NCBI RefSeq assembly: GCF_947487805.1
Contig: NZ_CANKXW010000008.1
Location: forward strand, 124,001 to 188,000
Direction of reading: 5' to 3'
From: an uncultured Tateyamaria sp.
GTDB lineage: Bacteria > Pseudomonadota > Alphaproteobacteria > Rhodobacterales > Rhodobacteraceae
Length of the DNA stretch: 64,000 bases
Shown: positions 1 through 64,000 of the stretch, in pieces
How the letters are laid out: every line of letters starts with the position of its first letter
Position numbering within the stretch: the stretch's first letter is position 1
Made by a program: the position numbers and the translations under genes
The notes under the pieces: model-generated
Database searches by the model: none
The model's input: only the letters and a program-made list of their open reading frames with translations
What the model was told of the DNA's origin: nothing

Positions 1-146
1 TTGAACCGCCATTTAATTCGAAAGGTCCTCAATGGGCTGGTGCAGCTCAATACTATCAGTGGAGCGAATACGAGGATGTCACTTTGGATGATGTGTACAG
101 CGAAGTCAAAAAACTTAGAAAACAGATCAAGAAAAGTAATGTGTAA
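1..146 (+). CDS. 3' end of an unrecognised protein (partial)
   Basis: An open frame enters from the left edge in the frame starting at base 3 and ends at a TAA at 144-146, giving about 47 residues. The tail is hydrophilic, with an acidic stretch (SEYEDVTLDDVYSE) followed by a lysine-rich end (KKLRKQIKKSNV) that could be a short amphipathic helix. I do not recognise the family. The base composition is visibly more AT-rich than the GC-rich genes that follow, so the gene may be acquired DNA or a less optimised accessory gene. The MAPEG gene starts 15 bases downstream on the same strand. Confidence 0.55.
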   Translation, partial: EPPFNSKGPQWAGAAQYYQWSEYEDVTLDDVYSEVKKLRKQIKKSNV

Positions 147-161
147 AATGAGCGGCGAGGC

Positions 162-548
162 ATGACCCCAGAACTCACCTACCTCACCTACGCAGTCATC
201 CTCCTGATCGCCCACACCATCCTTCAGGCGACCTTCTCTGACCTGTCCAAAGGGCTCGGCTGGGCGCTCGGCCCACAGGATGAACCGCGCGACCAGAACG
301 TGATCGCTGGCCGCATTCAGCGTGCCCTCAAGAACTACCTCGAAACCCTGCCCGCCTTCATCGCTCTGGCGCTGATGCTCAAGGTCACCGACCTTGGCAC
401 GGCAACCACCGCCACCGGCGCGGCCCTGTGGTTCTGGGCCCGCGTCGCCTACATCCCCGCCTATGCGTCCGGCATTCCCATGCTCCGCTCCCTCGCGTGG
501 TTCGCCTCGCTGGGCGGTCTGGCCATGATGCTCCTGCCTCTGCTGTGA
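162..548 (+). CDS. MAPEG family membrane protein (first copy)
   Basis: A 128-residue, almost wholly hydrophobic protein of about four membrane segments. It carries the MAPEG hallmark region in which an Arg/Asn/Glu/Pro pattern (GRIQRALKNYLETLPAF) precedes a hydrophobic helix, then RVAYIPAYASG and a final helix. MAPEG proteins include microsomal glutathione transferases and eicosanoid enzymes; bacterial members mostly have no proven substrate, so the catalytic role is open. The stop overlaps the GTG start of the next gene by 4 bp, so the two are probably translationally coupled. A second MAPEG gene lies one gene downstream (1087-1497); the two are similar but not near-identical, so this is not a recent duplication. 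Confidence 0.85.
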   Translation: MTPELTYLTYAVILLIAHTILQATFSDLSKGLGWALGPQDEPRDQNVIAGRIQRALKNYLETLPAFIALALMLKVTDLGTATTATGAALWFWARVAYIPAYASGIPMLRSLAWFASLGGLAMMLLPLL

Positions 549-1090
549 CCCGCGCCGCCGCATATGCCCGCGCCATCGCCGCGCGCCGTGCCTTTCGGCT
601 GCCGGGCTATCCCACGTTGGCCGAAGCGGGGTTTGACGGCGACTATGTCTCGCCCATCCAGATGACGTCCGGCAACCTCACCGGCCCGCTCTTGATGTCC
701 AAGGACTGGCTCGACGCGCCCTCGGCAGAGGCCCACAAGGCCCAGCTGAAACGAACCGGATACCTGCCGAACATCCCCTACAACAAGGTGATCGACCGGG
801 TCCTGCGTTTGCTGAACCTCACCCGTGCCGACATCTACATCACGCCTGTCTTCCACCTGCTGACGCCCAAACGCTCCAGCACGATCCCCGCCGCCCACGC
901 GCGCGCCAGCTTTGACGCCATCGGACGGCACGAACTCATGGGCCGCCGCCCCGTGGCGCTGGGACAGGACAGCGCGCGGGTGCTGGCACATTTCAACATC
1001 GACCACATCGCGGCCCCGCATCCCTCTGCCCGTATCGGGAGCTATGACCACCGCGCCCAAGCCATCGCCCGGGCGGTGCGCGCCGCATGA
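545..1090 (+). CDS. Conserved hypothetical protein, possibly uracil-DNA-glycosylase-like
   Basis: About 181 residues from a GTG at 545 that overlaps the TGA of the upstream MAPEG gene (GTGA). The open frame runs further upstream, but that part only shadows the MAPEG gene. The stop overlaps the next MAPEG start (ATGA). The protein is soluble, with the stretches DIYITPVFHLL, ALGQDSARVLAHF and a C-terminal HPS motif. The order of these segments is faintly like the uracil-DNA glycosylase superfamily (a strand, then an LG..A helix, then HPS), but the N-terminal water-activating motif of that family is not evident. The UDG link is a weak inference; the coding assignment is firm because of the overlaps on both sides. 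Confidence 0.6.
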   Translation: MTRAAAYARAIAARRAFRLPGYPTLAEAGFDGDYVSPIQMTSGNLTGPLLMSKDWLDAPSAEAHKAQLKRTGYLPNIPYNKVIDRVLRLLNLTRADIYITPVFHLLTPKRSSTIPAAHARASFDAIGRHELMGRRPVALGQDSARVLAHFNIDHIAAPHPSARIGSYDHRAQAIARAVRAA

Positions 1091-1497
1091 CCGCCGAACT
1101 CACCGCCCTTACCCTTGCGGCCCTGCTGCAAACCGCCCAATTCTACCTGATGGCAATTCCCACCAATATCGAATTGCCCCAAGGCAAGACCCTGTCTCCG
1201 CGCGACCGCGCCCGCCTTGGCGGCGACATTCAGGATCAGGTCTCGCCCAAAACCGCCCGCCTGATCCGCGCCTGGGAAAACCACTTCGAAAGCCTGGCCC
1301 TCTTTGCCATCGCCTGCACCGTCATCGCGATCTCGGACCAGTCAACCCCGCTCACCGCCGCCTGCGCCTATATCTACGTCGCCGCACGCGTCGCCTATAT
1401 CCCCGCCTACTATTTCGGCCTCGTCCCCTGGCGGTCGCTGATCTGGTACACAGGCTTTACCGCCACAACCGTCATGCTCATCTCCGCACTTCTTTAA
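1087..1497 (+). CDS. MAPEG family membrane protein (second copy)
   Basis: A 136-residue hydrophobic protein with the MAPEG pattern: an N-terminal helix, a polar loop (GDIQDQVSPKTARLIRAWENHFESLALF) carrying the conserved Arg..Asn..Glu positions, then ARVAYIPAYYFGLVPWRSLIW and a last helix. The start ATG overlaps the previous stop by 4 bp. As in the first copy, the chemical role is unknown; bacterial MAPEG proteins are often assumed to act on lipophilic electrophiles or peroxides with thiols. It lies 87 bp upstream of lpdA on the same strand, with a palindromic repeat between them. Confidence 0.85.
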   Translation: MTAELTALTLAALLQTAQFYLMAIPTNIELPQGKTLSPRDRARLGGDIQDQVSPKTARLIRAWENHFESLALFAIACTVIAISDQSTPLTAACAYIYVAARVAYIPAYYFGLVPWRSLIWYTGFTATTVMLISALL

Positions 1498-1499
1498 CC

Positions 1500-1560
1500 T
1501 TCCTTTCGCACCAAATACCTCGGGGGACGGCCAAAGGCCGGGGGGCAGCGCCCCCGCCCC
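1500..1560 (+). repeat. GC-rich palindromic repeat element, intergenic copy
   Basis: A short element starts TTCCTTTCGC, continues AAATACCTCGGGGG, then has two stem-forming blocks (CGGCC aa AGGCCG-like, and GGGGGC agc GCCCCC). A diverged copy with the same layout and the same leading TTCCTTTCGC lies inside xdhA at 46839-46890. Here the element occupies almost all the space between the MAPEG stop and lpdA, where its hairpins could attenuate transcription or protect a mRNA end. Confidence 0.7.
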
Positions 1561-1584
1561 ACACCAACAAAAAGGACCACACCC

Positions 1585-2973
1585 ATGGCCTCATACGACG
1601 TGATCATCATCGGCTCCGGCCCCGGCGGCTATGTCTGCGCCATCCGCTGCGCGCAGCTGGGCCTGAAAACCGCCTGTGTCGAAGGGCGCGAGACGCTGGG
1701 CGGCACCTGCCTGAACGTGGGCTGCATCCCCTCCAAGGCGCTCCTGCACGCCTCCCACATGCTGCACGAGGCCGAGCACAATTTTGCCGCCATGGGTCTC
1801 AAGGGCAAATCGCCTTCGGTCGACTGGAAACAGATGCTGGCCTATAAATCCGACACCATCGGGCAGAACACCAAGGGTGTCGAATTCTTGTTCAAGAAGA
1901 ACAAGGTCGACTGGCTCAAGGGCTGGGGCTCCATCCCCGAGGCGGGCAAGGTCAAGGTTGGCGACGAGGTCCACGAGGCCAAGAACATCATCGTGGCTTC
2001 CGGCTCCGAAGTGGCGACATTGCCCGGTGTCGAGATCGACGAAAAGGTGGTGGTCAGCTCGACCGGCGCGTTGGAACTGGGCAAGATCCCCAAGAAGATG
2101 GTGGTGATCGGCGCGGGCGTGATCGGGCTTGAGCTTGGCTCGGTCTACAGCCGTCTGGGATCAGAAGTGCAGGTGATCGAGTTCCTCGACGCCGTGACCC
2201 CCGGCATGGACGCCGAGGTGCAGCGCCAGTTCCAGAAGATCATGACCAAGCAGGGCCTCGGCTTTACCATGGGTGCCGCCGTCCAGTCGGTCGAGGCGAC
2301 CAAGACCAAGGCTAAGGTCACCTACAAGCTGCGCAAGGATGACAGCGAACACACCGTTGACGCGGACGTTGTGTTGGTCGCGACGGGCCGCAAGCCGTTC
2401 ACCGACGGGCTGGGGCTGGACGCGCTGGGAGTCGAGATGACCAAGCGCGGACAGATCGCCGTCGACGCCCACTGGCAGACCAACGTGCCGGGCATCTACG
2501 CCATCGGCGATGTGATCGAGGGGCCGATGCTGGCCCACAAGGCCGAGGACGAGGGCATGGCCGTCGCGGACACCATCGCGGGCAAACATGGGCATGTGAA
2601 CTATGGTGTGATCCCCGGCGTGATCTACACCCACCCCGAGGTCGCCAATGTCGGCGCCACCGAAGAGACGCTGAAAGATGCAGGCCACGCTTACAAGGTC
2701 GGCAAGTTCAGCTTTATGGGCAATGGCCGGGCCAAGGCGAACTTTGCCGCCGACGGCTTTGTCAAAATTCTGGCGGATGCGGAAACCGACCGCATTCTGG
2801 GTGCGCATATCATCGGCCCCGGCGCGGGGGATCTGATCCACGAGGTCTGTGTGGCGATGGAATTTGGCGCATCGGCCGAGGATCTGGCGCTGACCTGTCA
2901 CGCCCACCCGACCTATTCCGAAGCGGTGCGCGAAGCCGCTTTGGCCTGCGGTCTGGGACCGATCCACAGCTGA
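1585..2973 (+). CDS. lpdA: Dihydrolipoyl dehydrogenase (E3)
   Basis: A 462-residue flavoprotein that reoxidises the dihydrolipoyl groups of 2-oxoacid dehydrogenase complexes and the glycine cleavage system, passing electrons through FAD to NAD+. Visible features are the N-terminal FAD-binding GSGPGGY (10-16), the redox disulfide in [13 protein letters not shown] (Cys42 and Cys47), the NAD-binding GAGVIG (176-181), a second FAD motif (YAIGDV), and the C-terminal catalytic HAHPTYSE (439-446), whose His and Glu complete the active site of the partner subunit. Length is normal for the family. The trio of MAPEG-type genes lies upstream on the same strand, and a strong palindrome follows the stop. 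Which E1/E2 enzymes it serves cannot be seen here. Confidence 0.97.
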
Positions 2974-2993
2974 TCCCGACCGCCCAAAACAGC

Positions 2994-3017
2994 AATCTGT
3001 CCCCGCGGGGACAGATT
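2994..3017. terminator. Perfect 24-bp palindrome between convergent genes
   Basis: Two 11-base arms (AATCTGTCCCC and its complement) flank GC. The palindrome sits 20 bp past the lpdA stop and 8 bp before the stop of the convergent PPOX gene. With A/T at both ends it can work as a bidirectional intrinsic terminator. Confidence 0.8.
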
Positions 3018-3025
3018 ATGTTAAA

Positions 3026-3628
3026 TTACCACATGCGCGGTTTGGCGTATTCGGGGTAGTTGCGGTCGTACTCTGCCCCGCCGTCGACACCGTTCGACAT
3101 ATCCGCCAGGATCTGGCCCACCGTAGGCAGGTCCGCGCCATCCTCGCGCGCCCACAGGTCCGACCGCATCAGCGCCTTGGCGCACTGGGTATAGACCTCG
3201 CGCACCTCGAACAGGATCACGGTTGCGGGCAGCTTGTCGCCCTTGGCAAAGCCGGCGCGCAGATCGTCATCCGTTGTCAACCGCGCGTGACCGTTCACAC
3301 GCACGGTCGTGTTCGTCCCCCGCGCCATGAACAGCAGCGCCGCGCGCCCGTCCGCCACGATATCGCGCAGACAGTCCAGCCGGTTGTTGCCGCGCCAGTC
3401 GGGCATGGCCAGCATGTGTGGGCTGTCCACCCGCACGACCGGGCCGTCATCGCCACGGGGCGAGGCATGCACCCCATCGGGGCCCACGGTGCTGAGCACA
3501 CAGAAACGCGCGCCCTCGATCCATGTCCGATAAAGCGGCGTCAGATGGTCCGCGACCTTGCGGATCGAAGCCGCGACGGGTGCGGGATAGAGCGCCTCGA
3601 GCGCGGCGATGTCGTCAACGTAGTGCAT
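3026..3628 (-). CDS. Pyridoxamine 5'-phosphate oxidase-family flavoprotein
   Basis: About 200 residues from the ATG at 3628 (MHYVDDIAALEAL); the longer open frame upstream only shadows the acyltransferase gene. The protein has the split-barrel FMN-binding fold pattern: RFCVLSTVGPDGVHASPRGD, then a strand with DWRGNNRLD and a VNGHARL strand. This is typical of the small PPOX group annotated as MSMEG_1061/DR_2398-type FMN-dependent proteins. Members bind FMN, F420 or haem, and the substrate of this branch is unknown. The start overlaps the end of the upstream acyltransferase gene by 14 bp, so it is the last gene of the ftsE-ftsX-plsC run. Confidence 0.85.
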   Translation of the reverse strand: MHYVDDIAALEALYPAPVAASIRKVADHLTPLYRTWIEGARFCVLSTVGPDGVHASPRGDDGPVVRVDSPHMLAMPDWRGNNRLDCLRDIVADGRAALLFMARGTNTTVRVNGHARLTTDDDLRAGFAKGDKLPATVILFEVREVYTQCAKALMRSDLWAREDGADLPTVGQILADMSNGVDGGAEYDRNYPEYAKPRMW

Positions 3629-4346
3629 CGGGGTCGAACCCTCCTTCGCGCATGAGGTCATTGGACCGGGTCTCGACCGTCTCTTCGAGGTGGGCGAGGA
3701 AGGCGTCGCGCTCCATGCCTTCGGGCATCGCGGGCAGAAATTCGACAATCGCGGTACCGGGCCGGCGGATGATGCCTTTGCGGGGCCAGAAGATGCCGAC
3801 ATTCGTGGCCACCGGCACGCAGGGCTGGCCCAATTGTTCATAAAGGATCGCGGTGCCGACCTTGTAAGGCGCCTTGACCCCCGGTGCCACGCGGGTGCCC
3901 TGGGAATAGATGATCAGCTGGCCGGGCGATGCGCGCCCCGCCTCTACATCTGCCACCATCTTGCCAATGGCCGCGCCGCGCTTGCCGCGTTCGACCGGCA
4001 CACATTCCAGCCGTTTGGCATACAGGCCGATGATCGGTGTCCAGAGGATCTCGCGCTTCATGATGAATTTTGCGGATGGCAGCGCGGTAAAGATCATCAT
4101 GATGTCGAGGAACGACTGGTGCTTGGCCGCGATCAGCACCTCGCCTTCGGGCACTGGGCCGCGCACCTCGGCCTTGATCCCCACCATCCAGCGCATCGAC
4201 CAGAACACATAGCGGCTGTAGGTCTTGCAGGCCGCGCGCGCGCCGCGTTTGCTGACGATGGCATAGGGGGCAAAGACGACGCCGATCACGAGCATCGCCA
4301 GATAGATCTGGCCGACGAAAATAAGCGACCGCAAGTATTGGATCAT
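3615..4346 (-). CDS. plsC: 1-acyl-sn-glycerol-3-phosphate acyltransferase (PlsC family)
   Basis: A 243-residue membrane-associated acyltransferase that probably converts lysophosphatidate to phosphatidate. An N-terminal hydrophobic segment (residues 6-30) anchors it. The catalytic HX4D motif is HQSFLD (76-81). The substrate-binding block, usually EGTR, reads SQGTRVAPG (148-156) with Gln in place of Glu; I recall this variant from other alphaproteobacterial PlsC-like proteins. The ATG at 4346 overlaps the ftsX stop (ATGA). An earlier in-frame extension belongs to the ftsX shadow. Linkage to ftsEX joins membrane phospholipid synthesis with division genes. It could instead act on ornithine lipid precursors (OlsA-like), which motif reading cannot exclude. 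Confidence 0.88.
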   Translation of the reverse strand: MIQYLRSLIFVGQIYLAMLVIGVVFAPYAIVSKRGARAACKTYSRYVFWSMRWMVGIKAEVRGPVPEGEVLIAAKHQSFLDIMMIFTALPSAKFIMKREILWTPIIGLYAKRLECVPVERGKRGAAIGKMVADVEAGRASPGQLIIYSQGTRVAPGVKAPYKVGTAILYEQLGQPCVPVATNVGIFWPRKGIIRRPGTAIVEFLPAMPEGMERDAFLAHLEETVETRSNDLMREGGFDPDALR

Positions 4347-5248
4347 GTCAGTGTCCTCAGGGCCCGGTCGGCGGCAAAGGCCGTGGCCAGCAGCGCAACC
4401 AGCGCCGAAATGAAGGGCAGGAAAAGCGGCACAAGCCACCCCGCGCCCTGAAACCCGATCCCGGTCAGAAAGCCCGGCCCGTCCCCGCCCGACGGCAGCA
4501 GCCACACCGCCAGCAGACCGATGGCGACGCCCGCCGCTGACCCCGCGAGCGCGCGCAGGGTGAACCGGCGGACAAAGGCCTGTGCGATATAGCTGTCGGT
4601 CGCGCCCACCAGCCGCAGCACGGCCACGACCTGCGCATTGGCGGCAAGGGCGGCGTTGGCGGCAAGTGTCACCATGGCGGCCACCGCGCCGAGGATCAGC
4701 AGCGCCACGACCCAGCCCAACAGGCGCAGCCGTTGGGCCGCCGACACAAGAGGCGCGCGCCATCGCCCGTGATCGTCCAGCACCGCGCCCGGCACCTCGG
4801 CGGCAAGCCGCAGGCGCAGCCCGGTCGCGTCAAAACCCTGCGAGGTGGCCACGATTTCAATAAGGCGCGGCACCGGCAGGCTGTCCAGTGGCAGATCCTG
4901 TCCGAACCAGGGCGCAAGCAGGGCCTGCTGTTCCTCGTCTGTCAGCGCGCGGGCCGAGGCGATGCCCGGCGTCGTCGACAGCACCTGAAGCGCGGCGGTG
5001 GTCTGGATCGCGCGCTGGTCTTCGGGGGCGACGATGCGGATGGTCGCGGTGCGGGCCAGTTCATCCCCCCACCGTTGGGCCAGGCGGCCGCTGGCCAGTG
5101 ACAGAGCCAGCGCAAACACCGCCAGAAAGGCCATCGCACCGGATGCAAACACCGTCAGCTGCGCGGTAAAGCCCGTAGGCGGCACCACCCGGTCCGCGTG
5201 CCGGTCACCGCGCAGGAGCGCGCGCAGGGTCGCGAGATCAAAGGTCAC
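4343..5248 (-). CDS. ftsX: Cell division protein FtsX-like ABC permease subunit
   Basis: A 301-residue membrane protein: a cytoplasmic N-terminus, a first membrane helix (about 30-52), a periplasmic domain of about 115 residues, then three C-terminal helices (about 171-196, 220-247 and 265-295), which is the FtsX topology. FtsEX uses ATP hydrolysis on the inside to activate septal peptidoglycan hydrolases outside. The start overlaps the ftsE stop and the stop overlaps the plsC start, each by 4 bp. Sequence conservation in FtsX is low, so the call rests on topology and on the adjoining ftsE. Confidence 0.9.
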   Translation of the reverse strand: MTFDLATLRALLRGDRHADRVVPPTGFTAQLTVFASGAMAFLAVFALALSLASGRLAQRWGDELARTATIRIVAPEDQRAIQTTAALQVLSTTPGIASARALTDEEQQALLAPWFGQDLPLDSLPVPRLIEIVATSQGFDATGLRLRLAAEVPGAVLDDHGRWRAPLVSAAQRLRLLGWVVALLILGAVAAMVTLAANAALAANAQVVAVLRLVGATDSYIAQAFVRRFTLRALAGSAAGVAIGLLAVWLLPSGGDGPGFLTGIGFQGAGWLVPLFLPFISALVALLATAFAADRALRTLT

Positions 5249-5922
5249 AGATCCGCCCCCGCAAGCTGCACGCGGCGGTTCGAAATCCGCAGCACCCGCG
5301 CCTGCACCTGCGCCTTGGCGGCGCGGATCAGTGACAAGTCGTGGGTGGCTATCAGCACGGTCTTGCCCATTCGGTTGAGTTCGACCAGCAGCGTCAGGAG
5401 CCGTTGCGACATGTCCCAGTCGACATTGCCCGTGGGTTCATCCGCCAGCACCACGTCCGGTGACATGATCACGGCGCGCGCCAGTGCCGCGCGCTGGCGT
5501 TCCCCGCCCGACAGCTCCGGCGGCAGCGCATGGGCGCGGTTCGTCAGACCCACCCACGCCATCAGTTCCCCCAGATCGGGGCCTGCGGCCTCGGCGTGGC
5601 GGCCCGACACGGTCAGCGGCAGCGCCACGTTGTCGGACACCGACAGATGATCGAGGAACTGCACGTCCTGATGCACCACGCCCACCTTGCGCCGGACCAT
5701 GGCCACGTCGTCGCGTTCGAGCGTGCGCACATCCGCCTGAAACAGCCGCACGTGCCCCGCCGTGGGCAAAAGCGCGCCGTAGCACAGCTTGAGCAGCGTC
5801 GTCTTGCCCGCGCCCGAGGGGCCGGTCAGGAAATGGAACGACCCCGGCGCCAGCTTGACGGAAATATCCGACAACAGCTCGCCTCCGCCGTAACTGTAGG
5901 CCACATTTTCAAGCTCGATCAC
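5245..5922 (-). CDS. ftsE: Cell division ATP-binding protein FtsE
   Basis: An ABC ATPase of about 225 residues from the GTG at 5922 (MIELENVAYSYGGGELL). An in-frame GTG at 5943 would add seven residues (PRAGAGV) that do not fit the family start. It contains the Walker A GPSGAGKT (34-41), a Q-loop (VHQDVQFLDHLSV), the LSGGERQR signature, Walker B LADEPTGNVD and the switch ATHDLSL. It pairs with FtsX, encoded immediately downstream with a 4-bp overlap. The zinc-ribbon gene at 6067 is divergent, so the promoter must lie in the roughly 145 bp between them. Confidence 0.92.
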   Translation of the reverse strand: MIELENVAYSYGGGELLSDISVKLAPGSFHFLTGPSGAGKTTLLKLCYGALLPTAGHVRLFQADVRTLERDDVAMVRRKVGVVHQDVQFLDHLSVSDNVALPLTVSGRHAEAAGPDLGELMAWVGLTNRAHALPPELSGGERQRAALARAVIMSPDVVLADEPTGNVDWDMSQRLLTLLVELNRMGKTVLIATHDLSLIRAAKAQVQARVLRISNRRVQLAGADL

Positions 5923-6066
5923 GCCTGCCCCCGCTCTTGGCACCTGTTGTGCCTCAGCATCAGGCAGGTTTCAATCGATATGCCCGTCCGGGCGATGTGC
6001 AGTTATGACTTTTCTGCCCAATCGGTACAACATATGGTGACACTCAAAACCGAGGCAGGACCACTG

Positions 6067-6885
6067 ATGCGGCTGATTTGTCCGAATTGCGATGCGCAAT
6101 ACGAGGTTGTGGATGACGTCATCCCCACCGAAGGGCGTGATGTGCAATGTTCGAACTGTGGCCAGACGTGGTTTCAGCACCATCCCGACCACATGCCAGA
6201 GGAAGAGGACAGCGCCGGTTTGCCGGATGATCTGGCCGAACCGGATGACACCCCCGCCGAGGAGGAGGAGCGCGCGCCTGCCCCCGCGCCGCAGCGGCGC
6301 GAGCTGGACCCGTCGGTCGCGGATATCCTGCGCCAGGAGGCGGAGGTGGAGCAAAAGGCCCGCGCCCAGGCTGCCGAAGCGCTGGAGAGCCAGCCGGAGT
6401 TGGGGCTTGAGGCCACCGAGTCGGATGCAGAACGCCGCGCCCGCGAGGCCCGCGAGCGGATGGCGCGGATGCGCGGCGAAGAGCCTGCGCCCAGCCAGGT
6501 GTCCGAAGAGGCGGCGACCGCGGCGGCCATCGGCTCACGCCGCGACCTGCTGCCCGATATCGAAGAGATCAACTCCACCCTGCGGTCGGCCAGCGACCGG
6601 CAGAGTGGCGGCGCTCAGGGGGACGTGGCCGAACCGACGCTGGCCGCGATGCCGGCCAAGCGCAGCGGGTTCCGGCGTGGGTTCATGCTGACGGTGCTGA
6701 TCGCGGTGATCCTGTGCGCGGTTTATGTTTTTGCGCCACAGATCGCGCAGGCGGTGCCGCAGGTGGACCCGTATCTGAGCGGGTTTGTGGCGCAAGTCGA
6801 CAGTGCGCGCGGCTGGCTGGACGGTCAGGTCAGATCGATCCTGCAAGCGCTGGATCAGGCGGCCGCCCCTGAGGGCGACGGCTGA
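6067..6885 (+). CDS. Zinc-ribbon domain protein with a C-terminal membrane segment
   Basis: A 272-residue protein from the ATG at 6067, which has an AGGA six bases upstream. The open frame extends upstream, but only as a shadow of ftsE; an in-frame ATG at 6034 is a possible alternative. The N-terminus is an MJ0042-type zinc ribbon with Cys5/Cys8 and Cys28/Cys31 (CPNC...CSNC). A long acidic, Ala/Glu-rich and probably disordered linker follows, then one membrane helix (about 205-224) and a short C-terminal tail. Such proteins are widespread in Rhodobacterales without known function; the layout suggests a cytoplasmic sensor or scaffold tethered to the membrane. The stop is 2 bp from the stop of the convergent TIGR02302 gene. 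Confidence 0.8.
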   Translation: MRLICPNCDAQYEVVDDVIPTEGRDVQCSNCGQTWFQHHPDHMPEEEDSAGLPDDLAEPDDTPAEEEERAPAPAPQRRELDPSVADILRQEAEVEQKARAQAAEALESQPELGLEATESDAERRAREARERMARMRGEEPAPSQVSEEAATAAAIGSRRDLLPDIEEINSTLRSASDRQSGGAQGDVAEPTLAAMPAKRSGFRRGFMLTVLIAVILCAVYVFAPQIAQAVPQVDPYLSGFVAQVDSARGWLDGQVRSILQALDQAAAPEGDG

Positions 6886-6887
6886 GG

Positions 6888-9497
6888 CTAGAACCGGTCC
6901 AGCAACCGCTTGAGGTAGTCGAGTTCCACGTCGGGGCGCTCGCCCTCGCCCGAGCGGCGGCGGATTTCGTCCAGCAGATCACGCGCCCGGCGATAGACAT
7001 CCTCGCCCTGCAACAGCCCTTCTTCGGTGCCGACAGAGCCGTTTGATCCGGGATCGCGGCCCAGCGGGTCACGCGCGTCGGCGCGGCGGTCGGATTCGGA
7101 CAGCCCCTGTCCCTGCTGACTGTTCTGGGCCTCTTGCTGCATCGCCTCGCCCAGTGCGCGCATCCCCTCGCGGAGCGCCTCCATCGCCTGGCTCTGGTTG
7201 TCGATGGCACCGGCGAAATCGTCCTGGCGCAGCGCCTGTTCGGCCCCGTCCATGGCGCGGCCCGCGCGGTCAAGCGCATCGCGGGCGGCGTCGCCTTCGG
7301 GCGTGCCGGCACCGGGCAGGCTACCCTGCTGGCGACGCAACTCGTCGCGCAGCGCCTGCTGGCGGTCGGCCAGCGACTGTTCGCCCTGACCGCCATTGCC
7401 GTCCTGCTGACCGCCTTCGCCGCCCTGCTGGCCGTCGCTTTCCTCGCCTTGGCCTTCGCCGCCCTGACTGTGCTGGTTGCCACGGCCCTGACCGCCATTG
7501 CGGCCTTCGTTGCCTTGATTTTCACCGGCCTGCGCGCCGGGGTTGAACTGTTCCTGCAAGTCGCGGAACGCCTGATCGCTCAGGCCCTGCTGTTCACGCA
7601 GCGTGTCGGCAAGCCCTTCCATGGCCTGTTCACCGGGGCTTTGGCCGCCCTGACCTTCACCTTGGGTCACGCGCATGTTTTCGAGCATTTCCTGAAGCTC
7701 TTGCAGCGCCTGTTCGGCTTCGGCCATGCGGCCCTGTTCCATCAGTTCCTGGATACGGTCCATCATCCGTTGCAGATCGTCCTGGTTCATCTGCATCTGG
7801 TTCTGGTTGCCGGACTGCTGCCCGTCTTCGTCGTTGTTCTGGTTGTCCAGCTCGGCCTGCCGCGACAGTTGCCGCATATAGTCATCGGTGGCGCGGCGCA
7901 GCTCGCGCATCAGCTCTTCGATTTCGGCGGGGCTGGCGCCGTCGCGCATGGCCTGGTTCAGCCGTTCCTTGGCGCGGCGCAGGCGTTCCAGCGCGCTGGA
8001 CAGGTCGCCTTCTTCGATGGCGAGGGCCAGGTCCCAGAGGTCACGGGCAATGTCGTCCTGCTGTTCGTCCGTCAGGCCGTAGCTGGCGAGCGTTTCGAGG
8101 CGGTTTACCGCACGGCGCAGGCGCAGCTGATCGACTTCGGTGCGGAAGACATCGTCGGGGCGGTGGGCCACGGCGCGCAGGATCTGCGCGACACGGGTCG
8201 CATTGTCGCGCGACCACAGGAGGTCGCGGCGCTGTTCGATGACGGCGGCCGCCAGCGGGTCAAAGAAGCGCCGCCCCGGCAGGATGATGGCGCGGGGTGC
8301 TGTTTCGGATTGCTGTTCGGCCGCGTCGAGAACGCTGAGCACCACGGTCACGGGCAGGTTGGCCCATGGGTGTTCCGAGAAATCCTCGATCAGCGATTCC
8401 TCGAACCGGGCGCGGTTGCCTGCGATGGGCATGGGCAGCGGGATGGTCAGGGTCGGACGGCTCTCGGGCGGGGTGGCCAGCCCGTGGCGCCGGTCGACGG
8501 CCTCTAGGTTGAGGGCGATGCGCGCCTCGCCCGCTTCGACGCCATAGTCGTCGGAGGCCGTGAACGGCAGCGACATCTCGCCCAGCGCGTCCGCGTCCGG
8601 GTCGTTCAGGATCGCCACCTTCGGCGCGTCATCCGGCAGCACGGCCACGGACCACGTGCGCCCGCCGGGGCCATTGATCGTGATCTCGCCCGACTGCACG
8701 ACGGTGAAGTCCTGTTCGGACGCCGAGGCAGGCGGCAATTCACCCGCCCGGCCCGAGACGGTTTCGGCCACGGTCAGCGCACCCACTTCGCCATAGAGGC
8801 GCAGGGTGATCAGGCTGCCTGCGGGCACTTCGAGCGGGCCTTCGGCGATGTCGTTGAGATAGATGGTGGGCCGCCCGGTGTAGCGCGGGCTTTCGGCCCA
8901 TCCCTCCCACACGGGGCCGGTGGCAAGGTCTGCGCCCGCGCCCGGTGTCATGGTGGCGACGGAGCCCACGCGCCAGACCGAGCCAAAGATCAGCGCCACG
9001 GCAAAGATCAGCGCCGCCACATAGCGCAGGGCGTAAGGGTCGCGGCGCGCGATGCGCAGGTCCGCCGGGACGGGCCGTGCCGCGGCGGCGCGTTCGGCCA
9101 TGCGGGACTGGTGCGCGCGCCAGACAGCCGTGGATGCGGCATCGGCGTCTCCCACGGCCTGCGTGTCCATCAGCGCCTGAAGCGGGCGTCCGGGCAGGGT
9201 TTCATCGAGCCGCACCAGTGCCGCTGCCCGCGTAGGCAGGCGGAACCGCGCAAAGGCATAGATCAGGGCGGCAAGCGCCGCGAGGGCGGCAATGACGGCG
9301 GCGGCCCAGACGACCTCGACAATCACGCTGTCTTGCAGGCCCAGCATCAGCACGGCAAAGACCGCCAGCACCACGGTGACCAGCGGCCATGTGGCCTGCC
9401 ACAACGCTTCGGCGCACATACCCACACGGGTCCAGAACAATGGCCAGCGCACCGCGTTCAACCCGCGCCGCACGTCGTGTTTGGAAAAACTGGCCAT
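6888..9497 (-). CDS. TIGR02302 family (DUF4175-like) membrane protein
   Basis: An 869-residue protein with two adjacent N-terminal membrane helices (about 36-80), a third (about 158-178), a large periplasmic-looking region with beta-rich segments, helical charged repeats (about 430-600), and a C-terminal low-complexity tract rich in Gln, Gly, Asn and Glu (about 600-740). That order matches the alphaproteobacterial TIGR02302/DUF4175 family, which is found beside lysA and argH in related genomes. Its function is unknown; the shape suggests a cell-envelope role. It lies 69 bp downstream of lysA on the same strand. A long open frame on the opposite strand is a codon-bias shadow. Confidence 0.85.
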   Translation of the reverse strand: MASFSKHDVRRGLNAVRWPLFWTRVGMCAEALWQATWPLVTVVLAVFAVLMLGLQDSVIVEVVWAAAVIAALAALAALIYAFARFRLPTRAAALVRLDETLPGRPLQALMDTQAVGDADAASTAVWRAHQSRMAERAAAARPVPADLRIARRDPYALRYVAALIFAVALIFGSVWRVGSVATMTPGAGADLATGPVWEGWAESPRYTGRPTIYLNDIAEGPLEVPAGSLITLRLYGEVGALTVAETVSGRAGELPPASASEQDFTVVQSGEITINGPGGRTWSVAVLPDDAPKVAILNDPDADALGEMSLPFTASDDYGVEAGEARIALNLEAVDRRHGLATPPESRPTLTIPLPMPIAGNRARFEESLIEDFSEHPWANLPVTVVLSVLDAAEQQSETAPRAIILPGRRFFDPLAAAVIEQRRDLLWSRDNATRVAQILRAVAHRPDDVFRTEVDQLRLRRAVNRLETLASYGLTDEQQDDIARDLWDLALAIEEGDLSSALERLRRAKERLNQAMRDGASPAEIEELMRELRRATDDYMRQLSRQAELDNQNNDEDGQQSGNQNQMQMNQDDLQRMMDRIQELMEQGRMAEAEQALQELQEMLENMRVTQGEGQGGQSPGEQAMEGLADTLREQQGLSDQAFRDLQEQFNPGAQAGENQGNEGRNGGQGRGNQHSQGGEGQGEESDGQQGGEGGQQDGNGGQGEQSLADRQQALRDELRRQQGSLPGAGTPEGDAARDALDRAGRAMDGAEQALRQDDFAGAIDNQSQAMEALREGMRALGEAMQQEAQNSQQGQGLSESDRRADARDPLGRDPGSNGSVGTEEGLLQGEDVYRRARDLLDEIRRRSGEGERPDVELDYLKRLLDRF

Positions 9498-9566
9498 CTC
9501 TCGCGTCCCTTGCCGGTGGCGCAGGGCACACCATAGCGCCCAAAGCGGTCACATGGCCCCGACGGG

Positions 9567-10832
9567 TCAGAGCCATTCGGGAATGGTATCTCGATTTATG
9601 ATTTCGTCAAAGGTCGGACGTGGGCGGATCACCGCGTATTGATCGCCATGGACCAAAACCTCGGGAATGAGGGGGCGGGTGTTGTATTCACTGCTCATTA
9701 CCGCGCCATATGCGCCCGCAGACCGGAAGGCGACGAGGTCTCCGGCGGCCAGCGCGGGCATCATCCGCCCCTTGGCAAAGGTGTCACCGGATTCGCAGAC
9801 CGGGCCCACGATGTCGTAAGGCACCTGATCCGCGCCCGGTGCCGGTTCGACCACCGGCACGATATCGTGGTGGGCGTCGTACATGGCCGGGCGGATCAGG
9901 TCGTTCATCGCGCCGTCGAGGATGAGGAAATCGCGGTCTTCGCCGGATTTTACATAGATCACTTCGGATACCATCAGCCCTGCGTTCCCGGCGATCAGGC
10001 GGCCCGGTTCGATCTCGATCTCGCAGCCGAGGTGGCCCACGGTGCGTTCGATCAGCGCGCCGTAATCGGTAGGCAGCGGCGGGGCCTCGTTCGAGCGGGC
10101 GTAGGGGATGCCCAGACCGCCGCCCAGATCGAGCCGTTTGATCGTGTGACCGTCGGCGCGCAGGGTCCCGGTCAGCTCGGCCACTTTTTGATAGGCCAGT
10201 TCGAACGGGGCCAGGTCGGTCAACTGGCTGCCGATATGGACGTCGATGCCGATCACCTCGAGATGTTCGAGCGACGCCGCCAGCGCATAGACCTCGCGGG
10301 CGCGGGAGATCGGGATGCCGAACTTGTTCTCGGATTTGCCGGTGGCGATCTTGGCGTGGGTCTTGGCATCGACATCGGGGTTCACGCGGATGGTGATGGG
10401 CGCGCGCACGCCGACCTCGCCCGCGACGCGGTTCAGCACCGCCATCTCGGGCTCGCTCTCGACGTTGAACTGGCGGATGCCGCCGGTCAGAGCCATGCGG
10501 ATTTCGTCCGCCGTCTTGCCCACGCCCGAAAACACGATCCGGTCGCCCGGCACACCGGCAGCGCGCGCGCGGGCATATTCGCCGCCCGACACCACGTCCA
10601 TGCCCGCCCCGGCCTGCGCCAGCGTCTTGAGGATCGCCTGATTGCTGGCGGCCTTCATCGCGTAGCAGACAAGGTGGTCCATGCCGGACAGCGCCTCGTC
10701 AAAGAGGGTGAAGTGGCGCAGCAGCGTGGCGGTGGAATAGACATAGAACGGCGTACCGACCGCCGCCGCAATGTCGGCGATGGGCACGTCTTCGGCATAA
10801 AGGGCGCCGTCGCGGTAAAGAAAATGGTCCAT
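9567..10832 (-). CDS. lysA: Diaminopimelate decarboxylase
   Basis: A 421-residue PLP enzyme that decarboxylates meso-diaminopimelate to lysine, the last step of lysine synthesis. The PLP lysine is in CYAMKAASN (Lys60), followed by the glycine-rich phosphate-binding LDLGGGLGIPY, the EIEPGRLIAGNAG segment, and CESGDTFAKGR with the active-site Cys donated across the dimer. Length and motif order are normal. In relatives lysA often lies close downstream of argH and a tiny lipoprotein gene; here a DUF2834 gene and two ATP-grasp genes are interposed. The next gene upstream ends 36 bp away. Confidence 0.96.
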   Translation of the reverse strand: MDHFLYRDGALYAEDVPIADIAAAVGTPFYVYSTATLLRHFTLFDEALSGMDHLVCYAMKAASNQAILKTLAQAGAGMDVVSGGEYARARAAGVPGDRIVFSGVGKTADEIRMALTGGIRQFNVESEPEMAVLNRVAGEVGVRAPITIRVNPDVDAKTHAKIATGKSENKFGIPISRAREVYALAASLEHLEVIGIDVHIGSQLTDLAPFELAYQKVAELTGTLRADGHTIKRLDLGGGLGIPYARSNEAPPLPTDYGALIERTVGHLGCEIEIEPGRLIAGNAGLMVSEVIYVKSGEDRDFLILDGAMNDLIRPAMYDAHHDIVPVVEPAPGADQVPYDIVGPVCESGDTFAKGRMMPALAAGDLVAFRSAGAYGAVMSSEYNTRPLIPEVLVHGDQYAVIRPRPTFDEIINRDTIPEWL

Positions 10833-10867
10833 GCCCCGCCAATAGCGGGCAACACGGACCTGTTCAA

Positions 10868-12055
10868 TCAGGACTTGGCGGCTTTGGCCGACTGGCGGGC
10901 GCGGAAGGTGTTCACCCGGCCCCGCAGGATCGCCTCTGACCGGGCGGCTGCGGCGTCAAAGCGTGGCATGAAGCGGTCGTTGCGGATGCCTTGGCCCGCA
11001 GCCAGTTGCCACAAGACGTGGAACGGGTTGTCGTTGCATTCGATGATCACCGGCCCGTCGGGACCCACCGCAATGTCCCAGCCGACAAGGCCGAATTCCG
11101 GGAACAGGCCGTGGGCGCGCGTGGCGGTGTCGATGACCTTGTCCCAGTGCGGGATCTGGTGGCCTGCAAAGGGCAGTTGCGTGACCGGGTGGTGGTCCAG
11201 CCATTCGGCCGCCGGGCCCGAGCCGATATTGCACCGGCGCACCTGTCCGCTGTCGTCGTCGATCAACGCGACCATGCTGCCCGATTGCCAGAAGTTGTCG
11301 GACATCGCGCGGGGCGACGGGATTTTCCACACCGTATAAAGCGGCGCGATGCCGGTGTCATCGCGCGTGGTGACCACGCGCAATGTGCCCACGGCGGCGC
11401 CTGTCATGGCGGCCATGTCGGCATGTTGCTGGACGGCGGATTGCAGGATGAACCCCTCGGGGTAGTCGTCCACGATCTCGGTCGCAAAGGCGGCAAGGTC
11501 GATCATCTGCCCCTTTGCCAGGCGCAGCATGTCGCCCTCGCGCCCTTCGATCAGGGCGGACCCGACACTGCCCGCGCCCTCGCAGGGTTTGGCAAAGAGC
11601 GGATAGACCGCGTCATCGCGCAGGAAAGCCACGACATCGTCCACGGAGCGCAGCACTGGCAGGTCGCCAAACATGCGATCTGCGTGCACCACCGCCTGCG
11701 TGTCCGTGGTCGCAAAACCCAGTTGCCGCAAAAGCGCGGTATACATCACCTTGTCCCGCAAAAAAGCGCGCGTGCCGGTCAGCGCCATCGGAGAGGCGGC
11801 GACGTTCAGCTCGTAACTGCCGATCTTGCCGACATAGGTTTTCTTTTCCGCGACAGTCAGATCCGGGGCATAGGCGCCGGTCGAGACATATTCGTGGCTG
11901 GCCAGCTTGCCCGGCCCCCAGCGCAGCATCATCATTTCGCGCAACTGGCGCAGCGGGCCGATGCCGAACTGGCGGGCGATGGCCACCATCGTTTCGGCGG
12001 CGGCAGGCGTGGGATCCTGCGGTGCGGCGAGGAGGCCTTTGGTCGCGATCTCCAT
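10868..12055 (-). CDS. ATP-grasp protein, sugar-transfer-associated type (paralogue A)
   Basis: A 395-residue soluble protein. Its C-terminal half has an ATP-grasp layout: a Lys-containing strand (AVYPLFAKPCEGAGSVGSALIEG), then GWDIAVGPDGPVIIECNDNP, where the ECND segment (339-342) supplies the Glu and Asn that bind Mg-ATP. The pattern fits the ATPgrasp_ST family, whose members are presumed carboxylate-amine or related ligases and are mostly uncharacterised. It is clearly paralogous to the gene just upstream (12055-13227): both share FGIGPLRQLRE / FGVSPLRQMRD, SDNFWQ(S/D)GS and LVGWDIAV / ICGFDIAV blocks. Start and upstream stop overlap as TGATG. The substrate is unknown. Confidence 0.8.
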   Translation of the reverse strand: MEIATKGLLAAPQDPTPAAAETMVAIARQFGIGPLRQLREMMMLRWGPGKLASHEYVSTGAYAPDLTVAEKKTYVGKIGSYELNVAASPMALTGTRAFLRDKVMYTALLRQLGFATTDTQAVVHADRMFGDLPVLRSVDDVVAFLRDDAVYPLFAKPCEGAGSVGSALIEGREGDMLRLAKGQMIDLAAFATEIVDDYPEGFILQSAVQQHADMAAMTGAAVGTLRVVTTRDDTGIAPLYTVWKIPSPRAMSDNFWQSGSMVALIDDDSGQVRRCNIGSGPAAEWLDHHPVTQLPFAGHQIPHWDKVIDTATRAHGLFPEFGLVGWDIAVGPDGPVIIECNDNPFHVLWQLAAGQGIRNDRFMPRFDAAAARSEAILRGRVNTFRARQSAKAAKS

Positions 12056-13227
12056 CAGGATGTTCCCTTTTGGATCCGGGTTACCTGTGCCTTTTGGCGC
12101 GCGATCACCTTGTCCCAGAACGGGGCGAGGCCGTCATCCATCAGACCGGTATTGGCCGCCATCTGATAGAGCATGTGCGATGGGTTGTCGTTGCATTCCA
12201 GTACCTTGGGGCCGTCCGCGGTGACCGCGATGTCGAACCCGCAGATGCCGAATTCGGGGAACACCGCGTGGGCGTCCTGCGCGATTTTCAGGGTTTCGGC
12301 CCAGAATGGCAGGGACACGCCGACGATGGGCGCGCCCGAGACGGGGTGATCGGCCAGCCGTTCGGCCTTGAGACCCGTGCCGCGCACGCATGTCAGGACC
12401 TCACCGCTGTGCAGGTCGACATGGGCCAAAAGGCTGCCGTCTTGCCAGAAGTTGTCGGACATCGCGGCAGGCGCGGGCAGTTTCCAAACCGCGTAGGCGG
12501 GCGAGGGGCCGGTGCCGTCATTCACGGTCACGATGCGCACGCAGCCGATGGACGGCCCCGCGATGGCAGCCATGTCGGGATGCGGGTCGAGCGCTGTTTG
12601 CATCAGGAAGCCACCGGGATAGCGGTCCATGACCTCGGCGGCAAAAGCGGCGACATCCTGGGTGCGGCCATTGGCCAGCCGCAGCGTGTCACCCTCGCAG
12701 CCATCAATCCGTACGGACCCTTCGGACAGCGAGCCGTGATGCGGCTTGCCAAAGAGGGGGTAGATCGCATCCTGGCGCAGAAAGCGGGCGATGTCGTCCG
12801 CGGTGCGCAGGATCGGCAATTGGCCCGCGTCGCGGAACTTGCTGACCAGCGCCTGTGTGGTCGAAGTGGCGATGCCAAGCTGCGTGAGCAGCTGGGTATA
12901 GAGCAGCTTGTTGCCCACAAAGGCGCGCGTCGGCACGGCCACGGGCGGGTTCATCGCGGTGTTGATGGCGTTGATCCCGGCCTGCCCGAGAAAGGCCCGC
13001 TTGGCCGTTGGCGCGATGGCGGTGTCAAAGAGGCGCAGCGCGTAATATTCCGGCCCGCTCAGTTTCTGGACGCCGCGGCGCATGGAAAAGATGTCGCGCA
13101 TCTGGCGCAGCGGGCTGACCCCGAATTGCTGTGCGACCTGGACGATCATCGGCGCTTCGGCCTTTTTCGCCGCACCCGGTCCATCGAGAAGCGCCCCTTT
13201 GGGTGCCTGAATGCCTGTATCTGTCAT
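12055..13227 (-). CDS. ATP-grasp protein, sugar-transfer-associated type (paralogue B)
   Basis: About 390 residues from the ATG at 13227 (MTDTGIQAPKGALL). An upstream in-frame start at 13269 would add 14 residues with no counterpart in paralogue A. It carries the same architecture as its neighbour: a central AIYPLFGKPHHGSLSEGSVRI strand with the ATP-binding Lys, and FDIAVTADGPKVLECNDNP with the metal-binding ECND near residue 344. It is the first of the pair to be translated. A promoter probably lies in the roughly 100 bp before it, downstream of the DUF2834 stop. Two different copies in one transcript suggest two ligation steps or two substrates, but nothing here names the product. Confidence 0.8.
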   Translation of the reverse strand: MTDTGIQAPKGALLDGPGAAKKAEAPMIVQVAQQFGVSPLRQMRDIFSMRRGVQKLSGPEYYALRLFDTAIAPTAKRAFLGQAGINAINTAMNPPVAVPTRAFVGNKLLYTQLLTQLGIATSTTQALVSKFRDAGQLPILRTADDIARFLRQDAIYPLFGKPHHGSLSEGSVRIDGCEGDTLRLANGRTQDVAAFAAEVMDRYPGGFLMQTALDPHPDMAAIAGPSIGCVRIVTVNDGTGPSPAYAVWKLPAPAAMSDNFWQDGSLLAHVDLHSGEVLTCVRGTGLKAERLADHPVSGAPIVGVSLPFWAETLKIAQDAHAVFPEFGICGFDIAVTADGPKVLECNDNPSHMLYQMAANTGLMDDGLAPFWDKVIARQKAQVTRIQKGTS

Positions 13228-13328
13228 AGCGTTGCCCCGCGTTTTGATACCCATTTGTGCTGGGCTCATGGCATACGGGGCAAAAATGGCAACAATTGGG
13301 CGTGATTGTTTCCGGTTTGGCTAAAGTC

Positions 13329-13646
13329 TTAGGTAACCGGGCGGGAGCGCAGAAAGAGATAGAGCGGCAGGCCGCAGCTGACCCCGATGCAGAAGGTGGC
13401 GGGGATCGCGACAAGGGCCAGCCAGTTGCGCCGCGCCATCGTTTCGGAGACGATCCAGATGGTCAGGGCCAGTGCGGCGATGGTCAGGTCCCAGACCAGC
13501 CCGCTGGTCGCGGCATTGACGTGCCAGGCGTCGACCATGGCCATGATGTCATAGCTGTTTTCGTTGAACCACGTGATGAAGTAATATATCGGGTGGATCG
13601 CGCCCCAGATCGCGAGGGCAAGGTAGATCACGCGCACCGGGGCCAT
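13329..13646 (-). CDS. DUF2834 domain small membrane protein
   Basis: A 105-residue protein with three predicted membrane segments (about 4-23, 48-68 and 75-98). Between the first two lies a polar loop (TWFNENSYDIMAMVDAWHVNAATSG) typical of DUF2834. The family is uncharacterised. The start is 3 bp from the stop of the small lipoprotein gene upstream, so the two share the argH transcript. Confidence 0.8.
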   Translation of the reverse strand: MAPVRVIYLALAIWGAIHPIYYFITWFNENSYDIMAMVDAWHVNAATSGLVWDLTIAALALTIWIVSETMARRNWLALVAIPATFCIGVSCGLPLYLFLRSRPVT

Positions 13647-13649
13647 GGA

Positions 13650-13826
13650 TCAGAACACCCCGACGCCGACGGTCAGCGGCCCCTTGGTCACGCCGACGGT
13701 TGCGCCCGCGTTCACGCCGCCCGACCCGATGCCGACGTTGATCGCCCCGTGGGGTTTGACGGGTTCACCGTCCACGCCACAGGCGGCGAGGGCCAGCACG
13801 GACAAGAGGCAGAGGGCACGGATCAT
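13650..13826 (-). CDS. 58-residue lipoprotein encoded after argH
   Basis: A short gene starts at an ATG whose bases overlap the argH stop (ATGA) and ends 3 bp before the DUF2834 gene. The product begins [17 protein letters not shown], a lipoprotein signal with lipobox LAAC (Cys16). A Gly/Val-rich tail with repeated VGVG-like strands follows ([18 protein letters not shown]). A tiny lipoprotein between argH and lysA is a recurrent feature in related genomes; its function is unknown. The overlap on one side and the tight spacing on the other support real translation despite its size. Confidence 0.8.
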
Positions 13827-15214
13827 GACAACAGGTCCTTCCAGCGGGCAATCTGTGTGCGCACCTGGTCCGGTGCGGTTCCGCCATAAGATGTACGCGA
13901 TGCGACGGAATTTTCCACGCCCAAAACGTCGAACACGCTGTCGGTGATGCCGTCATGGGCGGATTTCATCTGATCCAGCGTCAGGTCGGGCAGGTCGCAG
14001 CCCTGCTGTTCGGCCAGTGCCACGAGGCTGCCGGTGATGTGGTGGGCGTCCCGGAAGGGCAGGCCCAGCACGCGCACCAGCCAGTCGGCCAAATCCGTGG
14101 CGGTGGAAAAGCCAGACCCCGCGGCGGCGGCGAGATGCGCACGGTTCGCGGTCATATCGCGCACCATCCCGTCCATCGCCGCCAGCGCCAGCATCCAGTT
14201 GTCGGCGGCGTCAAAGACCTGTTCCTTGTCTTCCTGCATGTCCTTGGAATAGGCGAGCGGCAGCCCCTTCATCACCATCATCAGCGCGGTGTTGGCACCA
14301 AAGATGCGGCCCACCTTGGCGCGGATCAGCTCGGCCGCATCCGGGTTTTTCTTCTGCGGCATGATGGATGAGCCGGTCGAGAACCGGTCGGACAGGGTGA
14401 CAAAGCGGAACTGGGCCGAGGACCAGATCACGAGTTCCTCGGCAAAGCGGCTGAGGTGCATGGCGCAGATGCTGGCCACGTTCAGGAATTCGAGGGCAAA
14501 GTCGCGGTCGCTGACTGCATCGAGGCTGTTGGCGGCGGGCCGGTCGAAACCCAGCGCCTCTGCGGTCATGTGCCGGTCGATGGGAAAGGACGTGCCCGCC
14601 AATGCCGCCGCCCCAAGGGGGCTTTCGTTCATCCGGGTGCGGGCGTCCCGCACGCGGCTGAGGTCACGCCCGAACATTTCGACATAGGCCATCATGTGGT
14701 GGCCCCACGTCACGGGCTGTGCGGTTTGCAGGTGTGTAAAGCCGGGCATGACCCACGCGGCCCCCGCCTCTGCCTGCTCCAGCAATGCACCGATCAGCGA
14801 CACGAGCGCACCGTCTGCGGCGTCCAGTTGATCACGCACCCAGAGTTTGAAATCGGTGGCAACCTGGTCATTGCGGCTGCGCCCGGTGTGCAGGCGGCCC
14901 GCCGGTTCGCCGATGACCTCCTTGAGGCGCGCCTCGACGTTCATGTGGATGTCTTCGAGGGCGGTCGAAAAGGCGAAATCGCCCGCTTCGATTTCTGACA
15001 AGACCGTGAGCAGCCCTTCCCGGATCGCGTCGACATCCTTAGTGTCCACAATGCCGGTGGCGCCCAACATGGCGGCATGGGCGCGCGAGCCTGCGATGTC
15101 CTGGGACGCCATGCGCTGGTCAAATCCGATCGAGGCATTAATTGCCTCCATGATCGCATCTGGCCCGGCGGCAAAGCGCCCGCCCCACATCGCATTTGCG
15201 GATTTGTCGGTCAT
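13823..15214 (-). CDS. argH: Argininosuccinate lyase
   Basis: A 463-residue enzyme that splits argininosuccinate into arginine and fumarate in arginine biosynthesis. The fumarase-superfamily signature [12 protein letters not shown] is present, with the catalytic Ser in the flexible loop, as are the TGRSRNDQ and HTHLQ-type ([10 protein letters not shown]) regions. The ATG at 15214 ([14 protein letters not shown]) fits the family; an upstream start would add nine residues overlapping the divergent tlpA leader. The stop overlaps the small lipoprotein start by 4 bp. Only 25 bp separate its start codon from that of the divergent tlpA. Confidence 0.96.
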
Positions 15215-15239
15215 AAACGTGCCCACCCAAGGAAGTGAC

Positions 15240-15803
15240 ATGAAAAAGATTGTTATCGCAGCCCTCTACATGGCCCTGACCGTGGGTGCAATTCCCGCAC
15301 ATGCCGACACCGACGCCGCCATCGCCGCGCGGACGGGCGATATGAAGAAACTGGTCTTTCACGGCACGCCCGAGGCCGTGTCCACCGTGGCCTATGATCT
15401 GGCCGATGGGGCGGGCACCGGCACGCTGGCCGATTACGAAGGCAAGCACATCCTGGTGAATTTCTGGGCCACGTGGTGCGCGCCCTGCCGGCACGAGATG
15501 CCGATGTTGGCCGAATTGCAAACCGAACTGGGCGGGGATGCGTTCGAGGTGGTGACCATTGCCACCGGGCGCAACAATCCGGCGGCCATCGTCAAATTCT
15601 TTGACGAGATCGGCGTCAACAACCTGCCGCGCCATCAGGACCCGAAACAGAAGCTGGCCGCGCAGATGGGGATTTTTGGCCTGCCGATCACGGTTCTGAT
15701 CGACCCCGAGGGGCGGGAAATCGCGCGGCTGCGCGGGGATGCGGATTGGTCCTCAGACAGCGCCAAGGCGGTCATCACCGCCCTGATCGGTGCCGAAGGC
15801 TAG
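15240..15803 (+). CDS. tlpA: TlpA-like periplasmic thioredoxin
   Basis: A 187-residue exported protein: a signal peptide ([22 protein letters not shown], about 1-22), then a thioredoxin fold with the active site WCAPC (Cys80 and Cys83) and the cis-Pro region [12 protein letters not shown]. TlpA/ResA-type proteins reduce disulfides in the periplasm, often for cytochrome c or cytochrome oxidase assembly. A Shine-Dalgarno-like AAGGAAG precedes the ATG. The gene is divergent from argH with a very short gap, so its promoter must lie in or next to the argH 5' end. Confidence 0.9.
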
Positions 15804-15811
15804 ATCACCTG

Positions 15812-16876
15812 CTAGGCCGCGTGCCGCAGGATCGCCGCCTCGCTGGCGCTGAGGTTGCGGCGGGCATAGGTGCCGTAGACATGCGGATCGAGTTCCAACG
15901 CCGGCATCTGACCAAGCAGCCGCATCCGATCCTCGTCCGCCAGTGAGGACAGGGGCGCGTTTGCGGGGTGGAAGCTCTCTGTTTCGACGCCATTGGCGCG
16001 CAGGATCTCGTGACGCGCCAAGAGAAGGTGCACATAGGTCACCTCGCGCGCCTTGAGGTCGACGGTGATCGTGTCGCCGTTGATCAGATCCTTGGCTGCC
16101 ACCAGAACTTCGGGTGCGTTGAACAGGTCGCGGGCCACCGCCCCCTGCACCAGCATCCGGTGTTCAGGAGAGACGACCAGTTCCTGATCGGGGCGTTCGA
16201 TGCCCAGCGCACCGGCGGCAAAGCGCACGGGCCGCAGGCGCGGCATCGCAAAAAGGCGCGCGCCGGTCATTCGGCGGCTGCCGATCCACAGGATATCCTG
16301 TGCGCCGCTGTCCTTGGTCGAGACGCGGTCGCCTTCGCGCAGATCCTCGATCCGGCGGGCACCGTCCGGCGTGTCGATCATCGTACCGGGTGTGAAACAG
16401 ATCACCCCGCCCGCGTTGGGGCCGATCGCGTCGCCCGTGGCCACATTCAAAGTATGGTGCACCACCCAAAGATCCGAATTGCGCGGCGGAATTTCGTCGA
16501 GAAACATCAAAAGCGGAGGCGCACCACGCCCCACTTCGATCAGGGTCACGGTGTAGCTTTTGGCCCCGTCCGTCACCACGAAGCTGCAGTCCTTGAGAAG
16601 CGTGTCGTCATCGATGTCGGGCGCGTCCAACGGTGTGTTGTCCATTGCCGCACCGACCAACCGGTGTACCATGCGCGCCGCACGTTTGCGGATCGCTTCT
16701 GTTCCGTCTGCCATGTCCAACCGCAACAGGTTCTGCGGACCGTCAACACGCACGGCGTCCCCACGCCATGCCCATGACGCACCAACAGTCAGTGACTGCA
16801 CGGGCGCGGCCTCGAGACCGTCCACTTCTGTTTGCGACCAGGAGATGACAAACGTGCCACGAAAGCCCGTTTCCAT
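15812..16876 (-). CDS. Hint (Hedgehog/intein)-domain protein
   Basis: A 354-residue protein. The first roughly 155 residues resemble no domain I can name. A Hint domain then begins at Cys160 (VICFTPGTMIDTPDGARRIEDLREGDRV), continues with a beta-rich segment and contains SPEHRML (236-242), corresponding to the TxxH-like block B of Hint domains. Such proteins, with a Hint_2 domain, are abundant in Rhodobacteraceae and may self-process at the Cys. No downstream extein is present, because the Hint domain runs almost to the C-terminus. Whether cleavage occurs and what it releases is unknown. A TTAA-N7-TTAA box lies 30 bp upstream of the ATG. Confidence 0.85.
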   Translation of the reverse strand: METGFRGTFVISWSQTEVDGLEAAPVQSLTVGASWAWRGDAVRVDGPQNLLRLDMADGTEAIRKRAARMVHRLVGAAMDNTPLDAPDIDDDTLLKDCSFVVTDGAKSYTVTLIEVGRGAPPLLMFLDEIPPRNSDLWVVHHTLNVATGDAIGPNAGGVICFTPGTMIDTPDGARRIEDLREGDRVSTKDSGAQDILWIGSRRMTGARLFAMPRLRPVRFAAGALGIERPDQELVVSPEHRMLVQGAVARDLFNAPEVLVAAKDLINGDTITVDLKAREVTYVHLLLARHEILRANGVETESFHPANAPLSSLADEDRMRLLGQMPALELDPHVYGTYARRNLSASEAAILRHAA

Positions 16877-16905
16877 TGCCTGTATGCCTGCCTTGTCTTT
16901 TTTTA

Positions 16906-16920
16906 TTAACGATAGGTTAA
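16906..16920 (-). promoter_or_regulatory. CtrA-type binding box upstream of the Hint gene
   Basis: TTAA, seven bases, TTAA (TTAACGATAGGTTAA on the + strand) is a full match to the CtrA consensus TTAA-N7-TTAA. It sits 30 bp before the Hint gene ATG, inside the AT-rich 200-bp gap 16877-17076. That gap holds no gene. Binding by CtrA is inferred from the motif alone. Confidence 0.55.
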
Positions 16921-17048
16921 CAAATGAAGTTTCACCTGTGAAGTCCGGAATTGTGTCAGATTCCAGTAGGTTGCAGGTGTTTTCTCAGGTAAAACAGGGA
17001 AAAGTTGACGCAAACAGAATACACGTAAGCCGAGAATTTGCTTGAGCC

Positions 17049-17064
17049 GTGACCAATTGGTCAC
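17049..17064 (-). terminator. Perfect 16-bp palindrome after the LpxR-like gene
   Basis: GTGACCAATTGGTCAC lies 12 bp past the stop of the minus-strand LpxR-like gene. It could form a short terminator stem, although no T-run follows, or act as an operator. The call is tentative. Confidence 0.35.
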
Positions 17065-17076
17065 AGGTCTCGCCGC

Positions 17077-17994
17077 TCAGAAGGCAACCTTGAATCGGAC
17101 CGATCCGACGATTTGGCCCTCGCTCTGGCCTTCGAATTCCTCGCCCAGATAGGTGAGGCCGTAAAAACCGGTGATGCCCGCCGGGCTTTGCCACATGACC
17201 CCGGCCCGCACGCGTTCGCGGCTATCTTCGAGAACGACGCCGCTGGAGGCGGGGAGGAATTCGCTGTCGCTGACGGCGGCCACGTCAGCGCCCATCACGA
17301 TGCTGTAGCCCGTCCAGTCGCCCTGCACCGCGCGATATCTCTGGCCGGTCACGCTGTCGCGGACGAGCAACTCGCCTTGGCCCAGCGCGCCAAAGGTCAG
17401 GTCGACGCCTGCACGCAGCAGCGTTTCATTGCCCGCGCGCGCCTCGACAAAGGGGCGGATCGTGGTGCTGTCGGACAGGGTAAAGCTCTGGCCCATTTCA
17501 AGCACGGCGGTGGGATTGATTGCATTGCCGATTTGCGCGGCCCGCACAGCGTCCGACGGGCGGACAATGTTGAACGTGTCGTGGAACAGGTCCTGAAATT
17601 CATCCAGATGGGTTTGCGGCCCGAGGAACACCAGATCGCCGCCCACGGCAAATTCGGTGCGGCCACGCTGAAAGTGCGTATGCAGCCCGACCGAGATCGC
17701 ACCGGCATAGGGGCGGTCGCCGGGCAGCGGGCTGCGGATGTCATCGGGGGCGAGGATTTCAGCACCGAGGCGCAGTTCGAGCAGTTGACCAAAACCGGCA
17801 GGGGCCTGCCCTTGCCATTCCGGTCCCCAGACACGCGATGATTGCAGCCCACCGGTACGCCACCGGTCCTGCCCGTCGCCGAAGAAGTCATTGGTGATCA
17901 GACGTCCGTAGCCAAGACGCTGACGGTCCTGTGCATCGGCCGGGGTCGCAAGGCACGCCGCTGTCAGCAGCGCCACCGTCAAAAATCGAAACAT
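17077..17994 (-). CDS. LpxR-like outer-membrane protein (DUF2219, lipid A deacylase family)
   Basis: A 305-residue exported beta-barrel: a signal peptide (about 1-21, ending ADAQ), then the DUF2219 pattern with an early TNDFFGDGQDRWRTGG segment, DRPYAGAISVGLHTHF, many amphipathic strands and a terminal Phe (RFKVAF). LpxR removes the 3'-acyloxyacyl chain from lipid A; the Asn-Asp and Thr near the N-terminus and a later His are its known active-site residues. Similar residues occur here, but I cannot align them with certainty, so activity is inferred. It stands alone: the TRAP permease stop is 66 bp upstream on the same strand and the Hint gene is 200 bp downstream. Confidence 0.8.
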   Translation of the reverse strand: MFRFLTVALLTAACLATPADAQDRQRLGYGRLITNDFFGDGQDRWRTGGLQSSRVWGPEWQGQAPAGFGQLLELRLGAEILAPDDIRSPLPGDRPYAGAISVGLHTHFQRGRTEFAVGGDLVFLGPQTHLDEFQDLFHDTFNIVRPSDAVRAAQIGNAINPTAVLEMGQSFTLSDSTTIRPFVEARAGNETLLRAGVDLTFGALGQGELLVRDSVTGQRYRAVQGDWTGYSIVMGADVAAVSDSEFLPASSGVVLEDSRERVRAGVMWQSPAGITGFYGLTYLGEEFEGQSEGQIVGSVRFKVAF

Positions 17995-18060
17995 CAGGCA
18001 TTCCTGATCCAGAGTGCCCCCCCGGGCATCTGACCCCTAACCCATCGTCGACCGATTTGC

Positions 18061-20466
18061 CTAGTGCCGATCCGCCACATCTTTGAATTCTTGCGCGGCC
18101 TGTGTGGTCCGGGCGGCGTCCGGTGACGGTTTATTGTGCGGACCCTGCCGGTAATGGATCACGATCAACACCACGCCCGCCGCAAAAGCAGGGCCGAACA
18201 CGGCCGCCGATTTGAACAGGATCAAAAGGGTGATGACCGGGCGCAGCACGAATTCCCACATTGCGAGCCGGTGTCGGTCAAAGCCGTTCAGCACGCTCGA
18301 GATCAGGTAAAGCGCCAGCGCAAGGCGCACCAGCAGCAGGGCCAGCCCGCCCCAGTCGAGGGTTCCGTCATAGCCGGGCAGATAGGGCGACCCGCCCCCC
18401 CCACTGGCCGCAGGATCCAGCACTGCCTGTTCGATCAGCAATAGTTCGGGATACATCGCGAAGACGAACGGGATAAAGAAGATCACGAAGCCGGATTTCA
18501 CGGCAGAGACGCCGGTGGCCATTGCGTCGGCGCGGGTGATGGACGCCGCAGCAAAGGCCGCGACAGCCACGGGCGGTGTGATGGCGCTGGCCACGGCGAA
18601 GTAGAAGATGAACATGTGCGCGGTGAAGAGCGAGAGGCCAAGCCCCGCCAGAACCGGCCCCATGAGCAGCGCGACATTCACATAGGCTGGCACTGCGGGC
18701 ATCCCCATACCCAGCAGGATCGCGATCAGCATCGTGACGGCCAACGCAGTCAACTGAACGACCACGGACCCGTCCTGCCCGAGGTTGAGCGTTTGCAGCC
18801 AGCTGAGCACGTCAAGCGAGATGAAATTGGGCAGGCCCGTGAAAGACAGACAGAAGTCGATCACCGACACGGCGAGGAACATCAGGTACAGGGTCGACAC
18901 GAGGACCCCGGCGCCGGACAGGCCGTCGACGATCTTGCGCGGTTTTGCACGGACCGCGGGGTCAAGAAACAGTAGCGCCAGCAGCAGGATCACGGCCCAC
19001 CAGCCCGCGCTGCCTGCATCACCGGCGGCGTTCTGCCAGATCTGCTGGATCCAGGACAGGGAGGTCGCCTGGCACCCTGTGCCGGAGAACACGCGTTCCG
19101 CCCCGAGAAGACCGCCGAACAAGCCACATCCGACGCCCTCCTTGCTGGACACAAGAAGGGCGAGGATCAGGAGGATCGGCGCAAAGATCATGGCGAGGTT
19201 CAGGATGTCCTGCCGGGTGATCCGCATGTCGTCGGTGATCTCACCGATGGCGGTGATGCCCTGTTTGCGCGCCTGAAAGACGACCGACAGAAACAGGCAG
19301 AAGAAATAGGCCGCAGCGGGCAGGATGGCCGCCACGATGACTTCGGAATAGGGCACCACGGTCAACGCCGCGAGAACAAAGGCCGCCACGCCCATGACCG
19401 GTGGCATGATCGAGCCACCCGAGGAGGCCGCTGCCTCGACCCCACCGGCAAAGGTGGCGTTAAAGCCGCGCCGGAGCATCATAGGGATCGTCAGCACCCC
19501 GGTGGAGAGCACATTGACGATGGGCCCGCCCGAAATGGTGCCGAACATCGCAGACGACACGATGGCGGCGTGTGCGGGCCCACCGCGCAGGCGGCGCGTC
19601 CAGCGAAAGGCCAGCTTGATCAGTGATTGCCCCCCAGCAGACGCACCAAAGAGCGAACCCAGCACAAGGTAGGGAAAGATCGTGTTCAGCATGATATCGA
19701 GGAATCGCCCCAACAGCCCGGACGCGTTGTTGACGAGGATGTCGTGCACTTTGGGGCGGCCATCCGACAAAAGCCGCGGTTCGCCCGCCAGCTTGGTCAT
19801 CAGGTACTTGTTGATGTCGTCGGGGCCATGGACATACCAGACCAGCACCGTGGCGATCGTGTAGAGCGCGATGACAAGCGCTACGATGACCAGCGGCAGG
19901 CCCCAGACCTTGACGTTGTAGGCGAGGAAAACAAGGATCGTGACGCCCATGATCGCGACCAGCCAGCCACCGGTGGTGGCCACGCATTGCGGGTCTTCGA
20001 CCGTTGTGGGCGCGGGCAGTCCGTAGAGCTCTGCGATTTCGGTTTCGCGCGCCAGCGTTTCGGCCAAAAGGCGAGCGCGTTCGCCGGTGATCTGATCGAT
20101 CAGGCAGATGGATTCGATTTCTACCACGTAGGTCAGCGAAATTGTCAGCGCCGCGAGGACAAGGGCGGCATCCATCGCGAACCCTGCCATGCGCCTGCCC
20201 TGCCCCCGGTCGGACCATGCCGCCCAAACAGAGTGCTTGAGTGCGACGCAGATCATCATCGCGGCAAAGGCCAGCGGATAATACCATTCGGTCGGGTATT
20301 TGCGGATCGTGATCCAGTCGAGACCGGTCAGCGATTGCAGCCCCGCATCCAGCCCCGGAATGCCCGGTGTCGCATTGGCAAGCCCCACCAGCACGATGGC
20401 CACCGACAGCGCATAGAGCAGCCGGGTGCGCGCCGTCGCATCTGGATTGTGGTCGAGATCAGACAT
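18061..20466 (-). CDS. TRAP transporter permease, fused DctQ-DctM type (4TM/12TM)
   Basis: An 801-residue inner-membrane protein. The N-terminal part carries the small-subunit-like helices with a long loop (about 125-160). The large-subunit part then contains the conserved GASAGGQSLIKLAFRWTRRLRGGPAHAAIV, the GTISGGPIVNVLSTG block and EAAASSGGSIMPPVMGVAAF, hallmarks of TAXI-TRAP permeases. It drives sodium- or proton-coupled solute uptake with the TAXI binding protein encoded 66 bp upstream. As the third gene of the sulfatase operon it probably imports the sulfatase substrate or its product; the solute is unknown. Confidence 0.93.
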   Translation of the reverse strand: MSDLDHNPDATARTRLLYALSVAIVLVGLANATPGIPGLDAGLQSLTGLDWITIRKYPTEWYYPLAFAAMMICVALKHSVWAAWSDRGQGRRMAGFAMDAALVLAALTISLTYVVEIESICLIDQITGERARLLAETLARETEIAELYGLPAPTTVEDPQCVATTGGWLVAIMGVTILVFLAYNVKVWGLPLVIVALVIALYTIATVLVWYVHGPDDINKYLMTKLAGEPRLLSDGRPKVHDILVNNASGLLGRFLDIMLNTIFPYLVLGSLFGASAGGQSLIKLAFRWTRRLRGGPAHAAIVSSAMFGTISGGPIVNVLSTGVLTIPMMLRRGFNATFAGGVEAAASSGGSIMPPVMGVAAFVLAALTVVPYSEVIVAAILPAAAYFFCLFLSVVFQARKQGITAIGEITDDMRITRQDILNLAMIFAPILLILALLVSSKEGVGCGLFGGLLGAERVFSGTGCQATSLSWIQQIWQNAAGDAGSAGWWAVILLLALLFLDPAVRAKPRKIVDGLSGAGVLVSTLYLMFLAVSVIDFCLSFTGLPNFISLDVLSWLQTLNLGQDGSVVVQLTALAVTMLIAILLGMGMPAVPAYVNVALLMGPVLAGLGLSLFTAHMFIFYFAVASAITPPVAVAAFAAASITRADAMATGVSAVKSGFVIFFIPFVFAMYPELLLIEQAVLDPAASGGGGSPYLPGYDGTLDWGGLALLLVRLALALYLISSVLNGFDRHRLAMWEFVLRPVITLLILFKSAAVFGPAFAAGVVLIVIHYRQGPHNKPSPDAARTTQAAQEFKDVADRH

Positions 20467-20532
20467 CCGTTGCTCCGGGTGGGGTCAGGCGGGCGGCGCA
20501 TGTGCTGCGCCACCCGGTCGTTCAGATATGCG

Positions 20533-21579
20533 TCAGGGTTTGGCACAATCCGGCAGGGTATACCCCGCCTCTTCCCACGCGCGGACGGCACCGGGGTGGT
20601 ATTTGACAGGAACGGCACCGCACATGCCGGTAAAGGCAAGGTCGGTTTCCCCCAGCCAGGAGGCATTCATCATCGGCGTTTTGGCGCGGATATCATCCAA
20701 CCCCTCGATCAGGCTCTTGGTGAGTTGATAGGCCAGCTCTTCGTCCATGGTGGTGCTGACGACCTCGCCGCCCACTTCGGCGATGCCGCGGAACGTGTCG
20801 TCCTCGGATTTGATGGTGATGTTCGGACCGAACATGCCCTGTTCAAGCGGGATCGACACGCCGGCGGTGCCGGGCGCCTTGATGTATTTCTGGACCCCCT
20901 CGCTTTCGTAGGCCGCCTTGGGCATCGAAAATGCCACAATGCTGCCCGCCGCTGCGGCCTGGCTCAGGCGTCCGTCGGGGAAATTGGTGGGCAGGATCTG
21001 GGCGTCGGCGGCCCCTTCGGTGATCGTTCTGACCGCTTGGCCCCAGTTGACCTGGATGCCGGTATAGCCGTCCCCATCATCCAGTCCGGTCGCCAGTTTG
21101 ATGCTGGCCCGCGCCCGGTTCAAAGCAGCACCGCGCGGGGGGCCATTGTAGATTGTCGCCCCTTCGATTGCGTCCCATCCGCTAAAGCCGCTGCTTTCAA
21201 AGGCCGACAGCGTGTAAGTGCCGAAACGGTACGTGTAGAGCACCGACAGGTTCGACGCCAACTCGGCCCCCTTTTCCGCACCAAGTGCCGCATATGGGCC
21301 AAGGCCCTTGGACATCAGGAACGCCAGCAGAAACGGTGCGGCGGCGATATCGGTGCTGCCTTCGGCCACGTTTTGCAACGAATTGGTCAGGGTCTGGCCT
21401 GTGGCCACCTGAATATTGGCGACCCCGGCGGCCTGTGCCACCTCGCCCAGGCCCAGAACAGTGACGCCCGGCACCGCGAGCGGCGAGGCGGTCTCTGCCG
21501 TCAGGTTGGATTGGGCGGCGGCCCCGTTGGCCATCACCAGCGCCGCAAGGGCGCCTGCGAATTTCGTGAATTTGGACAT
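20533..21579 (-). CDS. TAXI-family TRAP transporter solute-binding protein
   Basis: About 348 residues from the ATG at 21579, which follows GGAGGAAAC. The longer frame upstream overlaps the sulfatase. A signal peptide (MSKFTKFAGALAALVMANGAAAQ, cleavage near 23) precedes a two-lobed binding domain with VATGQTLTNSLQNVAEGSTDIAAAP and MDEELAYQLTKSLIEG, typical of TAXI proteins. It delivers a periplasmic solute to the fused permease encoded downstream. The sulfatase gene ends 29 bp upstream. Known TAXI solutes are small carboxylates or amino acids; the ligand here cannot be read from sequence. Confidence 0.9.
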   Translation of the reverse strand: MSKFTKFAGALAALVMANGAAAQSNLTAETASPLAVPGVTVLGLGEVAQAAGVANIQVATGQTLTNSLQNVAEGSTDIAAAPFLLAFLMSKGLGPYAALGAEKGAELASNLSVLYTYRFGTYTLSAFESSGFSGWDAIEGATIYNGPPRGAALNRARASIKLATGLDDGDGYTGIQVNWGQAVRTITEGAADAQILPTNFPDGRLSQAAAAGSIVAFSMPKAAYESEGVQKYIKAPGTAGVSIPLEQGMFGPNITIKSEDDTFRGIAEVGGEVVSTTMDEELAYQLTKSLIEGLDDIRAKTPMMNASWLGETDLAFTGMCGAVPVKYHPGAVRAWEEAGYTLPDCAKP

Positions 21580-21608
21580 TGTTTCCTCCCAGAAGTCCTC
21601 AGGGTTTT

Positions 21609-23225
21609 TTACCCGCTTTTTAGGTGCTGCGGCATCGGCAAGCCGTCCGCAGCAAGTTCGTCCTTGTTCCAATAGCCGATGACGATGCCGGGCGGCTCGC
21701 GCTCGTCTGTCATCTGTTCAATGGTCGCCGAAGATCGGGTGATGCGCGTGTGGTGTTGGCGCGTCCATTCAAAGTGACGTGCCTGCATCTGTGCGACCCG
21801 ATCGGCGTGGTCCGGATCGCCGCCCAGATCGTGCAATTCGTCCGGGTCGATTTCCAGATCAAAGAGCATGGGCCGCATCGCTTCGACATGGATGTATTTC
21901 CACCGGCCGTCGAAAAGCATCACGAGACGGGCGTCGCGTTCATCCACGCCCACGTCCCGGCGCGCGTCGCGGGTGGAATAGTCGTATTCCGACACCACCA
22001 CGTCGCGCCATTCCCCACCCTGCCCGGTCAGCAGCGGCATCAGGGACCGCCCTTCGATCACGTGCGGTTTGGCCTGTCCGCCAAAGAATTCGAGGAAGGT
22101 CGGGGCAAGGTCGATCCCCTCGACCAATGCATCCGTTCGTGTGCCGCGGGTTGCATCCGCGGTCGCGCGCGGATCATAGACAATTAAGGGGATCCGTGCG
22201 GAACAGTCGTAAAACAGGTCTTTTTCGCCCAGCCCGTGATCGCCCATATTGTCGCCGTGATCCGAGCAGAACACGATCATCGTGTCCTGCATCCGCCCGC
22301 TGGTTTCGAGGTAATCAAAGAGGCGGCCCAGGTTGTCGTCGAGCTCCTTGATTAAGCCCATATAGACGGGGGCCACCGTGTCGCGCACGTGATCGCGGGC
22401 AAAGCTTTGGCAGATGCGGGTGTTGGCCCAGGACTGCATCAGCGGGTGGCTGTGTTCGCCGTCGCGCCGGACCACAGGCGGCAGGTCATCGGCGGAATAC
22501 ATGTCATTGTAGGGCGCGGGCGCGAGATAGGGCCAGTGCGGCTTGATATAGCTGAGATGGCACAGCCATGGTTTGGTCGGGTCCTGCGCCTCGACGAATT
22601 CGATGCCGCGGGTGGTCAGCCACGCCGTTTCGGAATGTTCCTTAGGCACACGTGCCGCCAGTGGTGCGCTTTCCAGCAGCCAGCCGCTTTGCGCCGTGCC
22701 GTCCGGTCCTATGGCGGTGTTGGCCCATTCTTCCCACGGGTTGTCGCCGTCCATGCCGTGGCTGCGCAGATAGGCGTCGTAATCCTCGGCGTGGCGATTC
22801 TTGTCATACGAAGAGTTGGTGCCGTCATCCCGCACGAACACCTCAAACCCGCACTGGCTGACCAAGGCGCCGATCGTGCTTTGTGGTGCGATGCCCAGCC
22901 GTTTCATCCCTTCTGCGTCGGGGCGCATATGCGTTTTGCCGACCAGCGTGGAGGTGACGCCGATATCGCGCAGATGATCGCCCAATGTGGGCTCGCCCAC
23001 GCGCAAGGGAAAGCCGTTCCATGTCGCACCATGGCTGCGCACGTAACGGCCGGTGTAAAAGCTCATCCGGCTGGGCCCGCAGATGGGCGATTGCACATAG
23101 CATCTGTCGAACCGGACACCGCGCGCGGCAAGGCGGTCAAGGTTGGGGGTGTCCAGATGCGTCGCCCCGAAACAGCTCAGGTAGTCCCAGCGCAACTGGT
23201 CCGCCATGATCCACAGGACATTCAC
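21609..23225 (-). CDS. Sulfatase-family hydrolase (alkaline phosphatase superfamily)
   Basis: About 538 residues from the GTG at 23225, preceded by GGAGGAGAG; the longer frame adds an unlikely 16 residues. Features are the N-terminal metal-binding NVLWIMADQ (Asp9), the formylglycine motif CGPSR (49-53) within SPICGPSRMSFYTGR, and CSDHGDNMGDHGLGEKDLFYD with further metal ligands. The Cys must be converted to formylglycine for activity. The substrate may be a sulfate ester or, as for related phosphonate monoester hydrolases, a phospho- or phosphonate ester. No signal peptide is seen, so hydrolysis should occur in the cytoplasm after import by the TRAP system encoded by the next two genes. It is divergent from a LysR gene. 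Confidence 0.9.
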   Translation of the reverse strand: MNVLWIMADQLRWDYLSCFGATHLDTPNLDRLAARGVRFDRCYVQSPICGPSRMSFYTGRYVRSHGATWNGFPLRVGEPTLGDHLRDIGVTSTLVGKTHMRPDAEGMKRLGIAPQSTIGALVSQCGFEVFVRDDGTNSSYDKNRHAEDYDAYLRSHGMDGDNPWEEWANTAIGPDGTAQSGWLLESAPLAARVPKEHSETAWLTTRGIEFVEAQDPTKPWLCHLSYIKPHWPYLAPAPYNDMYSADDLPPVVRRDGEHSHPLMQSWANTRICQSFARDHVRDTVAPVYMGLIKELDDNLGRLFDYLETSGRMQDTMIVFCSDHGDNMGDHGLGEKDLFYDCSARIPLIVYDPRATADATRGTRTDALVEGIDLAPTFLEFFGGQAKPHVIEGRSLMPLLTGQGGEWRDVVVSEYDYSTRDARRDVGVDERDARLVMLFDGRWKYIHVEAMRPMLFDLEIDPDELHDLGGDPDHADRVAQMQARHFEWTRQHHTRITRSSATIEQMTDEREPPGIVIGYWNKDELAADGLPMPQHLKSG

Positions 23226-23351
23226 TTGGTACTCTCTCCTCCGGTTCGGTGGCCATGTTCTGGCCAACGTCATGCGCGCCCGGTGCGGGCGTGCGTTTGG
23301 AGTGTTGCGCAGGACAACATATCAGTCCAATACTTCTTTTGCAGATCAGTG

Positions 23352-23364
23352 TATCATAGTGATA
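23352..23364. promoter_or_regulatory. Inverted repeat at the LysR start, candidate regulator site
   Basis: TATCA-TAG-TGATA is a perfect 5-bp-arm repeat ending at the A of the lysR ATG (23364). Further TATCAGT/GATCAGT half-sites lie about 20-40 bp away in the 138-bp divergent gap with the sulfatase gene. LysR proteins usually bind such dyads and repress themselves. This is inference from position and symmetry. Confidence 0.45.
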
Positions 23365-24272
23365 TGTTAATAGACCCAAGACACCTCGAGCAGATCGCCG
23401 TGATCGTCGATACCGGCACGCTCCGCGAAGCGGCGGAGCAGCTGGGCACGTCCCAGCCTGCGCTGAGCCGGACGGTTCATGCGCTGGAGACGCGGCTGGA
23501 GACGACGCTGTTTGAACGCGCCAGCCGTCCGTTGCGCCCCACCGTTTTGTGCTTGGCGCTGGCAGAACAGGGCAGTGCGATCCGGACGGCGCGCATCAGG
23601 GCCGCCGAGATGGTGGGCGTCGGCGCGCGCGGCTTTTTCGGCACGCTCAAGATCGGCGCGCCCCCCTTTTTGTGCGGGCGGTTGATGAGCACGGCCATCG
23701 CGGAATTCCTGTCGGAACGTGAAAACGTGCGGATCGACCTGAGCCCGAATTATAAGGCGCAGCTGCTGGACCGGTTGAACCACAACAAGGTCGACATGAT
23801 TGTCGGGCCCTCTAAATTCGTGGAGGCCGGGAATTCGGATTTCCGGGTCGAGCCGTTGTTCGAGGACACGAATGTGGTCGTCGGACGGGCCGGTCATCCG
23901 CTGCTGCAAGAGGATGAGTTTGCCGCGATCGGGTTGGAAAACACGACGTGGATTGGCCATCACGAGCACAGTGCCCTGCGGACGGACATGGAAAACGCGC
24001 TCAAGCAGTTCGGGGTTATGCGGCCGCGCATCGCGTTCCAGAGCGAATCCGCGGGCACGGTTCTCGATATCCTGCGCGCCTCCGATTTCCTGACCATCCT
24101 GCCGCGCCACGCGATCCGCAAGGATGGCAAGGACGGGCTGGCCACCGCGCGGTTGCGATTGTCCGACCATGTGCAGATCGTGAGCATCATCACCCTCGCC
24201 CAGACTGCGGAGACCAAGCTGACGCTGGATTTCAAGGAGCATCTGCGCCGTACACTCAGACGGATTGTGTGA
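23364..24272 (+). CDS. LysR-family transcriptional regulator (of the sulfatase-TRAP operon)
   Basis: About 302 residues from the ATG at 23364. The N-terminal winged HTH is clear (HLEQIAVIVDTGTLREAAEQLGTSQPALSRTVHALETRL, residues 7-45), and the C-terminal part fits a LysR periplasmic-binding-like sensor (VDMIVGPS...). The reading frame upstream of the ATG is only a sulfatase shadow. It is divergent from the sulfatase gene with a 138-bp shared regulatory gap, the classic arrangement of a LysR regulator and its target. Its inducer is likely the imported substrate or a hydrolysis product. Confidence 0.9.
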   Translation: MLIDPRHLEQIAVIVDTGTLREAAEQLGTSQPALSRTVHALETRLETTLFERASRPLRPTVLCLALAEQGSAIRTARIRAAEMVGVGARGFFGTLKIGAPPFLCGRLMSTAIAEFLSERENVRIDLSPNYKAQLLDRLNHNKVDMIVGPSKFVEAGNSDFRVEPLFEDTNVVVGRAGHPLLQEDEFAAIGLENTTWIGHHEHSALRTDMENALKQFGVMRPRIAFQSESAGTVLDILRASDFLTILPRHAIRKDGKDGLATARLRLSDHVQIVSIITLAQTAETKLTLDFKEHLRRTLRRIV

Positions 24273-24282
24273 CGGTCTGAGG

Positions 24283-25269
24283 CTATTTGGTTTGCCAGAT
24301 CTTGCGACGCCGTTCGCGCACCAGCGCATCGCCAGCGGGTGTGCCATCGTGAAATGTGCCAAACCATGCGTCCCACGGCGTTTCGGTCGAGCCGTAGTTG
24401 CAATCAAAGAACCGGTGGTGAAGCTGATGGTGGAAATCCCCCATCTCGATATCGAGCACGCCAAGTTTGACCTTGTCGAAGCCCACGTGAGAGGTCGGTG
24501 CGCCGATGCCGTGATGAAACATCAGGAACAGCATGTGAAGCGGATTGGACGGCACAATCAGAAAGATCACGATGTCCGTCAGCAGCACGAAACTTTCCAC
24601 AGGGTGCATGGCGAGGCCAGACCACGGGCCGGTGTTGATGTTCTTGTGATGCCAGGCGTGCACGTAACGATAGATCGGTTTCAGGTGCAGCACGCGGTGG
24701 TGCATGTAGAAATAGAGCCCCGCCCAGATCGGGATCAGCACGATCAGGGTGACAAACCATACCGGATTGCTGTCGAAGGTGATCAGCGTGACCCAGCCAT
24801 TGGCATAGGCCCACCACATGAGACATTCGAAAAACACCCAGAATTGCAGGGCGACAAAGGTCCAGAACATGTTGTCCCAGACCTGGGATCTGAACCAGAA
24901 CGTGCGCGCGCCCGTCATCATCGGCCGCATGTCATAGCGGTAGTCGTCCCCTTGCGCGCGGAACCTGAGCAGCAGAAGGTGCAATCCCCCCGCGACAGAG
25001 AACAGGATCACGAAATTGCGGATCCAGATCTCGGCGATCCAGTCAAAGGCAAAGCGCTGCGTGTCTGCAAGATCGGGCGCAAAGAACAGCCAGCTGATTG
25101 TCGCGGCAAAAAGCATGACAAACCGCATTCCCACGGGCTTCCAGCTTTTGAGCAGGAAGTGCAAAGACGCCAACGGTTTCATCGGCCAATCCCAATAGGG
25201 CGCATTCTGGATGGGCAGGGATGGCGTGTGGTTCCAGATCTGGCGGCGCTGGCGCGGCGTTTCGGTCAT
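24283..25269 (-). CDS. Fatty acid hydroxylase / sterol desaturase-superfamily membrane diiron oxygenase
   Basis: A 328-residue integral membrane protein with four or more helices and the eight-histidine diiron pattern: HHRVLH (190-195), HAWHH (204-208), His222, HH (252-253), His261 and HHQLHH (280-285). Members hydroxylate or desaturate lipid-like substrates using O2 and an electron donor. The start overlaps the stop of the HD-domain gene (ATGA), so the two are co-translated. The substrate is unknown; sterol chemistry is unlikely in this type of bacterium, and hydroxylation of a lipid or alkyl headgroup is the more natural guess. The stop lies 10 bp from the stop of the convergent LysR gene. 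Confidence 0.88.
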   Translation of the reverse strand: MTETPRQRRQIWNHTPSLPIQNAPYWDWPMKPLASLHFLLKSWKPVGMRFVMLFAATISWLFFAPDLADTQRFAFDWIAEIWIRNFVILFSVAGGLHLLLLRFRAQGDDYRYDMRPMMTGARTFWFRSQVWDNMFWTFVALQFWVFFECLMWWAYANGWVTLITFDSNPVWFVTLIVLIPIWAGLYFYMHHRVLHLKPIYRYVHAWHHKNINTGPWSGLAMHPVESFVLLTDIVIFLIVPSNPLHMLFLMFHHGIGAPTSHVGFDKVKLGVLDIEMGDFHHQLHHRFFDCNYGSTETPWDAWFGTFHDGTPAGDALVRERRRKIWQTK

Positions 25270-25892
25270 GTCATCTGCCCCCTTTGTCTCGCGGTCTCTG
25301 CGTCCTGTAGGGGCAGGCGCACGCCTGCGCGCACGACGTCCGGGGCGTGGGCCGTGCGGGCAAATACCGTGCGGACCATCGGGGCAAAGAATGCCAACGG
25401 CAGGCTGTCATAATCCGGATCAAAGCTCGCCTGATCCCAGCGTTCACAAAAGACCGCGCAATCGTCGAAATAGGGGCAGTCCCGATACGCGTCCCTCTTG
25501 TCAGGATTGGCCCCGACATGGGCCCCGTAATAAACAAGCTGAAAATCGCCGTGTTTTTCCACCGTCCACGCGCATTGCGCCCGCACGAATGGGCGCAACA
25601 CCGCCGCTGCGTATTCATCATGGTTATATGGCGCATAGATGTCGCCAATATCGTGCAGCAGCGCCGACACCACCCAATCGATATCTGCCCCGTCGCGCCA
25701 CGCCCGTGTGGCCGATTGCAGCGAGTGGCCGAGGCGCGTCACCTGATAGCCCGACAGTCCTTCGTCCAGCGTCACCAGCGCCGACAACAATCGGTCAGCA
25801 GTGCCCGACGCATAGGCAACTTCGTGTTCGGTAAGGAAATCATAGTCCTCTTTCGTGCCGTCTTTCATCTGCGTGAAACTGACGTGATCCAT
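25266..25892 (-). CDS. HD-domain protein, probable mixed-valent diiron oxygenase (PhnZ/MIOX-like)
   Basis: A 208-residue HD-fold protein. Candidate metal ligands are His56 (RLGHSLQSA), His80-Asp81 (LLHDIGD), His91 (NHDEYA), His114 (EKHGDF) and Asp153 (RWDQASFD). The 24-residue gap from the first His to the HD pair equals the one I recall for PhnZ (His34, His58-Asp59), an oxygenase that cleaves the C-P bond of hydroxylated aminoethylphosphonate. The extra conserved His and Asp argue for diiron oxygenase chemistry rather than phosphohydrolase action. It is the promoter-proximal gene of a two-gene operon with the membrane hydroxylase and is divergent from a LysR gene. The substrate is unknown; a plain HD phosphohydrolase remains possible. 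Confidence 0.75.
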   Translation of the reverse strand: MDHVSFTQMKDGTKEDYDFLTEHEVAYASGTADRLLSALVTLDEGLSGYQVTRLGHSLQSATRAWRDGADIDWVVSALLHDIGDIYAPYNHDEYAAAVLRPFVRAQCAWTVEKHGDFQLVYYGAHVGANPDKRDAYRDCPYFDDCAVFCERWDQASFDPDYDSLPLAFFAPMVRTVFARTAHAPDVVRAGVRLPLQDAETARQRGQMT

Positions 25893-25961
25893 TGCGATGC
25901 TCCCGCGATCAGTTGCTGGACGAGCATTGCCGCAATTCGCAACGGGAAGAGAGACGAAATC

Positions 25962-25990
25962 TTGACATGTCAGGATAACATTTGGTTATG
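25962..25990 (+). promoter_or_regulatory. Candidate promoter and operator for the GcvA-like LysR gene
   Basis: TTGACA (25962-25967), a 17-bp spacer and the weak -10 GTTATG (25985-25990) precede the ATG at 25998 by 7 bp. This would give a very short or leaderless transcript. A 10-bp palindrome TGACATGTCA overlaps the -35 box (25963-25972) and is a plausible autoregulatory site in the 105-bp gap shared with the HD gene. Confidence 0.45.
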
Positions 25991-25997
25991 AATTGTC

Positions 25998-26915
25998 ATG
26001 CGCCGCAAACTTCCACCACTCAATGCGCTTCTGGCCTTTGAAGCAGCCGCGCGCGCCAAGAGCTTTACCCGCGGCGCGGTGGATCACGGAGTTGCGCAAC
26101 CGGCCATCACGCGGCACGTCGGCAATCTCGAAGACTGGCTGGGCACCGACCTGTTCAAACGGCACGGAAATGGGGTCGAATTGACGCCCGAGGGCCAGGC
26201 CTTTGCCGATCACGTCACGCGCGGCTTTGACCTGCTGGAGGTGGGAACGCGCGAGGTGACCCGGCAACGATCTAGAGAATTGATCATCGGCGCGTCGTTC
26301 GGCGTCATGCATCTTTGGCTCATGCCACGCATCGCCGCCATGCGGACCGCCACGCCGACCACGATCAACTTTCTCACAGCAGATGATTACCGCAGCTTTG
26401 ACACAAGCGACGTGGATCTTTCGATCCGCTTTGGCAACGGGCACTTTCCGGGTTATGAAAGCGACCTGCTTTTTGCCGAGGAATGCGCCGTGCTCGCGTC
26501 GCCTGACTTTCTGGCGCGCCATCCGGGGCTGGACCCCGACAACCTGTGTGACACGTTGCAATCGCGGTTCCTGCTAGATTACGGCGATCCGCACGGTGTC
26601 GGATGGATGACCTGGGCGCGCTGGCTGGACATGAACGGCGCCGCGCCGGACCTTGCCGTTGAACGGCCCGAAATCCGGGCTTTCCCTGCGTTGCTCGACA
26701 TGGTCGCCGCGGGCGAAGGGCTGGCCATCGGCGCCAGAGGGTTCGAGGACACGATGGTGCGCGCGGGCAGCATCCTGCGCCTTGGACCGCCGGTGGGGCG
26801 GGTCGGGCACGGCTATTACCTCGTTTACCAGAACCGCGTCCGCAAGAAAGTCGGCTTTGACCGGTTGCGCCGGGCGTTGCTGGGGTCCGTATCCGCGCCG
26901 CAGACTACGCCCTAA
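25998..26915 (+). CDS. LysR-family regulator, GcvA-like
   Basis: A 305-residue regulator with the GcvA-type N-terminus (RRKLPPLNALLAFEAAARAKS), a winged HTH (residues 6-64: FTRGAVDHGVAQPAITRHVGNLE) and an effector domain containing VDLSIRFGNGHFPG, a characteristic GcvA-group segment. It is divergent from the HD oxygenase / membrane hydroxylase operon with a 105-bp gap and is the likely regulator of that pair. The downstream 190 bp to the next gene fragment carry no gene; base composition drops there. Confidence 0.88.
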   Translation: MRRKLPPLNALLAFEAAARAKSFTRGAVDHGVAQPAITRHVGNLEDWLGTDLFKRHGNGVELTPEGQAFADHVTRGFDLLEVGTREVTRQRSRELIIGASFGVMHLWLMPRIAAMRTATPTTINFLTADDYRSFDTSDVDLSIRFGNGHFPGYESDLLFAEECAVLASPDFLARHPGLDPDNLCDTLQSRFLLDYGDPHGVGWMTWARWLDMNGAAPDLAVERPEIRAFPALLDMVAAGEGLAIGARGFEDTMVRAGSILRLGPPVGRVGHGYYLVYQNRVRKKVGFDRLRRALLGSVSAPQTTP

Positions 26916-27050
26916 TGTAAAGCCAACCAATAGTTTGCCACTCAAATCATGAAATCTCCTAATTTTTATGGGCTTTCAAAAATTGCGCGGCGGGCAAATC
27001 TTCCACTTGACCCACGCTATTTCTTCCACAAAAAGTTGCCTCAGAGCATC

Positions 27051-27074
27051 AAAAAAGCCGCCCAAATGGGCGGC
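27051..27074 (-). terminator. Intrinsic terminator on the minus strand
   Basis: GCCGCCC and GGGCGGC arms (27057-27063 and 27068-27074) enclose a 4-base loop. Read on the minus strand, the stem is followed by six T. It lies 31 bp past the stop of the truncated minus-strand gene at 27105, so it is that gene's original terminator. The surrounding 26916-27104 holds no gene. Confidence 0.85.
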
Positions 27075-27104
27075 ATGGACGTTGTTGGAGAGCTTTAAGT
27101 TTGG

Positions 27105-27347
27105 TCAGTCGGCCAAATCAGTTCGTCTGTAGTAGAATCGACCGAGACTGTGATCGTCGACGACGGGGCGGATTCCTTTCCGATGCAGCTTGAACTTTGC
27201 GGACTTCGCCGACCATTTGCGTTCGGCCGCGTACGCTTTCATTGAGATGTGCTCCGCGAGATACGCGTCCAATTGGTCAACCGGGAACAGCCGGACGGCC
27301 GCGCCCTTAGCGTTCAGCTTCTCCGGAACGCTCGGCCATGCCCCACC
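27105..27347 (-). pseudogene. C-terminal fragment of a gene cut by an insertion sequence
   Basis: An open frame runs from the IS end at 27347 to a TGA at 27105-27107, giving about 80 residues with no start of its own. The fragment includes VRLFPVDQLDAYLAEHIS, MKAYAAERKWSAKSAKF and GRFYYRRTDLAD. The last part (a basic helix, then a short strand and an RFYYRRTDL end) is reminiscent of small excisionase/MerR-like DNA-binding domains, but I cannot name the family. A good intrinsic terminator follows the stop, which shows this is a genuine gene end. The 5' part was removed or displaced by the IS; the fragment at about 28130-28377, on the same strand, may be its other half. Confidence 0.65.
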
Positions 27348-28130
27348 TGAACCGCGCCGGGTTTGCCGGAGGCTGATTTGTCTTAGTTACGCGGCCATAT
27401 CTGATCTTTCCAAGGTCGCGTAGAAGTTTGTCTCTGCTTCGGCTGGGGGGATATTCCCGATTGGCTCGAGCAGACGGCGGTTGTTGAACCAATCGACCCA
27501 TTCCAATGTCGCGTATTTCACGGCATCGAAACTGCGCCACGGCCCGCGCCGGTGGATGACCTCAGCTTTGAACAACCCGTTGATCGTCTCGGCGAGGGCA
27601 TTGTCATAGGAATCTCCGACACTTTCGACCGAGGGGGCGATCTTCGCCTCTGCCAGCCGTTCGGTGTACTTAATAGACAAATATAGCGACCCGCGGTCCG
27701 AGTGGTGCACCAATTGATCTTGAGCCGGGCTGCGTTGATGAATGGCTTGTTCCAAAGCATCGAGGACAAATCCGGCAGTGGCCGTGCGGCTGACCCGCCA
27801 TCCAACGATACGACGGGCGAAGACATCGATGACAAAGGCGACATAGACGAAGCCTTGCCACGTCGCGACATAGGTGAAGTCGCTCACCCACAGCATGTTT
27901 GGCGCTGGCGCACGGAACCGTGCGGTTCACCTTGTCCAACGGACATGGCAATGCCTTGTCGGTGATCGTTGTCTTTGGCGTCTTGCCGCGCACGACGCCC
28001 TCAAGGCCCAAATCCTTCATCAGACGGGCAACGGTGCAGCGTGCAACATCAAAGCCTTCTCTGCGCATTTGATGCCAGACCTTCCGCACGCCATAGACGC
28101 TGAGGTTTTCCTTAAAGACACCCGTCTTGG
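27348..28130 (-). mobile_element. IS3-family insertion sequence remnant
   Basis: The left end has a typical IS3-family terminal sequence (TGAACCGCGCCGGGTTTGCC) starting at 27348. The element contains the distal part of an IS3 orfB transposase. No orfA, no orfB N-terminus and no matching right terminal repeat are visible up to 28707, so the right part was deleted. The right border (about 28120-28140) is placed where the transposase homology fades into an unrelated reading frame. Confidence 0.75.
27387..28130 (-). pseudogene. IS3-family transposase OrfB, frameshifted and 5'-truncated
   Basis: Two frames together encode the OrfB body. The upstream piece has YGVRKVWHQM, then MRREGFDVARCTVARLMKDL and DKVNRT. 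The downstream piece, in another frame, starts near NMLWVSDFTYVATW and holds the DDE residues: Asp in VSDFTYV, Asp in HHSDRGS and Glu in NALAETI. A single extra base near 27918-27920 (the GGTTCC run on the minus strand) separates the frames. The family's N-terminal HTH region and OrfA are absent. The enzyme is almost certainly inactive. Confidence 0.8.
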
Positions 28131-28377
28131 AATGCGCGCGTTCGAGCAGGCGCATGGCGCGGCGTTTGATGCGGCGGCGGTCAAACTCGTCGAGCAAATC
28201 ATAAGGCGGGACCAGATCTTCCTTTGTGATCTTCCCCGCCGCAAGATCCGCCTCCTGCGCCTCTCGACGGAAATGCTTGAGGACCCTTTTCCACCGCTCC
28301 TCGATGTCGCGGAGATTCGCGATGTCATCCATGAAGGTCAGGTTGTGAAACGGTATGGTCGTCGTGGGGCGGGTCAT
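28120..28377 (-). pseudogene. N-terminal fragment of a gene fused to the IS remnant
   Basis: An ATG at 28377 has a good ribosome-binding site (AAAGGA, about 8 bases upstream) and opens a frame MTRPTTTIPFHNLTFMDDI continuing through a charged, helical segment (ERWKRVLKHFRREAQEADL, DEFDRRRIKRRAMRLLERA). It then runs directly into IS transposase sequence at about 28120-28140. I do not recognise the family. Strand and position allow it to be the 5' half of the gene whose 3' half lies at 27105-27347. If transcribed, it yields a chimeric protein that stops in the frameshifted transposase. Confidence 0.55.
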
Positions 28378-28398
28378 GGCGGAGTCCTTTCAAGGCGC

Positions 28399-28410
28399 GA
28401 AGACGTCTTC
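28399..28410. promoter_or_regulatory. 12-bp palindrome upstream of the truncated gene
   Basis: GAAGACGTCTTC lies 22 bp before the ATG at 28377 and could be an operator for that gene. Apart from this and the terminator at 28583-28619, the 330-bp gap 28378-28707 shows no gene; a short antisense frame there lacks any protein signature. Confidence 0.35.
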
Positions 28411-28582
28411 ACGCAGGTCGCCCAAGCCGAAATCAGTCGGGCGGTGAGATGTGAAAGGTTCCGGAACCCTGCGGAACTTTTAGGGAACATCCATGACGCG
28501 GAGCAAGCCCTCGGCACAATGCTCGCACGGTACAGTCCGCATAAAGACAGCTCATACGTCGAATTCGGACAAGGCATTGAAT

Positions 28583-28619
28583 ACAAAAGAAAACCACCAA
28601 AAGCGGCGCTATCGGTGGT
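28583..28619 (-). terminator. Intrinsic terminator downstream of nrdJ
   Basis: On the minus strand ACCACC (28614-28619) and GGTGGT (28593-28598) pair, with an inner AGC/GCT pairing, followed by TTTCTTTT. The structure lies about 90 bp past the nrdJ stop. Confidence 0.65.
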
Positions 28620-28707
28620 CATTTGATCTGTGTCGAGAGGTCAAAAAACCTCGGGAATGGTCACGTTTTGCTATGTCAAACAACCTAAAGGCGCTGAACC
28701 GCGTGTT

Positions 28708-30996
28708 TCATCCGCATTTGGAAAAGCCGCAGGAGGCGCAGGTCATGCACCCCTCGACCATGCGTAATTCGTAAGATCCGCAGGACGAACAGGCCTTGCC
28801 GCGCGGTGCATCCAACCCCACGACCTCCGCCTGCGGGTCGGACTTCAGGCCCATCCCCTCGCCTTCGATAAAGCCTGTCGCGACCATATGCTGTTCGATG
28901 ACACCGCCGATGGCGGCAAGGATCGACGGGATGTATTTGCCCTGCATCCATGCACCGCCACGCGGATCAAACACGGCCTTCAGCTCTTCGACCACGAAAC
29001 TGACATCGCCACCGCGCCGGAAAACGGCCGAGATCATGCGCGTCAGCGCCACGGTCCAGGCGAAATGCTCCATATTCTTGGAGTTGATGAACACCTCGAA
29101 GGGGCGGCGATGCCCGCCGATCACCAAGTCATTGATGGTGATATAAAGCGCGTGTTCGCTGTCCGGCCACTTGACCTTGTAGGTGTTGCCCTCAAGCGCG
29201 TTGGGCCGATCCAACGGCTCGGCCATATAGATGACATCGCCATGGGGCTGCATCGGCTCGGCATCATCACTGGCCATGACGGGCGCTTCGGCAGGCTTTT
29301 CTTCGGCCACCGTCAGCACGGACCCCGTTACCGCATTGGGGCGGTAGGTCGTGCAGCCCTTGCAGCCCGAATCCCACGCCTCCATGTAGACGTCCTTGAA
29401 ATCATCAAAGCTGATGTCTTCCGGGCAGTTGATCGTCTTGGAGATCGACGAATCCACCCATTTCTGCGCGGCGGCCTGCATTTTGACGTGATCCAGAGGC
29501 GCCAATGTTTGCGCGTTGACAAAATAGTCCGGCAGGTCGGCGTCCCCGAACTTGTCGCGCCACATCTGCACGGCATAGTCGACGACCTCTTCCTCCGTCC
29601 GGCTGCCATCCTTTTGCAGGACCTTGCGGGTGTAAGCATAGGCAAAAACCGGTTCGATCCCCGAAGATACGTTGCCCGCATAAAGCGATATAGTCCCCGT
29701 CGGCGCGATGGAGGTCAGCAAGGCGTTGCGAATACCATGCTCGGCAATGGCCGCGCGCACATCGTCATCCATGGCCTGCATCGTGCCTGACTGCAGATAG
29801 GCGTCCGCATCAAAGAGCGGAAAGGCGCCCTTTTCGGTCGCCAATTGCACCGACGCCAGATACGCGGCGCGGGCGATTGCTTTCAACCAGTGCTCGGTCT
29901 GACGCGCCGCCTCGTCAGAGCCATAGCGCAAACCCATCATCAAGAGCGCATCGGCCAGCCCCGTGACGCCCAGACCGATCCGGCGCTTGGCGTGGGCTTC
30001 GCGCGCCTGCGCCTCAAGCGGGAATTTCGACGCATCCACCACGTTGTCCATCATCCGGACGGCTGTCCCGACCAGCTCTGTCAGGGCCTGTTCATCCAGC
30101 CGCGCGGCCTCTTCGAACGGCGCCTCGACCAGACGCGCCAGGTTGATCGATCCCAAGAGGCACGCGCCATAAGGCGGCAGGGGTTGTTCCCCGCACGGGT
30201 TCGTCGCGGCAATCGTTTCGCAATAGTTCAGGTTGTTGGCCGCGTTGATCCGGTCGATGAAGATCACGCCCGGCTCGGCATAATCATAGGTCGACCGCAT
30301 GATCCCGTTCCACAGATCGCGCGCCCGCACGGTCTTGTAGACGGTGCCATCAAACACCAGATCCCACGCCCCATCCGCCTTGACCGCGTCCATGAACGCA
30401 TCCGTCACCAGCACTGACACATTGAACATGCGAAGCCGCGCGGCATCCGACTTGGCAGTAATGAAATCCTCGATATCCGGATGATCACAGCGCATCGTAG
30501 CCATCATCGCACCCCGGCGGCTGCCTGCCGACATGATCGTGCGGCACATTGCGTCCCACACATCCATGAAGGACAGCGGGCCCGACGCGTCCGCCGCCAC
30601 GCCTTTGACGCCCGCCCCCTTGGGCCGGATGGTCGAGAAATCATACCCGATGCCACCCCCCTGCTGCATGGTCAGGGCCGCCTCTTTCAGCATTTCGAAA
30701 ATGCCACCCATGCTGTCGGGAATCGTGCCCATGACAAAACAGTTGAACAACGTCACGGACCGCGCCGTTCCGGCCCCTGCGGTGATGCGCCCTGCAGGCA
30801 GGAATTTGAAATCCTCGAGCGCCGCATAGAACGTGTCTTCCCACGCTTTGGGATCTTCTTCGACCTGTGCCAGATCGCGCGCGATGCGCCGCCAGCTGTC
30901 TTCGACCGTCGCATCAATGGCCGTGCCGTCGGCATCCTTGAACCGGTATTTCATATCCCAGATCTGTTCAGCGATCGGCGCGGCAAAACGTGTCAT
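28708..30996 (-). CDS. nrdJ: Adenosylcobalamin-dependent (class II) ribonucleotide reductase
   Basis: About 762 residues from the ATG at 30996 (MTRFAAPIAEQIWD), preceded by AAGGGGATGACCTG; a longer frame exists but its first 47 residues are unlike the family. It reduces ribonucleotides to deoxyribonucleotides using a radical from coenzyme B12. Visible features are LFNCFVMG with an active-site Cys, the core NPCGEQPLPPYGACLLGSINL with the radical-bearing Cys, a PTGTISL phosphate-binding segment, and a C-terminal Cys cluster (ACSSCGSYELR and GCMTCASCGFSKCG) that re-reduces the active site or binds zinc. It is the only reductase in this window. I see no cobalamin riboswitch upstream; NrdR-like and DnaA-like sites are present instead. 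Confidence 0.96.
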   Translation of the reverse strand: MTRFAAPIAEQIWDMKYRFKDADGTAIDATVEDSWRRIARDLAQVEEDPKAWEDTFYAALEDFKFLPAGRITAGAGTARSVTLFNCFVMGTIPDSMGGIFEMLKEAALTMQQGGGIGYDFSTIRPKGAGVKGVAADASGPLSFMDVWDAMCRTIMSAGSRRGAMMATMRCDHPDIEDFITAKSDAARLRMFNVSVLVTDAFMDAVKADGAWDLVFDGTVYKTVRARDLWNGIMRSTYDYAEPGVIFIDRINAANNLNYCETIAATNPCGEQPLPPYGACLLGSINLARLVEAPFEEAARLDEQALTELVGTAVRMMDNVVDASKFPLEAQAREAHAKRRIGLGVTGLADALLMMGLRYGSDEAARQTEHWLKAIARAAYLASVQLATEKGAFPLFDADAYLQSGTMQAMDDDVRAAIAEHGIRNALLTSIAPTGTISLYAGNVSSGIEPVFAYAYTRKVLQKDGSRTEEEVVDYAVQMWRDKFGDADLPDYFVNAQTLAPLDHVKMQAAAQKWVDSSISKTINCPEDISFDDFKDVYMEAWDSGCKGCTTYRPNAVTGSVLTVAEEKPAEAPVMASDDAEPMQPHGDVIYMAEPLDRPNALEGNTYKVKWPDSEHALYITINDLVIGGHRRPFEVFINSKNMEHFAWTVALTRMISAVFRRGGDVSFVVEELKAVFDPRGGAWMQGKYIPSILAAIGGVIEQHMVATGFIEGEGMGLKSDPQAEVVGLDAPRGKACSSCGSYELRMVEGCMTCASCGFSKCG

Positions 30997-31097
30997 CAGG
31001 TCATCCCCTTGGCGGGCGCCGATTCTGTCGGCCCCCTTGGCAGGCAACCAACGTAGACCAATTTGACCACAACCACTAGATGGAAATGCGGCCGTAC

Positions 31098-31168
31098 ACA
31101 CCAAATCTGGGGCTGCGACAACCACAACACCTTGCACCCCTTGCCGCGAATGCTACAATATTTGGTGT
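31098..31168 (-). promoter_or_regulatory. Pair of NrdR-box-like sequences upstream of nrdJ
   Basis: CTACAATATTTGGTGT (31153-31168) matches the known NrdR box (acaCwAtATaTwGtgt) at 13 of 16 positions by eye. ACACCAAATCTGGGGC (31098-31113) matches at about 10 of 16. The centres are 55 bp apart, more than the usual three to four helical turns but close to five. NrdR represses ribonucleotide reductase genes. Both lie in the 189-bp divergent gap between nrdJ and the DUF1489 gene. Confidence 0.5.
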
Positions 31169-31184
31169 GCAGAGGGGTGGATTC

Positions 31185-31193
31185 TGTGGATAA
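31185..31193 (-). promoter_or_regulatory. Perfect DnaA box
   Basis: TGTGGATAA is the complement of the consensus DnaA box TTATCCACA. It overlaps the GTG start of the DUF1489 gene and lies 189 bp upstream of nrdJ. DnaA control of nrd genes is known in other bacteria; here it is inferred. Confidence 0.45.
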
Positions 31194-31617
31194 CTACGTC
31201 AATCTGATCAAGCTGTCCGTAGGCAGCGAGACCTTCGAGGACCTCGAGGCCTGGCAGCGCACGAAACGCGCCCAGACCGCGGACGGCTATCCGCGCCACG
31301 TCACCCGCATGTGGCCCAAACGCGCTGGCGACATTCTGAACGGCGGTTCCATCTTCTGGGTGGTCAAGGGCGTCGTGACCTGCCGCCAACGCATCATCCG
31401 TTTGGACGAAGTGATTGGCAGCGATGGCATCCGCCGATGCGCCATCGTGTCCGACCCCGAATTGATCCGTGTACAGGGCGCGCTCAAACGGCCCTTCCAG
31501 GGCTGGCGCTACCTCAAGCCCGAAGATGCCCCGCCCGACCTGCCCAAGGGGCGAGAACGCGAAGAACCGCTGCCCGTGGAACTGAACCGCGCTCTGGCGG
31601 AAATCGGGGTTCTGTAA
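31186..31617 (+). CDS. DUF1489 family protein
   Basis: About 143 residues from a GTG at 31186, with GAGGGG about 10 bases upstream. The longer frame adds 41 residues without homology character; an in-frame GTG at 31177 is also possible. The product begins DNYVNLIKLSVGSE and continues through WPKRAGDILNGGSIFWVVKG, RQRIIRLDEV and LKRPFQGWRYL, the pattern of the alphaproteobacterial DUF1489 family. No function is known. It is divergent from nrdJ, sharing the regulatory gap. Confidence 0.85.
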   Translation: MDNYVNLIKLSVGSETFEDLEAWQRTKRAQTADGYPRHVTRMWPKRAGDILNGGSIFWVVKGVVTCRQRIIRLDEVIGSDGIRRCAIVSDPELIRVQGALKRPFQGWRYLKPEDAPPDLPKGREREEPLPVELNRALAEIGVL

Positions 31618-31663
31618 CGCGCCGCAGACCACGCCACTGAACGTCTGCAAATCTTGACGCGTC

Positions 31664-31679
31664 TCACCCATATGGGTGA
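31664..31679. promoter_or_regulatory. 16-bp palindrome upstream of the autotransporter gene
   Basis: TCACCCATATGGGTGA is a perfect dyad 65 bp before the autotransporter ATG and 47 bp after the DUF1489 stop. It could be an operator for a dimeric regulator, or a terminator stem without a T-run. Confidence 0.4.
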
Positions 31680-31701
31680 TGCGAGCCGGTCGGCCCGTTT
31701 C

Positions 31702-31728
31702 TATCCTCACGCGTATTGTTTGAGGATA
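31702..31728 (+). promoter_or_regulatory. Stem-loop in the autotransporter leader
   Basis: TATCCTCA (31702-31709) and TGAGGATA (31721-31728) are perfect 8-base arms around an 11-base loop, ending 16 bp before the ATG at 31745. As RNA this stem would sit just upstream of the ribosome-binding region; as DNA it is an inverted repeat for a regulator. Either role is inference. Confidence 0.45.
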
Positions 31729-31744
31729 TTGGGGTGGGCCCGTC

Positions 31745-34700
31745 ATGTTTTCACTGGATGCACAGTACGTTTCGGACGCACACGGACGCCGCAAGGGTCC
31801 GATTGGCGCGATGGCTGTTTTGCTTTTGACCACGGCGCTTTACCCGTCCGTGGGGGCCGCGACCTGCGTGACAGCCCCGGGCTCAGTCACCTGTTCGGGG
31901 TCAATCCCGAATGGCCAGTCGGTCACGGATGATTTCGGCACCATCACCGTCAATGGTTTGACCGAACCCGTCGGCGGCACAGGTTTGCGCTTTACCAGTT
32001 CGACCGACGCGGACATCGACGTCAACGCGGATTTTACGGCCTTTGGCATCCAGCTGGACCCGGGGTTCAACCGCACCCGCCGCGCCGGGTTCGAACTGCG
32101 CACCGATGGGTCGGTCACGGGCACCGTCGCGGGTGACATCACCGGCCCCACATTGGACGATGTTACCAATACGCCCGAATTCGATCTGAACAATTTCGGC
32201 ACCTTCAATGTGCTGAGCGGCACGGGCATCGACCTGACCAGAACCGGGACCATCAACGTCACCCGCCCCACCGTCACCGCCACGCAGAACCGCAGAGACA
32301 ATTTCGCGGCCCCCGGTGGCGAGCGCGATTTCGTCATGGGGCAATTCGGTGCGATCCGTCTGCGCGACCGCAGCGGCGATATCAACTTTGTCAGCACCGG
32401 CGACGTGTCGCTGGATGGCGGCCAAAGGAACCTGTCCGTGGACCGCAGTGCCGAAGTTGGCGTGAACCAGCGCGTATTTTCCACGCGGTTTGCGTCCGGG
32501 TCAGCGGGACAGTCGACCAACAGCGCCCATTTTGGTGTTGTTATCGAAGGCAACGCTGACGTCACAGCGGTCCAGAATGGCGACATCAACCTGACGGGTG
32601 GCGGGGTCAGCACCTCGGTCGAGACAACGGGCGCCATCGCGGCAACCATCGCCACTCATAGCGGCGGCCGCGGGGTGTTCATCACCGACAATGATGCGGG
32701 AGACGTCGATCAGGTCAGCTTTCTTGATCAGACCACGTTCACGCTCAATGGCGACGTCACGTTGACGGGCGCGGATGTCGAAGCCCGCGCCAAGGCCAAT
32801 GACGTGCCAGGTGGCAGCGCCAACACCAAGGCGACCGCGCAAGTCGATCTGTCATCCCAGATCGGTGTCTGGGCGAACAAGCCCAGCGCGCGTGACATTA
32901 CGGTCAACGGTGACATTCGCGTCACAAACGGGACGACCATAATCTCGGCACAGGCTGTGGATGACGCCGGACAAGCCAGCGGATTGGTTGCGGTCCGCGG
33001 TGTAGGCACAGGCGGGAGCGGGTTCGAAGGCAGCGCGTTCCTGAGAGACGACACGAATACGCCAAAACTGTCGCTGAACGTCACCGGCGATATCATCGTG
33101 GCCGGTGGGGACGTCGTGGCGGATGTCACCGGCACAGGGACGTCGACCTTGAATGATCTGTCAGACCTGCCCACAGGTACCCCGCGCGAGACACTCACCA
33201 TCAATCGGTTTGGCGGCAGTTCCGCGACGGGTCTGTCACTGTTTGCGACTGAGGTAGACTATGACTTGGGCGGCAACATCACAGCAACTGGCGGCAACGC
33301 CACGGGCACGATGACCGGGTCCGACATGAATGCAGTTTTCAACGGCGGCAATGCCACGGCCATGAGTTTCAGCGCCGGAAGCGCCATTGGCGGGGGTGCA
33401 TTTAATAAGGTTGAGGACAGTTTGATGAACGCCGATGGCGGTGATGCTGACTTGACCCTTGATGGCACCAACCTTGAGGCTGAAATGCGCGGCGGCAACA
33501 GCATCGGGACAAACGTGTCCATCGGTGCGGTTGGGCAATCCGGCTATACCCAGACCGGTGCTATTGCGGTGACCGGCGGCGATGCGCGCGGCACCGCCTC
33601 TGCCGGTTCGACGATTTCGGCCACGGGTGGATCGGCAACCGGGTACAGTTTCAATGCCGGAGGTCGCCCGGAGGGCGCGCCTGAGACGTCCACCGCAACC
33701 ATCCGAAGCGAGGGCGAAATCACTGTCACGGGCGGCGATGCGACCCTGACCGGCGACGGCACCGCAATTGGCGGGGAAGCAACCGGAATCATTTCCTTCC
33801 TGACCGGAGCCGATGCGCCGCCGCTTGTGGAACATGACGGGATCATCCGTGCCACGGGGGGCGCAGGCATCACGCGGCAAGGGGCGGCCACGGGCATCAA
33901 CATCTCGGATTTCGGGTTCACCAGCACGGCCAGCGATGGGTCCACCGTGGACAACGACGCCAATATTCTGGTGACGGGTGACATCTATACGGATGGCACG
34001 GGCGTTGAAGACACGCTGACAGGCAACGAGCTGGTGTCGGGATCAAATGGGATCAACGCGGCGGTCACCGGCGATGCGCAGGTTGTCGTGGATGGCGGGT
34101 TGGTCGATGTGCGGGGATCCAAGAGCAACGGCATCACGGTCCGTGCCGCCACCAGCCTGACCACATTGCGCAACGGGACACGGGTAAACGTGACAGCGGA
34201 CAGGGGCGCGGGCATCGCGCTCGGCACGTCTCAACGCGTCTTCGAGAACCCGTCCGAGGTGGCCAGCGTCAACCGCATCGTGATCGACCAGACCAGTGCC
34301 GTGATCACAGAGGCTGGCATCGGCATTCAGGACGACGGCCGCACGCGCGTGTTCGACATAGACCCCGATACCAACGACGCCGTGCCGCGGAATGTCGATT
34401 TGGGCAATCAGACCACGGTCGACATCGCGGGCACGTTGAGCAGTGGCATCGGGATTGCGATGGATCTCGGCGCCGGGACGGACACTCTGATCCTCCGGCG
34501 CACAGCGGCCATCACGGGCGTGTCGCGGCTGGGTGCGGGGGATGACCGGTTCATCTACCAGAACTTTGCCGAGACGAACGCAGTCGATGGCGGCGATGGG
34601 CGCGACAGCGTTGTCGTCTCGGTCGCCTCTGGCCAGAATGCGCGGTTCAATCCGCAATCCGAGATCCCGAATTTCACCAATTTCGAGGCGATCTCGAAAT

Positions 34701-36331
34701 CCGGGGTTGGCACGCTGACGGTAGGCGGCGCTGCCTTTGCGAACGGCCCGATTGATTTCGAAGTGCTGAACGGTGCGGGCATTGTCGACAGCGATCAGGC
34801 CAATCTGGGCGTGATCGTGGGGGCCGGGGCACAGTTCCGGACCGACAATCAGGTGGCCAATATCCTGGTGCGCGATCAAGGTGTGGCCAACGGCACGGGC
34901 ACCGCATCGGGCCTGACCAATGAGGGGCGTTTCGCGCCCGGCAATTCCATCGGCACCTTTACCGTCACGGGTGACTTCGCGCAGACCGCGACGGGCCAGC
35001 TGGACATCGAGATTGCCGCAGACGGCGGCTCGGATTTGGTGGCTGTGTCCGGAACGGCCACACTGGACGGGACGCTTTCGGTGCAGGGTATCGGGTATCC
35101 GACCGGGTTCCCCGATACGCAGTCCTATACCATCCTGACCGCAAATGGCGGCATCGCCGGTGCCTTTGCCAACGTCACAGACAACCTGCCGGACGTGGAT
35201 GTCGTTGCCGCCTATTCTGCTAACAGCGTCGCCATCAGTTACAGCCGGGGTACGATGCCCGGCGGGCCGACCACCGACATGTCCGACAAATCCATCCATG
35301 CCAACGCGTTGCAGGCCGGTCTTGCCAGTGTCGGTTTCTTTTCCAACCACCTGCGCGCGCGGGGCCGAGCGCACGGCCCCTCTGGCGCGGGGCGCGATAC
35401 GCTGGCCTTTGCGGGGCTTGACGGGCCGGTGTTCTCGTTCGCCGACCAGACCCCCGGCTTTACCGCCGAAACCGGCGCGCTCTGGCTCAGCCCGTTTGCA
35501 TCCCGCGCGGATGTGGACGCCACGGCGGTCGCGACAGGATACAGTGCCGACACCAACGGCCTTGCCCTCGGCTATGAGGTCACGACGCCTGATGGCGCGG
35601 GGTTCGTGCGCAAGGGTATCGCTCTGGGCTTTTCCACCACGGATGTGGCCAGCGGGGCCAGCAGTGCAGACATCGACACCACGCAGATCGGCGCTTACTA
35701 CCACCTCGAGCGCGGGCCACTGCGCCTGACAACAGCGGCGACCTTCGGCAGCCAATCCCACGACATCACCCGTACGATCCCAATCGCAGGCATGGCGCCC
35801 GCGATTGCACGGTCGTCTGCGGATGGCTTTGCGTTCGAGATCGGCGCCGACCTGTCCTACAACCTCGCGCAGCACTATGGCTGGGCCAACGCCGACACCT
35901 TGCGCGTAGCCCCTGTCGTGTCGTTGCAGCATTCCGTGGTCAAGCGGGACGGATACACCGAAACCGGCGCGGGCATTCTGAACCTGACGGTCGCGCCCGA
36001 GCGCTATGCACGCACCGTTCTGGGGGTCGGGATGGAGTACGAACAGCTCTTTCGCGGCCAAAACGGGATGGTGATCAAACCGTCCCTTTCGGTGAAATAC
36101 GAACACGCGTTCGGCGCAGAGGCGGCAACCGTATCCAGCGCCTTGGCTGGTGTCGCGGGCGCGTCCTTTGCCGATCGTGGCGCAATCGTAGGCGACAACA
36201 CGATCGCCGTCGGCGCAGGGGTCGAATTCCAGATCAAGGACAACTTTTCGGTCGATGTGCGCTATTCCGGGCGTTTCAGCAACAGCGCCGACACGCATAC
36301 GGCATCGATCAGCGCGGTCTGGAAGTTTTAG
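31745..36331 (+). CDS. Large type V autotransporter (beta-helix passenger, C-terminal barrel)
   Basis: A 1528-residue secreted or surface protein. An extended N-terminus with a hydrophobic segment (about 18-39, ending VGAA) acts as the signal peptide. A Gly/Thr/Asp-rich passenger follows, with many short strands of the form ITVTGGDA, DINLTGGG and GDIT, as in right-handed beta-helices. A pertactin-like junction (GRFAPGNSIGTFTVTGDF, TGQLDIEI) leads to a C-terminal autotransporter barrel of about 270 residues ending SISAVWKF, with the terminal Phe of outer-membrane barrels. The barrel exports the passenger. Adhesion or biofilm roles are common in the family; no catalytic site is visible. The stop overlaps that of the convergent regulator gene by 4 bp. 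Confidence 0.9.
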   Translation: MFSLDAQYVSDAHGRRKGPIGAMAVLLLTTALYPSVGAATCVTAPGSVTCSGSIPNGQSVTDDFGTITVNGLTEPVGGTGLRFTSSTDADIDVNADFTAFGIQLDPGFNRTRRAGFELRTDGSVTGTVAGDITGPTLDDVTNTPEFDLNNFGTFNVLSGTGIDLTRTGTINVTRPTVTATQNRRDNFAAPGGERDFVMGQFGAIRLRDRSGDINFVSTGDVSLDGGQRNLSVDRSAEVGVNQRVFSTRFASGSAGQSTNSAHFGVVIEGNADVTAVQNGDINLTGGGVSTSVETTGAIAATIATHSGGRGVFITDNDAGDVDQVSFLDQTTFTLNGDVTLTGADVEARAKANDVPGGSANTKATAQVDLSSQIGVWANKPSARDITVNGDIRVTNGTTIISAQAVDDAGQASGLVAVRGVGTGGSGFEGSAFLRDDTNTPKLSLNVTGDIIVAGGDVVADVTGTGTSTLNDLSDLPTGTPRETLTINRFGGSSATGLSLFATEVDYDLGGNITATGGNATGTMTGSDMNAVFNGGNATAMSFSAGSAIGGGAFNKVEDSLMNADGGDADLTLDGTNLEAEMRGGNSIGTNVSIGAVGQSGYTQTGAIAVTGGDARGTASAGSTISATGGSATGYSFNAGGRPEGAPETSTATIRSEGEITVTGGDATLTGDGTAIGGEATGIISFLTGADAPPLVEHDGIIRATGGAGITRQGAATGINISDFGFTSTASDGSTVDNDANILVTGDIYTDGTGVEDTLTGNELVSGSNGINAAVTGDAQVVVDGGLVDVRGSKSNGITVRAATSLTTLRNGTRVNVTADRGAGIALGTSQRVFENPSEVASVNRIVIDQTSAVITEAGIGIQDDGRTRVFDIDPDTNDAVPRNVDLGNQTTVDIAGTLSSGIGIAMDLGAGTDTLILRRTAAITGVSRLGAGDDRFIYQNFAETNAVDGGDGRDSVVVSVASGQNARFNPQSEIPNFTNFEAISKSGVGTLTVGGAAFANGPIDFEVLNGAGIVDSDQANLGVIVGAGAQFRTDNQVANILVRDQGVANGTGTASGLTNEGRFAPGNSIGTFTVTGDFAQTATGQLDIEIAADGGSDLVAVSGTATLDGTLSVQGIGYPTGFPDTQSYTILTANGGIAGAFANVTDNLPDVDVVAAYSANSVAISYSRGTMPGGPTTDMSDKSIHANALQAGLASVGFFSNHLRARGRAHGPSGAGRDTLAFAGLDGPVFSFADQTPGFTAETGALWLSPFASRADVDATAVATGYSADTNGLALGYEVTTPDGAGFVRKGIALGFSTTDVASGASSADIDTTQIGAYYHLERGPLRLTTAATFGSQSHDITRTIPIAGMAPAIARSSADGFAFEIGADLSYNLAQHYGWANADTLRVAPVVSLQHSVVKRDGYTETGAGILNLTVAPERYARTVLGVGMEYEQLFRGQNGMVIKPSLSVKYEHAFGAEAATVSSALAGVAGASFADRGAIVGDNTIAVGAGVEFQIKDNFSVDVRYSGRFSNSADTHTASISAVWKF

Positions 36332-37935
36332 GCCTTTGAGGTCAATTCAAGCACCTCGGCAATAGCGTCCCAGAAAGCGTCCGCGTGGCTTGCGATCCCC
36401 AGTTGCCCTGCCCCCTTGATCACGCGCAAATCCGTTTGCGCATGATCTGCGAGGTGGTCACGCAGAACCGCCGCTGTGGTGAAATGATCGTCTGCGCCAT
36501 GCAAGAAAGTGGTCCGCACCTGAAAGCCTGACGCCAGTTGATCCGACTGGCCCTGCACCAGATCGAAATCCGAAGCGATACCCAATGTCGAATGCGCGTG
36601 CAGATCGCGGTACCAGTCAAAGGCGGCACCGGCGCCCACCTTGCCCGTCAGCGCGTCCAGATCTGACGCACAGCTGCTGAAGAGCTTGCGTAAAACGAAC
36701 CGGGTCGTACGGGCGTTGGAAAACACGCGGCGCTGAAACTGCGTGCTGAGCTTCTTGTACATGCCGTTGTGCTTGCCAAGCTTGCGCAGACCTTCGAGAA
36801 ACTTGGCCGAGGGCGTTGCCGGTTCGCGCCGCTTGTTCATCAGGTTGACCGATGTGACGACAGCGCGGCTCAGAAGGTCGGGATCCTTTTGCGACATGCG
36901 CATTGCAAAGAACGCGCCCGTCGCCTGACAAAGCACATCCACAGGCCCGGACCACGTCGCCTTGGCGAAGGACAGCAAATCGTCCACGGTTTGATCGACC
37001 AGCGCGCCGTCGTTGAACGCGGACGCGCAGGCCTGATCATCCAGATAGCCGCCGCGCACCGGGACAATCAGCCGAATGTAGTAGCGGTCCAGCGCGTCCT
37101 GCGCGTTCAGGAGTAGAAAGGGAAAGAGATAGCCGTGCAGCACCAACAGCGGTTTGCCGTCCAGCGGCCCCATATCCCAGACCCGCATCAGCCGTCCCGT
37201 AGCCAGCCGCTGGCTGGACAGGCGAATGGGCGTGCGCAGATGGCGCGCGGTGAAACTGTCGATCACCCGGCTTTGATGCGGATCCTGTTCGCACAAGTAC
37301 ATGAGGTGGATCAATTGACTGACCAGCGTGCGCACCGTTTCCGCCTGCGTGTTACAGCCCAGCTTGCTCATCGCGCGTTTGAGGTGGCTGCGCTTGGTCT
37401 CGATGGACACGTCGTCCTTTTGCGCGGCCTGCATGGGGCTCAGCCCGCCGACAAGCTGAAACACCACCAGCCGTTCTGACGGCGTCAACTGGTTCTGGCG
37501 ATTGAAGAGGTCAAACACCTCGTCAAAGAGGTCGCGGGTCACGAGAACGGTGCGCAGCGTGTTCCGCTTGGCGCCAGTGTCGGACACGGTTGTAAAGGGT
37601 ACACACCAGTGAAATCCATCCTTCGCGCGCGCGGCAATAACCATGCCCGCCTGAAGGCGCTGGCCCGTGGCAATGTCGTTCATCTCGGTGATTTCCGGAT
37701 GGCTGCCGGGCTCCAGAACGCTCACGGTCTCCATGCTGCGCGCGTTGGAAATGCCAGCGCGCAGGAAAGCGCCATCCAGTTGGAATTCGGCCCAGATGAT
37801 GCGTTCGGAGATCGCCGAGTCATCCCGCCCGAATTGCGCGATCAGGTCACTTTGCAGCGCACGCGATTCCTCGGTCGGTGCCAGCGAAAACACATCCCGC
37901 AACGTGTCGTGCAGATCTGAGGCAGTGCTGCGCAA
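36328..37935 (-). CDS. LuxR-type HTH protein fused to a catalytically dead alpha/beta-hydrolase domain
   Basis: A 535-residue protein from a TTG at 37935. An N-terminal region of about 140 residues is possibly a sensor. A LuxR/GerE HTH lies at about 148-205 (LTPSERLVVFQLVGGLSPMQAA then KRSHLKRAMSKLG), followed by an alpha/beta-hydrolase fold (about 262-530: LLVLHGYLF, PVDVLCQATGAFFAM, TTFLHGADDHF). The nucleophile elbow reads CQATG instead of GxSxG, so Ala338 replaces the Ser. The usual GH near the end reads GQ (Gln511), so the catalytic His is missing too. The domain probably binds a ligand rather than cleaving it. It is convergent with the autotransporter, which is a candidate target. Confidence 0.82.
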   Translation of the reverse strand: MRSTASDLHDTLRDVFSLAPTEESRALQSDLIAQFGRDDSAISERIIWAEFQLDGAFLRAGISNARSMETVSVLEPGSHPEITEMNDIATGQRLQAGMVIAARAKDGFHWCVPFTTVSDTGAKRNTLRTVLVTRDLFDEVFDLFNRQNQLTPSERLVVFQLVGGLSPMQAAQKDDVSIETKRSHLKRAMSKLGCNTQAETVRTLVSQLIHLMYLCEQDPHQSRVIDSFTARHLRTPIRLSSQRLATGRLMRVWDMGPLDGKPLLVLHGYLFPFLLLNAQDALDRYYIRLIVPVRGGYLDDQACASAFNDGALVDQTVDDLLSFAKATWSGPVDVLCQATGAFFAMRMSQKDPDLLSRAVVTSVNLMNKRREPATPSAKFLEGLRKLGKHNGMYKKLSTQFQRRVFSNARTTRFVLRKLFSSCASDLDALTGKVGAGAAFDWYRDLHAHSTLGIASDFDLVQGQSDQLASGFQVRTTFLHGADDHFTTAAVLRDHLADHAQTDLRVIKGAGQLGIASHADAFWDAIAEVLELTSKA

Positions 37936-38052
37936 GAATGGCCCCCCAGCCCATTTCCTGACCCGCAGCCTACCCGATTTTCAGCCAAAAATCACCTGTT
38001 TTGCTGCGACACGACCGCGTTCGGGCGCGCTTGCCTGTATTGACGGCGCGCG

Positions 38053-38739
38053 TCAGATCAGGCGGTCGACAAGAGCGCGCAGAACGGCCCGGTCGGTGTC
38101 ATCGACGGCAGCCGTTCGGCTGCGCCACAACGTGGCCTGCGAGGCGAGGATCAGACCGTCGGACAGGATCTTGAGGTGATTGGCGCGCAGGGTTTCACCG
38201 CTTGATGTGATGTCGGCGATGGCCTCCGCGGTTTCGTTGGCCACGGTGCCTTCGGTCGCGCCCTGACTGTCGACGATGGCATAGTCCGCCACGCCCGCAT
38301 CGCGCAGGAAATCCCGCACCAACCGGTGGTATTTGGTCGCAATCCGCAACCGGAACCCGTGGGTCGCGCGGAACGCCGCGGCCACCGCATCAAGGTCATC
38401 TGTCAGGTCCACGTCCACCCAGCCACGCGGCACGGCCAGCACCAGATCCGCATGGCCGAACCCCATTTCTGCCAGCGGTTCGACCTGTTGCTCCCACAGG
38501 GGCAATTTCTCATGAATGAGATCAGTGCCCGTGACGCCCAGGTGGATATGCCCTGCAGCCAGTTCACGGGGTACTTCGCCCGCGGAAAGCAGCACAAGGG
38601 CCACGCCCTCCACCCCTTCGACAGCACCTGCGTATTCGCGATCCGAGCCTGTGCGCGTCAGCGTGATGCCACGCTTGTCGAACCAGTCGAACGTCTTTTC
38701 CATCAGCCGCCCCTTGGACGGCACACCCAGCTTGATCAT
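38053..38739 (-). CDS. hisG: ATP phosphoribosyltransferase, short form
   Basis: A 228-residue enzyme catalysing the first step of histidine synthesis, joining ATP and PRPP. It begins [19 protein letters not shown], contains the TGTDLIHE segment, and has the PRPP-binding IVDSQGATEGTVANE region. It lacks the C-terminal regulatory domain of the long form, so it needs HisZ, encoded by the adjacent overlapping gene (ATGA). It is the last gene of hisS-hisZ-hisG. Confidence 0.95.
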   Translation of the reverse strand: MIKLGVPSKGRLMEKTFDWFDKRGITLTRTGSDREYAGAVEGVEGVALVLLSAGEVPRELAAGHIHLGVTGTDLIHEKLPLWEQQVEPLAEMGFGHADLVLAVPRGWVDVDLTDDLDAVAAAFRATHGFRLRIATKYHRLVRDFLRDAGVADYAIVDSQGATEGTVANETAEAIADITSSGETLRANHLKILSDGLILASQATLWRSRTAAVDDTDRAVLRALVDRLI

Positions 38740-39806
38740 TGCGCCCGCTCCAGATCGACAAGGAGGCCGGGACGGATCACCGCACCCACCGCGGGGATCT
38801 CGGCCCCTTGGCCCAGCCTGCGGGTCAGCGCGTCATAGCGCCCGCCAGAGGCCACAGGCGGCAGGTCGGGCCGCCCGTCGGCGTAGAACCCAAAGACAAA
38901 GCCGTCGTAATATTCCATCGACGTCCGTCCATAGCTGGTTTCGAATTCAAGGCTGTCGATATCGATCTGCCGCGCCGCGAGCGCCTTGGCACGGGCGTCC
39001 AGACGTTTGACGGCCGGGCGGATCGCAGGCAGGTCAACAGACAGGTCGTGCAGCTGCGACAGCGCAAAGGGCAGTGTTTCGCGCACGTTCAGGAGGGCAT
39101 CGAGGCACTCCATCTGCGCGGCGGCAATCGGCGGTTCGGCAGCATCCGCGCGCAGGGCGGCAATGCGGGCATCGATTTCCGCCTGACTGCGCAATCCGGT
39201 CAGCGGCGCGTCGGTCGCGGTTTTTCCCGCCAACAAGGCCGCACGCGTTTCGGGTTGCGGCACGCGCCCCGAAAACCGGTCCAGCAGGGCGCGAAAGCGG
39301 CGCGGCCGCCAGATGTGGCGCCGCAGCGCCGCCTTGCGCCGGTCGGAGGTATCGAGCCCGTCCACCGCCGCCATCAGGATGCCGATATCACCGGTAGAGG
39401 CGCGCAGGCCAAGCGGGGCCGTCACCTCGGAAATCAGGGCGAACACCTCGGCATCTGCTGCGGCGGGATCGGTGCGGTCAAAGACCTCGTACCCCACCTG
39501 CAGGTACTCGCTCGCGCGCTCCGGGTCGTCTTCCTGCCGCCGGAACACTTCGCCCGCATAGGTATAGCGCGCAGGCTCCGCCCCGTGGGCCATGTGCATC
39601 TGCACCACGGGCACGGTGAAATCGGGGCGCAGCATCTGTTCGCCACGCAGCGCATCAGAGGTGACATAGGCGCGCGCGCGGATGTCTTCGCCGTAGAGAT
39701 CAAGCAACAACCCGGCGGGTTGAAGGACGGGCGGCTCGACCACCTGTGCGCCCATCTGCGCAAAGCGGGCCCGCAGGGCATAGGCCCTTTGACGCGTGTC
39801 GGTCAT
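38736..39806 (-). CDS. hisZ: ATP phosphoribosyltransferase regulatory subunit
   Basis: About 356 residues from the ATG at 39806 ([20 protein letters not shown]), overlapping the hisS stop by 4 bp; an upstream extension shadows hisS. It is a histidyl-tRNA synthetase-like protein without aminoacylation function, with a motif-2-like [24 protein letters not shown] and the C-terminal [14 protein letters not shown] ... [14 protein letters not shown]. HisZ completes and allosterically controls the short HisG. Co-location with hisS and hisG supports the call. Confidence 0.93.
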
Positions 39807-41278
39807 CCGTTCAGGATCTCTTTGACTTTGGCCAGCATCTGGTCGCGGGGCACTTCGAACTGGCTGGGCCGGTCCTTCCATTCCTCGTGGGTCGCGGTTT
39901 CCGCAATCTTGGCGCCGAGGATCAGATCCTTGATCTGCACGACGCCGCGCGCGTTCTCGTCCCCGCCTTCGATGATGGCGATGGGCGCATTGCGTTTGTC
40001 CGCATATTTCAGCTGGTTGCCGAAATTCTTCGGATTGCCGAGGTAGACTTCGGCCCGGATGCCCGCACTGCGCAATTCGGCGACCATCGCCTGATAGTCG
40101 GCCATCCGGTCGCGGTCCATAACGGTGACGACGACCGGGCCTGCCTCGCTGGTGCCGATCCGGTTCGTGGCGCGCAAGGCGGCCAGCAGGCGGTCAACGC
40201 CGATGGACACGCCCGTGGCGGGCACTTCCTGTCCGGTGAACCGCTTGACCAGATCGTCGTAGCGCCCCCCGCCCGCGACAGAGCCGAACTGGACCGTCTG
40301 GCCCTTTTCGTTTTGCACGTCAAACGTCAGTTCGGCCTCGTAGACCGGACCGGTATAATAGCCCAAGCCGCGCACGACCGAAGGGTCGATGATGATCCGG
40401 TCGGGGCCGTAGCCTGCGGCGTCAAGAAGGGCGGCGATCTCTTCGAGCTCGTCGACACCCTTTGTGCCGATGTCAGAGCCGTCCACAAGTTCACGGAGCC
40501 GCGCCACGGTCTCGGACCCTGTCGCACGCTGCGCGTCCATGAAGCCCATCACAACGTCCGCATGCGCGTCCGTCAGGCCCGCTCCCTTGGTGTAGTCGCC
40601 GCTCTCGTCCTTGCGCCCTTCGCCCAGCAGCGCGCGCACGCCGTCCGGCCCCAGCCGGTCGAGCTTGTCGATGGCGCGCAGCACGATGCCACGCTCGGCC
40701 TCCTTGTCGTCGCCAGCAAGGCCCGCGACCTCCATCACGCCGTTCAGCACCTTGCGGTTGTTGATGCGGATCACGTAATCGCCGCGCTGGATGCCCACGG
40801 CCTCGAGCGTGTCCGACAGCATCGCGCAGATCTCGGCATCGGCGGCCATGGACGCCGTGCCCACCGTATCCGCATCGCATTGATAAAACTGGCGAAACCG
40901 CCCCGGCCCCGGCTTTTCATTGCGCCAGACCGGCCCCATCGTATAGCGGCGATAGGGGTTCGGCAGGTCGTTGCGGTGCTGGGCATAGACGCGGGCCAGG
41001 GGGGCCGTCATGTCATAGCGGAGCGCGAGCCAGTCGCCGTCTTCCTCCTGCCAGGCAAAGACCCCTTCGTTTGGGCGGTCCACATCGGGCAGGAACTTAC
41101 CCAGCGCCTCGACCGTTTCGACCGCGCTCGATTCGAGCGCGTCAAAGCCATAGCGATGATAGACGCCTGCGATCTTTTGCAGCATCTCGGCGCGGTCGGT
41201 GACGTCCGTGCCGAAATAGTCGCGAAAGCCCTTGGGCGTTTGTGCCTTGGGGCGCGGGGTCTTCTTGGGCTTGGCCAT
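39803..41278 (-). CDS. hisS: Histidyl-tRNA synthetase
   Basis: About 491 residues from the ATG at 41278 ([22 protein letters not shown]); the 60-residue upstream extension is a shadow of the divergent slyX side. Class II synthetase motifs are visible: [46 protein letters not shown] (motif 2), [39 protein letters not shown] (motif 3), then the anticodon-binding domain ([10 protein letters not shown] through the C-terminus). It is the first gene of the hisS-hisZ-hisG run and divergent from slyX. Confidence 0.96.
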
Positions 41279-41381
41279 GGTGCCGCTCCGATTGGGTTTG
41301 GGCGCGCAATACCGTAGCTGCGGTAAGGGGGCAAGGCACGGGTTGCTTGCGTTGGCCGGGAGATTGGCCCACACCGGGGGC

Positions 41382-41591
41382 ATGACTGACACCCGCATCA
41401 ACGCCCTCGAAGAACAGATCGCCCACCTGACACGCACCGTCGATGACTTGTCGGACATCGTGGCCCGTCAGGAACGCGAAATCGCCGTGCTGACGCGGCG
41501 CGCGCAATTGCTGATGGAGCGGGAGGCCGAACGCGAGGCGCAAGGCGGTGGCGGCATTGTCGTGGGCGACGAACGCCCGCCGCATTACTGA
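41382..41591 (+). CDS. slyX: SlyX family small coiled-coil protein
   Basis: A 69-residue protein from the ATG at 41382 ([27 protein letters not shown]). The first roughly 52 residues form a heptad-patterned coiled coil as in SlyX, followed by a Gly-rich linker and the typical short end ERPPHY. The function in the family is unknown. It is divergent from hisS and ends 5 bp before the stop of the convergent lipoprotein gene. Confidence 0.85.
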
Positions 41592-41596
41592 CCCCG

Positions 41597-42568
41597 TCAG
41601 GGGGTTTTCAGCGCCGCGGCCAGCACTTGGCCATCATGCAGCAACATGTCCGCCCAGCGCGCATTCGCGCCAAAGTTCTCATAGACGCTGACAAAGGCCG
41701 TGGTTTTCTCCAGCCGCGTGATCCGGTCGCCGCAGGGCGTGTTCCGGCCTACGTTGCAGATGCGCGATTTCACCTTTTCATAGGCTTTGTCGGTGGTGGA
41801 ATAAGGGTATTCCTTGGCGGGCAACCCATAGCGCAGCTGTTCGTGAAATTCGGGCGAGCCGAAGATCGCGAGCGATGCCGTGAATTGGCGCGGGCATTTG
41901 TCGGCAAACCCGGTGATATAGAACGTCCGGGGTCCGGCGCTGTCCGGAGCACTGTCATAGAGGTAATACCCCTGCCCCTTGCGCGCAGCCCGGTCGACCA
42001 GCTTGCCCAGATCACGTTGCTTTGCGTCACAGACACGGGCGATTTCGCCAAAGGGCAAAACGGTGCCCGTGGGCACATCCTGCGCATCGGGCCCGTTGCG
42101 CACTGGTGTTGCGCGCAGACCGCCAAACAGGCCGCGGCGTTTTTCGGGCTCCACCAGATCGGGCAACGAATCCGGGTCGACCGCTTCGACCTCAAGAGAG
42201 GCAAGCTCCACCGGCGTCTCTTCGGCCTCGGGTACCGTCGCGGGTTCCGGGGCGACCTCGGCGCGGTTTTCCGCGTCTGCCGCACGACGCAGCCACCCAA
42301 GAACACCACCCCTTGCCGGGGCGGCTTCTGCGTCCGATACCGCGACCACGGGATCAGCAGGCGCGTCTGCGGTCGTTTCGGCGGCAAAGATCTCGGTCAG
42401 GACGCTGCCCTCGCGGGCCAGTTCCGCGTCCGTGGGAAGGGCGGCATTGCCGGCCTCTTCGGGCAATGGGGTCAGACCGTCCGACACCCGTTCGACGTCG
42501 CCCAGCGGATCCCCGCAGGCAGTCAGCAACAGGCAAACCGGCACGATACACCATCCCATGAACTTCAT
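41597..42568 (-). CDS. Conserved lipoprotein of unknown function
   Basis: About 323 residues from the ATG at 42568, well placed behind GGAGGAG; a GTG two codons upstream is less likely. The signal ends in a lipobox (LLLTAC, Cys18). An acidic Ala/Glu/Pro-rich and probably disordered stretch follows (about 20-140). The C-terminal domain (about 160-320) has spaced cysteines (VCDAKQ, KCPRQF, RICNVGRNTPCGD), likely forming disulfides. This domain resembles a protein I know only as a Rhodobacterales hypothetical. It lies 71 bp downstream of dnaE on the same strand. No catalytic motif is seen. Confidence 0.75.
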   Translation of the reverse strand: MKFMGWCIVPVCLLLTACGDPLGDVERVSDGLTPLPEEAGNAALPTDAELAREGSVLTEIFAAETTADAPADPVVAVSDAEAAPARGGVLGWLRRAADAENRAEVAPEPATVPEAEETPVELASLEVEAVDPDSLPDLVEPEKRRGLFGGLRATPVRNGPDAQDVPTGTVLPFGEIARVCDAKQRDLGKLVDRAARKGQGYYLYDSAPDSAGPRTFYITGFADKCPRQFTASLAIFGSPEFHEQLRYGLPAKEYPYSTTDKAYEKVKSRICNVGRNTPCGDRITRLEKTTAFVSVYENFGANARWADMLLHDGQVLAAALKTP

Positions 42569-42639
42569 GGCCACACTCCTCCTGCGCAGTGACCTACCTC
42601 GACAGCGCGTTCACGTAAAGTGTGACGGCACGGCCCCGC

Positions 42640-45600
42640 CTACATGTCCTGCACATCCAGCACGCCGGACAACGATTTGATCGCGCCCTTGATCTGCGGG
42701 GTGACAGGAAATTCGGAGCCGAGATCCATTTCGACCTCACCCGGCAGGCTGTCATCCATGAGGCAGACGATGATCGGCCCGCGCCCCGCACCCGCAGGTG
42801 TCCGGGACGCGCCATCCAGCACGGACGCAACAGAGGCCAGCGCCGTCGGCGCTTCGACAAAGATGCGCAGTCCCATGCCGCTCACATCCGCAACGACCGT
42901 GTCGATGGGGGCGACCGACCGGCCAAGCAGCTTGAGCTGATCGCTTTCCATCGTGGCCTCGACCGTGACGATGACCTTGGCGCCGGTCACCAGATGATCC
43001 TGCGATTTCTCGAGGCTTTCGGAAAACAGCGTGACCTCGTAAGCCCCTGTCGTGTCCGACATCTGGCAAAAGGCAAAGCGGTTGCCTTTGGCCGATTTGC
43101 GCACCTGTAGCCCAGCCACAACACCCGCCAGTTTCGCCACCAGCGGCTGGCCTTCGGCCTTGGCCGTCACCTCGTCCAGCGTGATCACGCCCTTGCGTTT
43201 GAGCGGGCCCATGTAGTCGTCAAGCGGGTGCCCGGACAAATAAAAGCCCACGGCCTTGTGTTCCTCGCCCAGCCGCTCGGCGGGCAGCCAGTCATCCACC
43301 GGCATCATCCGCGGTTCGGGCAGGTCATCCCCGGCCTCGCCGAACAGCGACACCTGGTTCGAGTTCTTCTGGTCGTGGATCGCAGCGGAATAGGCCGAGA
43401 GCGCATCCAGCGCGTCAAAGACACGGCGGCGATTGGGGTCGAGTTGATCAAATGCGCCGGCACGGGCCAGCATCTCGAGCGGGCGCTTGCCCACACGTTT
43501 CAGATCCACCCGGCGGGCAAAGTCAAAGAGGGTGGCAAAGGGTTTGTCGCCGCGCCCCTCAACCACCAGCCGCATCGCCTCGACGCCCACATTCTTGAGC
43601 GCGCCCAGCGCATAGACCAGTGCGCCGTCGACCACCTTGAACGTCGCGTCGCTTCGGTTGACGCAAGGCGGCACCCAAGGCAGGTCCAGCCCTTTGCGGA
43701 CCTCTTCGAAATAGGTCGCGAGCTTGTCCGTCAGATGGATATCGCAGTTCATCACCCCGGCCATGAATTCCACCGGGTGATTCGCCTTGAGCCATGCCGT
43801 CTGGTAGCTGACCACCGCATAGGCCGCCGCGTGGGATTTGTTGAACCCGTAGTTGGCGAACTTGTCCAGAAGGTGCCAGACCTCAAGCGCCTTGGCCTCG
43901 TCCACGCCGTTTTCAGCCGACCCTTTCAGGAACTTGGGCCGCTCGGCATCCATCGCCTCCTGGATCTTCTTACCCATCGCCCGGCGCAGCAGGTCGGCCC
44001 CGCCAAGCGAATAACCCGCCATCTCCTGCGCAATTTGCATCACCTGTTCCTGGTAGACGATGATGCCCTGGGTTTCGTCCAGGATGTGATCAATGGACGG
44101 GTGCAGCGTGTCCCGCTCACTCTGCCCGTTCTTGACCTCGCAGAATTTCGGAATGTTCTCCATCGGGCCGGGGCGATAGAGGGCCACAAGCGCGATGATA
44201 TCCTCGATACAATCGGGCTTCATGCGTTTGAGCGCATCGATCATGCCCGAACTTTCCACCTGGAACACGGCGACCGTCTTGCCCGCCGCATAGAGTTTAT
44301 ACGACGCCTCGTCATCCAGCGGGATGCCGCCGATGTCGTTCTCCATTCCGTCGGCGGGCTCATAAAGTTCGGTTCCGTCGGCGGCGATGTGCAGCTTGCG
44401 CCCCGACCCAAGGATCTGATCCACCGCGTTCTGGATCACGGTCAGCGTCTTCAGGCCCAGAAAGTCGAACTTGACCAGCCCGGCCTGTTCCACCCATTTC
44501 ATGTTGAACTGCGTCGCGGGCATGTCGGACCGGGGGTCCTGATAGAGCGGGACAAGCGCATCAAGCGGCCGGTCCCCGATCACCACCCCCGCCGCGTGGG
44601 TCGATGCGTTTCTCAACAGGCCCTCGACCTGCTGGCCATATTCAAGCAGCCGCGCGACCACCTCTTCGTTGCGGGCCTCTTCGCGCAGGCGCGGCTCGTC
44701 CGCCAGCGCCTTTTCGATACTGACAGGTTTTACCCCCTCGACCGGGATCAGCTTGGACAGTCGGTCCACCTGTCCGTAGGGCATTTGCAACACGCGGCCG
44801 ATGTCACGCACCGCCGCCTTGGACAAAAGCGCACCAAAGGTGATGATCTGTCCCACCTTGTCACGCCCGTATTTCTGCTGAACGTAGCGGATGACTTCCT
44901 CGCGCCGGTCCATGCAAAAGTCGATGTCGAAATCGGGCATGCTGACCCGCTCAGGATTCAGGAACCGTTCGAAAAGCAACGCATAACGCAGCGGGTCCAG
45001 ATCGGTGACCGTCAGTGCATAGGCCACAAGTGACCCCGCCCCGGACCCCCGCCCGGGCCCCACGGGGATGTTCTCGTCCTTGGCCCATTTGATGAAATCG
45101 GCCACGATCAGGAAATAGCCGGGGAACCCCATCCCCTCGATGATATCCAGTTCGAAATTGAGCCGTTTCTGGTACTCTTCGACACTGGCGGCGTGCGGAA
45201 TGACCTTGAGCCGTTCCTGCAGGCCTTCGTTGGCTTGCCGCCGCAGTTCTTCCACCTCGTCATCGGCGAATCTGGGCAGGATCGGGTCGCGGCGATAGGC
45301 CATGAAGGCGCAGCGGCGCGCAATTTCCACGGTGTTCTCGATCGCTTCGGGCAGATCGGCAAACAACGTGACCATCTCGGCCTGGCTTTTGAAATAGTGC
45401 TGCGCAGTCAGACGGCGGCGCGGTTCCTGCTGGTCGACATAGGCACCCTCGGCGATGCAGATCAGCGCGTCGTGGGATTCGTACATATCCGGTTTGGGGA
45501 AATAGACGTCATTCGTGGCCACCAAAGGCAGGTCCATGGCATAGGCCATCTCGATGAACGGACGTTCGGTCAGCCGCTCCGCCTCTGGTTGGCCGCCCTC

Positions 45601-46140
45601 GCCCGGATGGCGCTGCAACTCGACATAGAGCCTGTCGCCAAAGACATCTGCCAGCCGCGTCATCAAATCTTGCGCCGCAGGCTGCTGGCCCGTCTGCAAC
45701 AGCATCCCCACAGGGCCGTTTGCCCCACCCGTCAAACAGATCAGGTCTCCGGAATGCCCCGCCAATTCGTCGACAGTGACATAGGGCAACTCCGACCCGT
45801 CGCGCAGGTAGAGGCAGGAGTTGAGCTTCATCAGGTGCGCGTAGCCCGCCTCGCTTTGCGCCAGCAAAACAACGGGTGCGGGATCGCGTGGTCGCTCGCC
45901 GGGGCGCGGCGTGATGTATTGGACGTCTACCTGGCAGCCGATGATCGGCTGCACCCCGGCCCCTGCCATGCCCACCGAGAATTCCAGCGCCGCGAACATG
46001 TTGTTCGTATCCGTGAGCGCGATCGCAGGCATCTCCGCTGCGCGTACAAGATCGGGCAGTTTCTTCAGCCGCATCGCGCCCTCCAGCAACGAATACTCCG
46101 AGTGGGTGCGCAGGTGAATGAATCGGGGGGCTTGTGTCAT
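42640..46140 (-). CDS. dnaE: DNA polymerase III alpha subunit
   Basis: About 1166 residues from the ATG at 46140 ([28 protein letters not shown]). The larger open frame upstream only shadows xdhA. This is the replicative polymerase catalytic subunit: an N-terminal PHP domain ([14 protein letters not shown]), the palm with [16 protein letters not shown] and the catalytic [12 protein letters not shown] acidic residues, [15 protein letters not shown], the fingers, an HhH region and a C-terminal OB-fold ([17 protein letters not shown]). Length is normal. A TTATGCACA box lies 51 bp upstream of the start. Confidence 0.96.
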
Positions 46141-46190
46141 GATGCCGATCCTAAGACCGGCTGCGCCCCATATCCAGTGGTGCCGCAAAG

Positions 46191-46199
46191 TTATGCACA
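46191..46199 (+). promoter_or_regulatory. DnaA-box-like site upstream of dnaE
   Basis: TTATGCACA matches the relaxed DnaA consensus TTATNCACA. It runs directly into CACACCAAATCCGG (46196-46209), which nearly repeats the sequence upstream of nrdJ at 31097-31110. The 211-bp gap 46141-46351 between dnaE and xdhA holds no gene. Confidence 0.4.
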
Positions 46200-46351
46200 C
46201 CAAATCCGGATCGCGCACACCCCGCTCTTTGTGCCTTGCCAACAACCCTGACAGGCCGCTAGCCTGTTGCCTGATCCGCCCGGGCCTGCCTCTACGCCGC
46301 ATCGAGGCCGCCATTCCCAAGGGCTTTTGGTACCGCGGCAGGTCCGACCAT

Positions 46352-47731
46352 ATGCGCACCCAGTTTCTTCTCAACGGAAGACAGGTCACCGCTGACACAA
46401 CTCCGACGACAACACTGCTCGACTGGCTGCGCGACACGCGCGGCCTCACAGGCACCAAGGAAGGCTGTAACGAAGGCGACTGCGGTGCCTGCTCCGTGAT
46501 GGTCACGGACACATCAGGCGCGCGCGCGCTCAATGCCTGCATCCTCTTCATGCCCCAACTGGACGGCAAGGCCGTTCGAACGGTCGAAGGCATTGCTGCG
46601 CCCGATGGCACCTTGCACCCCGTGCAGCAGGCGATGATCGAACACCACGGCAGCCAATGCGGCTTCTGTACGCCGGGCTTCATCACCACCATGGCCACGG
46701 CACATCTGAACGGTGCCACTGATCACGACATACAACTGGCAGGCAACCTGTGCCGGTGCACCGGCTACGCCCCCATCATCCGCGCCGCCAAAGAGGCCGC
46801 CGGAGCCCCCGTGCCCGCCCACATGCATGACACTCCCGTTCCTTTCGCCGAAAATACCTCGGGGGAGCCGAAGGCGGGGGCAGCGCCCCCTACAACCCCC
46901 GGAGAGTTGGCCAAATGGCTGGATGGACATGCGAACGGCACGCTTGTCGCCGGGGCCACAGATGTGGGCCTGTGGGTGACCAAGGAATTCCGCGATCTGG
47001 GACCAGTGGCGTTCCTGAACCGCATCCCTGAACTTGCGGGCGTGACAGTGACGCCAGACGTCATCCACATGGGCGCAGCCACCACGCTGACCGAATTGCA
47101 AACCGCCATCGCCCCGCATCACCCGGCCTTTGCCGATCTCATTCATCGTTACGGGTCGGTGCAGGTCCGCAATGCAGCCACCATCGGCGGCAATGTCGCC
47201 AACGGATCCCCCATCGGCGATGGCTCGCCCGCGCTGATCGCTCTGGATGCCACGCTGCACCTGCGGTCCGTGCACGGGACGCGAACGCTTCCCGTGGCAG
47301 AGTTCTTCATCGCGTATGGCAAACAGGACCGCGCGCCAAACGAATTCATCGAAGCGATAACGATCCCACGGCAAGACGACGCCTTGCGGTGCTACAAGAT
47401 CTCGAAACGATTTGATCAGGATATCTCGGCCCTATGCGGCTGCTTTTGGATCGACGTAAAGGACGGCACCGTGACCGAAGCGCGCCTTGCCTTTGGCGGC
47501 ATGGCGGGCACGCCTGTACGCGCGCAACACGCAGAGGCCGTCTTGCAAGGCCGACACTGGTCCGAGGCGCAGATCCGCATGGCGATGACCGCACTGGCCG
47601 ATGACTTTACGCCCCTGTCAGATATGCGCGCCTCTGCTGCCTATCGCATGGAGGCCGCGCAAAACATGCTCTGGCGTGCCTGGATCGAGGACAGCGGGGC
47701 CGCGACTAATGTGCGCGCGGTGATGCCATGA
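46352..47731 (+). CDS. xdhA: Xanthine dehydrogenase small subunit (2Fe-2S and FAD domains)
   Basis: About 459 residues from the ATG at 46352 ([12 protein letters not shown]); the longer frame shadows the dnaE promoter region. Two [2Fe-2S] centres are visible: plant-ferredoxin type (Cys39, Cys44, Cys47, Cys63) and the helical centre (Cys103, Cys106, Cys134, Cys136). The FAD domain starts near residue 184 ([17 protein letters not shown]) and includes [17 protein letters not shown]. It passes electrons from the molybdenum centre in XdhB to NAD+. Residues 163-180 (ending [14 protein letters not shown]) are encoded by a palindromic repeat element lying in frame in the interdomain linker. The stop overlaps xdhB by 4 bp. 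Confidence 0.95.
46839..46890 (+). repeat. Palindromic repeat element inside xdhA
   Basis: TTCCTTTCGCC, AAAATACCTCGGGGG and the stem GGGGGC agc GCCCCC match the layout of the element at 1500-1560. It keeps the xdhA frame and codes for linker residues 163-180 between the iron-sulfur and FAD domains. Confidence 0.75.
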
Positions 47732-50031
47732 GCGTCTCCAAGCCCCTGCCCCATGACGCCGCCCACCTGCATGTCACTGGTGCCGCCCGTTACGTAGATG
47801 ACACCCCCGTGCCCGCCGGCACACTGCATCTTGCATTCGGGCTCAGCAATGTGGCCGCCGGACGGATCACATCTATGGATCTCGACCCCGTGCGGGCGGC
47901 ACCCGGCGTGATCGACGTGCTGGTCGCAGAGGATCTGCCCTTTGCCAATGACGTCTCTCCCTCCGCGCATGACGAACCGCTCCTGTCCGACGGCACGGTG
48001 CATTATGTGGGCCAGCCGATGTTTCTGGTGGTTGCGAAATCCCATCTGGAGGCGCGGTTCGCCGCGCGACAGGCGGTTGTGGACATCGCCGCCGAGACCC
48101 CGATTTTCAGTGTCGAGGACGCAATGAAAGCGGATGCGTGGTTCGAGGACGTGCCCCGGATCTACAGCCGGGGGGATCCCGCCAGCGAGATCGCGGGGGC
48201 GACCCATCGGCTGTCTGGCCGGATAGAGATTGGCGGGCAGGAACATTTTTATCTCGAAGGACAGGCCGCACTCGCTTTGCCGGGCGAGGACGGCGACATG
48301 CACATCATCTCGTCTACCCAACATCCCACCGAAATTCAGCACAAGGTCGCGGAAGCCATCGGCGTGCCGATGCATGCTGTGCGCGTGGAAACGCGGCGCA
48401 TGGGCGGCGGGTTTGGCGGCAAGGAAAGCCAGGGCAACGCGCTGGCCGTCGCCTGTGCCGTTGCGGCCCGAAATACGGGCCGCGCGTGCAAGATGCGCTA
48501 TGACCGCGACGACGACATGATCGTGACCGGCAAACGGCACGATTTCCGCATTGAATATGATGTGGGTTTTGACGATGCGGGCCGCATCCTTGGCCTCGAT
48601 GTCCGGCATTTCACCCGCTGTGGCTGGGCCATGGACCTGTCGTTGCCCGTGGCGGATCGGGCCATGCTGCACGCCGACAACGCCTACCATCTGCCGCACG
48701 TTCGCATCGAAAGCCACAGGCTGCGCACCAATACCCAATCGGCAACCGCGTTTCGCGGGTTTGGCGGGCCGCAGGGCATGTTGGGGATGGAGCGGATCGT
48801 CGATCATGTGGCCGGGCATCTCGGGCTGGATCCACTGGCGGTGCGGGTGGCCAATTTCTATGCCTCCGGCGGGCATATTTCCGGAACAATGAAGGTGCAG
48901 ACAACGCCCTATGGTCAGGCGGTCGACGATTTCATAGGGGATGCCGTGGTGGCGCGACTGCGCGAGACGTCGCAATACGACGCGCGGCGCGCAGCCATCG
49001 CAGAGTGGAACGCGGGCCAGCCGGTTTTGAAAAAGGGGATCGCCCTAACACCGGTCAAGTTCGGCATCAGCTTTACCCTGACCCATCTGAACCAGGCCGG
49101 GGCCTTGGTGCATGTGTATGCGGACGGCTCGATCCACCTGAACCATGGCGGAACGGAAATGGGCCAGGGTTTGTTCCAGAAAGTCGCGCAGGTTGCAGCC
49201 AGCCGATTTGGCGTGCCGCTGACAGCGATCAAGATCACGGCAACAGATACCGCCAAGGTGCCCAATACGTCCGCAACGGCAGCGTCCTCCGGCAGCGATC
49301 TGAACGGGATGGCGGTGAAAGCGGCCTGTGACATGATCCGCGACCGTATGGCGGCGCATCTGGCCGAGTTGCACCAATGCGCTCCCGAAGCGGTGGTGTT
49401 CTACGCAGGCCGCGTGCGGGCGGGCAGTGGCGATTACAGTTTCGCCGAAGTGGCCGCCATGACCTATGAGGCGCGGATCAGCCTGTCGGCCACCGGGTTT
49501 TACAAGACACCCGACATCCAATGGGATCGGATCAAGGGTGAGGGGCGGCCGTTTTTCTATTTTGCCTACGGGGCGGCAGTCACAGAAGTGGTCATCGACA
49601 CTCTGACCGGCGAGAACCGGATTCTGCGTACCGACATTCTGCATGATGCAGGCGCGTCGCTGAACCCGGCGCTGGATATCGGTCAGGTAGAGGGCGGCTA
49701 TGTGCAGGGAGCGGGCTGGCTGACCACGGAAGAGCTGGTTTGGGACGATGCGGGTCGGTTGCGCACCCATGCGCCGTCCACCTACAAGATCCCGGCCTGC
49801 GCCGACCGCCCGGACATTTTCAATGTGGCGCTGTGGGACGGTGAGAACCGGGCCGACACGATCTACAAATCCAAGGCAGTGGGTGAACCGCCGCTGATGC
49901 TGGGCATATCGGCGTTTTTGGCGCTGAGCGATGCGGCGGCGGCCTGTGGGCCGCATTACCCCGACTTGCAAGCGCCTGCGACACCCGAGGCGGTGTTGCG
50001 GGCAGTTCACGCGGCGCGCGGCGATGTTTGA
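47728..50031 (+). CDS. xdhB: Xanthine dehydrogenase large (molybdopterin) subunit
   Basis: A 767-residue subunit that hydroxylates hypoxanthine and xanthine at the molybdenum centre. Motifs include [12 protein letters not shown] (Mo-cofactor binding), [25 protein letters not shown], and the C-terminal [11 protein letters not shown] with the catalytic Glu (about 720). The substrate-orienting Arg is plausible in the FRGFGG segment. The gene starts within the xdhA stop and overlaps xdhC by 8 bp, giving tightly coupled subunit synthesis. Confidence 0.96.
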
Positions 50032-50947
50032 CCGCGCGGGCCTGATCGCTGCCTGTGCGAAACATGGGCCTGTCGTGCGGGTCGTGATTGCCGATGTCCG
50101 TGGATCGGCCCCGCGCGAGGTTGGCGCGGCGATGCTGGTGTGGGCCGATGGTCAATCCGGCACGATTGGAGGCGGCGCGCTGGAATACGCGCTTGCAGAT
50201 GCAGCCCGGCACCTGGCCACAGATCGGCGCACGCGGCACGCGCTTGGGCCCGATATGGGGCAATGCTGCGGCGGGTCGGTCGAGGTGCTGAGCGAAGTCT
50301 ATGATCTCGAACGGGCGCAATCGCTTGCTGTTGACGTGGTGGCACGGGGCACGGGCCCAATGCCGCTATCGGTCAAGCGCCTTTTGCGGATCGCGCGGGC
50401 GCAGGGCGTTTTGCCTGCCGAACAGATGCATGACGGATGGATGGTTGAGCCTGTGGCGCAGCCCGGACACGCCCTGTGGATCTGGGGCGCAGGGCATGTG
50501 GGGCGCGCACTGGTGGATGTGACGCACAAGATACCCGGGCTGGCGCTGAGCTGGGTCGATACCGGGCCTGAACGGTTTCCTGCGACGGTACAAGAGGGCG
50601 TGACGTGCATCCCTGCGGCAGATCCGGCCTTGCTGGCCGCGCATGCCCCGGAGGGCGCGCATCACCTGATCCTCACCTATTCGCACGATATAGACCTTGC
50701 GCTATGCCACGCCCTATTGGCCCGCGGCTTTGCCAGTTGCGGCCTGATCGGGTCGGCTACCAAATGGGCGCGGTTTCGCAAACGCTTGGGACAATTTGGT
50801 CATGGCCCTGCGCAAATTGCGCGCATCACCTGCCCGATTGGCGATCCGTCTTTGGGCAAGGATCCGCATATGATTGCGATAGGGGTCGCGCATCGGCTAG
50901 CACTGTCCCTGCAAGCGACGGAACTGGCGACGGAGAAACGCGCATGA
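50024..50947 (+). CDS. xdhC: Xanthine dehydrogenase accessory protein XdhC
   Basis: About 307 residues from the ATG at 50024 ([18 protein letters not shown]), overlapping the xdhB end. XdhC binds molybdopterin, helps sulfurate it and inserts it into XdhB. Visible parts are RGSAPREVGAAMLV, GTIGGGALEY, GQCCGGSVEV and a C-terminal Rossmann-like domain (WIWGAGHVGRALVDV) ending with YVGLIGS-like ASCGLIGSATKWARF. The stop overlaps the ABC ATPase start (ATGA). Confidence 0.93.
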   Translation: MFDRAGLIAACAKHGPVVRVVIADVRGSAPREVGAAMLVWADGQSGTIGGGALEYALADAARHLATDRRTRHALGPDMGQCCGGSVEVLSEVYDLERAQSLAVDVVARGTGPMPLSVKRLLRIARAQGVLPAEQMHDGWMVEPVAQPGHALWIWGAGHVGRALVDVTHKIPGLALSWVDTGPERFPATVQEGVTCIPAADPALLAAHAPEGAHHLILTYSHDIDLALCHALLARGFASCGLIGSATKWARFRKRLGQFGHGPAQIARITCPIGDPSLGKDPHMIAIGVAHRLALSLQATELATEKRA

Positions 50948-52458
50948 CAGACCTTTTGGCCCTGCGCGGCCTGACCAAGGCGTATCCCGGTGTCATTGCA
51001 AATGATGACGTGTCGCTGTCGATTGCGCCCGGAGAAATTCACGCGCTGCTGGGGGAAAACGGGGCGGGCAAATCCACTTTGGTCAAGATGATCTATGGGC
51101 TGGTCAAACCGGATGCCGGGAAGATGGAGATGAACGGTGCAGGCTTTGCCCCCACTGATCCCCGCGCCGCACGGGCCGCGGGGGTGGGCATGGTGTTTCA
51201 GCACTTTTCCCTGTTTGACGCGCTGAGCGTGGCGGAAAACATCGCCCTGGGTATGGAAACCCCGCCGCCCATGCGCACCCTGGCTGCGCGGATCGAAGAG
51301 GTCTCGCAAACCTATGGCCTGCCCCTGTCGCCGGACCGCACCGTGGGGGACCTGTCGGCAGGTGAACGCCAGCGGGTCGAGATTATTCGCTGTCTGCTGC
51401 AGGACCCCAAGCTGCTGATCATGGATGAACCCACAAGCGTGCTGACCCCGCAAGAGGTCGACATCCTGTTCAAGACCCTGCGCAAACTCAGCGCAGAAGG
51501 GACGGCGATCCTGTATATCTCTCACAAGCTAGAAGAAATCCGCGCCCTCTGTGACACCGCGACCATCCTGCGCGGCGGCAAAGTGGTCGGAGACTGCGTG
51601 CCGCGCGACACCTCGGCGCGCGAAATGGCCGAACTGATGGTGGGCAGCACGCTTGCCACACCCAAAAGCGCCGCCCACGCCACCGGCGAGGTGATCCTGT
51701 CGGTCACGAACCTTTCCGTGGCCTCGCCTTCGGCGTTCGGAATGGCGCTCAAGGACATCAGCTTTGCGGTGCAGGCGGGTGAAGTGCTGGGCATCGGCGG
51801 CGTGGCCGGAAACGGACAGGACGAATTGCTGGCCGTGTTGTCCGGCGAATTGCCCAGCGCGCCCGGTATGGTCACATTCGAAGGGCGCGATCTGGCCGGG
51901 ATCGGGCCCGAAGCCCGGCGCGGTCTTGGCGTTTTGTCGGCCCCCGAAGAACGTCTGGGCCATGCGGCCGCCCCCAACATGTCCCTGACAGAAAACGCGA
52001 TGCTGACAGGTGCGGCGCGCGAAGGGTTGTCAGCGCGCGGACTTTTGAACTGGCCCAAGACCCGCGCCTTTGCCACACGGATCATTTCGGAATTTGACGT
52101 CCGCACACCGGGGCCGGAGAATGCCGCCCGGTCTTTGTCGGGCGGTAACTTGCAGAAATTCGTGATCGGACGCGAGGTGCTGCAAAAGCCCGAGGTGCTG
52201 GTGGTCAATCAGCCCACATGGGGCGTGGATGCGGCCGCCGCAGCCGCGATCCGGCAGGCCTTGCTGGACCTTGCGGCCGGGGGCACGGCCGTTGTCGTGA
52301 TCAGCCAGGATCTGGATGAGTTGATGGAAATTTCGGATCGGTTTGCCGCCCTGAACGAAGGGCGGTTGAGTGATCCCCGACCGACGCAGGGTCTGGATGT
52401 TGAACAGATCGGTTTGATGCTGGGCGGTGCCCACGGGATCGAGGTGGCGCATGTCTAG
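50944..52458 (+). CDS. Nucleoside/purine ABC transporter ATP-binding protein (two domains)
   Basis: A 504-residue tandem ATPase. The first domain has Walker A GENGAGKS, the Q-loop FQHFSLFDALSV, the signature LSAGERQR and Walker B LIMDEPTSVLTP. The second is the degenerate type (GGVAGNGQDELLAVLSG in place of Walker A; signature LSGGNLQK; VVNQPTWGVD). This is the layout of sugar and nucleoside transporters linked to BMP proteins. It powers the two permeases encoded downstream. The gene begins inside the xdhC stop and overlaps the permease start by 8 bp, tying uptake to xanthine dehydrogenase production. Confidence 0.92.
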   Translation: MTDLLALRGLTKAYPGVIANDDVSLSIAPGEIHALLGENGAGKSTLVKMIYGLVKPDAGKMEMNGAGFAPTDPRAARAAGVGMVFQHFSLFDALSVAENIALGMETPPPMRTLAARIEEVSQTYGLPLSPDRTVGDLSAGERQRVEIIRCLLQDPKLLIMDEPTSVLTPQEVDILFKTLRKLSAEGTAILYISHKLEEIRALCDTATILRGGKVVGDCVPRDTSAREMAELMVGSTLATPKSAAHATGEVILSVTNLSVASPSAFGMALKDISFAVQAGEVLGIGGVAGNGQDELLAVLSGELPSAPGMVTFEGRDLAGIGPEARRGLGVLSAPEERLGHAAAPNMSLTENAMLTGAAREGLSARGLLNWPKTRAFATRIISEFDVRTPGPENAARSLSGGNLQKFVIGREVLQKPEVLVVNQPTWGVDAAAAAAIRQALLDLAAGGTAVVVISQDLDELMEISDRFAALNEGRLSDPRPTQGLDVEQIGLMLGGAHGIEVAHV

Positions 52459-53626
52459 AAACCTCTTTGACAAGCAATCCGGAGCCGGCGCAAACCCGCT
52501 CGGCATGGCCGTTCTGTCTCCTGCCTTGTGGTTGGCCCTGCTGTTCGTCCAACTTGAAAAACGTCCACAGCCCAGCAAAGCCATGGCCTATGCCACGCCG
52601 GTGCTGGCCGTTGTGCTGACCATGATCTTTGGCGGCGTGCTGTTTGCGGTGCTGGGCAAGGACCCGTTGCAGGCCATCACGACGATCTTCTGGGAACCCA
52701 TCTTTGGCGAATTCGCGTTCTTTTATCGCCCGCAATTGTTGATCAAAGGTGCGCCGCTGGTGCTGATCGCCATTGGGCTGGCCTTGGGGTTCAAGGCGGG
52801 CATCTGGAACATCGGGGCTGAGGGGCAGTACATCGTCGGGGCAATTTGCGGTGCCGGTGCGGGATTGGCGTTTTACCCGGCAGAAAGCGTGCTGATCTTT
52901 CCTCTGATGGTGTTGGCGGGCGCGCTCGGTGGGTGGGCCTGGGCCATGATCCCGGGTCTTCTGAAAGTGAAATTTGGTACCAACGAAATTTTGGTGTCGC
53001 TCATGCTGGTCTATGTGGCCGAACAGCTATTGGCCTCCATGTCACTGGGATTGCTGAAAAACCCCGAAGGGTTCGGCTTTCCCGGCTCGCGCAACCTGCA
53101 ACAGTACCCCTCGGCCCATAACGCCGAGATCATCACCGGCACAGGTATGCACTGGGGGGTTGTGGCAGCGCTGATCGCTGTAATCTTTGCCTATGTTCTC
53201 TTGACGCGGCATAGTCTGGGCTTTGCTATTCGAGTCACTGGAGAGGCACCGCGCGCCGCCAAATTTGGCGGTGTGAATCCGGGCCGCCTGGTGTTGTTCT
53301 GCCTTGGCATCTCCGGCCTTCTGGCCGGGCTGGCCGGCATGTTCGAAGTATCCGGCCCGTCGGGCCAGATCAGCATCGATTTCAACGTGGGCTACGGATT
53401 CACTGCGATCATCGTTGCCTTTCTGGGTCGCCTCAACCCACTGGGCATCGTGGCTGCCGGGCTGCTTATGGCGCTGACCTATATTGGCGGGGACATCGCG
53501 CAAAGCCAACTGGGCCTGCCCGCAGCGGCGATACAGGTGTTTCAGGGGATGTTGTTGTTCTTCCTGCTGGCGCTGGATGTCCTGACCAACTACCGCGTTC
53601 GGTTCGGCAAGGGAGAAACAGCGTGA
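52451..53626 (+). CDS. Nucleoside/purine ABC transporter permease 1
   Basis: About 391 residues from the ATG at 52451 (MSRNLFDKQSG), overlapping the ATPase stop. It is a highly hydrophobic protein with about ten helices. It contains the characteristic GAPLVLIAIGLALGFKAG followed by WNIGAEGQYIVGAICG segment of BMP-type inner-membrane permeases, plus the coupling-loop region GEAPRAAKFGGVNPGR that contacts the ATPase. It pairs with the second permease (53663-54583) to form the translocation channel. Confidence 0.92.
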   Translation: MSRNLFDKQSGAGANPLGMAVLSPALWLALLFVQLEKRPQPSKAMAYATPVLAVVLTMIFGGVLFAVLGKDPLQAITTIFWEPIFGEFAFFYRPQLLIKGAPLVLIAIGLALGFKAGIWNIGAEGQYIVGAICGAGAGLAFYPAESVLIFPLMVLAGALGGWAWAMIPGLLKVKFGTNEILVSLMLVYVAEQLLASMSLGLLKNPEGFGFPGSRNLQQYPSAHNAEIITGTGMHWGVVAALIAVIFAYVLLTRHSLGFAIRVTGEAPRAAKFGGVNPGRLVLFCLGISGLLAGLAGMFEVSGPSGQISIDFNVGYGFTAIIVAFLGRLNPLGIVAAGLLMALTYIGGDIAQSQLGLPAAAIQVFQGMLLFFLLALDVLTNYRVRFGKGETA

Positions 53627-53662
53627 CCAAACCGATTTTGTTGCTACGGACAGGGTACTGAG

Positions 53663-54583
53663 ATGGACCTTTCAGCTATCAACCCCATCCTTTTAGTCGC
53701 TGCAATGATCGCGGCAGCCACACCCATCCTGCTGGCAGCAATCGGCGAACTGGTCGTCGAACGCGCAGGCGTGCTGAACCTCGGGGTCGAGGGCATGATG
53801 ATCACCGGCGCGGTCTGCGGCTTCATCATCACGGTCAACACCGGCTCGCCCACGGTCGGGTTCATCGCGGCGGCCATCGGCGGGGCGGTGCTGTCGCTGC
53901 TCTTTGCCTTTCTGACGCAGGTGGCGCTGGCCAATCAGGTGGCCTCGGGCCTTGCGCTGACGCTCTTTGGTCTCGGGCTGTCGGCACTGATGGGGCAATC
54001 CTATGTGGGAATCAAACCGCCCCGGACCGAAAGCACACCGCTCGGCTCCCTTGCCGACATACCGGTGATCGGGCCGATTGTCTTTGGCCATGACCTGATT
54101 GTCTATCTTGGGCTCGCCATCGTGGCCGCCACATGGGCCACGCTGAAATTCACCCGCGCGGGCCTTGTGCTGCGCGCAGTGGGTGAAAACCACGATGCGG
54201 CCCACGCGCTGGGGTACAAGGTCAAACGCATCCGCACGCTGGCGATCATGTTCGGCGGCGCCTGCGCTGGTCTTGGCGGGGCTTATATCAGCCTCATCCG
54301 CGTGCCCCAATGGACCGAAGGGATGACGGCAGGTGTTGGCTGGATCGCTCTCGCCTTGGTGGTATTCGCAAGCTGGAAGCCGTGGCGTGTATTGCTGGGT
54401 GCCTATCTTTTTGGCGGAATCACACAGCTTCAACTGAACCTGCAAGGCGCAGGCGTTGCCATTCCTGTCGAGTATTTGGCAATGTCGCCCTACATCGTGA
54501 CGATCATCGTACTGGTGATTCTAAGCGCAGACAAATCTCGCGCCCCCGGCTCTCTGGGGCGCACATTCCACGCCTCGGGATAA
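53663..54583 (+). CDS. Nucleoside/purine ABC transporter permease 2
   Basis: A 306-residue hydrophobic protein with about eight helices. The N-terminal region IGELVVERAGVLNLGVEGMMI is typical of the second BMP-type permease, and GENHDAAHALGYKVKRIRTLAI is the ATPase-coupling loop. It follows permease 1 after 36 bp and precedes the BMP binding protein by 31 bp. Confidence 0.93.
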   Translation: MDLSAINPILLVAAMIAAATPILLAAIGELVVERAGVLNLGVEGMMITGAVCGFIITVNTGSPTVGFIAAAIGGAVLSLLFAFLTQVALANQVASGLALTLFGLGLSALMGQSYVGIKPPRTESTPLGSLADIPVIGPIVFGHDLIVYLGLAIVAATWATLKFTRAGLVLRAVGENHDAAHALGYKVKRIRTLAIMFGGACAGLGGAYISLIRVPQWTEGMTAGVGWIALALVVFASWKPWRVLLGAYLFGGITQLQLNLQGAGVAIPVEYLAMSPYIVTIIVLVILSADKSRAPGSLGRTFHASG

Positions 54584-54614
54584 GAGGCGCACCTAAACGG
54601 GGAGAAGACCTGAC

Positions 54615-55697
54615 ATGAAATTCACAACACTTTTGGCAAGTGCTGCCATGGTACTGGGCCTTGGCGGCGCAGCGCTGGCGGACGGCCATGAAAAGACAAA
54701 GGTCGGTTTCGTCTATGTCGGCCCGATCGGCGATGGCGGCTGGACCTATGAACACGACAAGGGTCGCCTCGCGGTCGAGGCGGAGTTCGGCGACAAGGTC
54801 GAAACCGTTTATGTGGAAAACGTGGCCGAAGGGCCGGACAGCGAACGCGTGATGACGCAGATGGCGCTGGACGGGGCGGACCTGATCTTCACCACCTCCT
54901 TTGGCTACATGGACCCGACCAACAACGTCGCGGCCAAGTTCCCGGACGTGAAGTTCGAGCATGCGACGGGCTACAAGCGTTTGCACCCCAACGTGTCGAC
55001 CTATTCCGCGCGCTTTTACGAAGGCCGCGCCATTCAGGGCCACATCGCGGGCAAGATGACCAAGTCCAACATCATCGGTTATATCGGGTCCTTCCCGATC
55101 CCCGAGGTGATCCGCGGCATCAACTCCGCCTATATCCACGCGGCCAAGGTGAACCCGGATGTCGAGTTCAAGATCATCTGGGTCTACACTTGGTTTGATC
55201 CGGCCAAAGAGGCCGACGCCGCCAAGGTTCTGATTGAACAGGGCGCGGACGTCGTTCTGCAACACACCGATTCCACAGCGCCCCAGGCCGCCGCGCAAGA
55301 AGCCGGTGGCGTCGTGACCTTTGGTCAGGCCTCGGACATGGGCCAGTACGCGCCCTTCCCGCGGGTTTCGTCGATCATTGATGACTGGGCCCCCTACTAC
55401 ATCGCGCGCACACGCGCCGTGATGGACGGCACGTGGGAGCAGAAGGACACATGGGACGGCATCGGTGCTGGCATGGTCGGCATCGGTGAAATTACGGACG
55501 CCGTGCCCGCAGATGTGAAGGAAGAGGCGCTGGCGCTCAAGGCCGCGCTGGCCGACGGTTCCTACCACGCGTTTACCGGTCCGCTGAACAAGCAGGACGG
55601 CTCGCCCTTCCTCGCCGAAGGTGAGACGGCCGATGACGGTACGCTGGCTGGCATGAACTTCTATGTCGAAGGGATCGAAGGCGAGATCCCGCAATAA
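54615..55697 (+). CDS. BMP-family purine/nucleoside-binding protein
   Basis: A 360-residue periplasmic binding protein with a signal peptide (MKFTTLLASAAMVLGLGGAALA, about 1-22). The mature start KTKVGFVYVGPIGDGGWTYEHDKGR is the BMP/PnrA hallmark, followed by GFMDP-like SFGYMDPTNN and IGYIGSFPIPEVIRGIN. BMP proteins bind nucleosides or purines; the placement behind xdhABC argues for a substrate of xanthine dehydrogenase or a precursor. Being last in the operon, before a strong terminator, fits a need for high expression from its own or a processed transcript. Confidence 0.94.
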   Translation: MKFTTLLASAAMVLGLGGAALADGHEKTKVGFVYVGPIGDGGWTYEHDKGRLAVEAEFGDKVETVYVENVAEGPDSERVMTQMALDGADLIFTTSFGYMDPTNNVAAKFPDVKFEHATGYKRLHPNVSTYSARFYEGRAIQGHIAGKMTKSNIIGYIGSFPIPEVIRGINSAYIHAAKVNPDVEFKIIWVYTWFDPAKEADAAKVLIEQGADVVLQHTDSTAPQAAAQEAGGVVTFGQASDMGQYAPFPRVSSIIDDWAPYYIARTRAVMDGTWEQKDTWDGIGAGMVGIGEITDAVPADVKEEALALKAALADGSYHAFTGPLNKQDGSPFLAEGETADDGTLAGMNFYVEGIEGEIPQ

Positions 55698-55721
55698 GCC
55701 AGTTGGCTTTGCGATCAGGAC

Positions 55722-55747
55722 AAGGGCCCCGCTTTGGGGCCCTTTTT
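55722..55747 (+). terminator. Intrinsic terminator of the xdh / purine transporter operon
   Basis: AAGGGCCCC and GGGGCCCTT arms around a GCTTT loop, continuing into T-rich sequence, 24 bp past the BMP gene stop. Confidence 0.92.
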
Positions 55748-55857
55748 CGTCAAAGTCATCGTTAACAAATGCTTGACTGTTGCTGGATATGCTCTTGCTC
55801 TGACACGGCTCTTGCAATTTCTCACCTTGGCGACGGGCCCGCCAGAAAGGACACGTA

Positions 55858-56586
55858 ATGCGTCTCAACCGGCTCTTTTCTTGGATTTTCACTTCTCTCT
55901 GCCTCGTTGCCGCGCCTTCGGTTGCGCAGCCTGTGGATACTGTTGTGGCGGCAAACTACGCGCCATTGATGATCCAGGATGATCCTGAGCGGCCCGGTTA
56001 CGCCGTCGAAGTCCTGCACGAAGCGGCCCGACGGTGCGGCCGGAGCATCGACATCACCTTCATGCCATTCGAACGGGCAATGCTGTCGTTGCGCAACGAG
56101 AAGGACGTGATCATGCCCGCGTTGTTTTTCGGCAAGAAACAGAACAACGCATTTCAGTGGTTGGTCGAGATCAACAGTGCCAACCTTCGAGTTGCGACCA
56201 TTGGCGACCGTGTCGATACGCTCGAAGCGGCACGAAAACTTTCGTCCATCGCGGTGGAAAGCGGGACAACCGCGGACGCGATGCTGACCGAGCTTGGATT
56301 TGACAATCTCGTGCGCACTGTGGCGCCTGAATCCAGTGGCCTGATGCTGGCGGCCGGGCGCGTGGACGCCTGGTTTCAGGATGGAAACACGATACGGAAT
56401 TTCTGGACACAGCTCGAGCTCACCGAACCTCTGGTATTTGGCGAGGTCTTGCGAGAGGTGCCCATTTATCTGGTGGCGAGCACGGGACTGAATGCAAAAG
56501 TGGCCGACGGTTACCGGATTGCGGTGGAGAACATGCGCGCCGACGGCACGCTTGATAAAATTGCAAAGCGCTACGGCAACGACTGA
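55858..56586 (+). CDS. Family-3 extracellular solute-binding protein
   Basis: A 242-residue exported protein with a signal peptide (about 1-23, ending PSVAQ). It has a two-lobed SBP_bac_3 pattern: VVAANYAPLMIQDDPERPGYAVEVLHEAA, PFERAMLSLRNEKDVIMPA, and KIAKRYG at the end. Such proteins bind amino acids or related small molecules. There is no permease or ATPase gene beside it, so it may be an orphan binding protein or a periplasmic sensor. AAAGGA lies ahead of the ATG. A near-CtrA box (TTAA-N7-TTGA at 55762-55776) occurs in its 160-bp upstream gap. Confidence 0.82.
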   Translation: MRLNRLFSWIFTSLCLVAAPSVAQPVDTVVAANYAPLMIQDDPERPGYAVEVLHEAARRCGRSIDITFMPFERAMLSLRNEKDVIMPALFFGKKQNNAFQWLVEINSANLRVATIGDRVDTLEAARKLSSIAVESGTTADAMLTELGFDNLVRTVAPESSGLMLAAGRVDAWFQDGNTIRNFWTQLELTEPLVFGEVLREVPIYLVASTGLNAKVADGYRIAVENMRADGTLDKIAKRYGND

Positions 56587-56625
56587 CGTGCAACGCCGGG
56601 TGACATCCGGTGCCACGTGGTCCTT

Positions 56626-57348
56626 CTAACCCGGAAAAATACGCGCCATCTGTGTATCGAAATAGACCCAGGTCATCGTCGCCTTGTTCCCGGCATAACC
56701 GTGATAATGCGACTTGCCCGTGTCATTCGGCAGGCCCGCCCAAATCTTGGCAAGGTTGTTCATGAAACTGTGGCGCGGCATGTCGCCGGCAAGAAAGTCG
56801 TGCAACCCCGCCTCTGCCAACAGCACATCCGCCAACTGATCCTGGAGCCGCGGGGTAAACCGCACCTTGGGATCGACACCCAGACGTTTGACCAAGCGGC
56901 GCAAGGTGGGCGGGATGAACTGATAACGGCCGATAGCATGCGGTTGACCCGGTGTGTCGTCGATCCAGTCATAGATCTCTTGTACCGTCATGGTTGTCGG
57001 CGGCGCGCCGGGCTTGATCGTCGCGCCGTATTGCACCGCATCATAGCCTTTGGACCCGGCCTCGGCCTTGGCGATCAAGCTGCGCAAATCGGCCAAGGGG
57101 CCACGACGGGGACCGGACAAGATGTCGGGGGCCGCGGACAATCGCTGTGGCGGCGGCGACAGCAGGCTTTTACCTTCGGTGCCAAGAAACAGGCTGGGCG
57201 AGGCGCGTGCAGGTGTGGGCGTGATTGCGACCAGGGGGCGTGCTTGGGTCAAAAGGCTGCCGCGGCCTATCATCGGCAGCGCCTCGGCCCAGACCGGCCC
57301 GGCGCAAGCAACCGCGCCCACCGCCAAAATGCCCAACATCCCACGCAT
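56626..57348 (-). CDS. Exported lysozyme-like (lytic transglycosylase-type) protein
   Basis: About 240 residues from the ATG at 57348 (MRGMLGILAVGAVACAG). A signal peptide of about 20 residues is followed by a Pro/Leu-rich linker (to about 85). The C-terminal domain has LIAKAEAGSKGYDAVQ, a probable catalytic Glu in an AEAG turn, and AIGRYQFIPPTLRRLV, whose G(K/R)YQF is the hallmark of lambda-endolysin-like (GH104) and related muramidases. It probably cleaves peptidoglycan in the periplasm. It is the last minus-strand gene after the sigma-factor gene, with an 86-bp gap that can hold its own promoter. Confidence 0.7.
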   Translation of the reverse strand: MRGMLGILAVGAVACAGPVWAEALPMIGRGSLLTQARPLVAITPTPARASPSLFLGTEGKSLLSPPPQRLSAAPDILSGPRRGPLADLRSLIAKAEAGSKGYDAVQYGATIKPGAPPTTMTVQEIYDWIDDTPGQPHAIGRYQFIPPTLRRLVKRLGVDPKVRFTPRLQDQLADVLLAEAGLHDFLAGDMPRHSFMNNLAKIWAGLPNDTGKSHYHGYAGNKATMTWVYFDTQMARIFPG

Positions 57349-57434
57349 CGCAACTCCGTTCTGAAATCTTCGCGTTGTCCCCCTGATGCGCTTGGCATGG
57401 TTGACAGAACCTTGCCCGTGGCTTGCGATTTCCT

Positions 57435-58634
57435 TCAAATACGATCTAATACCTCTGCCTTGCGCGCCTCGAGAAACCGGATAAGAGGCACGTCCGTCGC
57501 CAAGTCAATCGCCCGGCCATAGGCGTGCGCCGCGTCGTCCCAGGCACGCAATTGTGCCAGAAATTCGGCCCGCGCGGCCCAAATGGATTGAACATCCGCG
57601 CCCAACTCTGCGCTGATACCGTCCAACGCTTCGAGGCCTGCGGATGGCCCGTGCAACTTCCCGGTCACGACGGTTTGCGCAACTGCGGCTCCCACTGACG
57701 GGGCGCTTTGCAACAGCGCGTGGTAGAGTTGATTGAGCGCGGCCCAATCAGTTTCGCCCGTTTCCGCGCGCGCCATGTGGACCTGTTGAATGGCCGCCTC
57801 GATCTGAAAACGGCCCGGCGCTCCCAAGGCGAATGCTCGGGCCAACATCCGGCCGGCATAAGCGCGCACGTCGCAGTCCCATAATGTCACGTCCTGCGCA
57901 TCTGTCGGCACCAAAACGCCACCCCGTACACGTGCGTGACGACGCGCATGACCAAATGCAATCAGGGCCGCCAGCCCCAGCGCTTCGGGCATGTCCGGCA
58001 ATAGCCGCACCAACAGATCGGCAAGGTACAGCGCCTCTTCTCCCACGCTGTCAGACGGTGCCACCCAATCGACCGTATGCGCTGCATAGACTGCTTCGAA
58101 GATCGCCTCGGCCCGGTCGGGCAATCCGTCGGCGTCCGGGACGGCAAAAGGGATGCCCGCATCGCGCACCTTGGCCTTGGCCCGCACCAGCCGCTTTGTC
58201 AGCGCCACGGGCGACACCATGAAGAGCCGCGCAATATCCCGCGCCTCGATTCCCAAAACGGTCTGGAGCATGAGCGGCGTGTGCAGATCCCGCGCAATCG
58301 CAGGGTGTGCGCAGACCATCAAAAGGGCCAGACGTTTGTCGGGCAGGGTCTGCATGTCCTCTGGGGCCGCCATGTCGGGCACCTCGTCATTGGAGTGGAA
58401 CCGGGCGACGTGGCGCTGCCTGTCCGTCATCCGGTTGCGCGCCACGGTCATCAGCCAGCCGTCCGGGTTGGCAGGCACTCCGTCACGTGGCCAGGTCTCG
58501 AGCGCCTTGGCAAAGGCATCGGCCAGCGCATCTTCGGCAAGGCCGATATCGCCCGTGCGCGCAGCCAGAAAAGCAAGCAACCGGCCATAGCTGTCCCGCG
58601 CGACCCGGTCGGCCGCGCGGGCTGCGTCTGTCAC
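57435..58634 (-). CDS. ECF42-type RNA polymerase sigma factor (DUF6596 C-terminal domain)
   Basis: A 399-residue regulator. Sigma region 2 (SYGRLLAFLAARTGDIGLAEDALADAFAKALETWP) and region 4 (HTPLMLQTVLGIEARDIARLFMVSPVALTKRLVRAKAK) are followed by a long helical C-terminal extension of about 200 residues with TPR-like repeats. This architecture, beside a DGPF/YCII gene, defines the ECF42 group, which lacks a classic anti-sigma factor; the extension is thought to control activity. The start overlaps the YCII gene stop by 4 bp. Confidence 0.92.
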   Translation of the reverse strand: MTDAARAADRVARDSYGRLLAFLAARTGDIGLAEDALADAFAKALETWPRDGVPANPDGWLMTVARNRMTDRQRHVARFHSNDEVPDMAAPEDMQTLPDKRLALLMVCAHPAIARDLHTPLMLQTVLGIEARDIARLFMVSPVALTKRLVRAKAKVRDAGIPFAVPDADGLPDRAEAIFEAVYAAHTVDWVAPSDSVGEEALYLADLLVRLLPDMPEALGLAALIAFGHARRHARVRGGVLVPTDAQDVTLWDCDVRAYAGRMLARAFALGAPGRFQIEAAIQQVHMARAETGETDWAALNQLYHALLQSAPSVGAAVAQTVVTGKLHGPSAGLEALDGISAELGADVQSIWAARAEFLAQLRAWDDAAHAYGRAIDLATDVPLIRFLEARKAEVLDRI

Positions 58635-58984
58635 CCCTCACCCATCGCGGTGGGGCGAATTTCGACCTTGCCGGTCTTGGCCGCCGGGCATTTTTCCGCC
58701 CACGCCATTGCGGCATCCAGATCGGGAACATCGACGACGAAATACCCGCCAAGCGTCTCTTTGGTATCGGCAAAAGGCCCGTCCTGCACCTGCCGCGTTC
58801 CCCCCTTGAGCGTCAGGGTCGTCGCCGTCGATACCGGTTGCAGCCAATCCGTGTCGACAAAGACACCTGCCGCGTTCAGTGCACCGATATAGGCCCCGTA
58901 AACTTCCTTTTCGGCACCCCAGTCCTCGGGCGTCATGTGGGCCAGATCGGCGGGGTCCGTGTACAGCAAGAATGTATAGCGCAT
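58631..58984 (-). CDS. YCII-related (DGPF domain) protein
   Basis: A 117-residue protein from the ATG at 58984 (MRYTFLLYTDPADLA); the longer frame adds 17 residues from the intergenic gap. It carries the DGPF motif (QVQDGPFADTKETLGGYFVVD) and the ferredoxin-like YCII fold pattern. DGPF proteins are the constant partners of ECF42 sigma factors and are presumed targets or modulators; their biochemical role is unknown. It overlaps the sigma gene by 4 bp and follows the SRPBCC gene by 13 bp. Confidence 0.9.
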   Translation of the reverse strand: MRYTFLLYTDPADLAHMTPEDWGAEKEVYGAYIGALNAAGVFVDTDWLQPVSTATTLTLKGGTRQVQDGPFADTKETLGGYFVVDVPDLDAAMAWAEKCPAAKTGKVEIRPTAMGEG

Positions 58985-58997
58985 GTTGTGTCCTTCC

Positions 58998-59507
58998 TCA
59001 GATCGCTTTGGCGAGGTTGCCAAGCCCTTGTTCAAAAGTCTTGCCGATCATGCCGTCCATGAACAGGCCCATAACGCGCCCGGCGGGGTTAAAGCCCATG
59101 TCCGCATCCATGCTCCAGGTCACGTGTACACCATCCGCGGCCGGTTGAACGGTGATGGCTTGGGTGGGCTTGCCCATCGGGCCAAGGTCGATGGCATAGC
59201 GGACCGTATCGCCGGTAACCGCGGCCACGACTTGAGTGCCCTTGCCCTCCTTGCCATCAAAGGCAAAGCCTGACCCGACCCCGGCATCCGGGCCGAAATG
59301 CGAAATCTTGAGCGCAGGATCGGTCGTCAGATACGGGTTGAAGGATTGATAGCCGGTGTTTGACGCAGCCAGCGACAGCACCGCTTCTGGTGTGGCTTGC
59401 AATGTGGCACTGCGCTCCACATGCACATGGCGTGGCAGCAACATGCTGCCTGCGACGGTCAGGGCGGCAACGCCTCCGATCCCTGCCAGAATCGTCCAAA
59501 TGGTCAT
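58998..59507 (-). CDS. SRPBCC-family lipid/ligand-binding protein
   Basis: A 169-residue protein with an N-terminal membrane or signal segment (TIWTILAGIGGVAALTVAGSMLL) and a START-like domain. Family marks are VERSATLQATPEAVLSLAAS near the start, VTWSMDADMGFNPAGRVMG, and a long C-terminal helix (FEQGLGNLAKAI). SRPBCC proteins bind hydrophobic ligands, and those next to ECF42/YCII genes are frequent. It is probably the first gene of the three-gene module SRPBCC-YCII-sigma. Confidence 0.85.
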   Translation of the reverse strand: MTIWTILAGIGGVAALTVAGSMLLPRHVHVERSATLQATPEAVLSLAASNTGYQSFNPYLTTDPALKISHFGPDAGVGSGFAFDGKEGKGTQVVAAVTGDTVRYAIDLGPMGKPTQAITVQPAADGVHVTWSMDADMGFNPAGRVMGLFMDGMIGKTFEQGLGNLAKAI

Positions 59508-59597
59508 TTTTTGTCTCCTCGTTCAGGTCAAAGGCAACAGCGCCTTCACCCTCATGACGAACGAGCCGCGCCCCGATGGACACCGCGGCGAAAAAAA

Positions 59598-60263
59598 TCA
59601 CAGATGCGCGTCAAAAACCTGCCAGATCGGCAGCAGGGCTTGTACTTGATCCACGGTGGCCTTGACCACGCCGCGCGTGCGCCAGTCGGTCGGCATTGGC
59701 GCACTGACGGCCAACGCTTTGCGGCGCAAGAGGTCGCCATGCGGATGGTCGGGATCGAATGGTTTCGGCACGCGTTTGAGCGGCTCGGGCCCCCAATCGC
59801 TGATCGCGGCACACGCGTGCGTGGCCGCATCATCCATCGCTGATTGCAGATCATCGCCCCATTGATCGACAAAAGCGCGAAACCGGGTCAGGCCACTGCC
59901 CTGCAATCCCATGACACCCATGCCCAGCAAAAAATACTCGGGCGACAGCCCCCAGAACCAGCTCGGGGCCAACGCGTCCTGATCCACGGGCTGCCACATC
60001 ACGTGCAGATGGGTGTTGAGCGGCGTCTTGTCCTTGGAAAACCGCACGTCGCGGTAAATGCGAAACACCTTGGGATTGTGCGGCTTGCCCGTCAGCCGCG
60101 CGATATCCTCAGCCACGAGATCGGCAAAGAACCCGGCGGGCCCGGCGATTGCATCCTTGTAGTGGTCCTTGCGCGGCGCAAACCAGTCCTTGGAATTGTT
60201 GGCCTCCAGCTCCGTGAAAAAGACCAGAGCCGCGTCCACCATCGCCTCAAATCCATCCGCCAT
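59598..60263 (-). CDS. TIGR02453 (DUF2461) family protein
   Basis: About 221 residues from the ATG at 60263 (MADGFEAMVDAALVFFTELEANN), preceded by GGTGGAGG at good spacing. It has the family pattern FFTELEANNSKDWFAPRKDHY, KVFRIYRDVRFSKDKTPLNTHL, and a central GVMGL segment. The function is unknown. It is divergent from the aldo/keto reductase gene with about 124 bp between starts. Confidence 0.88.
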   Translation of the reverse strand: MADGFEAMVDAALVFFTELEANNSKDWFAPRKDHYKDAIAGPAGFFADLVAEDIARLTGKPHNPKVFRIYRDVRFSKDKTPLNTHLHVMWQPVDQDALAPSWFWGLSPEYFLLGMGVMGLQGSGLTRFRAFVDQWGDDLQSAMDDAATHACAAISDWGPEPLKRVPKPFDPDHPHGDLLRRKALAVSAPMPTDWRTRGVVKATVDQVQALLPIWQVFDAHL

Positions 60264-60387
60264 GTCCATCCTCCACCAAAAGATACGCGCCACGGCAGCC
60301 TAACATGACACCACGCCCGCGGCCCAGTTGCGTTGCCGCGCGCAATTGCCGTTGCGCATGGCGTGGCTGCATGGCACCACTTTCGCC

Positions 60388-61314
60388 ATGATCACATCAC
60401 CCAACGGCACCCCGCTTTCACCGCTGACCTTCGGCACAATGCAGTTCGGCGGCAACGCTGACGAAACCGCCAGCCGCGCCATGTTCGATGCCGCGCGCAA
60501 CGCAGGGGTCACCCATTTCGACACAGCCTATGTTTATACCGGCGGAGCGTCCGAAACGCTGTTGGGCGAAATGGTACAGACCGAGCGCGATGACCTGATC
60601 ATCGCGACCAAGGCAGCCTATGACGGCGGGTCGGGTCGCGGCAATATCCTGACCGGTTTCGCCACTTCGCAGAAACGGTTGAACCTTGATGTGGTGGACA
60701 TCCTCTACTTGCACCGCTTTGACGATAACACACCGCTACAGGAAACCTTCGACGCCCTGGCTACCCTCAAGCACGAGGGCCGCATCCGCCATATTGGCGT
60801 CTCCAACTTTGCCGCCTGGCAGGTGATGAAGGCCCAGGCTGTCGCCGCCGCATTCGACATCCGCATCGATATCATCCAACCGATGCACAGCCTCGTGAAA
60901 CGCCAGTCCGAGGTCGAGCTTTTCCCGATGTGCGTGGACCAGGGTATCGAAATCGCGCCCTACTCGCCCTTGGGCGGCGGGCTTCTGACCGGCAAATATT
61001 CCCAGGGTGCCTCGGGTCGCCTTACCGAAGACAGCCGCTATGCCGCGCGCTACAACGTCGCGTGGATGCACGAGGCCGCGGCCAAACTGGCCGCTCTGGC
61101 CGACGAGACGGGGACAAGCCCAGCAACGCTGGCCGTGGCGTGGGCGATGGCGCATCCCGCCCGCCCCCGCCCCATCGTGTCCGCCCGGTCCGCCGCACAA
61201 TTGGCGCCGTCCCTTGAAGCACTCAACATCGAGATGACGTCAGATCTCTACGACCGCATCACCGGCTTCAGCGTCACACCACCCCCCGCCACGGATCGGA
61301 TCGAAGAGGCGTGA
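60388..61314 (+). CDS. Aldo/keto reductase
   Basis: About 308 residues from the ATG at 60388 (MITSPNGTPLSPLTFGTMQFGG); the frame extends 20 residues further without family character. It is an NADPH-dependent TIM-barrel oxidoreductase. The catalytic tetrad is visible as FDTAYVYTGG (Asp and Tyr), ATKAAYDGG (Lys) and LYLHRFDD (His). GVSNFAAWQV and IAPYSPLGGGLLTGKY fit the tetramer/YajO-like branch. The substrate is not predictable. The stop overlaps the start of the FAD oxidoreductase (GTGA), so the pair is coupled and may act in one pathway. Confidence 0.92.
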   Translation: MITSPNGTPLSPLTFGTMQFGGNADETASRAMFDAARNAGVTHFDTAYVYTGGASETLLGEMVQTERDDLIIATKAAYDGGSGRGNILTGFATSQKRLNLDVVDILYLHRFDDNTPLQETFDALATLKHEGRIRHIGVSNFAAWQVMKAQAVAAAFDIRIDIIQPMHSLVKRQSEVELFPMCVDQGIEIAPYSPLGGGLLTGKYSQGASGRLTEDSRYAARYNVAWMHEAAAKLAALADETGTSPATLAVAWAMAHPARPRPIVSARSAAQLAPSLEALNIEMTSDLYDRITGFSVTPPPATDRIEEA

Positions 61315-62366
61315 CAGACATCATCGTCATCGGTGGTGGGATCGCGGGCGTCTCGGCAGCCGCCCGTCTGGCACAAGACGCGCATGTCACGCTGATCGAG
61401 GACGAACCCGCCTTGGGTTATCACGCATCCGGCCGGTCCGCCGCACTCTTCGAGGAAAACTACGGCTCCGCGTCCGTGGTCGCCCTGAACAAGGCCAGCG
61501 CCGCCGACCACCAGCCTTACCTGACCCCGCGCGGCCTGATGCTGCTGTCCCGCGCCGGAGAAGAAGACCAGTTCCGGGCCGACACCGAAACGCTGGGCTG
61601 CGCCGAGATTTCGCTGGCCGAGGCCCATCGGCTCGTGCCCATCCTGAACGACCGGATCACATGCGCGGCCTATCATGACGGCGCTCAGGACATAGATACC
61701 GATCGGATGATCCAGGATTTCGCCCGCACCGTGCGGGCGCATGGCGGCAATATCCTCACCGGTGCACGGGTCACGGCCATCACACGCGGCAAGCGCTGGG
61801 AGGTCACCTGCGGTGACGCGACCCACAACGCCGACATTCTGGTCAACGCAGCAGGAGCCTGGGCCGATGCGCTCGCGCAGATGGCAGGGATCGCACCGAT
61901 TGGCATCACGCCGCTGCGCCGTTGCATGGCACGCATTCCCGCGCCGGGCGGTCATGATGTCTCGCGCTGGCCCATCTTCTTTGGCGTGGGCGAGACATGG
62001 TACGCCAAGCCCGACGCGGGCAAGCTGCTGGTATCCCCGGCCGACGAGGATCCGGTGCAACCGCATGATGCCTGGGCCGACGACATGGTCCTTGCCGAAG
62101 GGCTGGACCGTTACGCCCAACATGTGACCGAACCTGTTACGCGGCTGGAAACCAGCTGGGCAGGCCTGCGCAGCTTTGCCCCGGATCGCACGCTGGTCCT
62201 CGGCCCCGCACCGTCTGACCAGACCTTTGTCTGGTGCGCCGGTCAAGGCGGCTACGGTTTCCAGACCGCACCCGCCGCGAGCCGCCTCATTGCCGACCTC
62301 CTACTGGGCCGCAGGCCGGAAATTGACGCGCATACCATCAAATCGCTGTCGCCAGCCCGATTCTGA
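61311..62366 (+). CDS. FAD-dependent oxidoreductase, D-amino acid oxidase-like (DAO family)
   Basis: A 351-residue flavoprotein from a GTG at 61311 inside the previous stop. The N-terminal Rossmann motif VIGGGIAGVSAAARLA binds FAD, GYHASGRSAALFEENYG follows as in glycine/D-amino acid oxidases, and the C-terminal FVWCAGQGGYGFQTAPAAS closes the FAD site. It likely oxidises a C-N bond in an amino acid or amine, but could be a D-hydroxyacid-type enzyme. It is coupled to the aldo/keto reductase and 18 bp upstream of the GH25 gene. Confidence 0.9.
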   Translation: MTDIIVIGGGIAGVSAAARLAQDAHVTLIEDEPALGYHASGRSAALFEENYGSASVVALNKASAADHQPYLTPRGLMLLSRAGEEDQFRADTETLGCAEISLAEAHRLVPILNDRITCAAYHDGAQDIDTDRMIQDFARTVRAHGGNILTGARVTAITRGKRWEVTCGDATHNADILVNAAGAWADALAQMAGIAPIGITPLRRCMARIPAPGGHDVSRWPIFFGVGETWYAKPDAGKLLVSPADEDPVQPHDAWADDMVLAEGLDRYAQHVTEPVTRLETSWAGLRSFAPDRTLVLGPAPSDQTFVWCAGQGGYGFQTAPAASRLIADLLLGRRPEIDAHTIKSLSPARF

Positions 62367-62384
62367 AACGATAGGCTGACGCAC

Positions 62385-63143
62385 ATGTTGACCCGTATCC
62401 TGATTGCCGCCCTCGTTTTCCTGGCCGCCTGCGGCCCTGCACCCTTCACCGGCCCGATGATCATCGGCGATACCGATCCTGTGCGTTTTTCCGGCCGCCA
62501 ACCCAGCACATATCCCGTCCGGGGCATGGACGCCGCGCGCTTCCAGACCTTCGTCGACTGGGTCCGCGCCAAGGCCGTCGGTATCGAATTTGTCTTCCTC
62601 AAAGCCACCGAAGGCGGCGATCTGGCGGACCCGGCCTTTCGCGACCACTGGCGCGGTGCCGGCCGCGCGGGCATCAAGCGGGGCGCCTATCACTTCTACT
62701 ATTTCTGCACGACACCCGAGGTCCAGGCACAGTTCTTCATACGCACTGCGCCGAAAACGCGCGGCACTCTGCCCCCGGTCCTGGACATGGAATGGAACCC
62801 GTTCTCTCCCACGTGCCAGCGCCGCCCGGATGGGGCAACCGTGCGCGATGAAATGCGCCGTTGGATGGCCCTGGTCGAAGCACACTACGGACAACGCCCG
62901 ATCATCTACACGACACCGCGCTTTTATCGCGAAAACGGGCTGGGCGCTTTCACAGATGTCGATTTCTGGCTGCGCACAACCGCCAAAACACCTGCCGAAG
63001 CCTATCCCGGCCAAAGCTGGCGCTTTTGGCAATACACAGCCACCGGCACATTGCCCAACACCGCAGGTGCTATCGACATCAATGCGTTCAACGGCTCAGT
63101 CGACGACTGGAACGCCTGGCTCACCAGACGCACCGTGCGCTAG
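62385..63143 (+). CDS. GH25 family lysozyme, lipoprotein
   Basis: A 252-residue lipoprotein (MLTRILIAALVFLAACG, lipobox LAAC with Cys16) with a GH25 muramidase domain. The early catalytic Asp is in RGMDAARFQ, FVFLKATEGG is a typical strand, VLDMEWNPF holds the catalytic Asp-Glu, and the family ending appears as FWQYTATGTLP and IDINAF. It hydrolyses peptidoglycan, probably from the inner leaflet side of the outer membrane or at the inner membrane. The C-terminus is followed by a hairpin shared with a convergent gene. Confidence 0.9.
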   Translation: MLTRILIAALVFLAACGPAPFTGPMIIGDTDPVRFSGRQPSTYPVRGMDAARFQTFVDWVRAKAVGIEFVFLKATEGGDLADPAFRDHWRGAGRAGIKRGAYHFYYFCTTPEVQAQFFIRTAPKTRGTLPPVLDMEWNPFSPTCQRRPDGATVRDEMRRWMALVEAHYGQRPIIYTTPRFYRENGLGAFTDVDFWLRTTAKTPAEAYPGQSWRFWQYTATGTLPNTAGAIDINAFNGSVDDWNAWLTRRTVR

Positions 63144-63161
63144 GGTCGGCGGGCGGGCGCC

Positions 63162-63179
63162 TTTGGCCGTCGGGCCAAA
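63162..63179. terminator. Hairpin between convergent genes
   Basis: TTTGGCC and GGCCAAA arms with a GTCG loop lie between the GH25 stop (63143) and the stop of the convergent GcvT-type gene (63198). The surrounding GC-rich sequence can extend the stem imperfectly. It is a likely bidirectional terminator without a clear T-run. Confidence 0.6.
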
Positions 63180-63197
63180 CAGAGCCGCCCGACGCCC

Positions 63198-64000
63198 TCA
63201 CCCATCCTTGCGGATCGCCTCGTTCTTGGGATCATAGGGGCTGTCCACGACGATCTCGGCCTCCCACTTCTGATCCAGCATCTTCACCTGTAGCTTGGTG
63301 CCCGGCACCGCCAGATCAGGGGTGACATACCCCATGCCAATCGACTTGCCAAAGGCCACGGAATAGCCACCAGAGGTCAACCGTCCCACACGTGTCTCAC
63401 CGTGATACAGCACTTCCCGGCCCCATGGATCGGCATCGTCCGGTCCATCGATCAAAAGCGTCACGCATTTCGACCGCACGCCAAGCGCTTCCATCGCCGC
63501 CCTTCCATGAAATTCCTTGGATAGGTCCACAAAACGCGGCAGATCCGCTTCAATCGGCGTGGCGTCGCGCCCCAGTTCGGTGCCAAACGCGCGATAGGAT
63601 TTCTCTTGCCGCAACCAGTTCTGTGCCCGCGCACCCACCAGCTTCATCCCATGCGGCGCGCCTGCCGCGACCAATTGATCCCACAAGTAATTCTGCATCT
63701 CGATCGGGTGGTGCAATTCCCATCCCAACTCGCCCGTATAGGCAACGCGGATCGCACGTACCGGACACATGCCCAATTCGATGTCACGGCAGCTCAGCCA
63801 CGGGAAACGCTTGTTCGACAGTGCCGTCTCCGGATCCGCATCCTTGATCAGCGGCGCCAATACGTCACGCGATTTCGGCCCGGCAATCGCGAACACACCC
63901 CATTGGGTCGTCACTTCCTGCGCATTGATACGACCGAACTCCGGCTCCATATCCTCGATGGCCTTGTAGAGGTAATCCTGATCATAGGCCGTCCACGCGC
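63198..64000 (-). CDS. GcvT-domain dehydrogenase (dimethylglycine/sarcosine dehydrogenase type), C-terminal part
   Basis: The frame enters from the right edge (AWTAYDQDYLYKAIEDMEP on the minus strand) and ends at 63198, giving about 267 residues. It is an aminomethyltransferase (GcvT) fold with GVFAIAGPKSRDVLAPL, RVAYTGELGWELHHPIEMQ, QEKSYRAFGTELGRDATPIEADL, and the C-terminal barrel (GRLTSGGYSVAFGKSIGMGYV). In enzymes with this type of C-terminus an N-terminal FAD oxidoreductase demethylates an N-methylated glycine and the GcvT part binds tetrahydrofolate. The N-terminus lies outside the window, so a stand-alone GcvT or DmdA-like protein cannot be fully excluded. Confidence 0.85.
   Translation of the reverse strand, partial: AWTAYDQDYLYKAIEDMEPEFGRINAQEVTTQWGVFAIAGPKSRDVLAPLIKDADPETALSNKRFPWLSCRDIELGMCPVRAIRVAYTGELGWELHHPIEMQNYLWDQLVAAGAPHGMKLVGARAQNWLRQEKSYRAFGTELGRDATPIEADLPRFVDLSKEFHGRAAMEALGVRSKCVTLLIDGPDDADPWGREVLYHGETRVGRLTSGGYSVAFGKSIGMGYVTPDLAVPGTKLQVKMLDQKWEAEIVVDSPYDPKNEAIRKDG

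Follow-up and report, generated by a model that had tools for sequence, protein, structure and literature searches.

A PhnZ/TmpB-like HD-domain protein encoded with a membrane diiron hydroxylase in Tateyamaria: a candidate two-step oxidation system of Alphaproteobacteria

The 64-kb window (the whole stretch of DNA that was analyzed) of an uncultured Tateyamaria sp. contains a compact locus, in which the gene for an HD-domain protein, hereafter HD, and the gene for a membrane hydroxylase, hereafter FAH, have the 4 bp ATGA at 25266-25269 in common (Table 1). A LysR-family regulator gene diverges from them, 105 bp from the HD start. This arrangement had been anticipated in the original prediction, with the correct coordinates and strands. 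The regulator matches both the HTH_1 and the LysR_substrate domains. Its proposed likeness to GcvA stands insofar as the nearest models are GcvA (NF008352; 167.8 bits, cut-off 288) and the choline-sulfate regulator (TIGR03418; 170.2 bits, cut-off 324.8), but the score lies under both cut-offs. The palindrome upstream of the LysR gene is perfect and is the single such site in the window; with up to two mismatches it recurs in eight of nine LysR cassettes, a result that is equalled by 3.6% of GC-matched 120-bp stretches. The view that the locus has its own LysR protein was thus upheld, in the form of a dedicated regulator with its own palindrome.

Table 1. Features of the HD/FAH locus (positions in the window).
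Feature	Position	Strand	Length
HD-domain protein resembling PhnZ/TmpB, predicted to be a mixed-valent diiron oxygenase	25266-25892	-	208 aa
FAH, FA_hydroxylase/sterol-desaturase-type membrane diiron hydroxylase	24283-25269	-	328 aa
LysR-family regulator, GcvA/choline-sulfate-regulator-like, divergent	25998-26915	+	305 aa
Candidate LysR box in the promoter region between the diverging genes: ATAAC-N5-GTTAT, a perfect inverted repeat of the T-N11-A form	25975-25989	.	

The ligand residues proposed for the HD protein, His56, His80-Asp81, His91, His114 and Asp153, are all present, and the first spacing (24 residues from His56 to His80) equals that between His34 and His58 of PhnZ, as given in an excerpt of PMC7916636. 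The predicted structure (pLDDT 95) has a PhnZ/TmpB-type fold. In a Foldseek search of the PDB only ten chains reached E <= 0.001, all of them PhnZ or TmpB, with E-values from 3.2e-6 to 3.0e-5 and TM-scores on target of 0.63-0.71. The matches after these began at E 0.019 with a tRNA processing enzyme, and a named HD phosphodiesterase domain (PgpH) stood at 0.53. An hhalign comparison with 15 TIGR03276-type proteins gave a probability of 98.4 and an E-value of 4e-15 with all six ligands aligned, and the TIGR03276, TmpB and PhnZ1 models were each matched at E <= 1 by all 48 HD members scanned. The six ligands are kept in all 135 distinct HD proteins, including that of the window, save for His91 (134 of 135), a degree of conservation that is not due to chance; the set is also kept in 36 of 36 distant relatives.

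The excerpt of the review PMC8177086 names only MIOX, PhnZ and TmpB as HD oxygenases, and the window protein stays below the cut-off of all three models, scoring 32.3 bits against TIGR03276 (PhnZ; cut-off 214.6), 27.5 bits against the TmpB model NF049941 (cut-off 300) and 20.6 bits against MIOX (myo-inositol oxygenase, PF05153; gathering cut-off 25). MIOX, which cleaves a C-C bond, shares the order of the ligands and this weak match; in contrast to PhnZ and TmpB, it was absent from the 50 structural matches listed, and no inositol gene was seen at the window locus.

Members of the HD family occur in 70 of the 198 genomes of the family to which the window belongs and in 70 of 241 Alphaproteobacteria genomes (E <= 1e-25). 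For comparison, TIGR03276 was matched at E <= 1e-39 in 25 of 114, reaching its cut-off in 9 of 114, so that the HD family and the phosphonate-type family have roughly the same spread among Alphaproteobacteria. A genome of only 1.2 Mb (G382) also carries a member. In the titles and abstract openings searched (most subscription papers being outside reach), neither a description of this family nor a paper on the pairing of an FA_hydroxylase with an HD oxygenase was found. Of 502 related loci the best 80 were retained, and the partner counts given below therefore lean to subfamily A. HD was matched in 176 loci. Removal of 29 short duplicates (L128-L156) and of 7 loci with a stop, an unknown residue or fewer than 170 aa left 140, which were reduced to 134 by dropping proteins identical over residues 11-170.

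FA_hydroxylases are characterized by the histidine boxes HX3H, HX2HH and HX2HH. FAH is a full member of this superfamily by its score (PF04116, 65.1 bits, gathering cut-off 31) and by these boxes, the histidines of which (H191, H195, H204, H207, H208, H281, H284 and H285) are invariant in 15 of 15 aligned proteins. At E <= 1 it matched neither an NCBIfam model nor a PDB sequence; its predicted structure is of low confidence (pLDDT 68.6) and gave no structural match at E <= 0.001.

A survey of genome neighborhoods found the pairing of HD with a hydroxylase again in other genomes. The membrane diiron partner that had been predicted in place of a 2-oxoglutarate enzyme holds for the window, whereas elsewhere the commonest partner is a 2-oxoglutarate-dependent PhyH oxygenase, encoded directly upstream of HD in 50 of 134 loci in this set leaning to subfamily A (39/101 in subfamily A, 11/27 in subfamily B). 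FAH is contiguous with HD in eight of the 134 loci, one of which (L119) has PhyH, HD and FAH together. A few loci have TmpA-like, TauD or Rieske oxygenases; in L280 and L315 a gene with TmpA as its best score (343 and 334 bits, cut-off 400) overlaps or adjoins HD. Since the adjacent partner among the types tested is mostly PhyH, the system varies the PhnY/PhnZ layout, and the pair seen in the window is not its main form: the membrane hydroxylase is met less often, as a substitute or an additional partner. In 70 of the 134 loci (48 A, 16 B and 6 C) the surroundings of HD contain none of the four types of hydroxylase that were tested, so HD may also act alone or with a distant partner.

The association extends to whole genomes. 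Of the 37 genomes that have PhyH at E <= 1e-65, 36 also have HD, compared to 70 of 198 overall (Fisher 7e-19); at a PhyH limit of 1e-40 the count is 41 of 42, the five added genomes (E > 1e-54) all having HD. HD is likewise present in nine of nine genomes with an FAH orthologue (p 6e-5, own genome counted), six of which have the two genes adjacent. Also in favor of a link, LysR, FAH and PanB-like genes of G191 (locus L118) lie beside valS, a position taken by PhyH-HD in other loci (valS named by eye). FAH and PhyH do not strictly exclude each other: they stand side by side in L119 and are both present, apart, in G036 and G168. FAH paralogues also accompany HD (38 of 58 genomes with such paralogues, versus 32 of 140 others), and part of the co-occurrence may therefore reflect lifestyle. 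A plain coincidence of two neighboring oxygenases is unlikely given the recurrent adjacency. A quick tree required seven changes of the HD-FAH label, four of them forced by starred branches; in an AU test that did not count L003 and L030, the tree constrained to one HD-FAH clade had the better likelihood. A single origin was thus not rejected (AU p 0.77), and we do not claim repeated recruitment.

FAH and HD could instead serve different substrates within one regulon, FAH having a PanB-like enzyme for hydroxymethyl transfer as its partner and HD a hydroxylase of its own encoded elsewhere. Of the 126 FAH-family genes that the 198 genomes contain, 21 have a PanB-like gene within 5.5 kb. Such a gene adjoins the HD-linked FAHs of L006 and L014 and also the FAH of the HD-free locus L118, and three of the nine genomes with an FAH orthologue have no HD adjoining it. 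We nevertheless regard this explanation as unlikely, since L014 shares the 4-bp overlap seen in the window, HD and FAH are contiguous in the eight loci described above, and PhyH joins both in L119. The genome of the window itself has no PhyH gene at E <= 1e-40 and no PanB-like gene at E <= 1e-25, so that neither alternative partner was found there.

The residues around the metal site set the HD proteins apart from the phosphonate-type enzymes. In the window protein, Asp84, Glu150 and Phe157 replace a His and, around the last Asp ligand, an Arg and a Lys that are all invariant in the 15 phosphonate-type proteins, the LQGG motif of this comparison is missing, and the YxxE gate of PhnZ is LSGY, in line with the original prediction that the gate would differ. 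The conserved HDxGH of the PhnZ type is HDxGD in the family of the window protein, and the position of the AKR lysine is FQ, the replacement of this Lys by Gln118 depending on an ungapped register where hhalign puts a gap. The diagnostic signature of the family is HDxGD, NH, HxxFQ, CxxxD and FDP. Because these differences are consistent, the HD proteins are, as judged from their sequences, a sister family of the phosphonate-type enzymes with an altered substrate pocket, and their substrate is probably not a phosphonate.

A phosphonate pathway, in which HD breaks a C-P bond as PhnZ and TmpB do but grips the phosphonate by other residues (e.g., Arg53 and Arg133), would agree with the nearest folds and families, all of phosphonate enzymes, with the TmpA-like genes of L280 and L315, and with a gene 1 kb past FAH whose best NCBIfam match is PehA, a hydrolase of phosphoric/sulfuric esters (333.6 bits, cut-off 900). 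The loss of the invariant residues, gate and LQGG motif argues against it, neither a phosphonate transporter gene nor one for C-P lyase was noticed among the neighbors inspected by eye, and we consider it quite unlikely. It is very unlikely that HD is no oxygenase but, for instance, a metal-dependent phosphohydrolase, and that its neighbors are incidental: the HD-domain match (under threshold for the window protein), the loci without a tested hydroxylase and the HH preceding the fourth ligand in several subfamily B and C members (KH in the window protein), given for polynuclear HD phosphodiesterases in the excerpt of PMC8177086, would fit such an enzyme, but PgpH falls far behind PhnZ/TmpB in the fold search (0.53 vs 3e-6), the H...HD...H...H...D set that the same excerpt gives for HD oxygenases is invariant here, and PhyH co-occurs almost completely with HD.

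The reading that we favor, and hold to be fairly probable, is that the products of the operon oxidize one small compound in two steps: an exchangeable hydroxylase forms an alcohol, and the bond next to it is then cleaved by the HD enzyme. The hydroxylase (the membrane diiron FAH in the window, mostly PhyH elsewhere, and TmpA-like, TauD or Rieske enzymes in few loci) would place a hydroxyl next to the scissile bond; the resulting carbinol would bind at the mixed-valent diiron site of HD, and O2-dependent cleavage of the adjacent C-C or C-N bond would yield a carboxylic acid and a leaving group, with LysR responding to the substrate or product. As the invariant residues of the PhnZ type are replaced, phosphonate is an improbable leaving group. 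The scheme resembles PhnY/PhnZ (2-aminoethylphosphonate oxidation) in the adjoining hydroxylase and HD diiron oxygenase genes, in the fold and six metal ligands, and in the PhyH-family hydroxylase of many HD relatives, and differs in the score far under the cut-off, the lost residues and gate, and the membrane diiron hydroxylase of the window. With TmpA/TmpB (trimethylaminoethylphosphonate oxidation) it shares the TmpB fold and the TmpA-scoring neighbors of two loci, whereas the window has no TmpA-like partner and its HD protein scores far below the TmpB cut-off.

For the lipid or alkyl substrate that had been suggested we found no supporting evidence, and the neighboring genes point weakly to trimethylammonium or betaine-type compounds as the most likely substrate class. 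In a test of 40 distant HD loci against 40 control stretches (from 23 of 39 genomes), with query genes picked after the HD loci were seen, some weak matches (22-28% identity) and all 40 loci counted, including five without a called HD reading frame, a carnitine/betaine/sarcosine-type gene was present in 12 loci versus two controls (p 0.003; source locus of the query dropped), and an oxygenase type lay within the stretch in nine versus none (p 0.001; source locus kept). MttB was dropped as a substrate clue in the family of the window because it is found in 190 of 198 genomes. Dimethylglycine dehydrogenase, a neighbor alongside MttB in L036 and L117, was likewise considered as a clue; a dehydrogenase-like gene also occurs in three of six subfamily C loci. 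Our most far-reaching proposal, for which we see only a slim chance, is that these proteins form an unrecognized, widespread family of HD diiron oxygenases that cleave a C-C (or C-N) bond of hydroxylated trimethylammonium compounds. They would perform a TmpB-like reaction with carboxymethyl replacing phosphonate, for example on carnitine, which would yield glycine betaine and acetate, or on a related betaine, their partner being exchanged among PhyH, TauD/TmpA, Rieske and membrane diiron hydroxylases.

Different oxygenase families seem to provide the first step. Should this be correct, a general scheme of "hydroxylate, then cleave" could be put to the test, and a so far unknown carbon or nitrogen route of marine and soil bacteria may emerge.

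The three genes of this locus are placed as originally predicted, and the proposed pairing of an HD-domain protein (HD) with a fatty-acid-hydroxylase/sterol-desaturase-type membrane hydroxylase (FAH) is genuine and belongs to a broader system than was first seen. That system is a predicted family of PhnZ-like HD oxygenases whose hydroxylase partners are exchangeable, and the window holds its rare membrane-hydroxylase form. The HD-hydroxylase system probably works like PhnY/PhnZ. The overlap claimed for the two genes consists of an ATGA common to both (25266-25269), and 105 bp separate the HD start from the upstream LysR gene, described as divergent. FAH clears the PF04116 cut-off of 31 with 65.1 bits, making it a full member of that family. 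The HD protein matches PF01966 and PF05153 only weakly, and its top three NCBIfam models, TIGR03276 (the PhnZ family model), TmpB and PhnZ1, each score far under the cut-off. LysR matches the GcvA and choline-sulfate regulator models, each under cut-off. Window positions 18061-24272 contain genes for a TRAP fused permease, a TAXI binding protein and a PehA-like sulfatase/phosphoesterase, with a second LysR-like plus-strand frame (by eye) ending 10 bp from the FAH stop. IS3-type-transposase-like frames (27387-28377) lie between LysR and a ribonucleotide-reductase-like gene (both by eye).

Features of the HD-FAH locus
Feature	Position	Strand	Remarks
FAH gene	24283-25269	-	328 aa; PF04116
HD gene	25266-25892	-	208 aa
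ATAAC-N5-GTTAT	25975-25989		perfect palindrome; divergent promoter
LysR gene	25998-26915	+	divergent from HD

A scan of genome contigs returned 502 stretches related to HD, the best 80 of which were retained; the nearest named relatives were mostly Rhodobacteraceae and Mesorhizobium, and we take the window's family to be Rhodobacteraceae. HD homologues (E ≤ 1e-10) occur in 70/198 genomes of the window's family and were grouped by best-match identity, with limits of our own choice, into A (≥69%, 36 genomes), B (52-62%) and C (43-46%). A profile built from 48 members matched 70/241 genomes of the class at E ≤ 1e-25, and 20/150 genomes of the phylum, 7 of these 20 outside the class. The window's own genome has a second copy on contig 5, 58% identical (L083:9675-10271), whose neighbours, judged by eye, include IolB-like, Gfo/Idh-like and sugar-catabolism genes. 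A 1.2-Mb genome of 29% GC has a homologue flanked by purF-like and gshA-like genes (L279:7839-8396; by eye). A tandem HD pair (L304:3375-4749) is directly preceded by a Rieske oxygenase gene and followed by a second one after about 2 kb. In two distant genomes, a class II aldolase gene adjoins HD (L286:6716-8108, L295:7801-9183), identified from Pfam in the former and by 57% identity to it in the latter.

For the structure of the HD protein, predicted as proposed (pLDDT 95), ten PhnZ/TmpB chains were the only PDB matches at E ≤ 0.001 (target TM-score 0.63-0.71). A tRNA processing enzyme came next (E 0.019), and among named HD phosphodiesterase domains the earliest to appear was that of PgpH (E 0.53). 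The six ligands are invariant across 135 distinct HD proteins including the window's, save His91 (134), and are kept in 36/36 distant relatives. All six also align in a profile comparison with 15 TIGR03276-type proteins (probability 98.4, E 4e-15). By the tests made, the HD protein is not a member of this phosphonate-type family. The His of HDxGH, invariant in those 15 proteins, is replaced by Asp84, the invariant Arg three residues before the last Asp by Glu150, and the invariant Lys four residues after it by Phe157; the LQGG motif is absent from HD in the profile alignment. The AKR Lys corresponds to Gln118 only in an ungapped register, hhalign placing a gap there. The substrate gate does differ, as had been claimed: the YxxE position, described in PMC8177086, reads L46-S-G-Y49. 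PMC7916636 gives His62 and Glu27 as PhnZ substrate contacts and places Arg158 in a proton chain; we equated these residues with the aligned columns. Because the invariant phosphonate-type residues are replaced, a PhnZ-kind phosphonate pocket seems unlikely in HD. Residues invariant within the HD family itself include Tyr49, Arg53, Gln59, Asn90, Phe117, Gln118, Cys149, Gln154, Phe157 and Asp158. Most remain in the distant set (n=36), where Asp84 is kept in 32/36 and Tyr49 (19/36), Glu150 (20/36) and Trp152 (16/36) vary. A point against this reading is that in several B and C members the fourth ligand is preceded by HH, a feature described in PMC8177086 for polynuclear HD phosphodiesterases; the window protein has KH.

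Partners were surveyed at 134 distinct HD loci (101 A, 27 B, 6 C), counting PhyH (a 2-oxoglutarate oxygenase), FAH and TauD genes that share the HD strand and lie no more than 300 bp away, and Rieske genes within 8 kb. PhyH lies directly upstream of HD, on the same strand, at 39/101 A and 11/27 B loci. The neighbourhood survey suggested for the pair found window-type FAH directly downstream in eight A loci (window, L006, L014, L036, L114, L116, L119, L120), with the order PhyH-HD-FAH in L119. At L215, 115 bp separate HD from a TauD gene. Since none of the four partners is near HD at 70/134 loci (48 A, 16 B, 6 C), hydroxylase linkage is frequent without being universal. HD has an amidohydrolase of a single type no more than 1 kb away in 12 loci, three of which (L028, L037, L040) have a GbcA-like Rieske oxygenase (168.9 bits, cut-off 670) within 5 kb; L037 also carries a reductase and a ferredoxin-like frame (by eye). 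Among distant relatives, a TmpA-like gene overlaps or adjoins HD at L280 and L315 (343 and 334 bits, cut-off 400), and Rieske genes occur near HD at L304 and L318. As TauD and TmpA-like genes share PF02668, the partner families number four.

Among the 198 genomes, PhyH at E ≤ 1e-40 occurs in 42, 41 of them with HD; in a stricter set of 37 that we selected from these (E ≤ 1e-65), 36 have HD (Fisher 7e-19). All nine genomes with an FAH orthologue (57-100% identity, followed by a gap down to 46%) carry HD (6e-5, own genome included), seven of type A, one B and one C; the two genes adjoin in 6/9. Lifestyle may account for part of this signal, since FAH paralogues also correlate with HD (38/58 genomes, against 32/140). 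PhyH is also present in 2/7 HD-A genomes with FAH versus 16/29 without (n=36), and on these small numbers FAH and PhyH tend towards being alternatives. In genome G191, LysR, FAH and a PanB-like gene adjoin valS (by eye), where other loci have PhyH-HD. Genes of the ketopantoate-hydroxymethyltransferase-like family PF02548 lie within 5.5 kb of 21/126 FAH-family genes in the 198 genomes (for example L118:9761-11719 and L115:130-1955), and the combination could possibly form a hydroxylation plus hydroxymethyl-transfer module. On a quick HD tree the FAH label requires seven changes, four forced by starred branches; a tree uniting all FAH-linked HDs was not rejected (p 0.77). Set against the paralogues, the HD-linked FAHs cluster with their three HD-free orthologues in a single supported group.

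The LysR regulator looks private to the pair. The perfect palindrome in the divergent promoter is the only site in the 64 kb for the pattern ATAACN5GKYAT (expected 0.12); this pattern was read from an alignment of these loci, so it is not independent of them. With up to two mismatches, the palindrome recurs in 8/9 LysR cassettes examined (L119 and L120 outside the set), including L030 (LysR-HD without FAH) and L117 (LysR facing FAH, without HD); it is absent from L118, whose LysR differs. GC-matched 120-bp stretches contain it at ≤2 mismatches in 3.6% and at ≤1 in 0.25%. These findings support the idea of a dedicated regulator.

At least one of nine queried carnitine, betaine, sarcosine, trimethylamine or TmpA-type genes occurs at 12/40 distant HD loci, compared with 2/40 control stretches from 23/39 genomes (p 0.003; source locus dropped for each gene). 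The enrichment is suggestive only, because the queries were picked post hoc, once the HD loci had been viewed, and the matches include weak ones. Beside HD at L281 are carnitine-dehydrogenase-like (343.8 bits, cut-off 414), thioesterase and BKACE genes, and at L194, L078 and L292 no more than 45 bp separate HD from a BKACE gene. MttB neighbours were given no weight in the window's family, since MttB is present in 190/198 genomes. By our own chemical reasoning, the TmpB reaction would parallel carnitine cleavage. In Ruegeria pomeroyi, according to PMC12478193, the CdhABC proteins convert carnitine to glycine betaine; a second such route, if any, would therefore be an addition rather than the filling of a gap.
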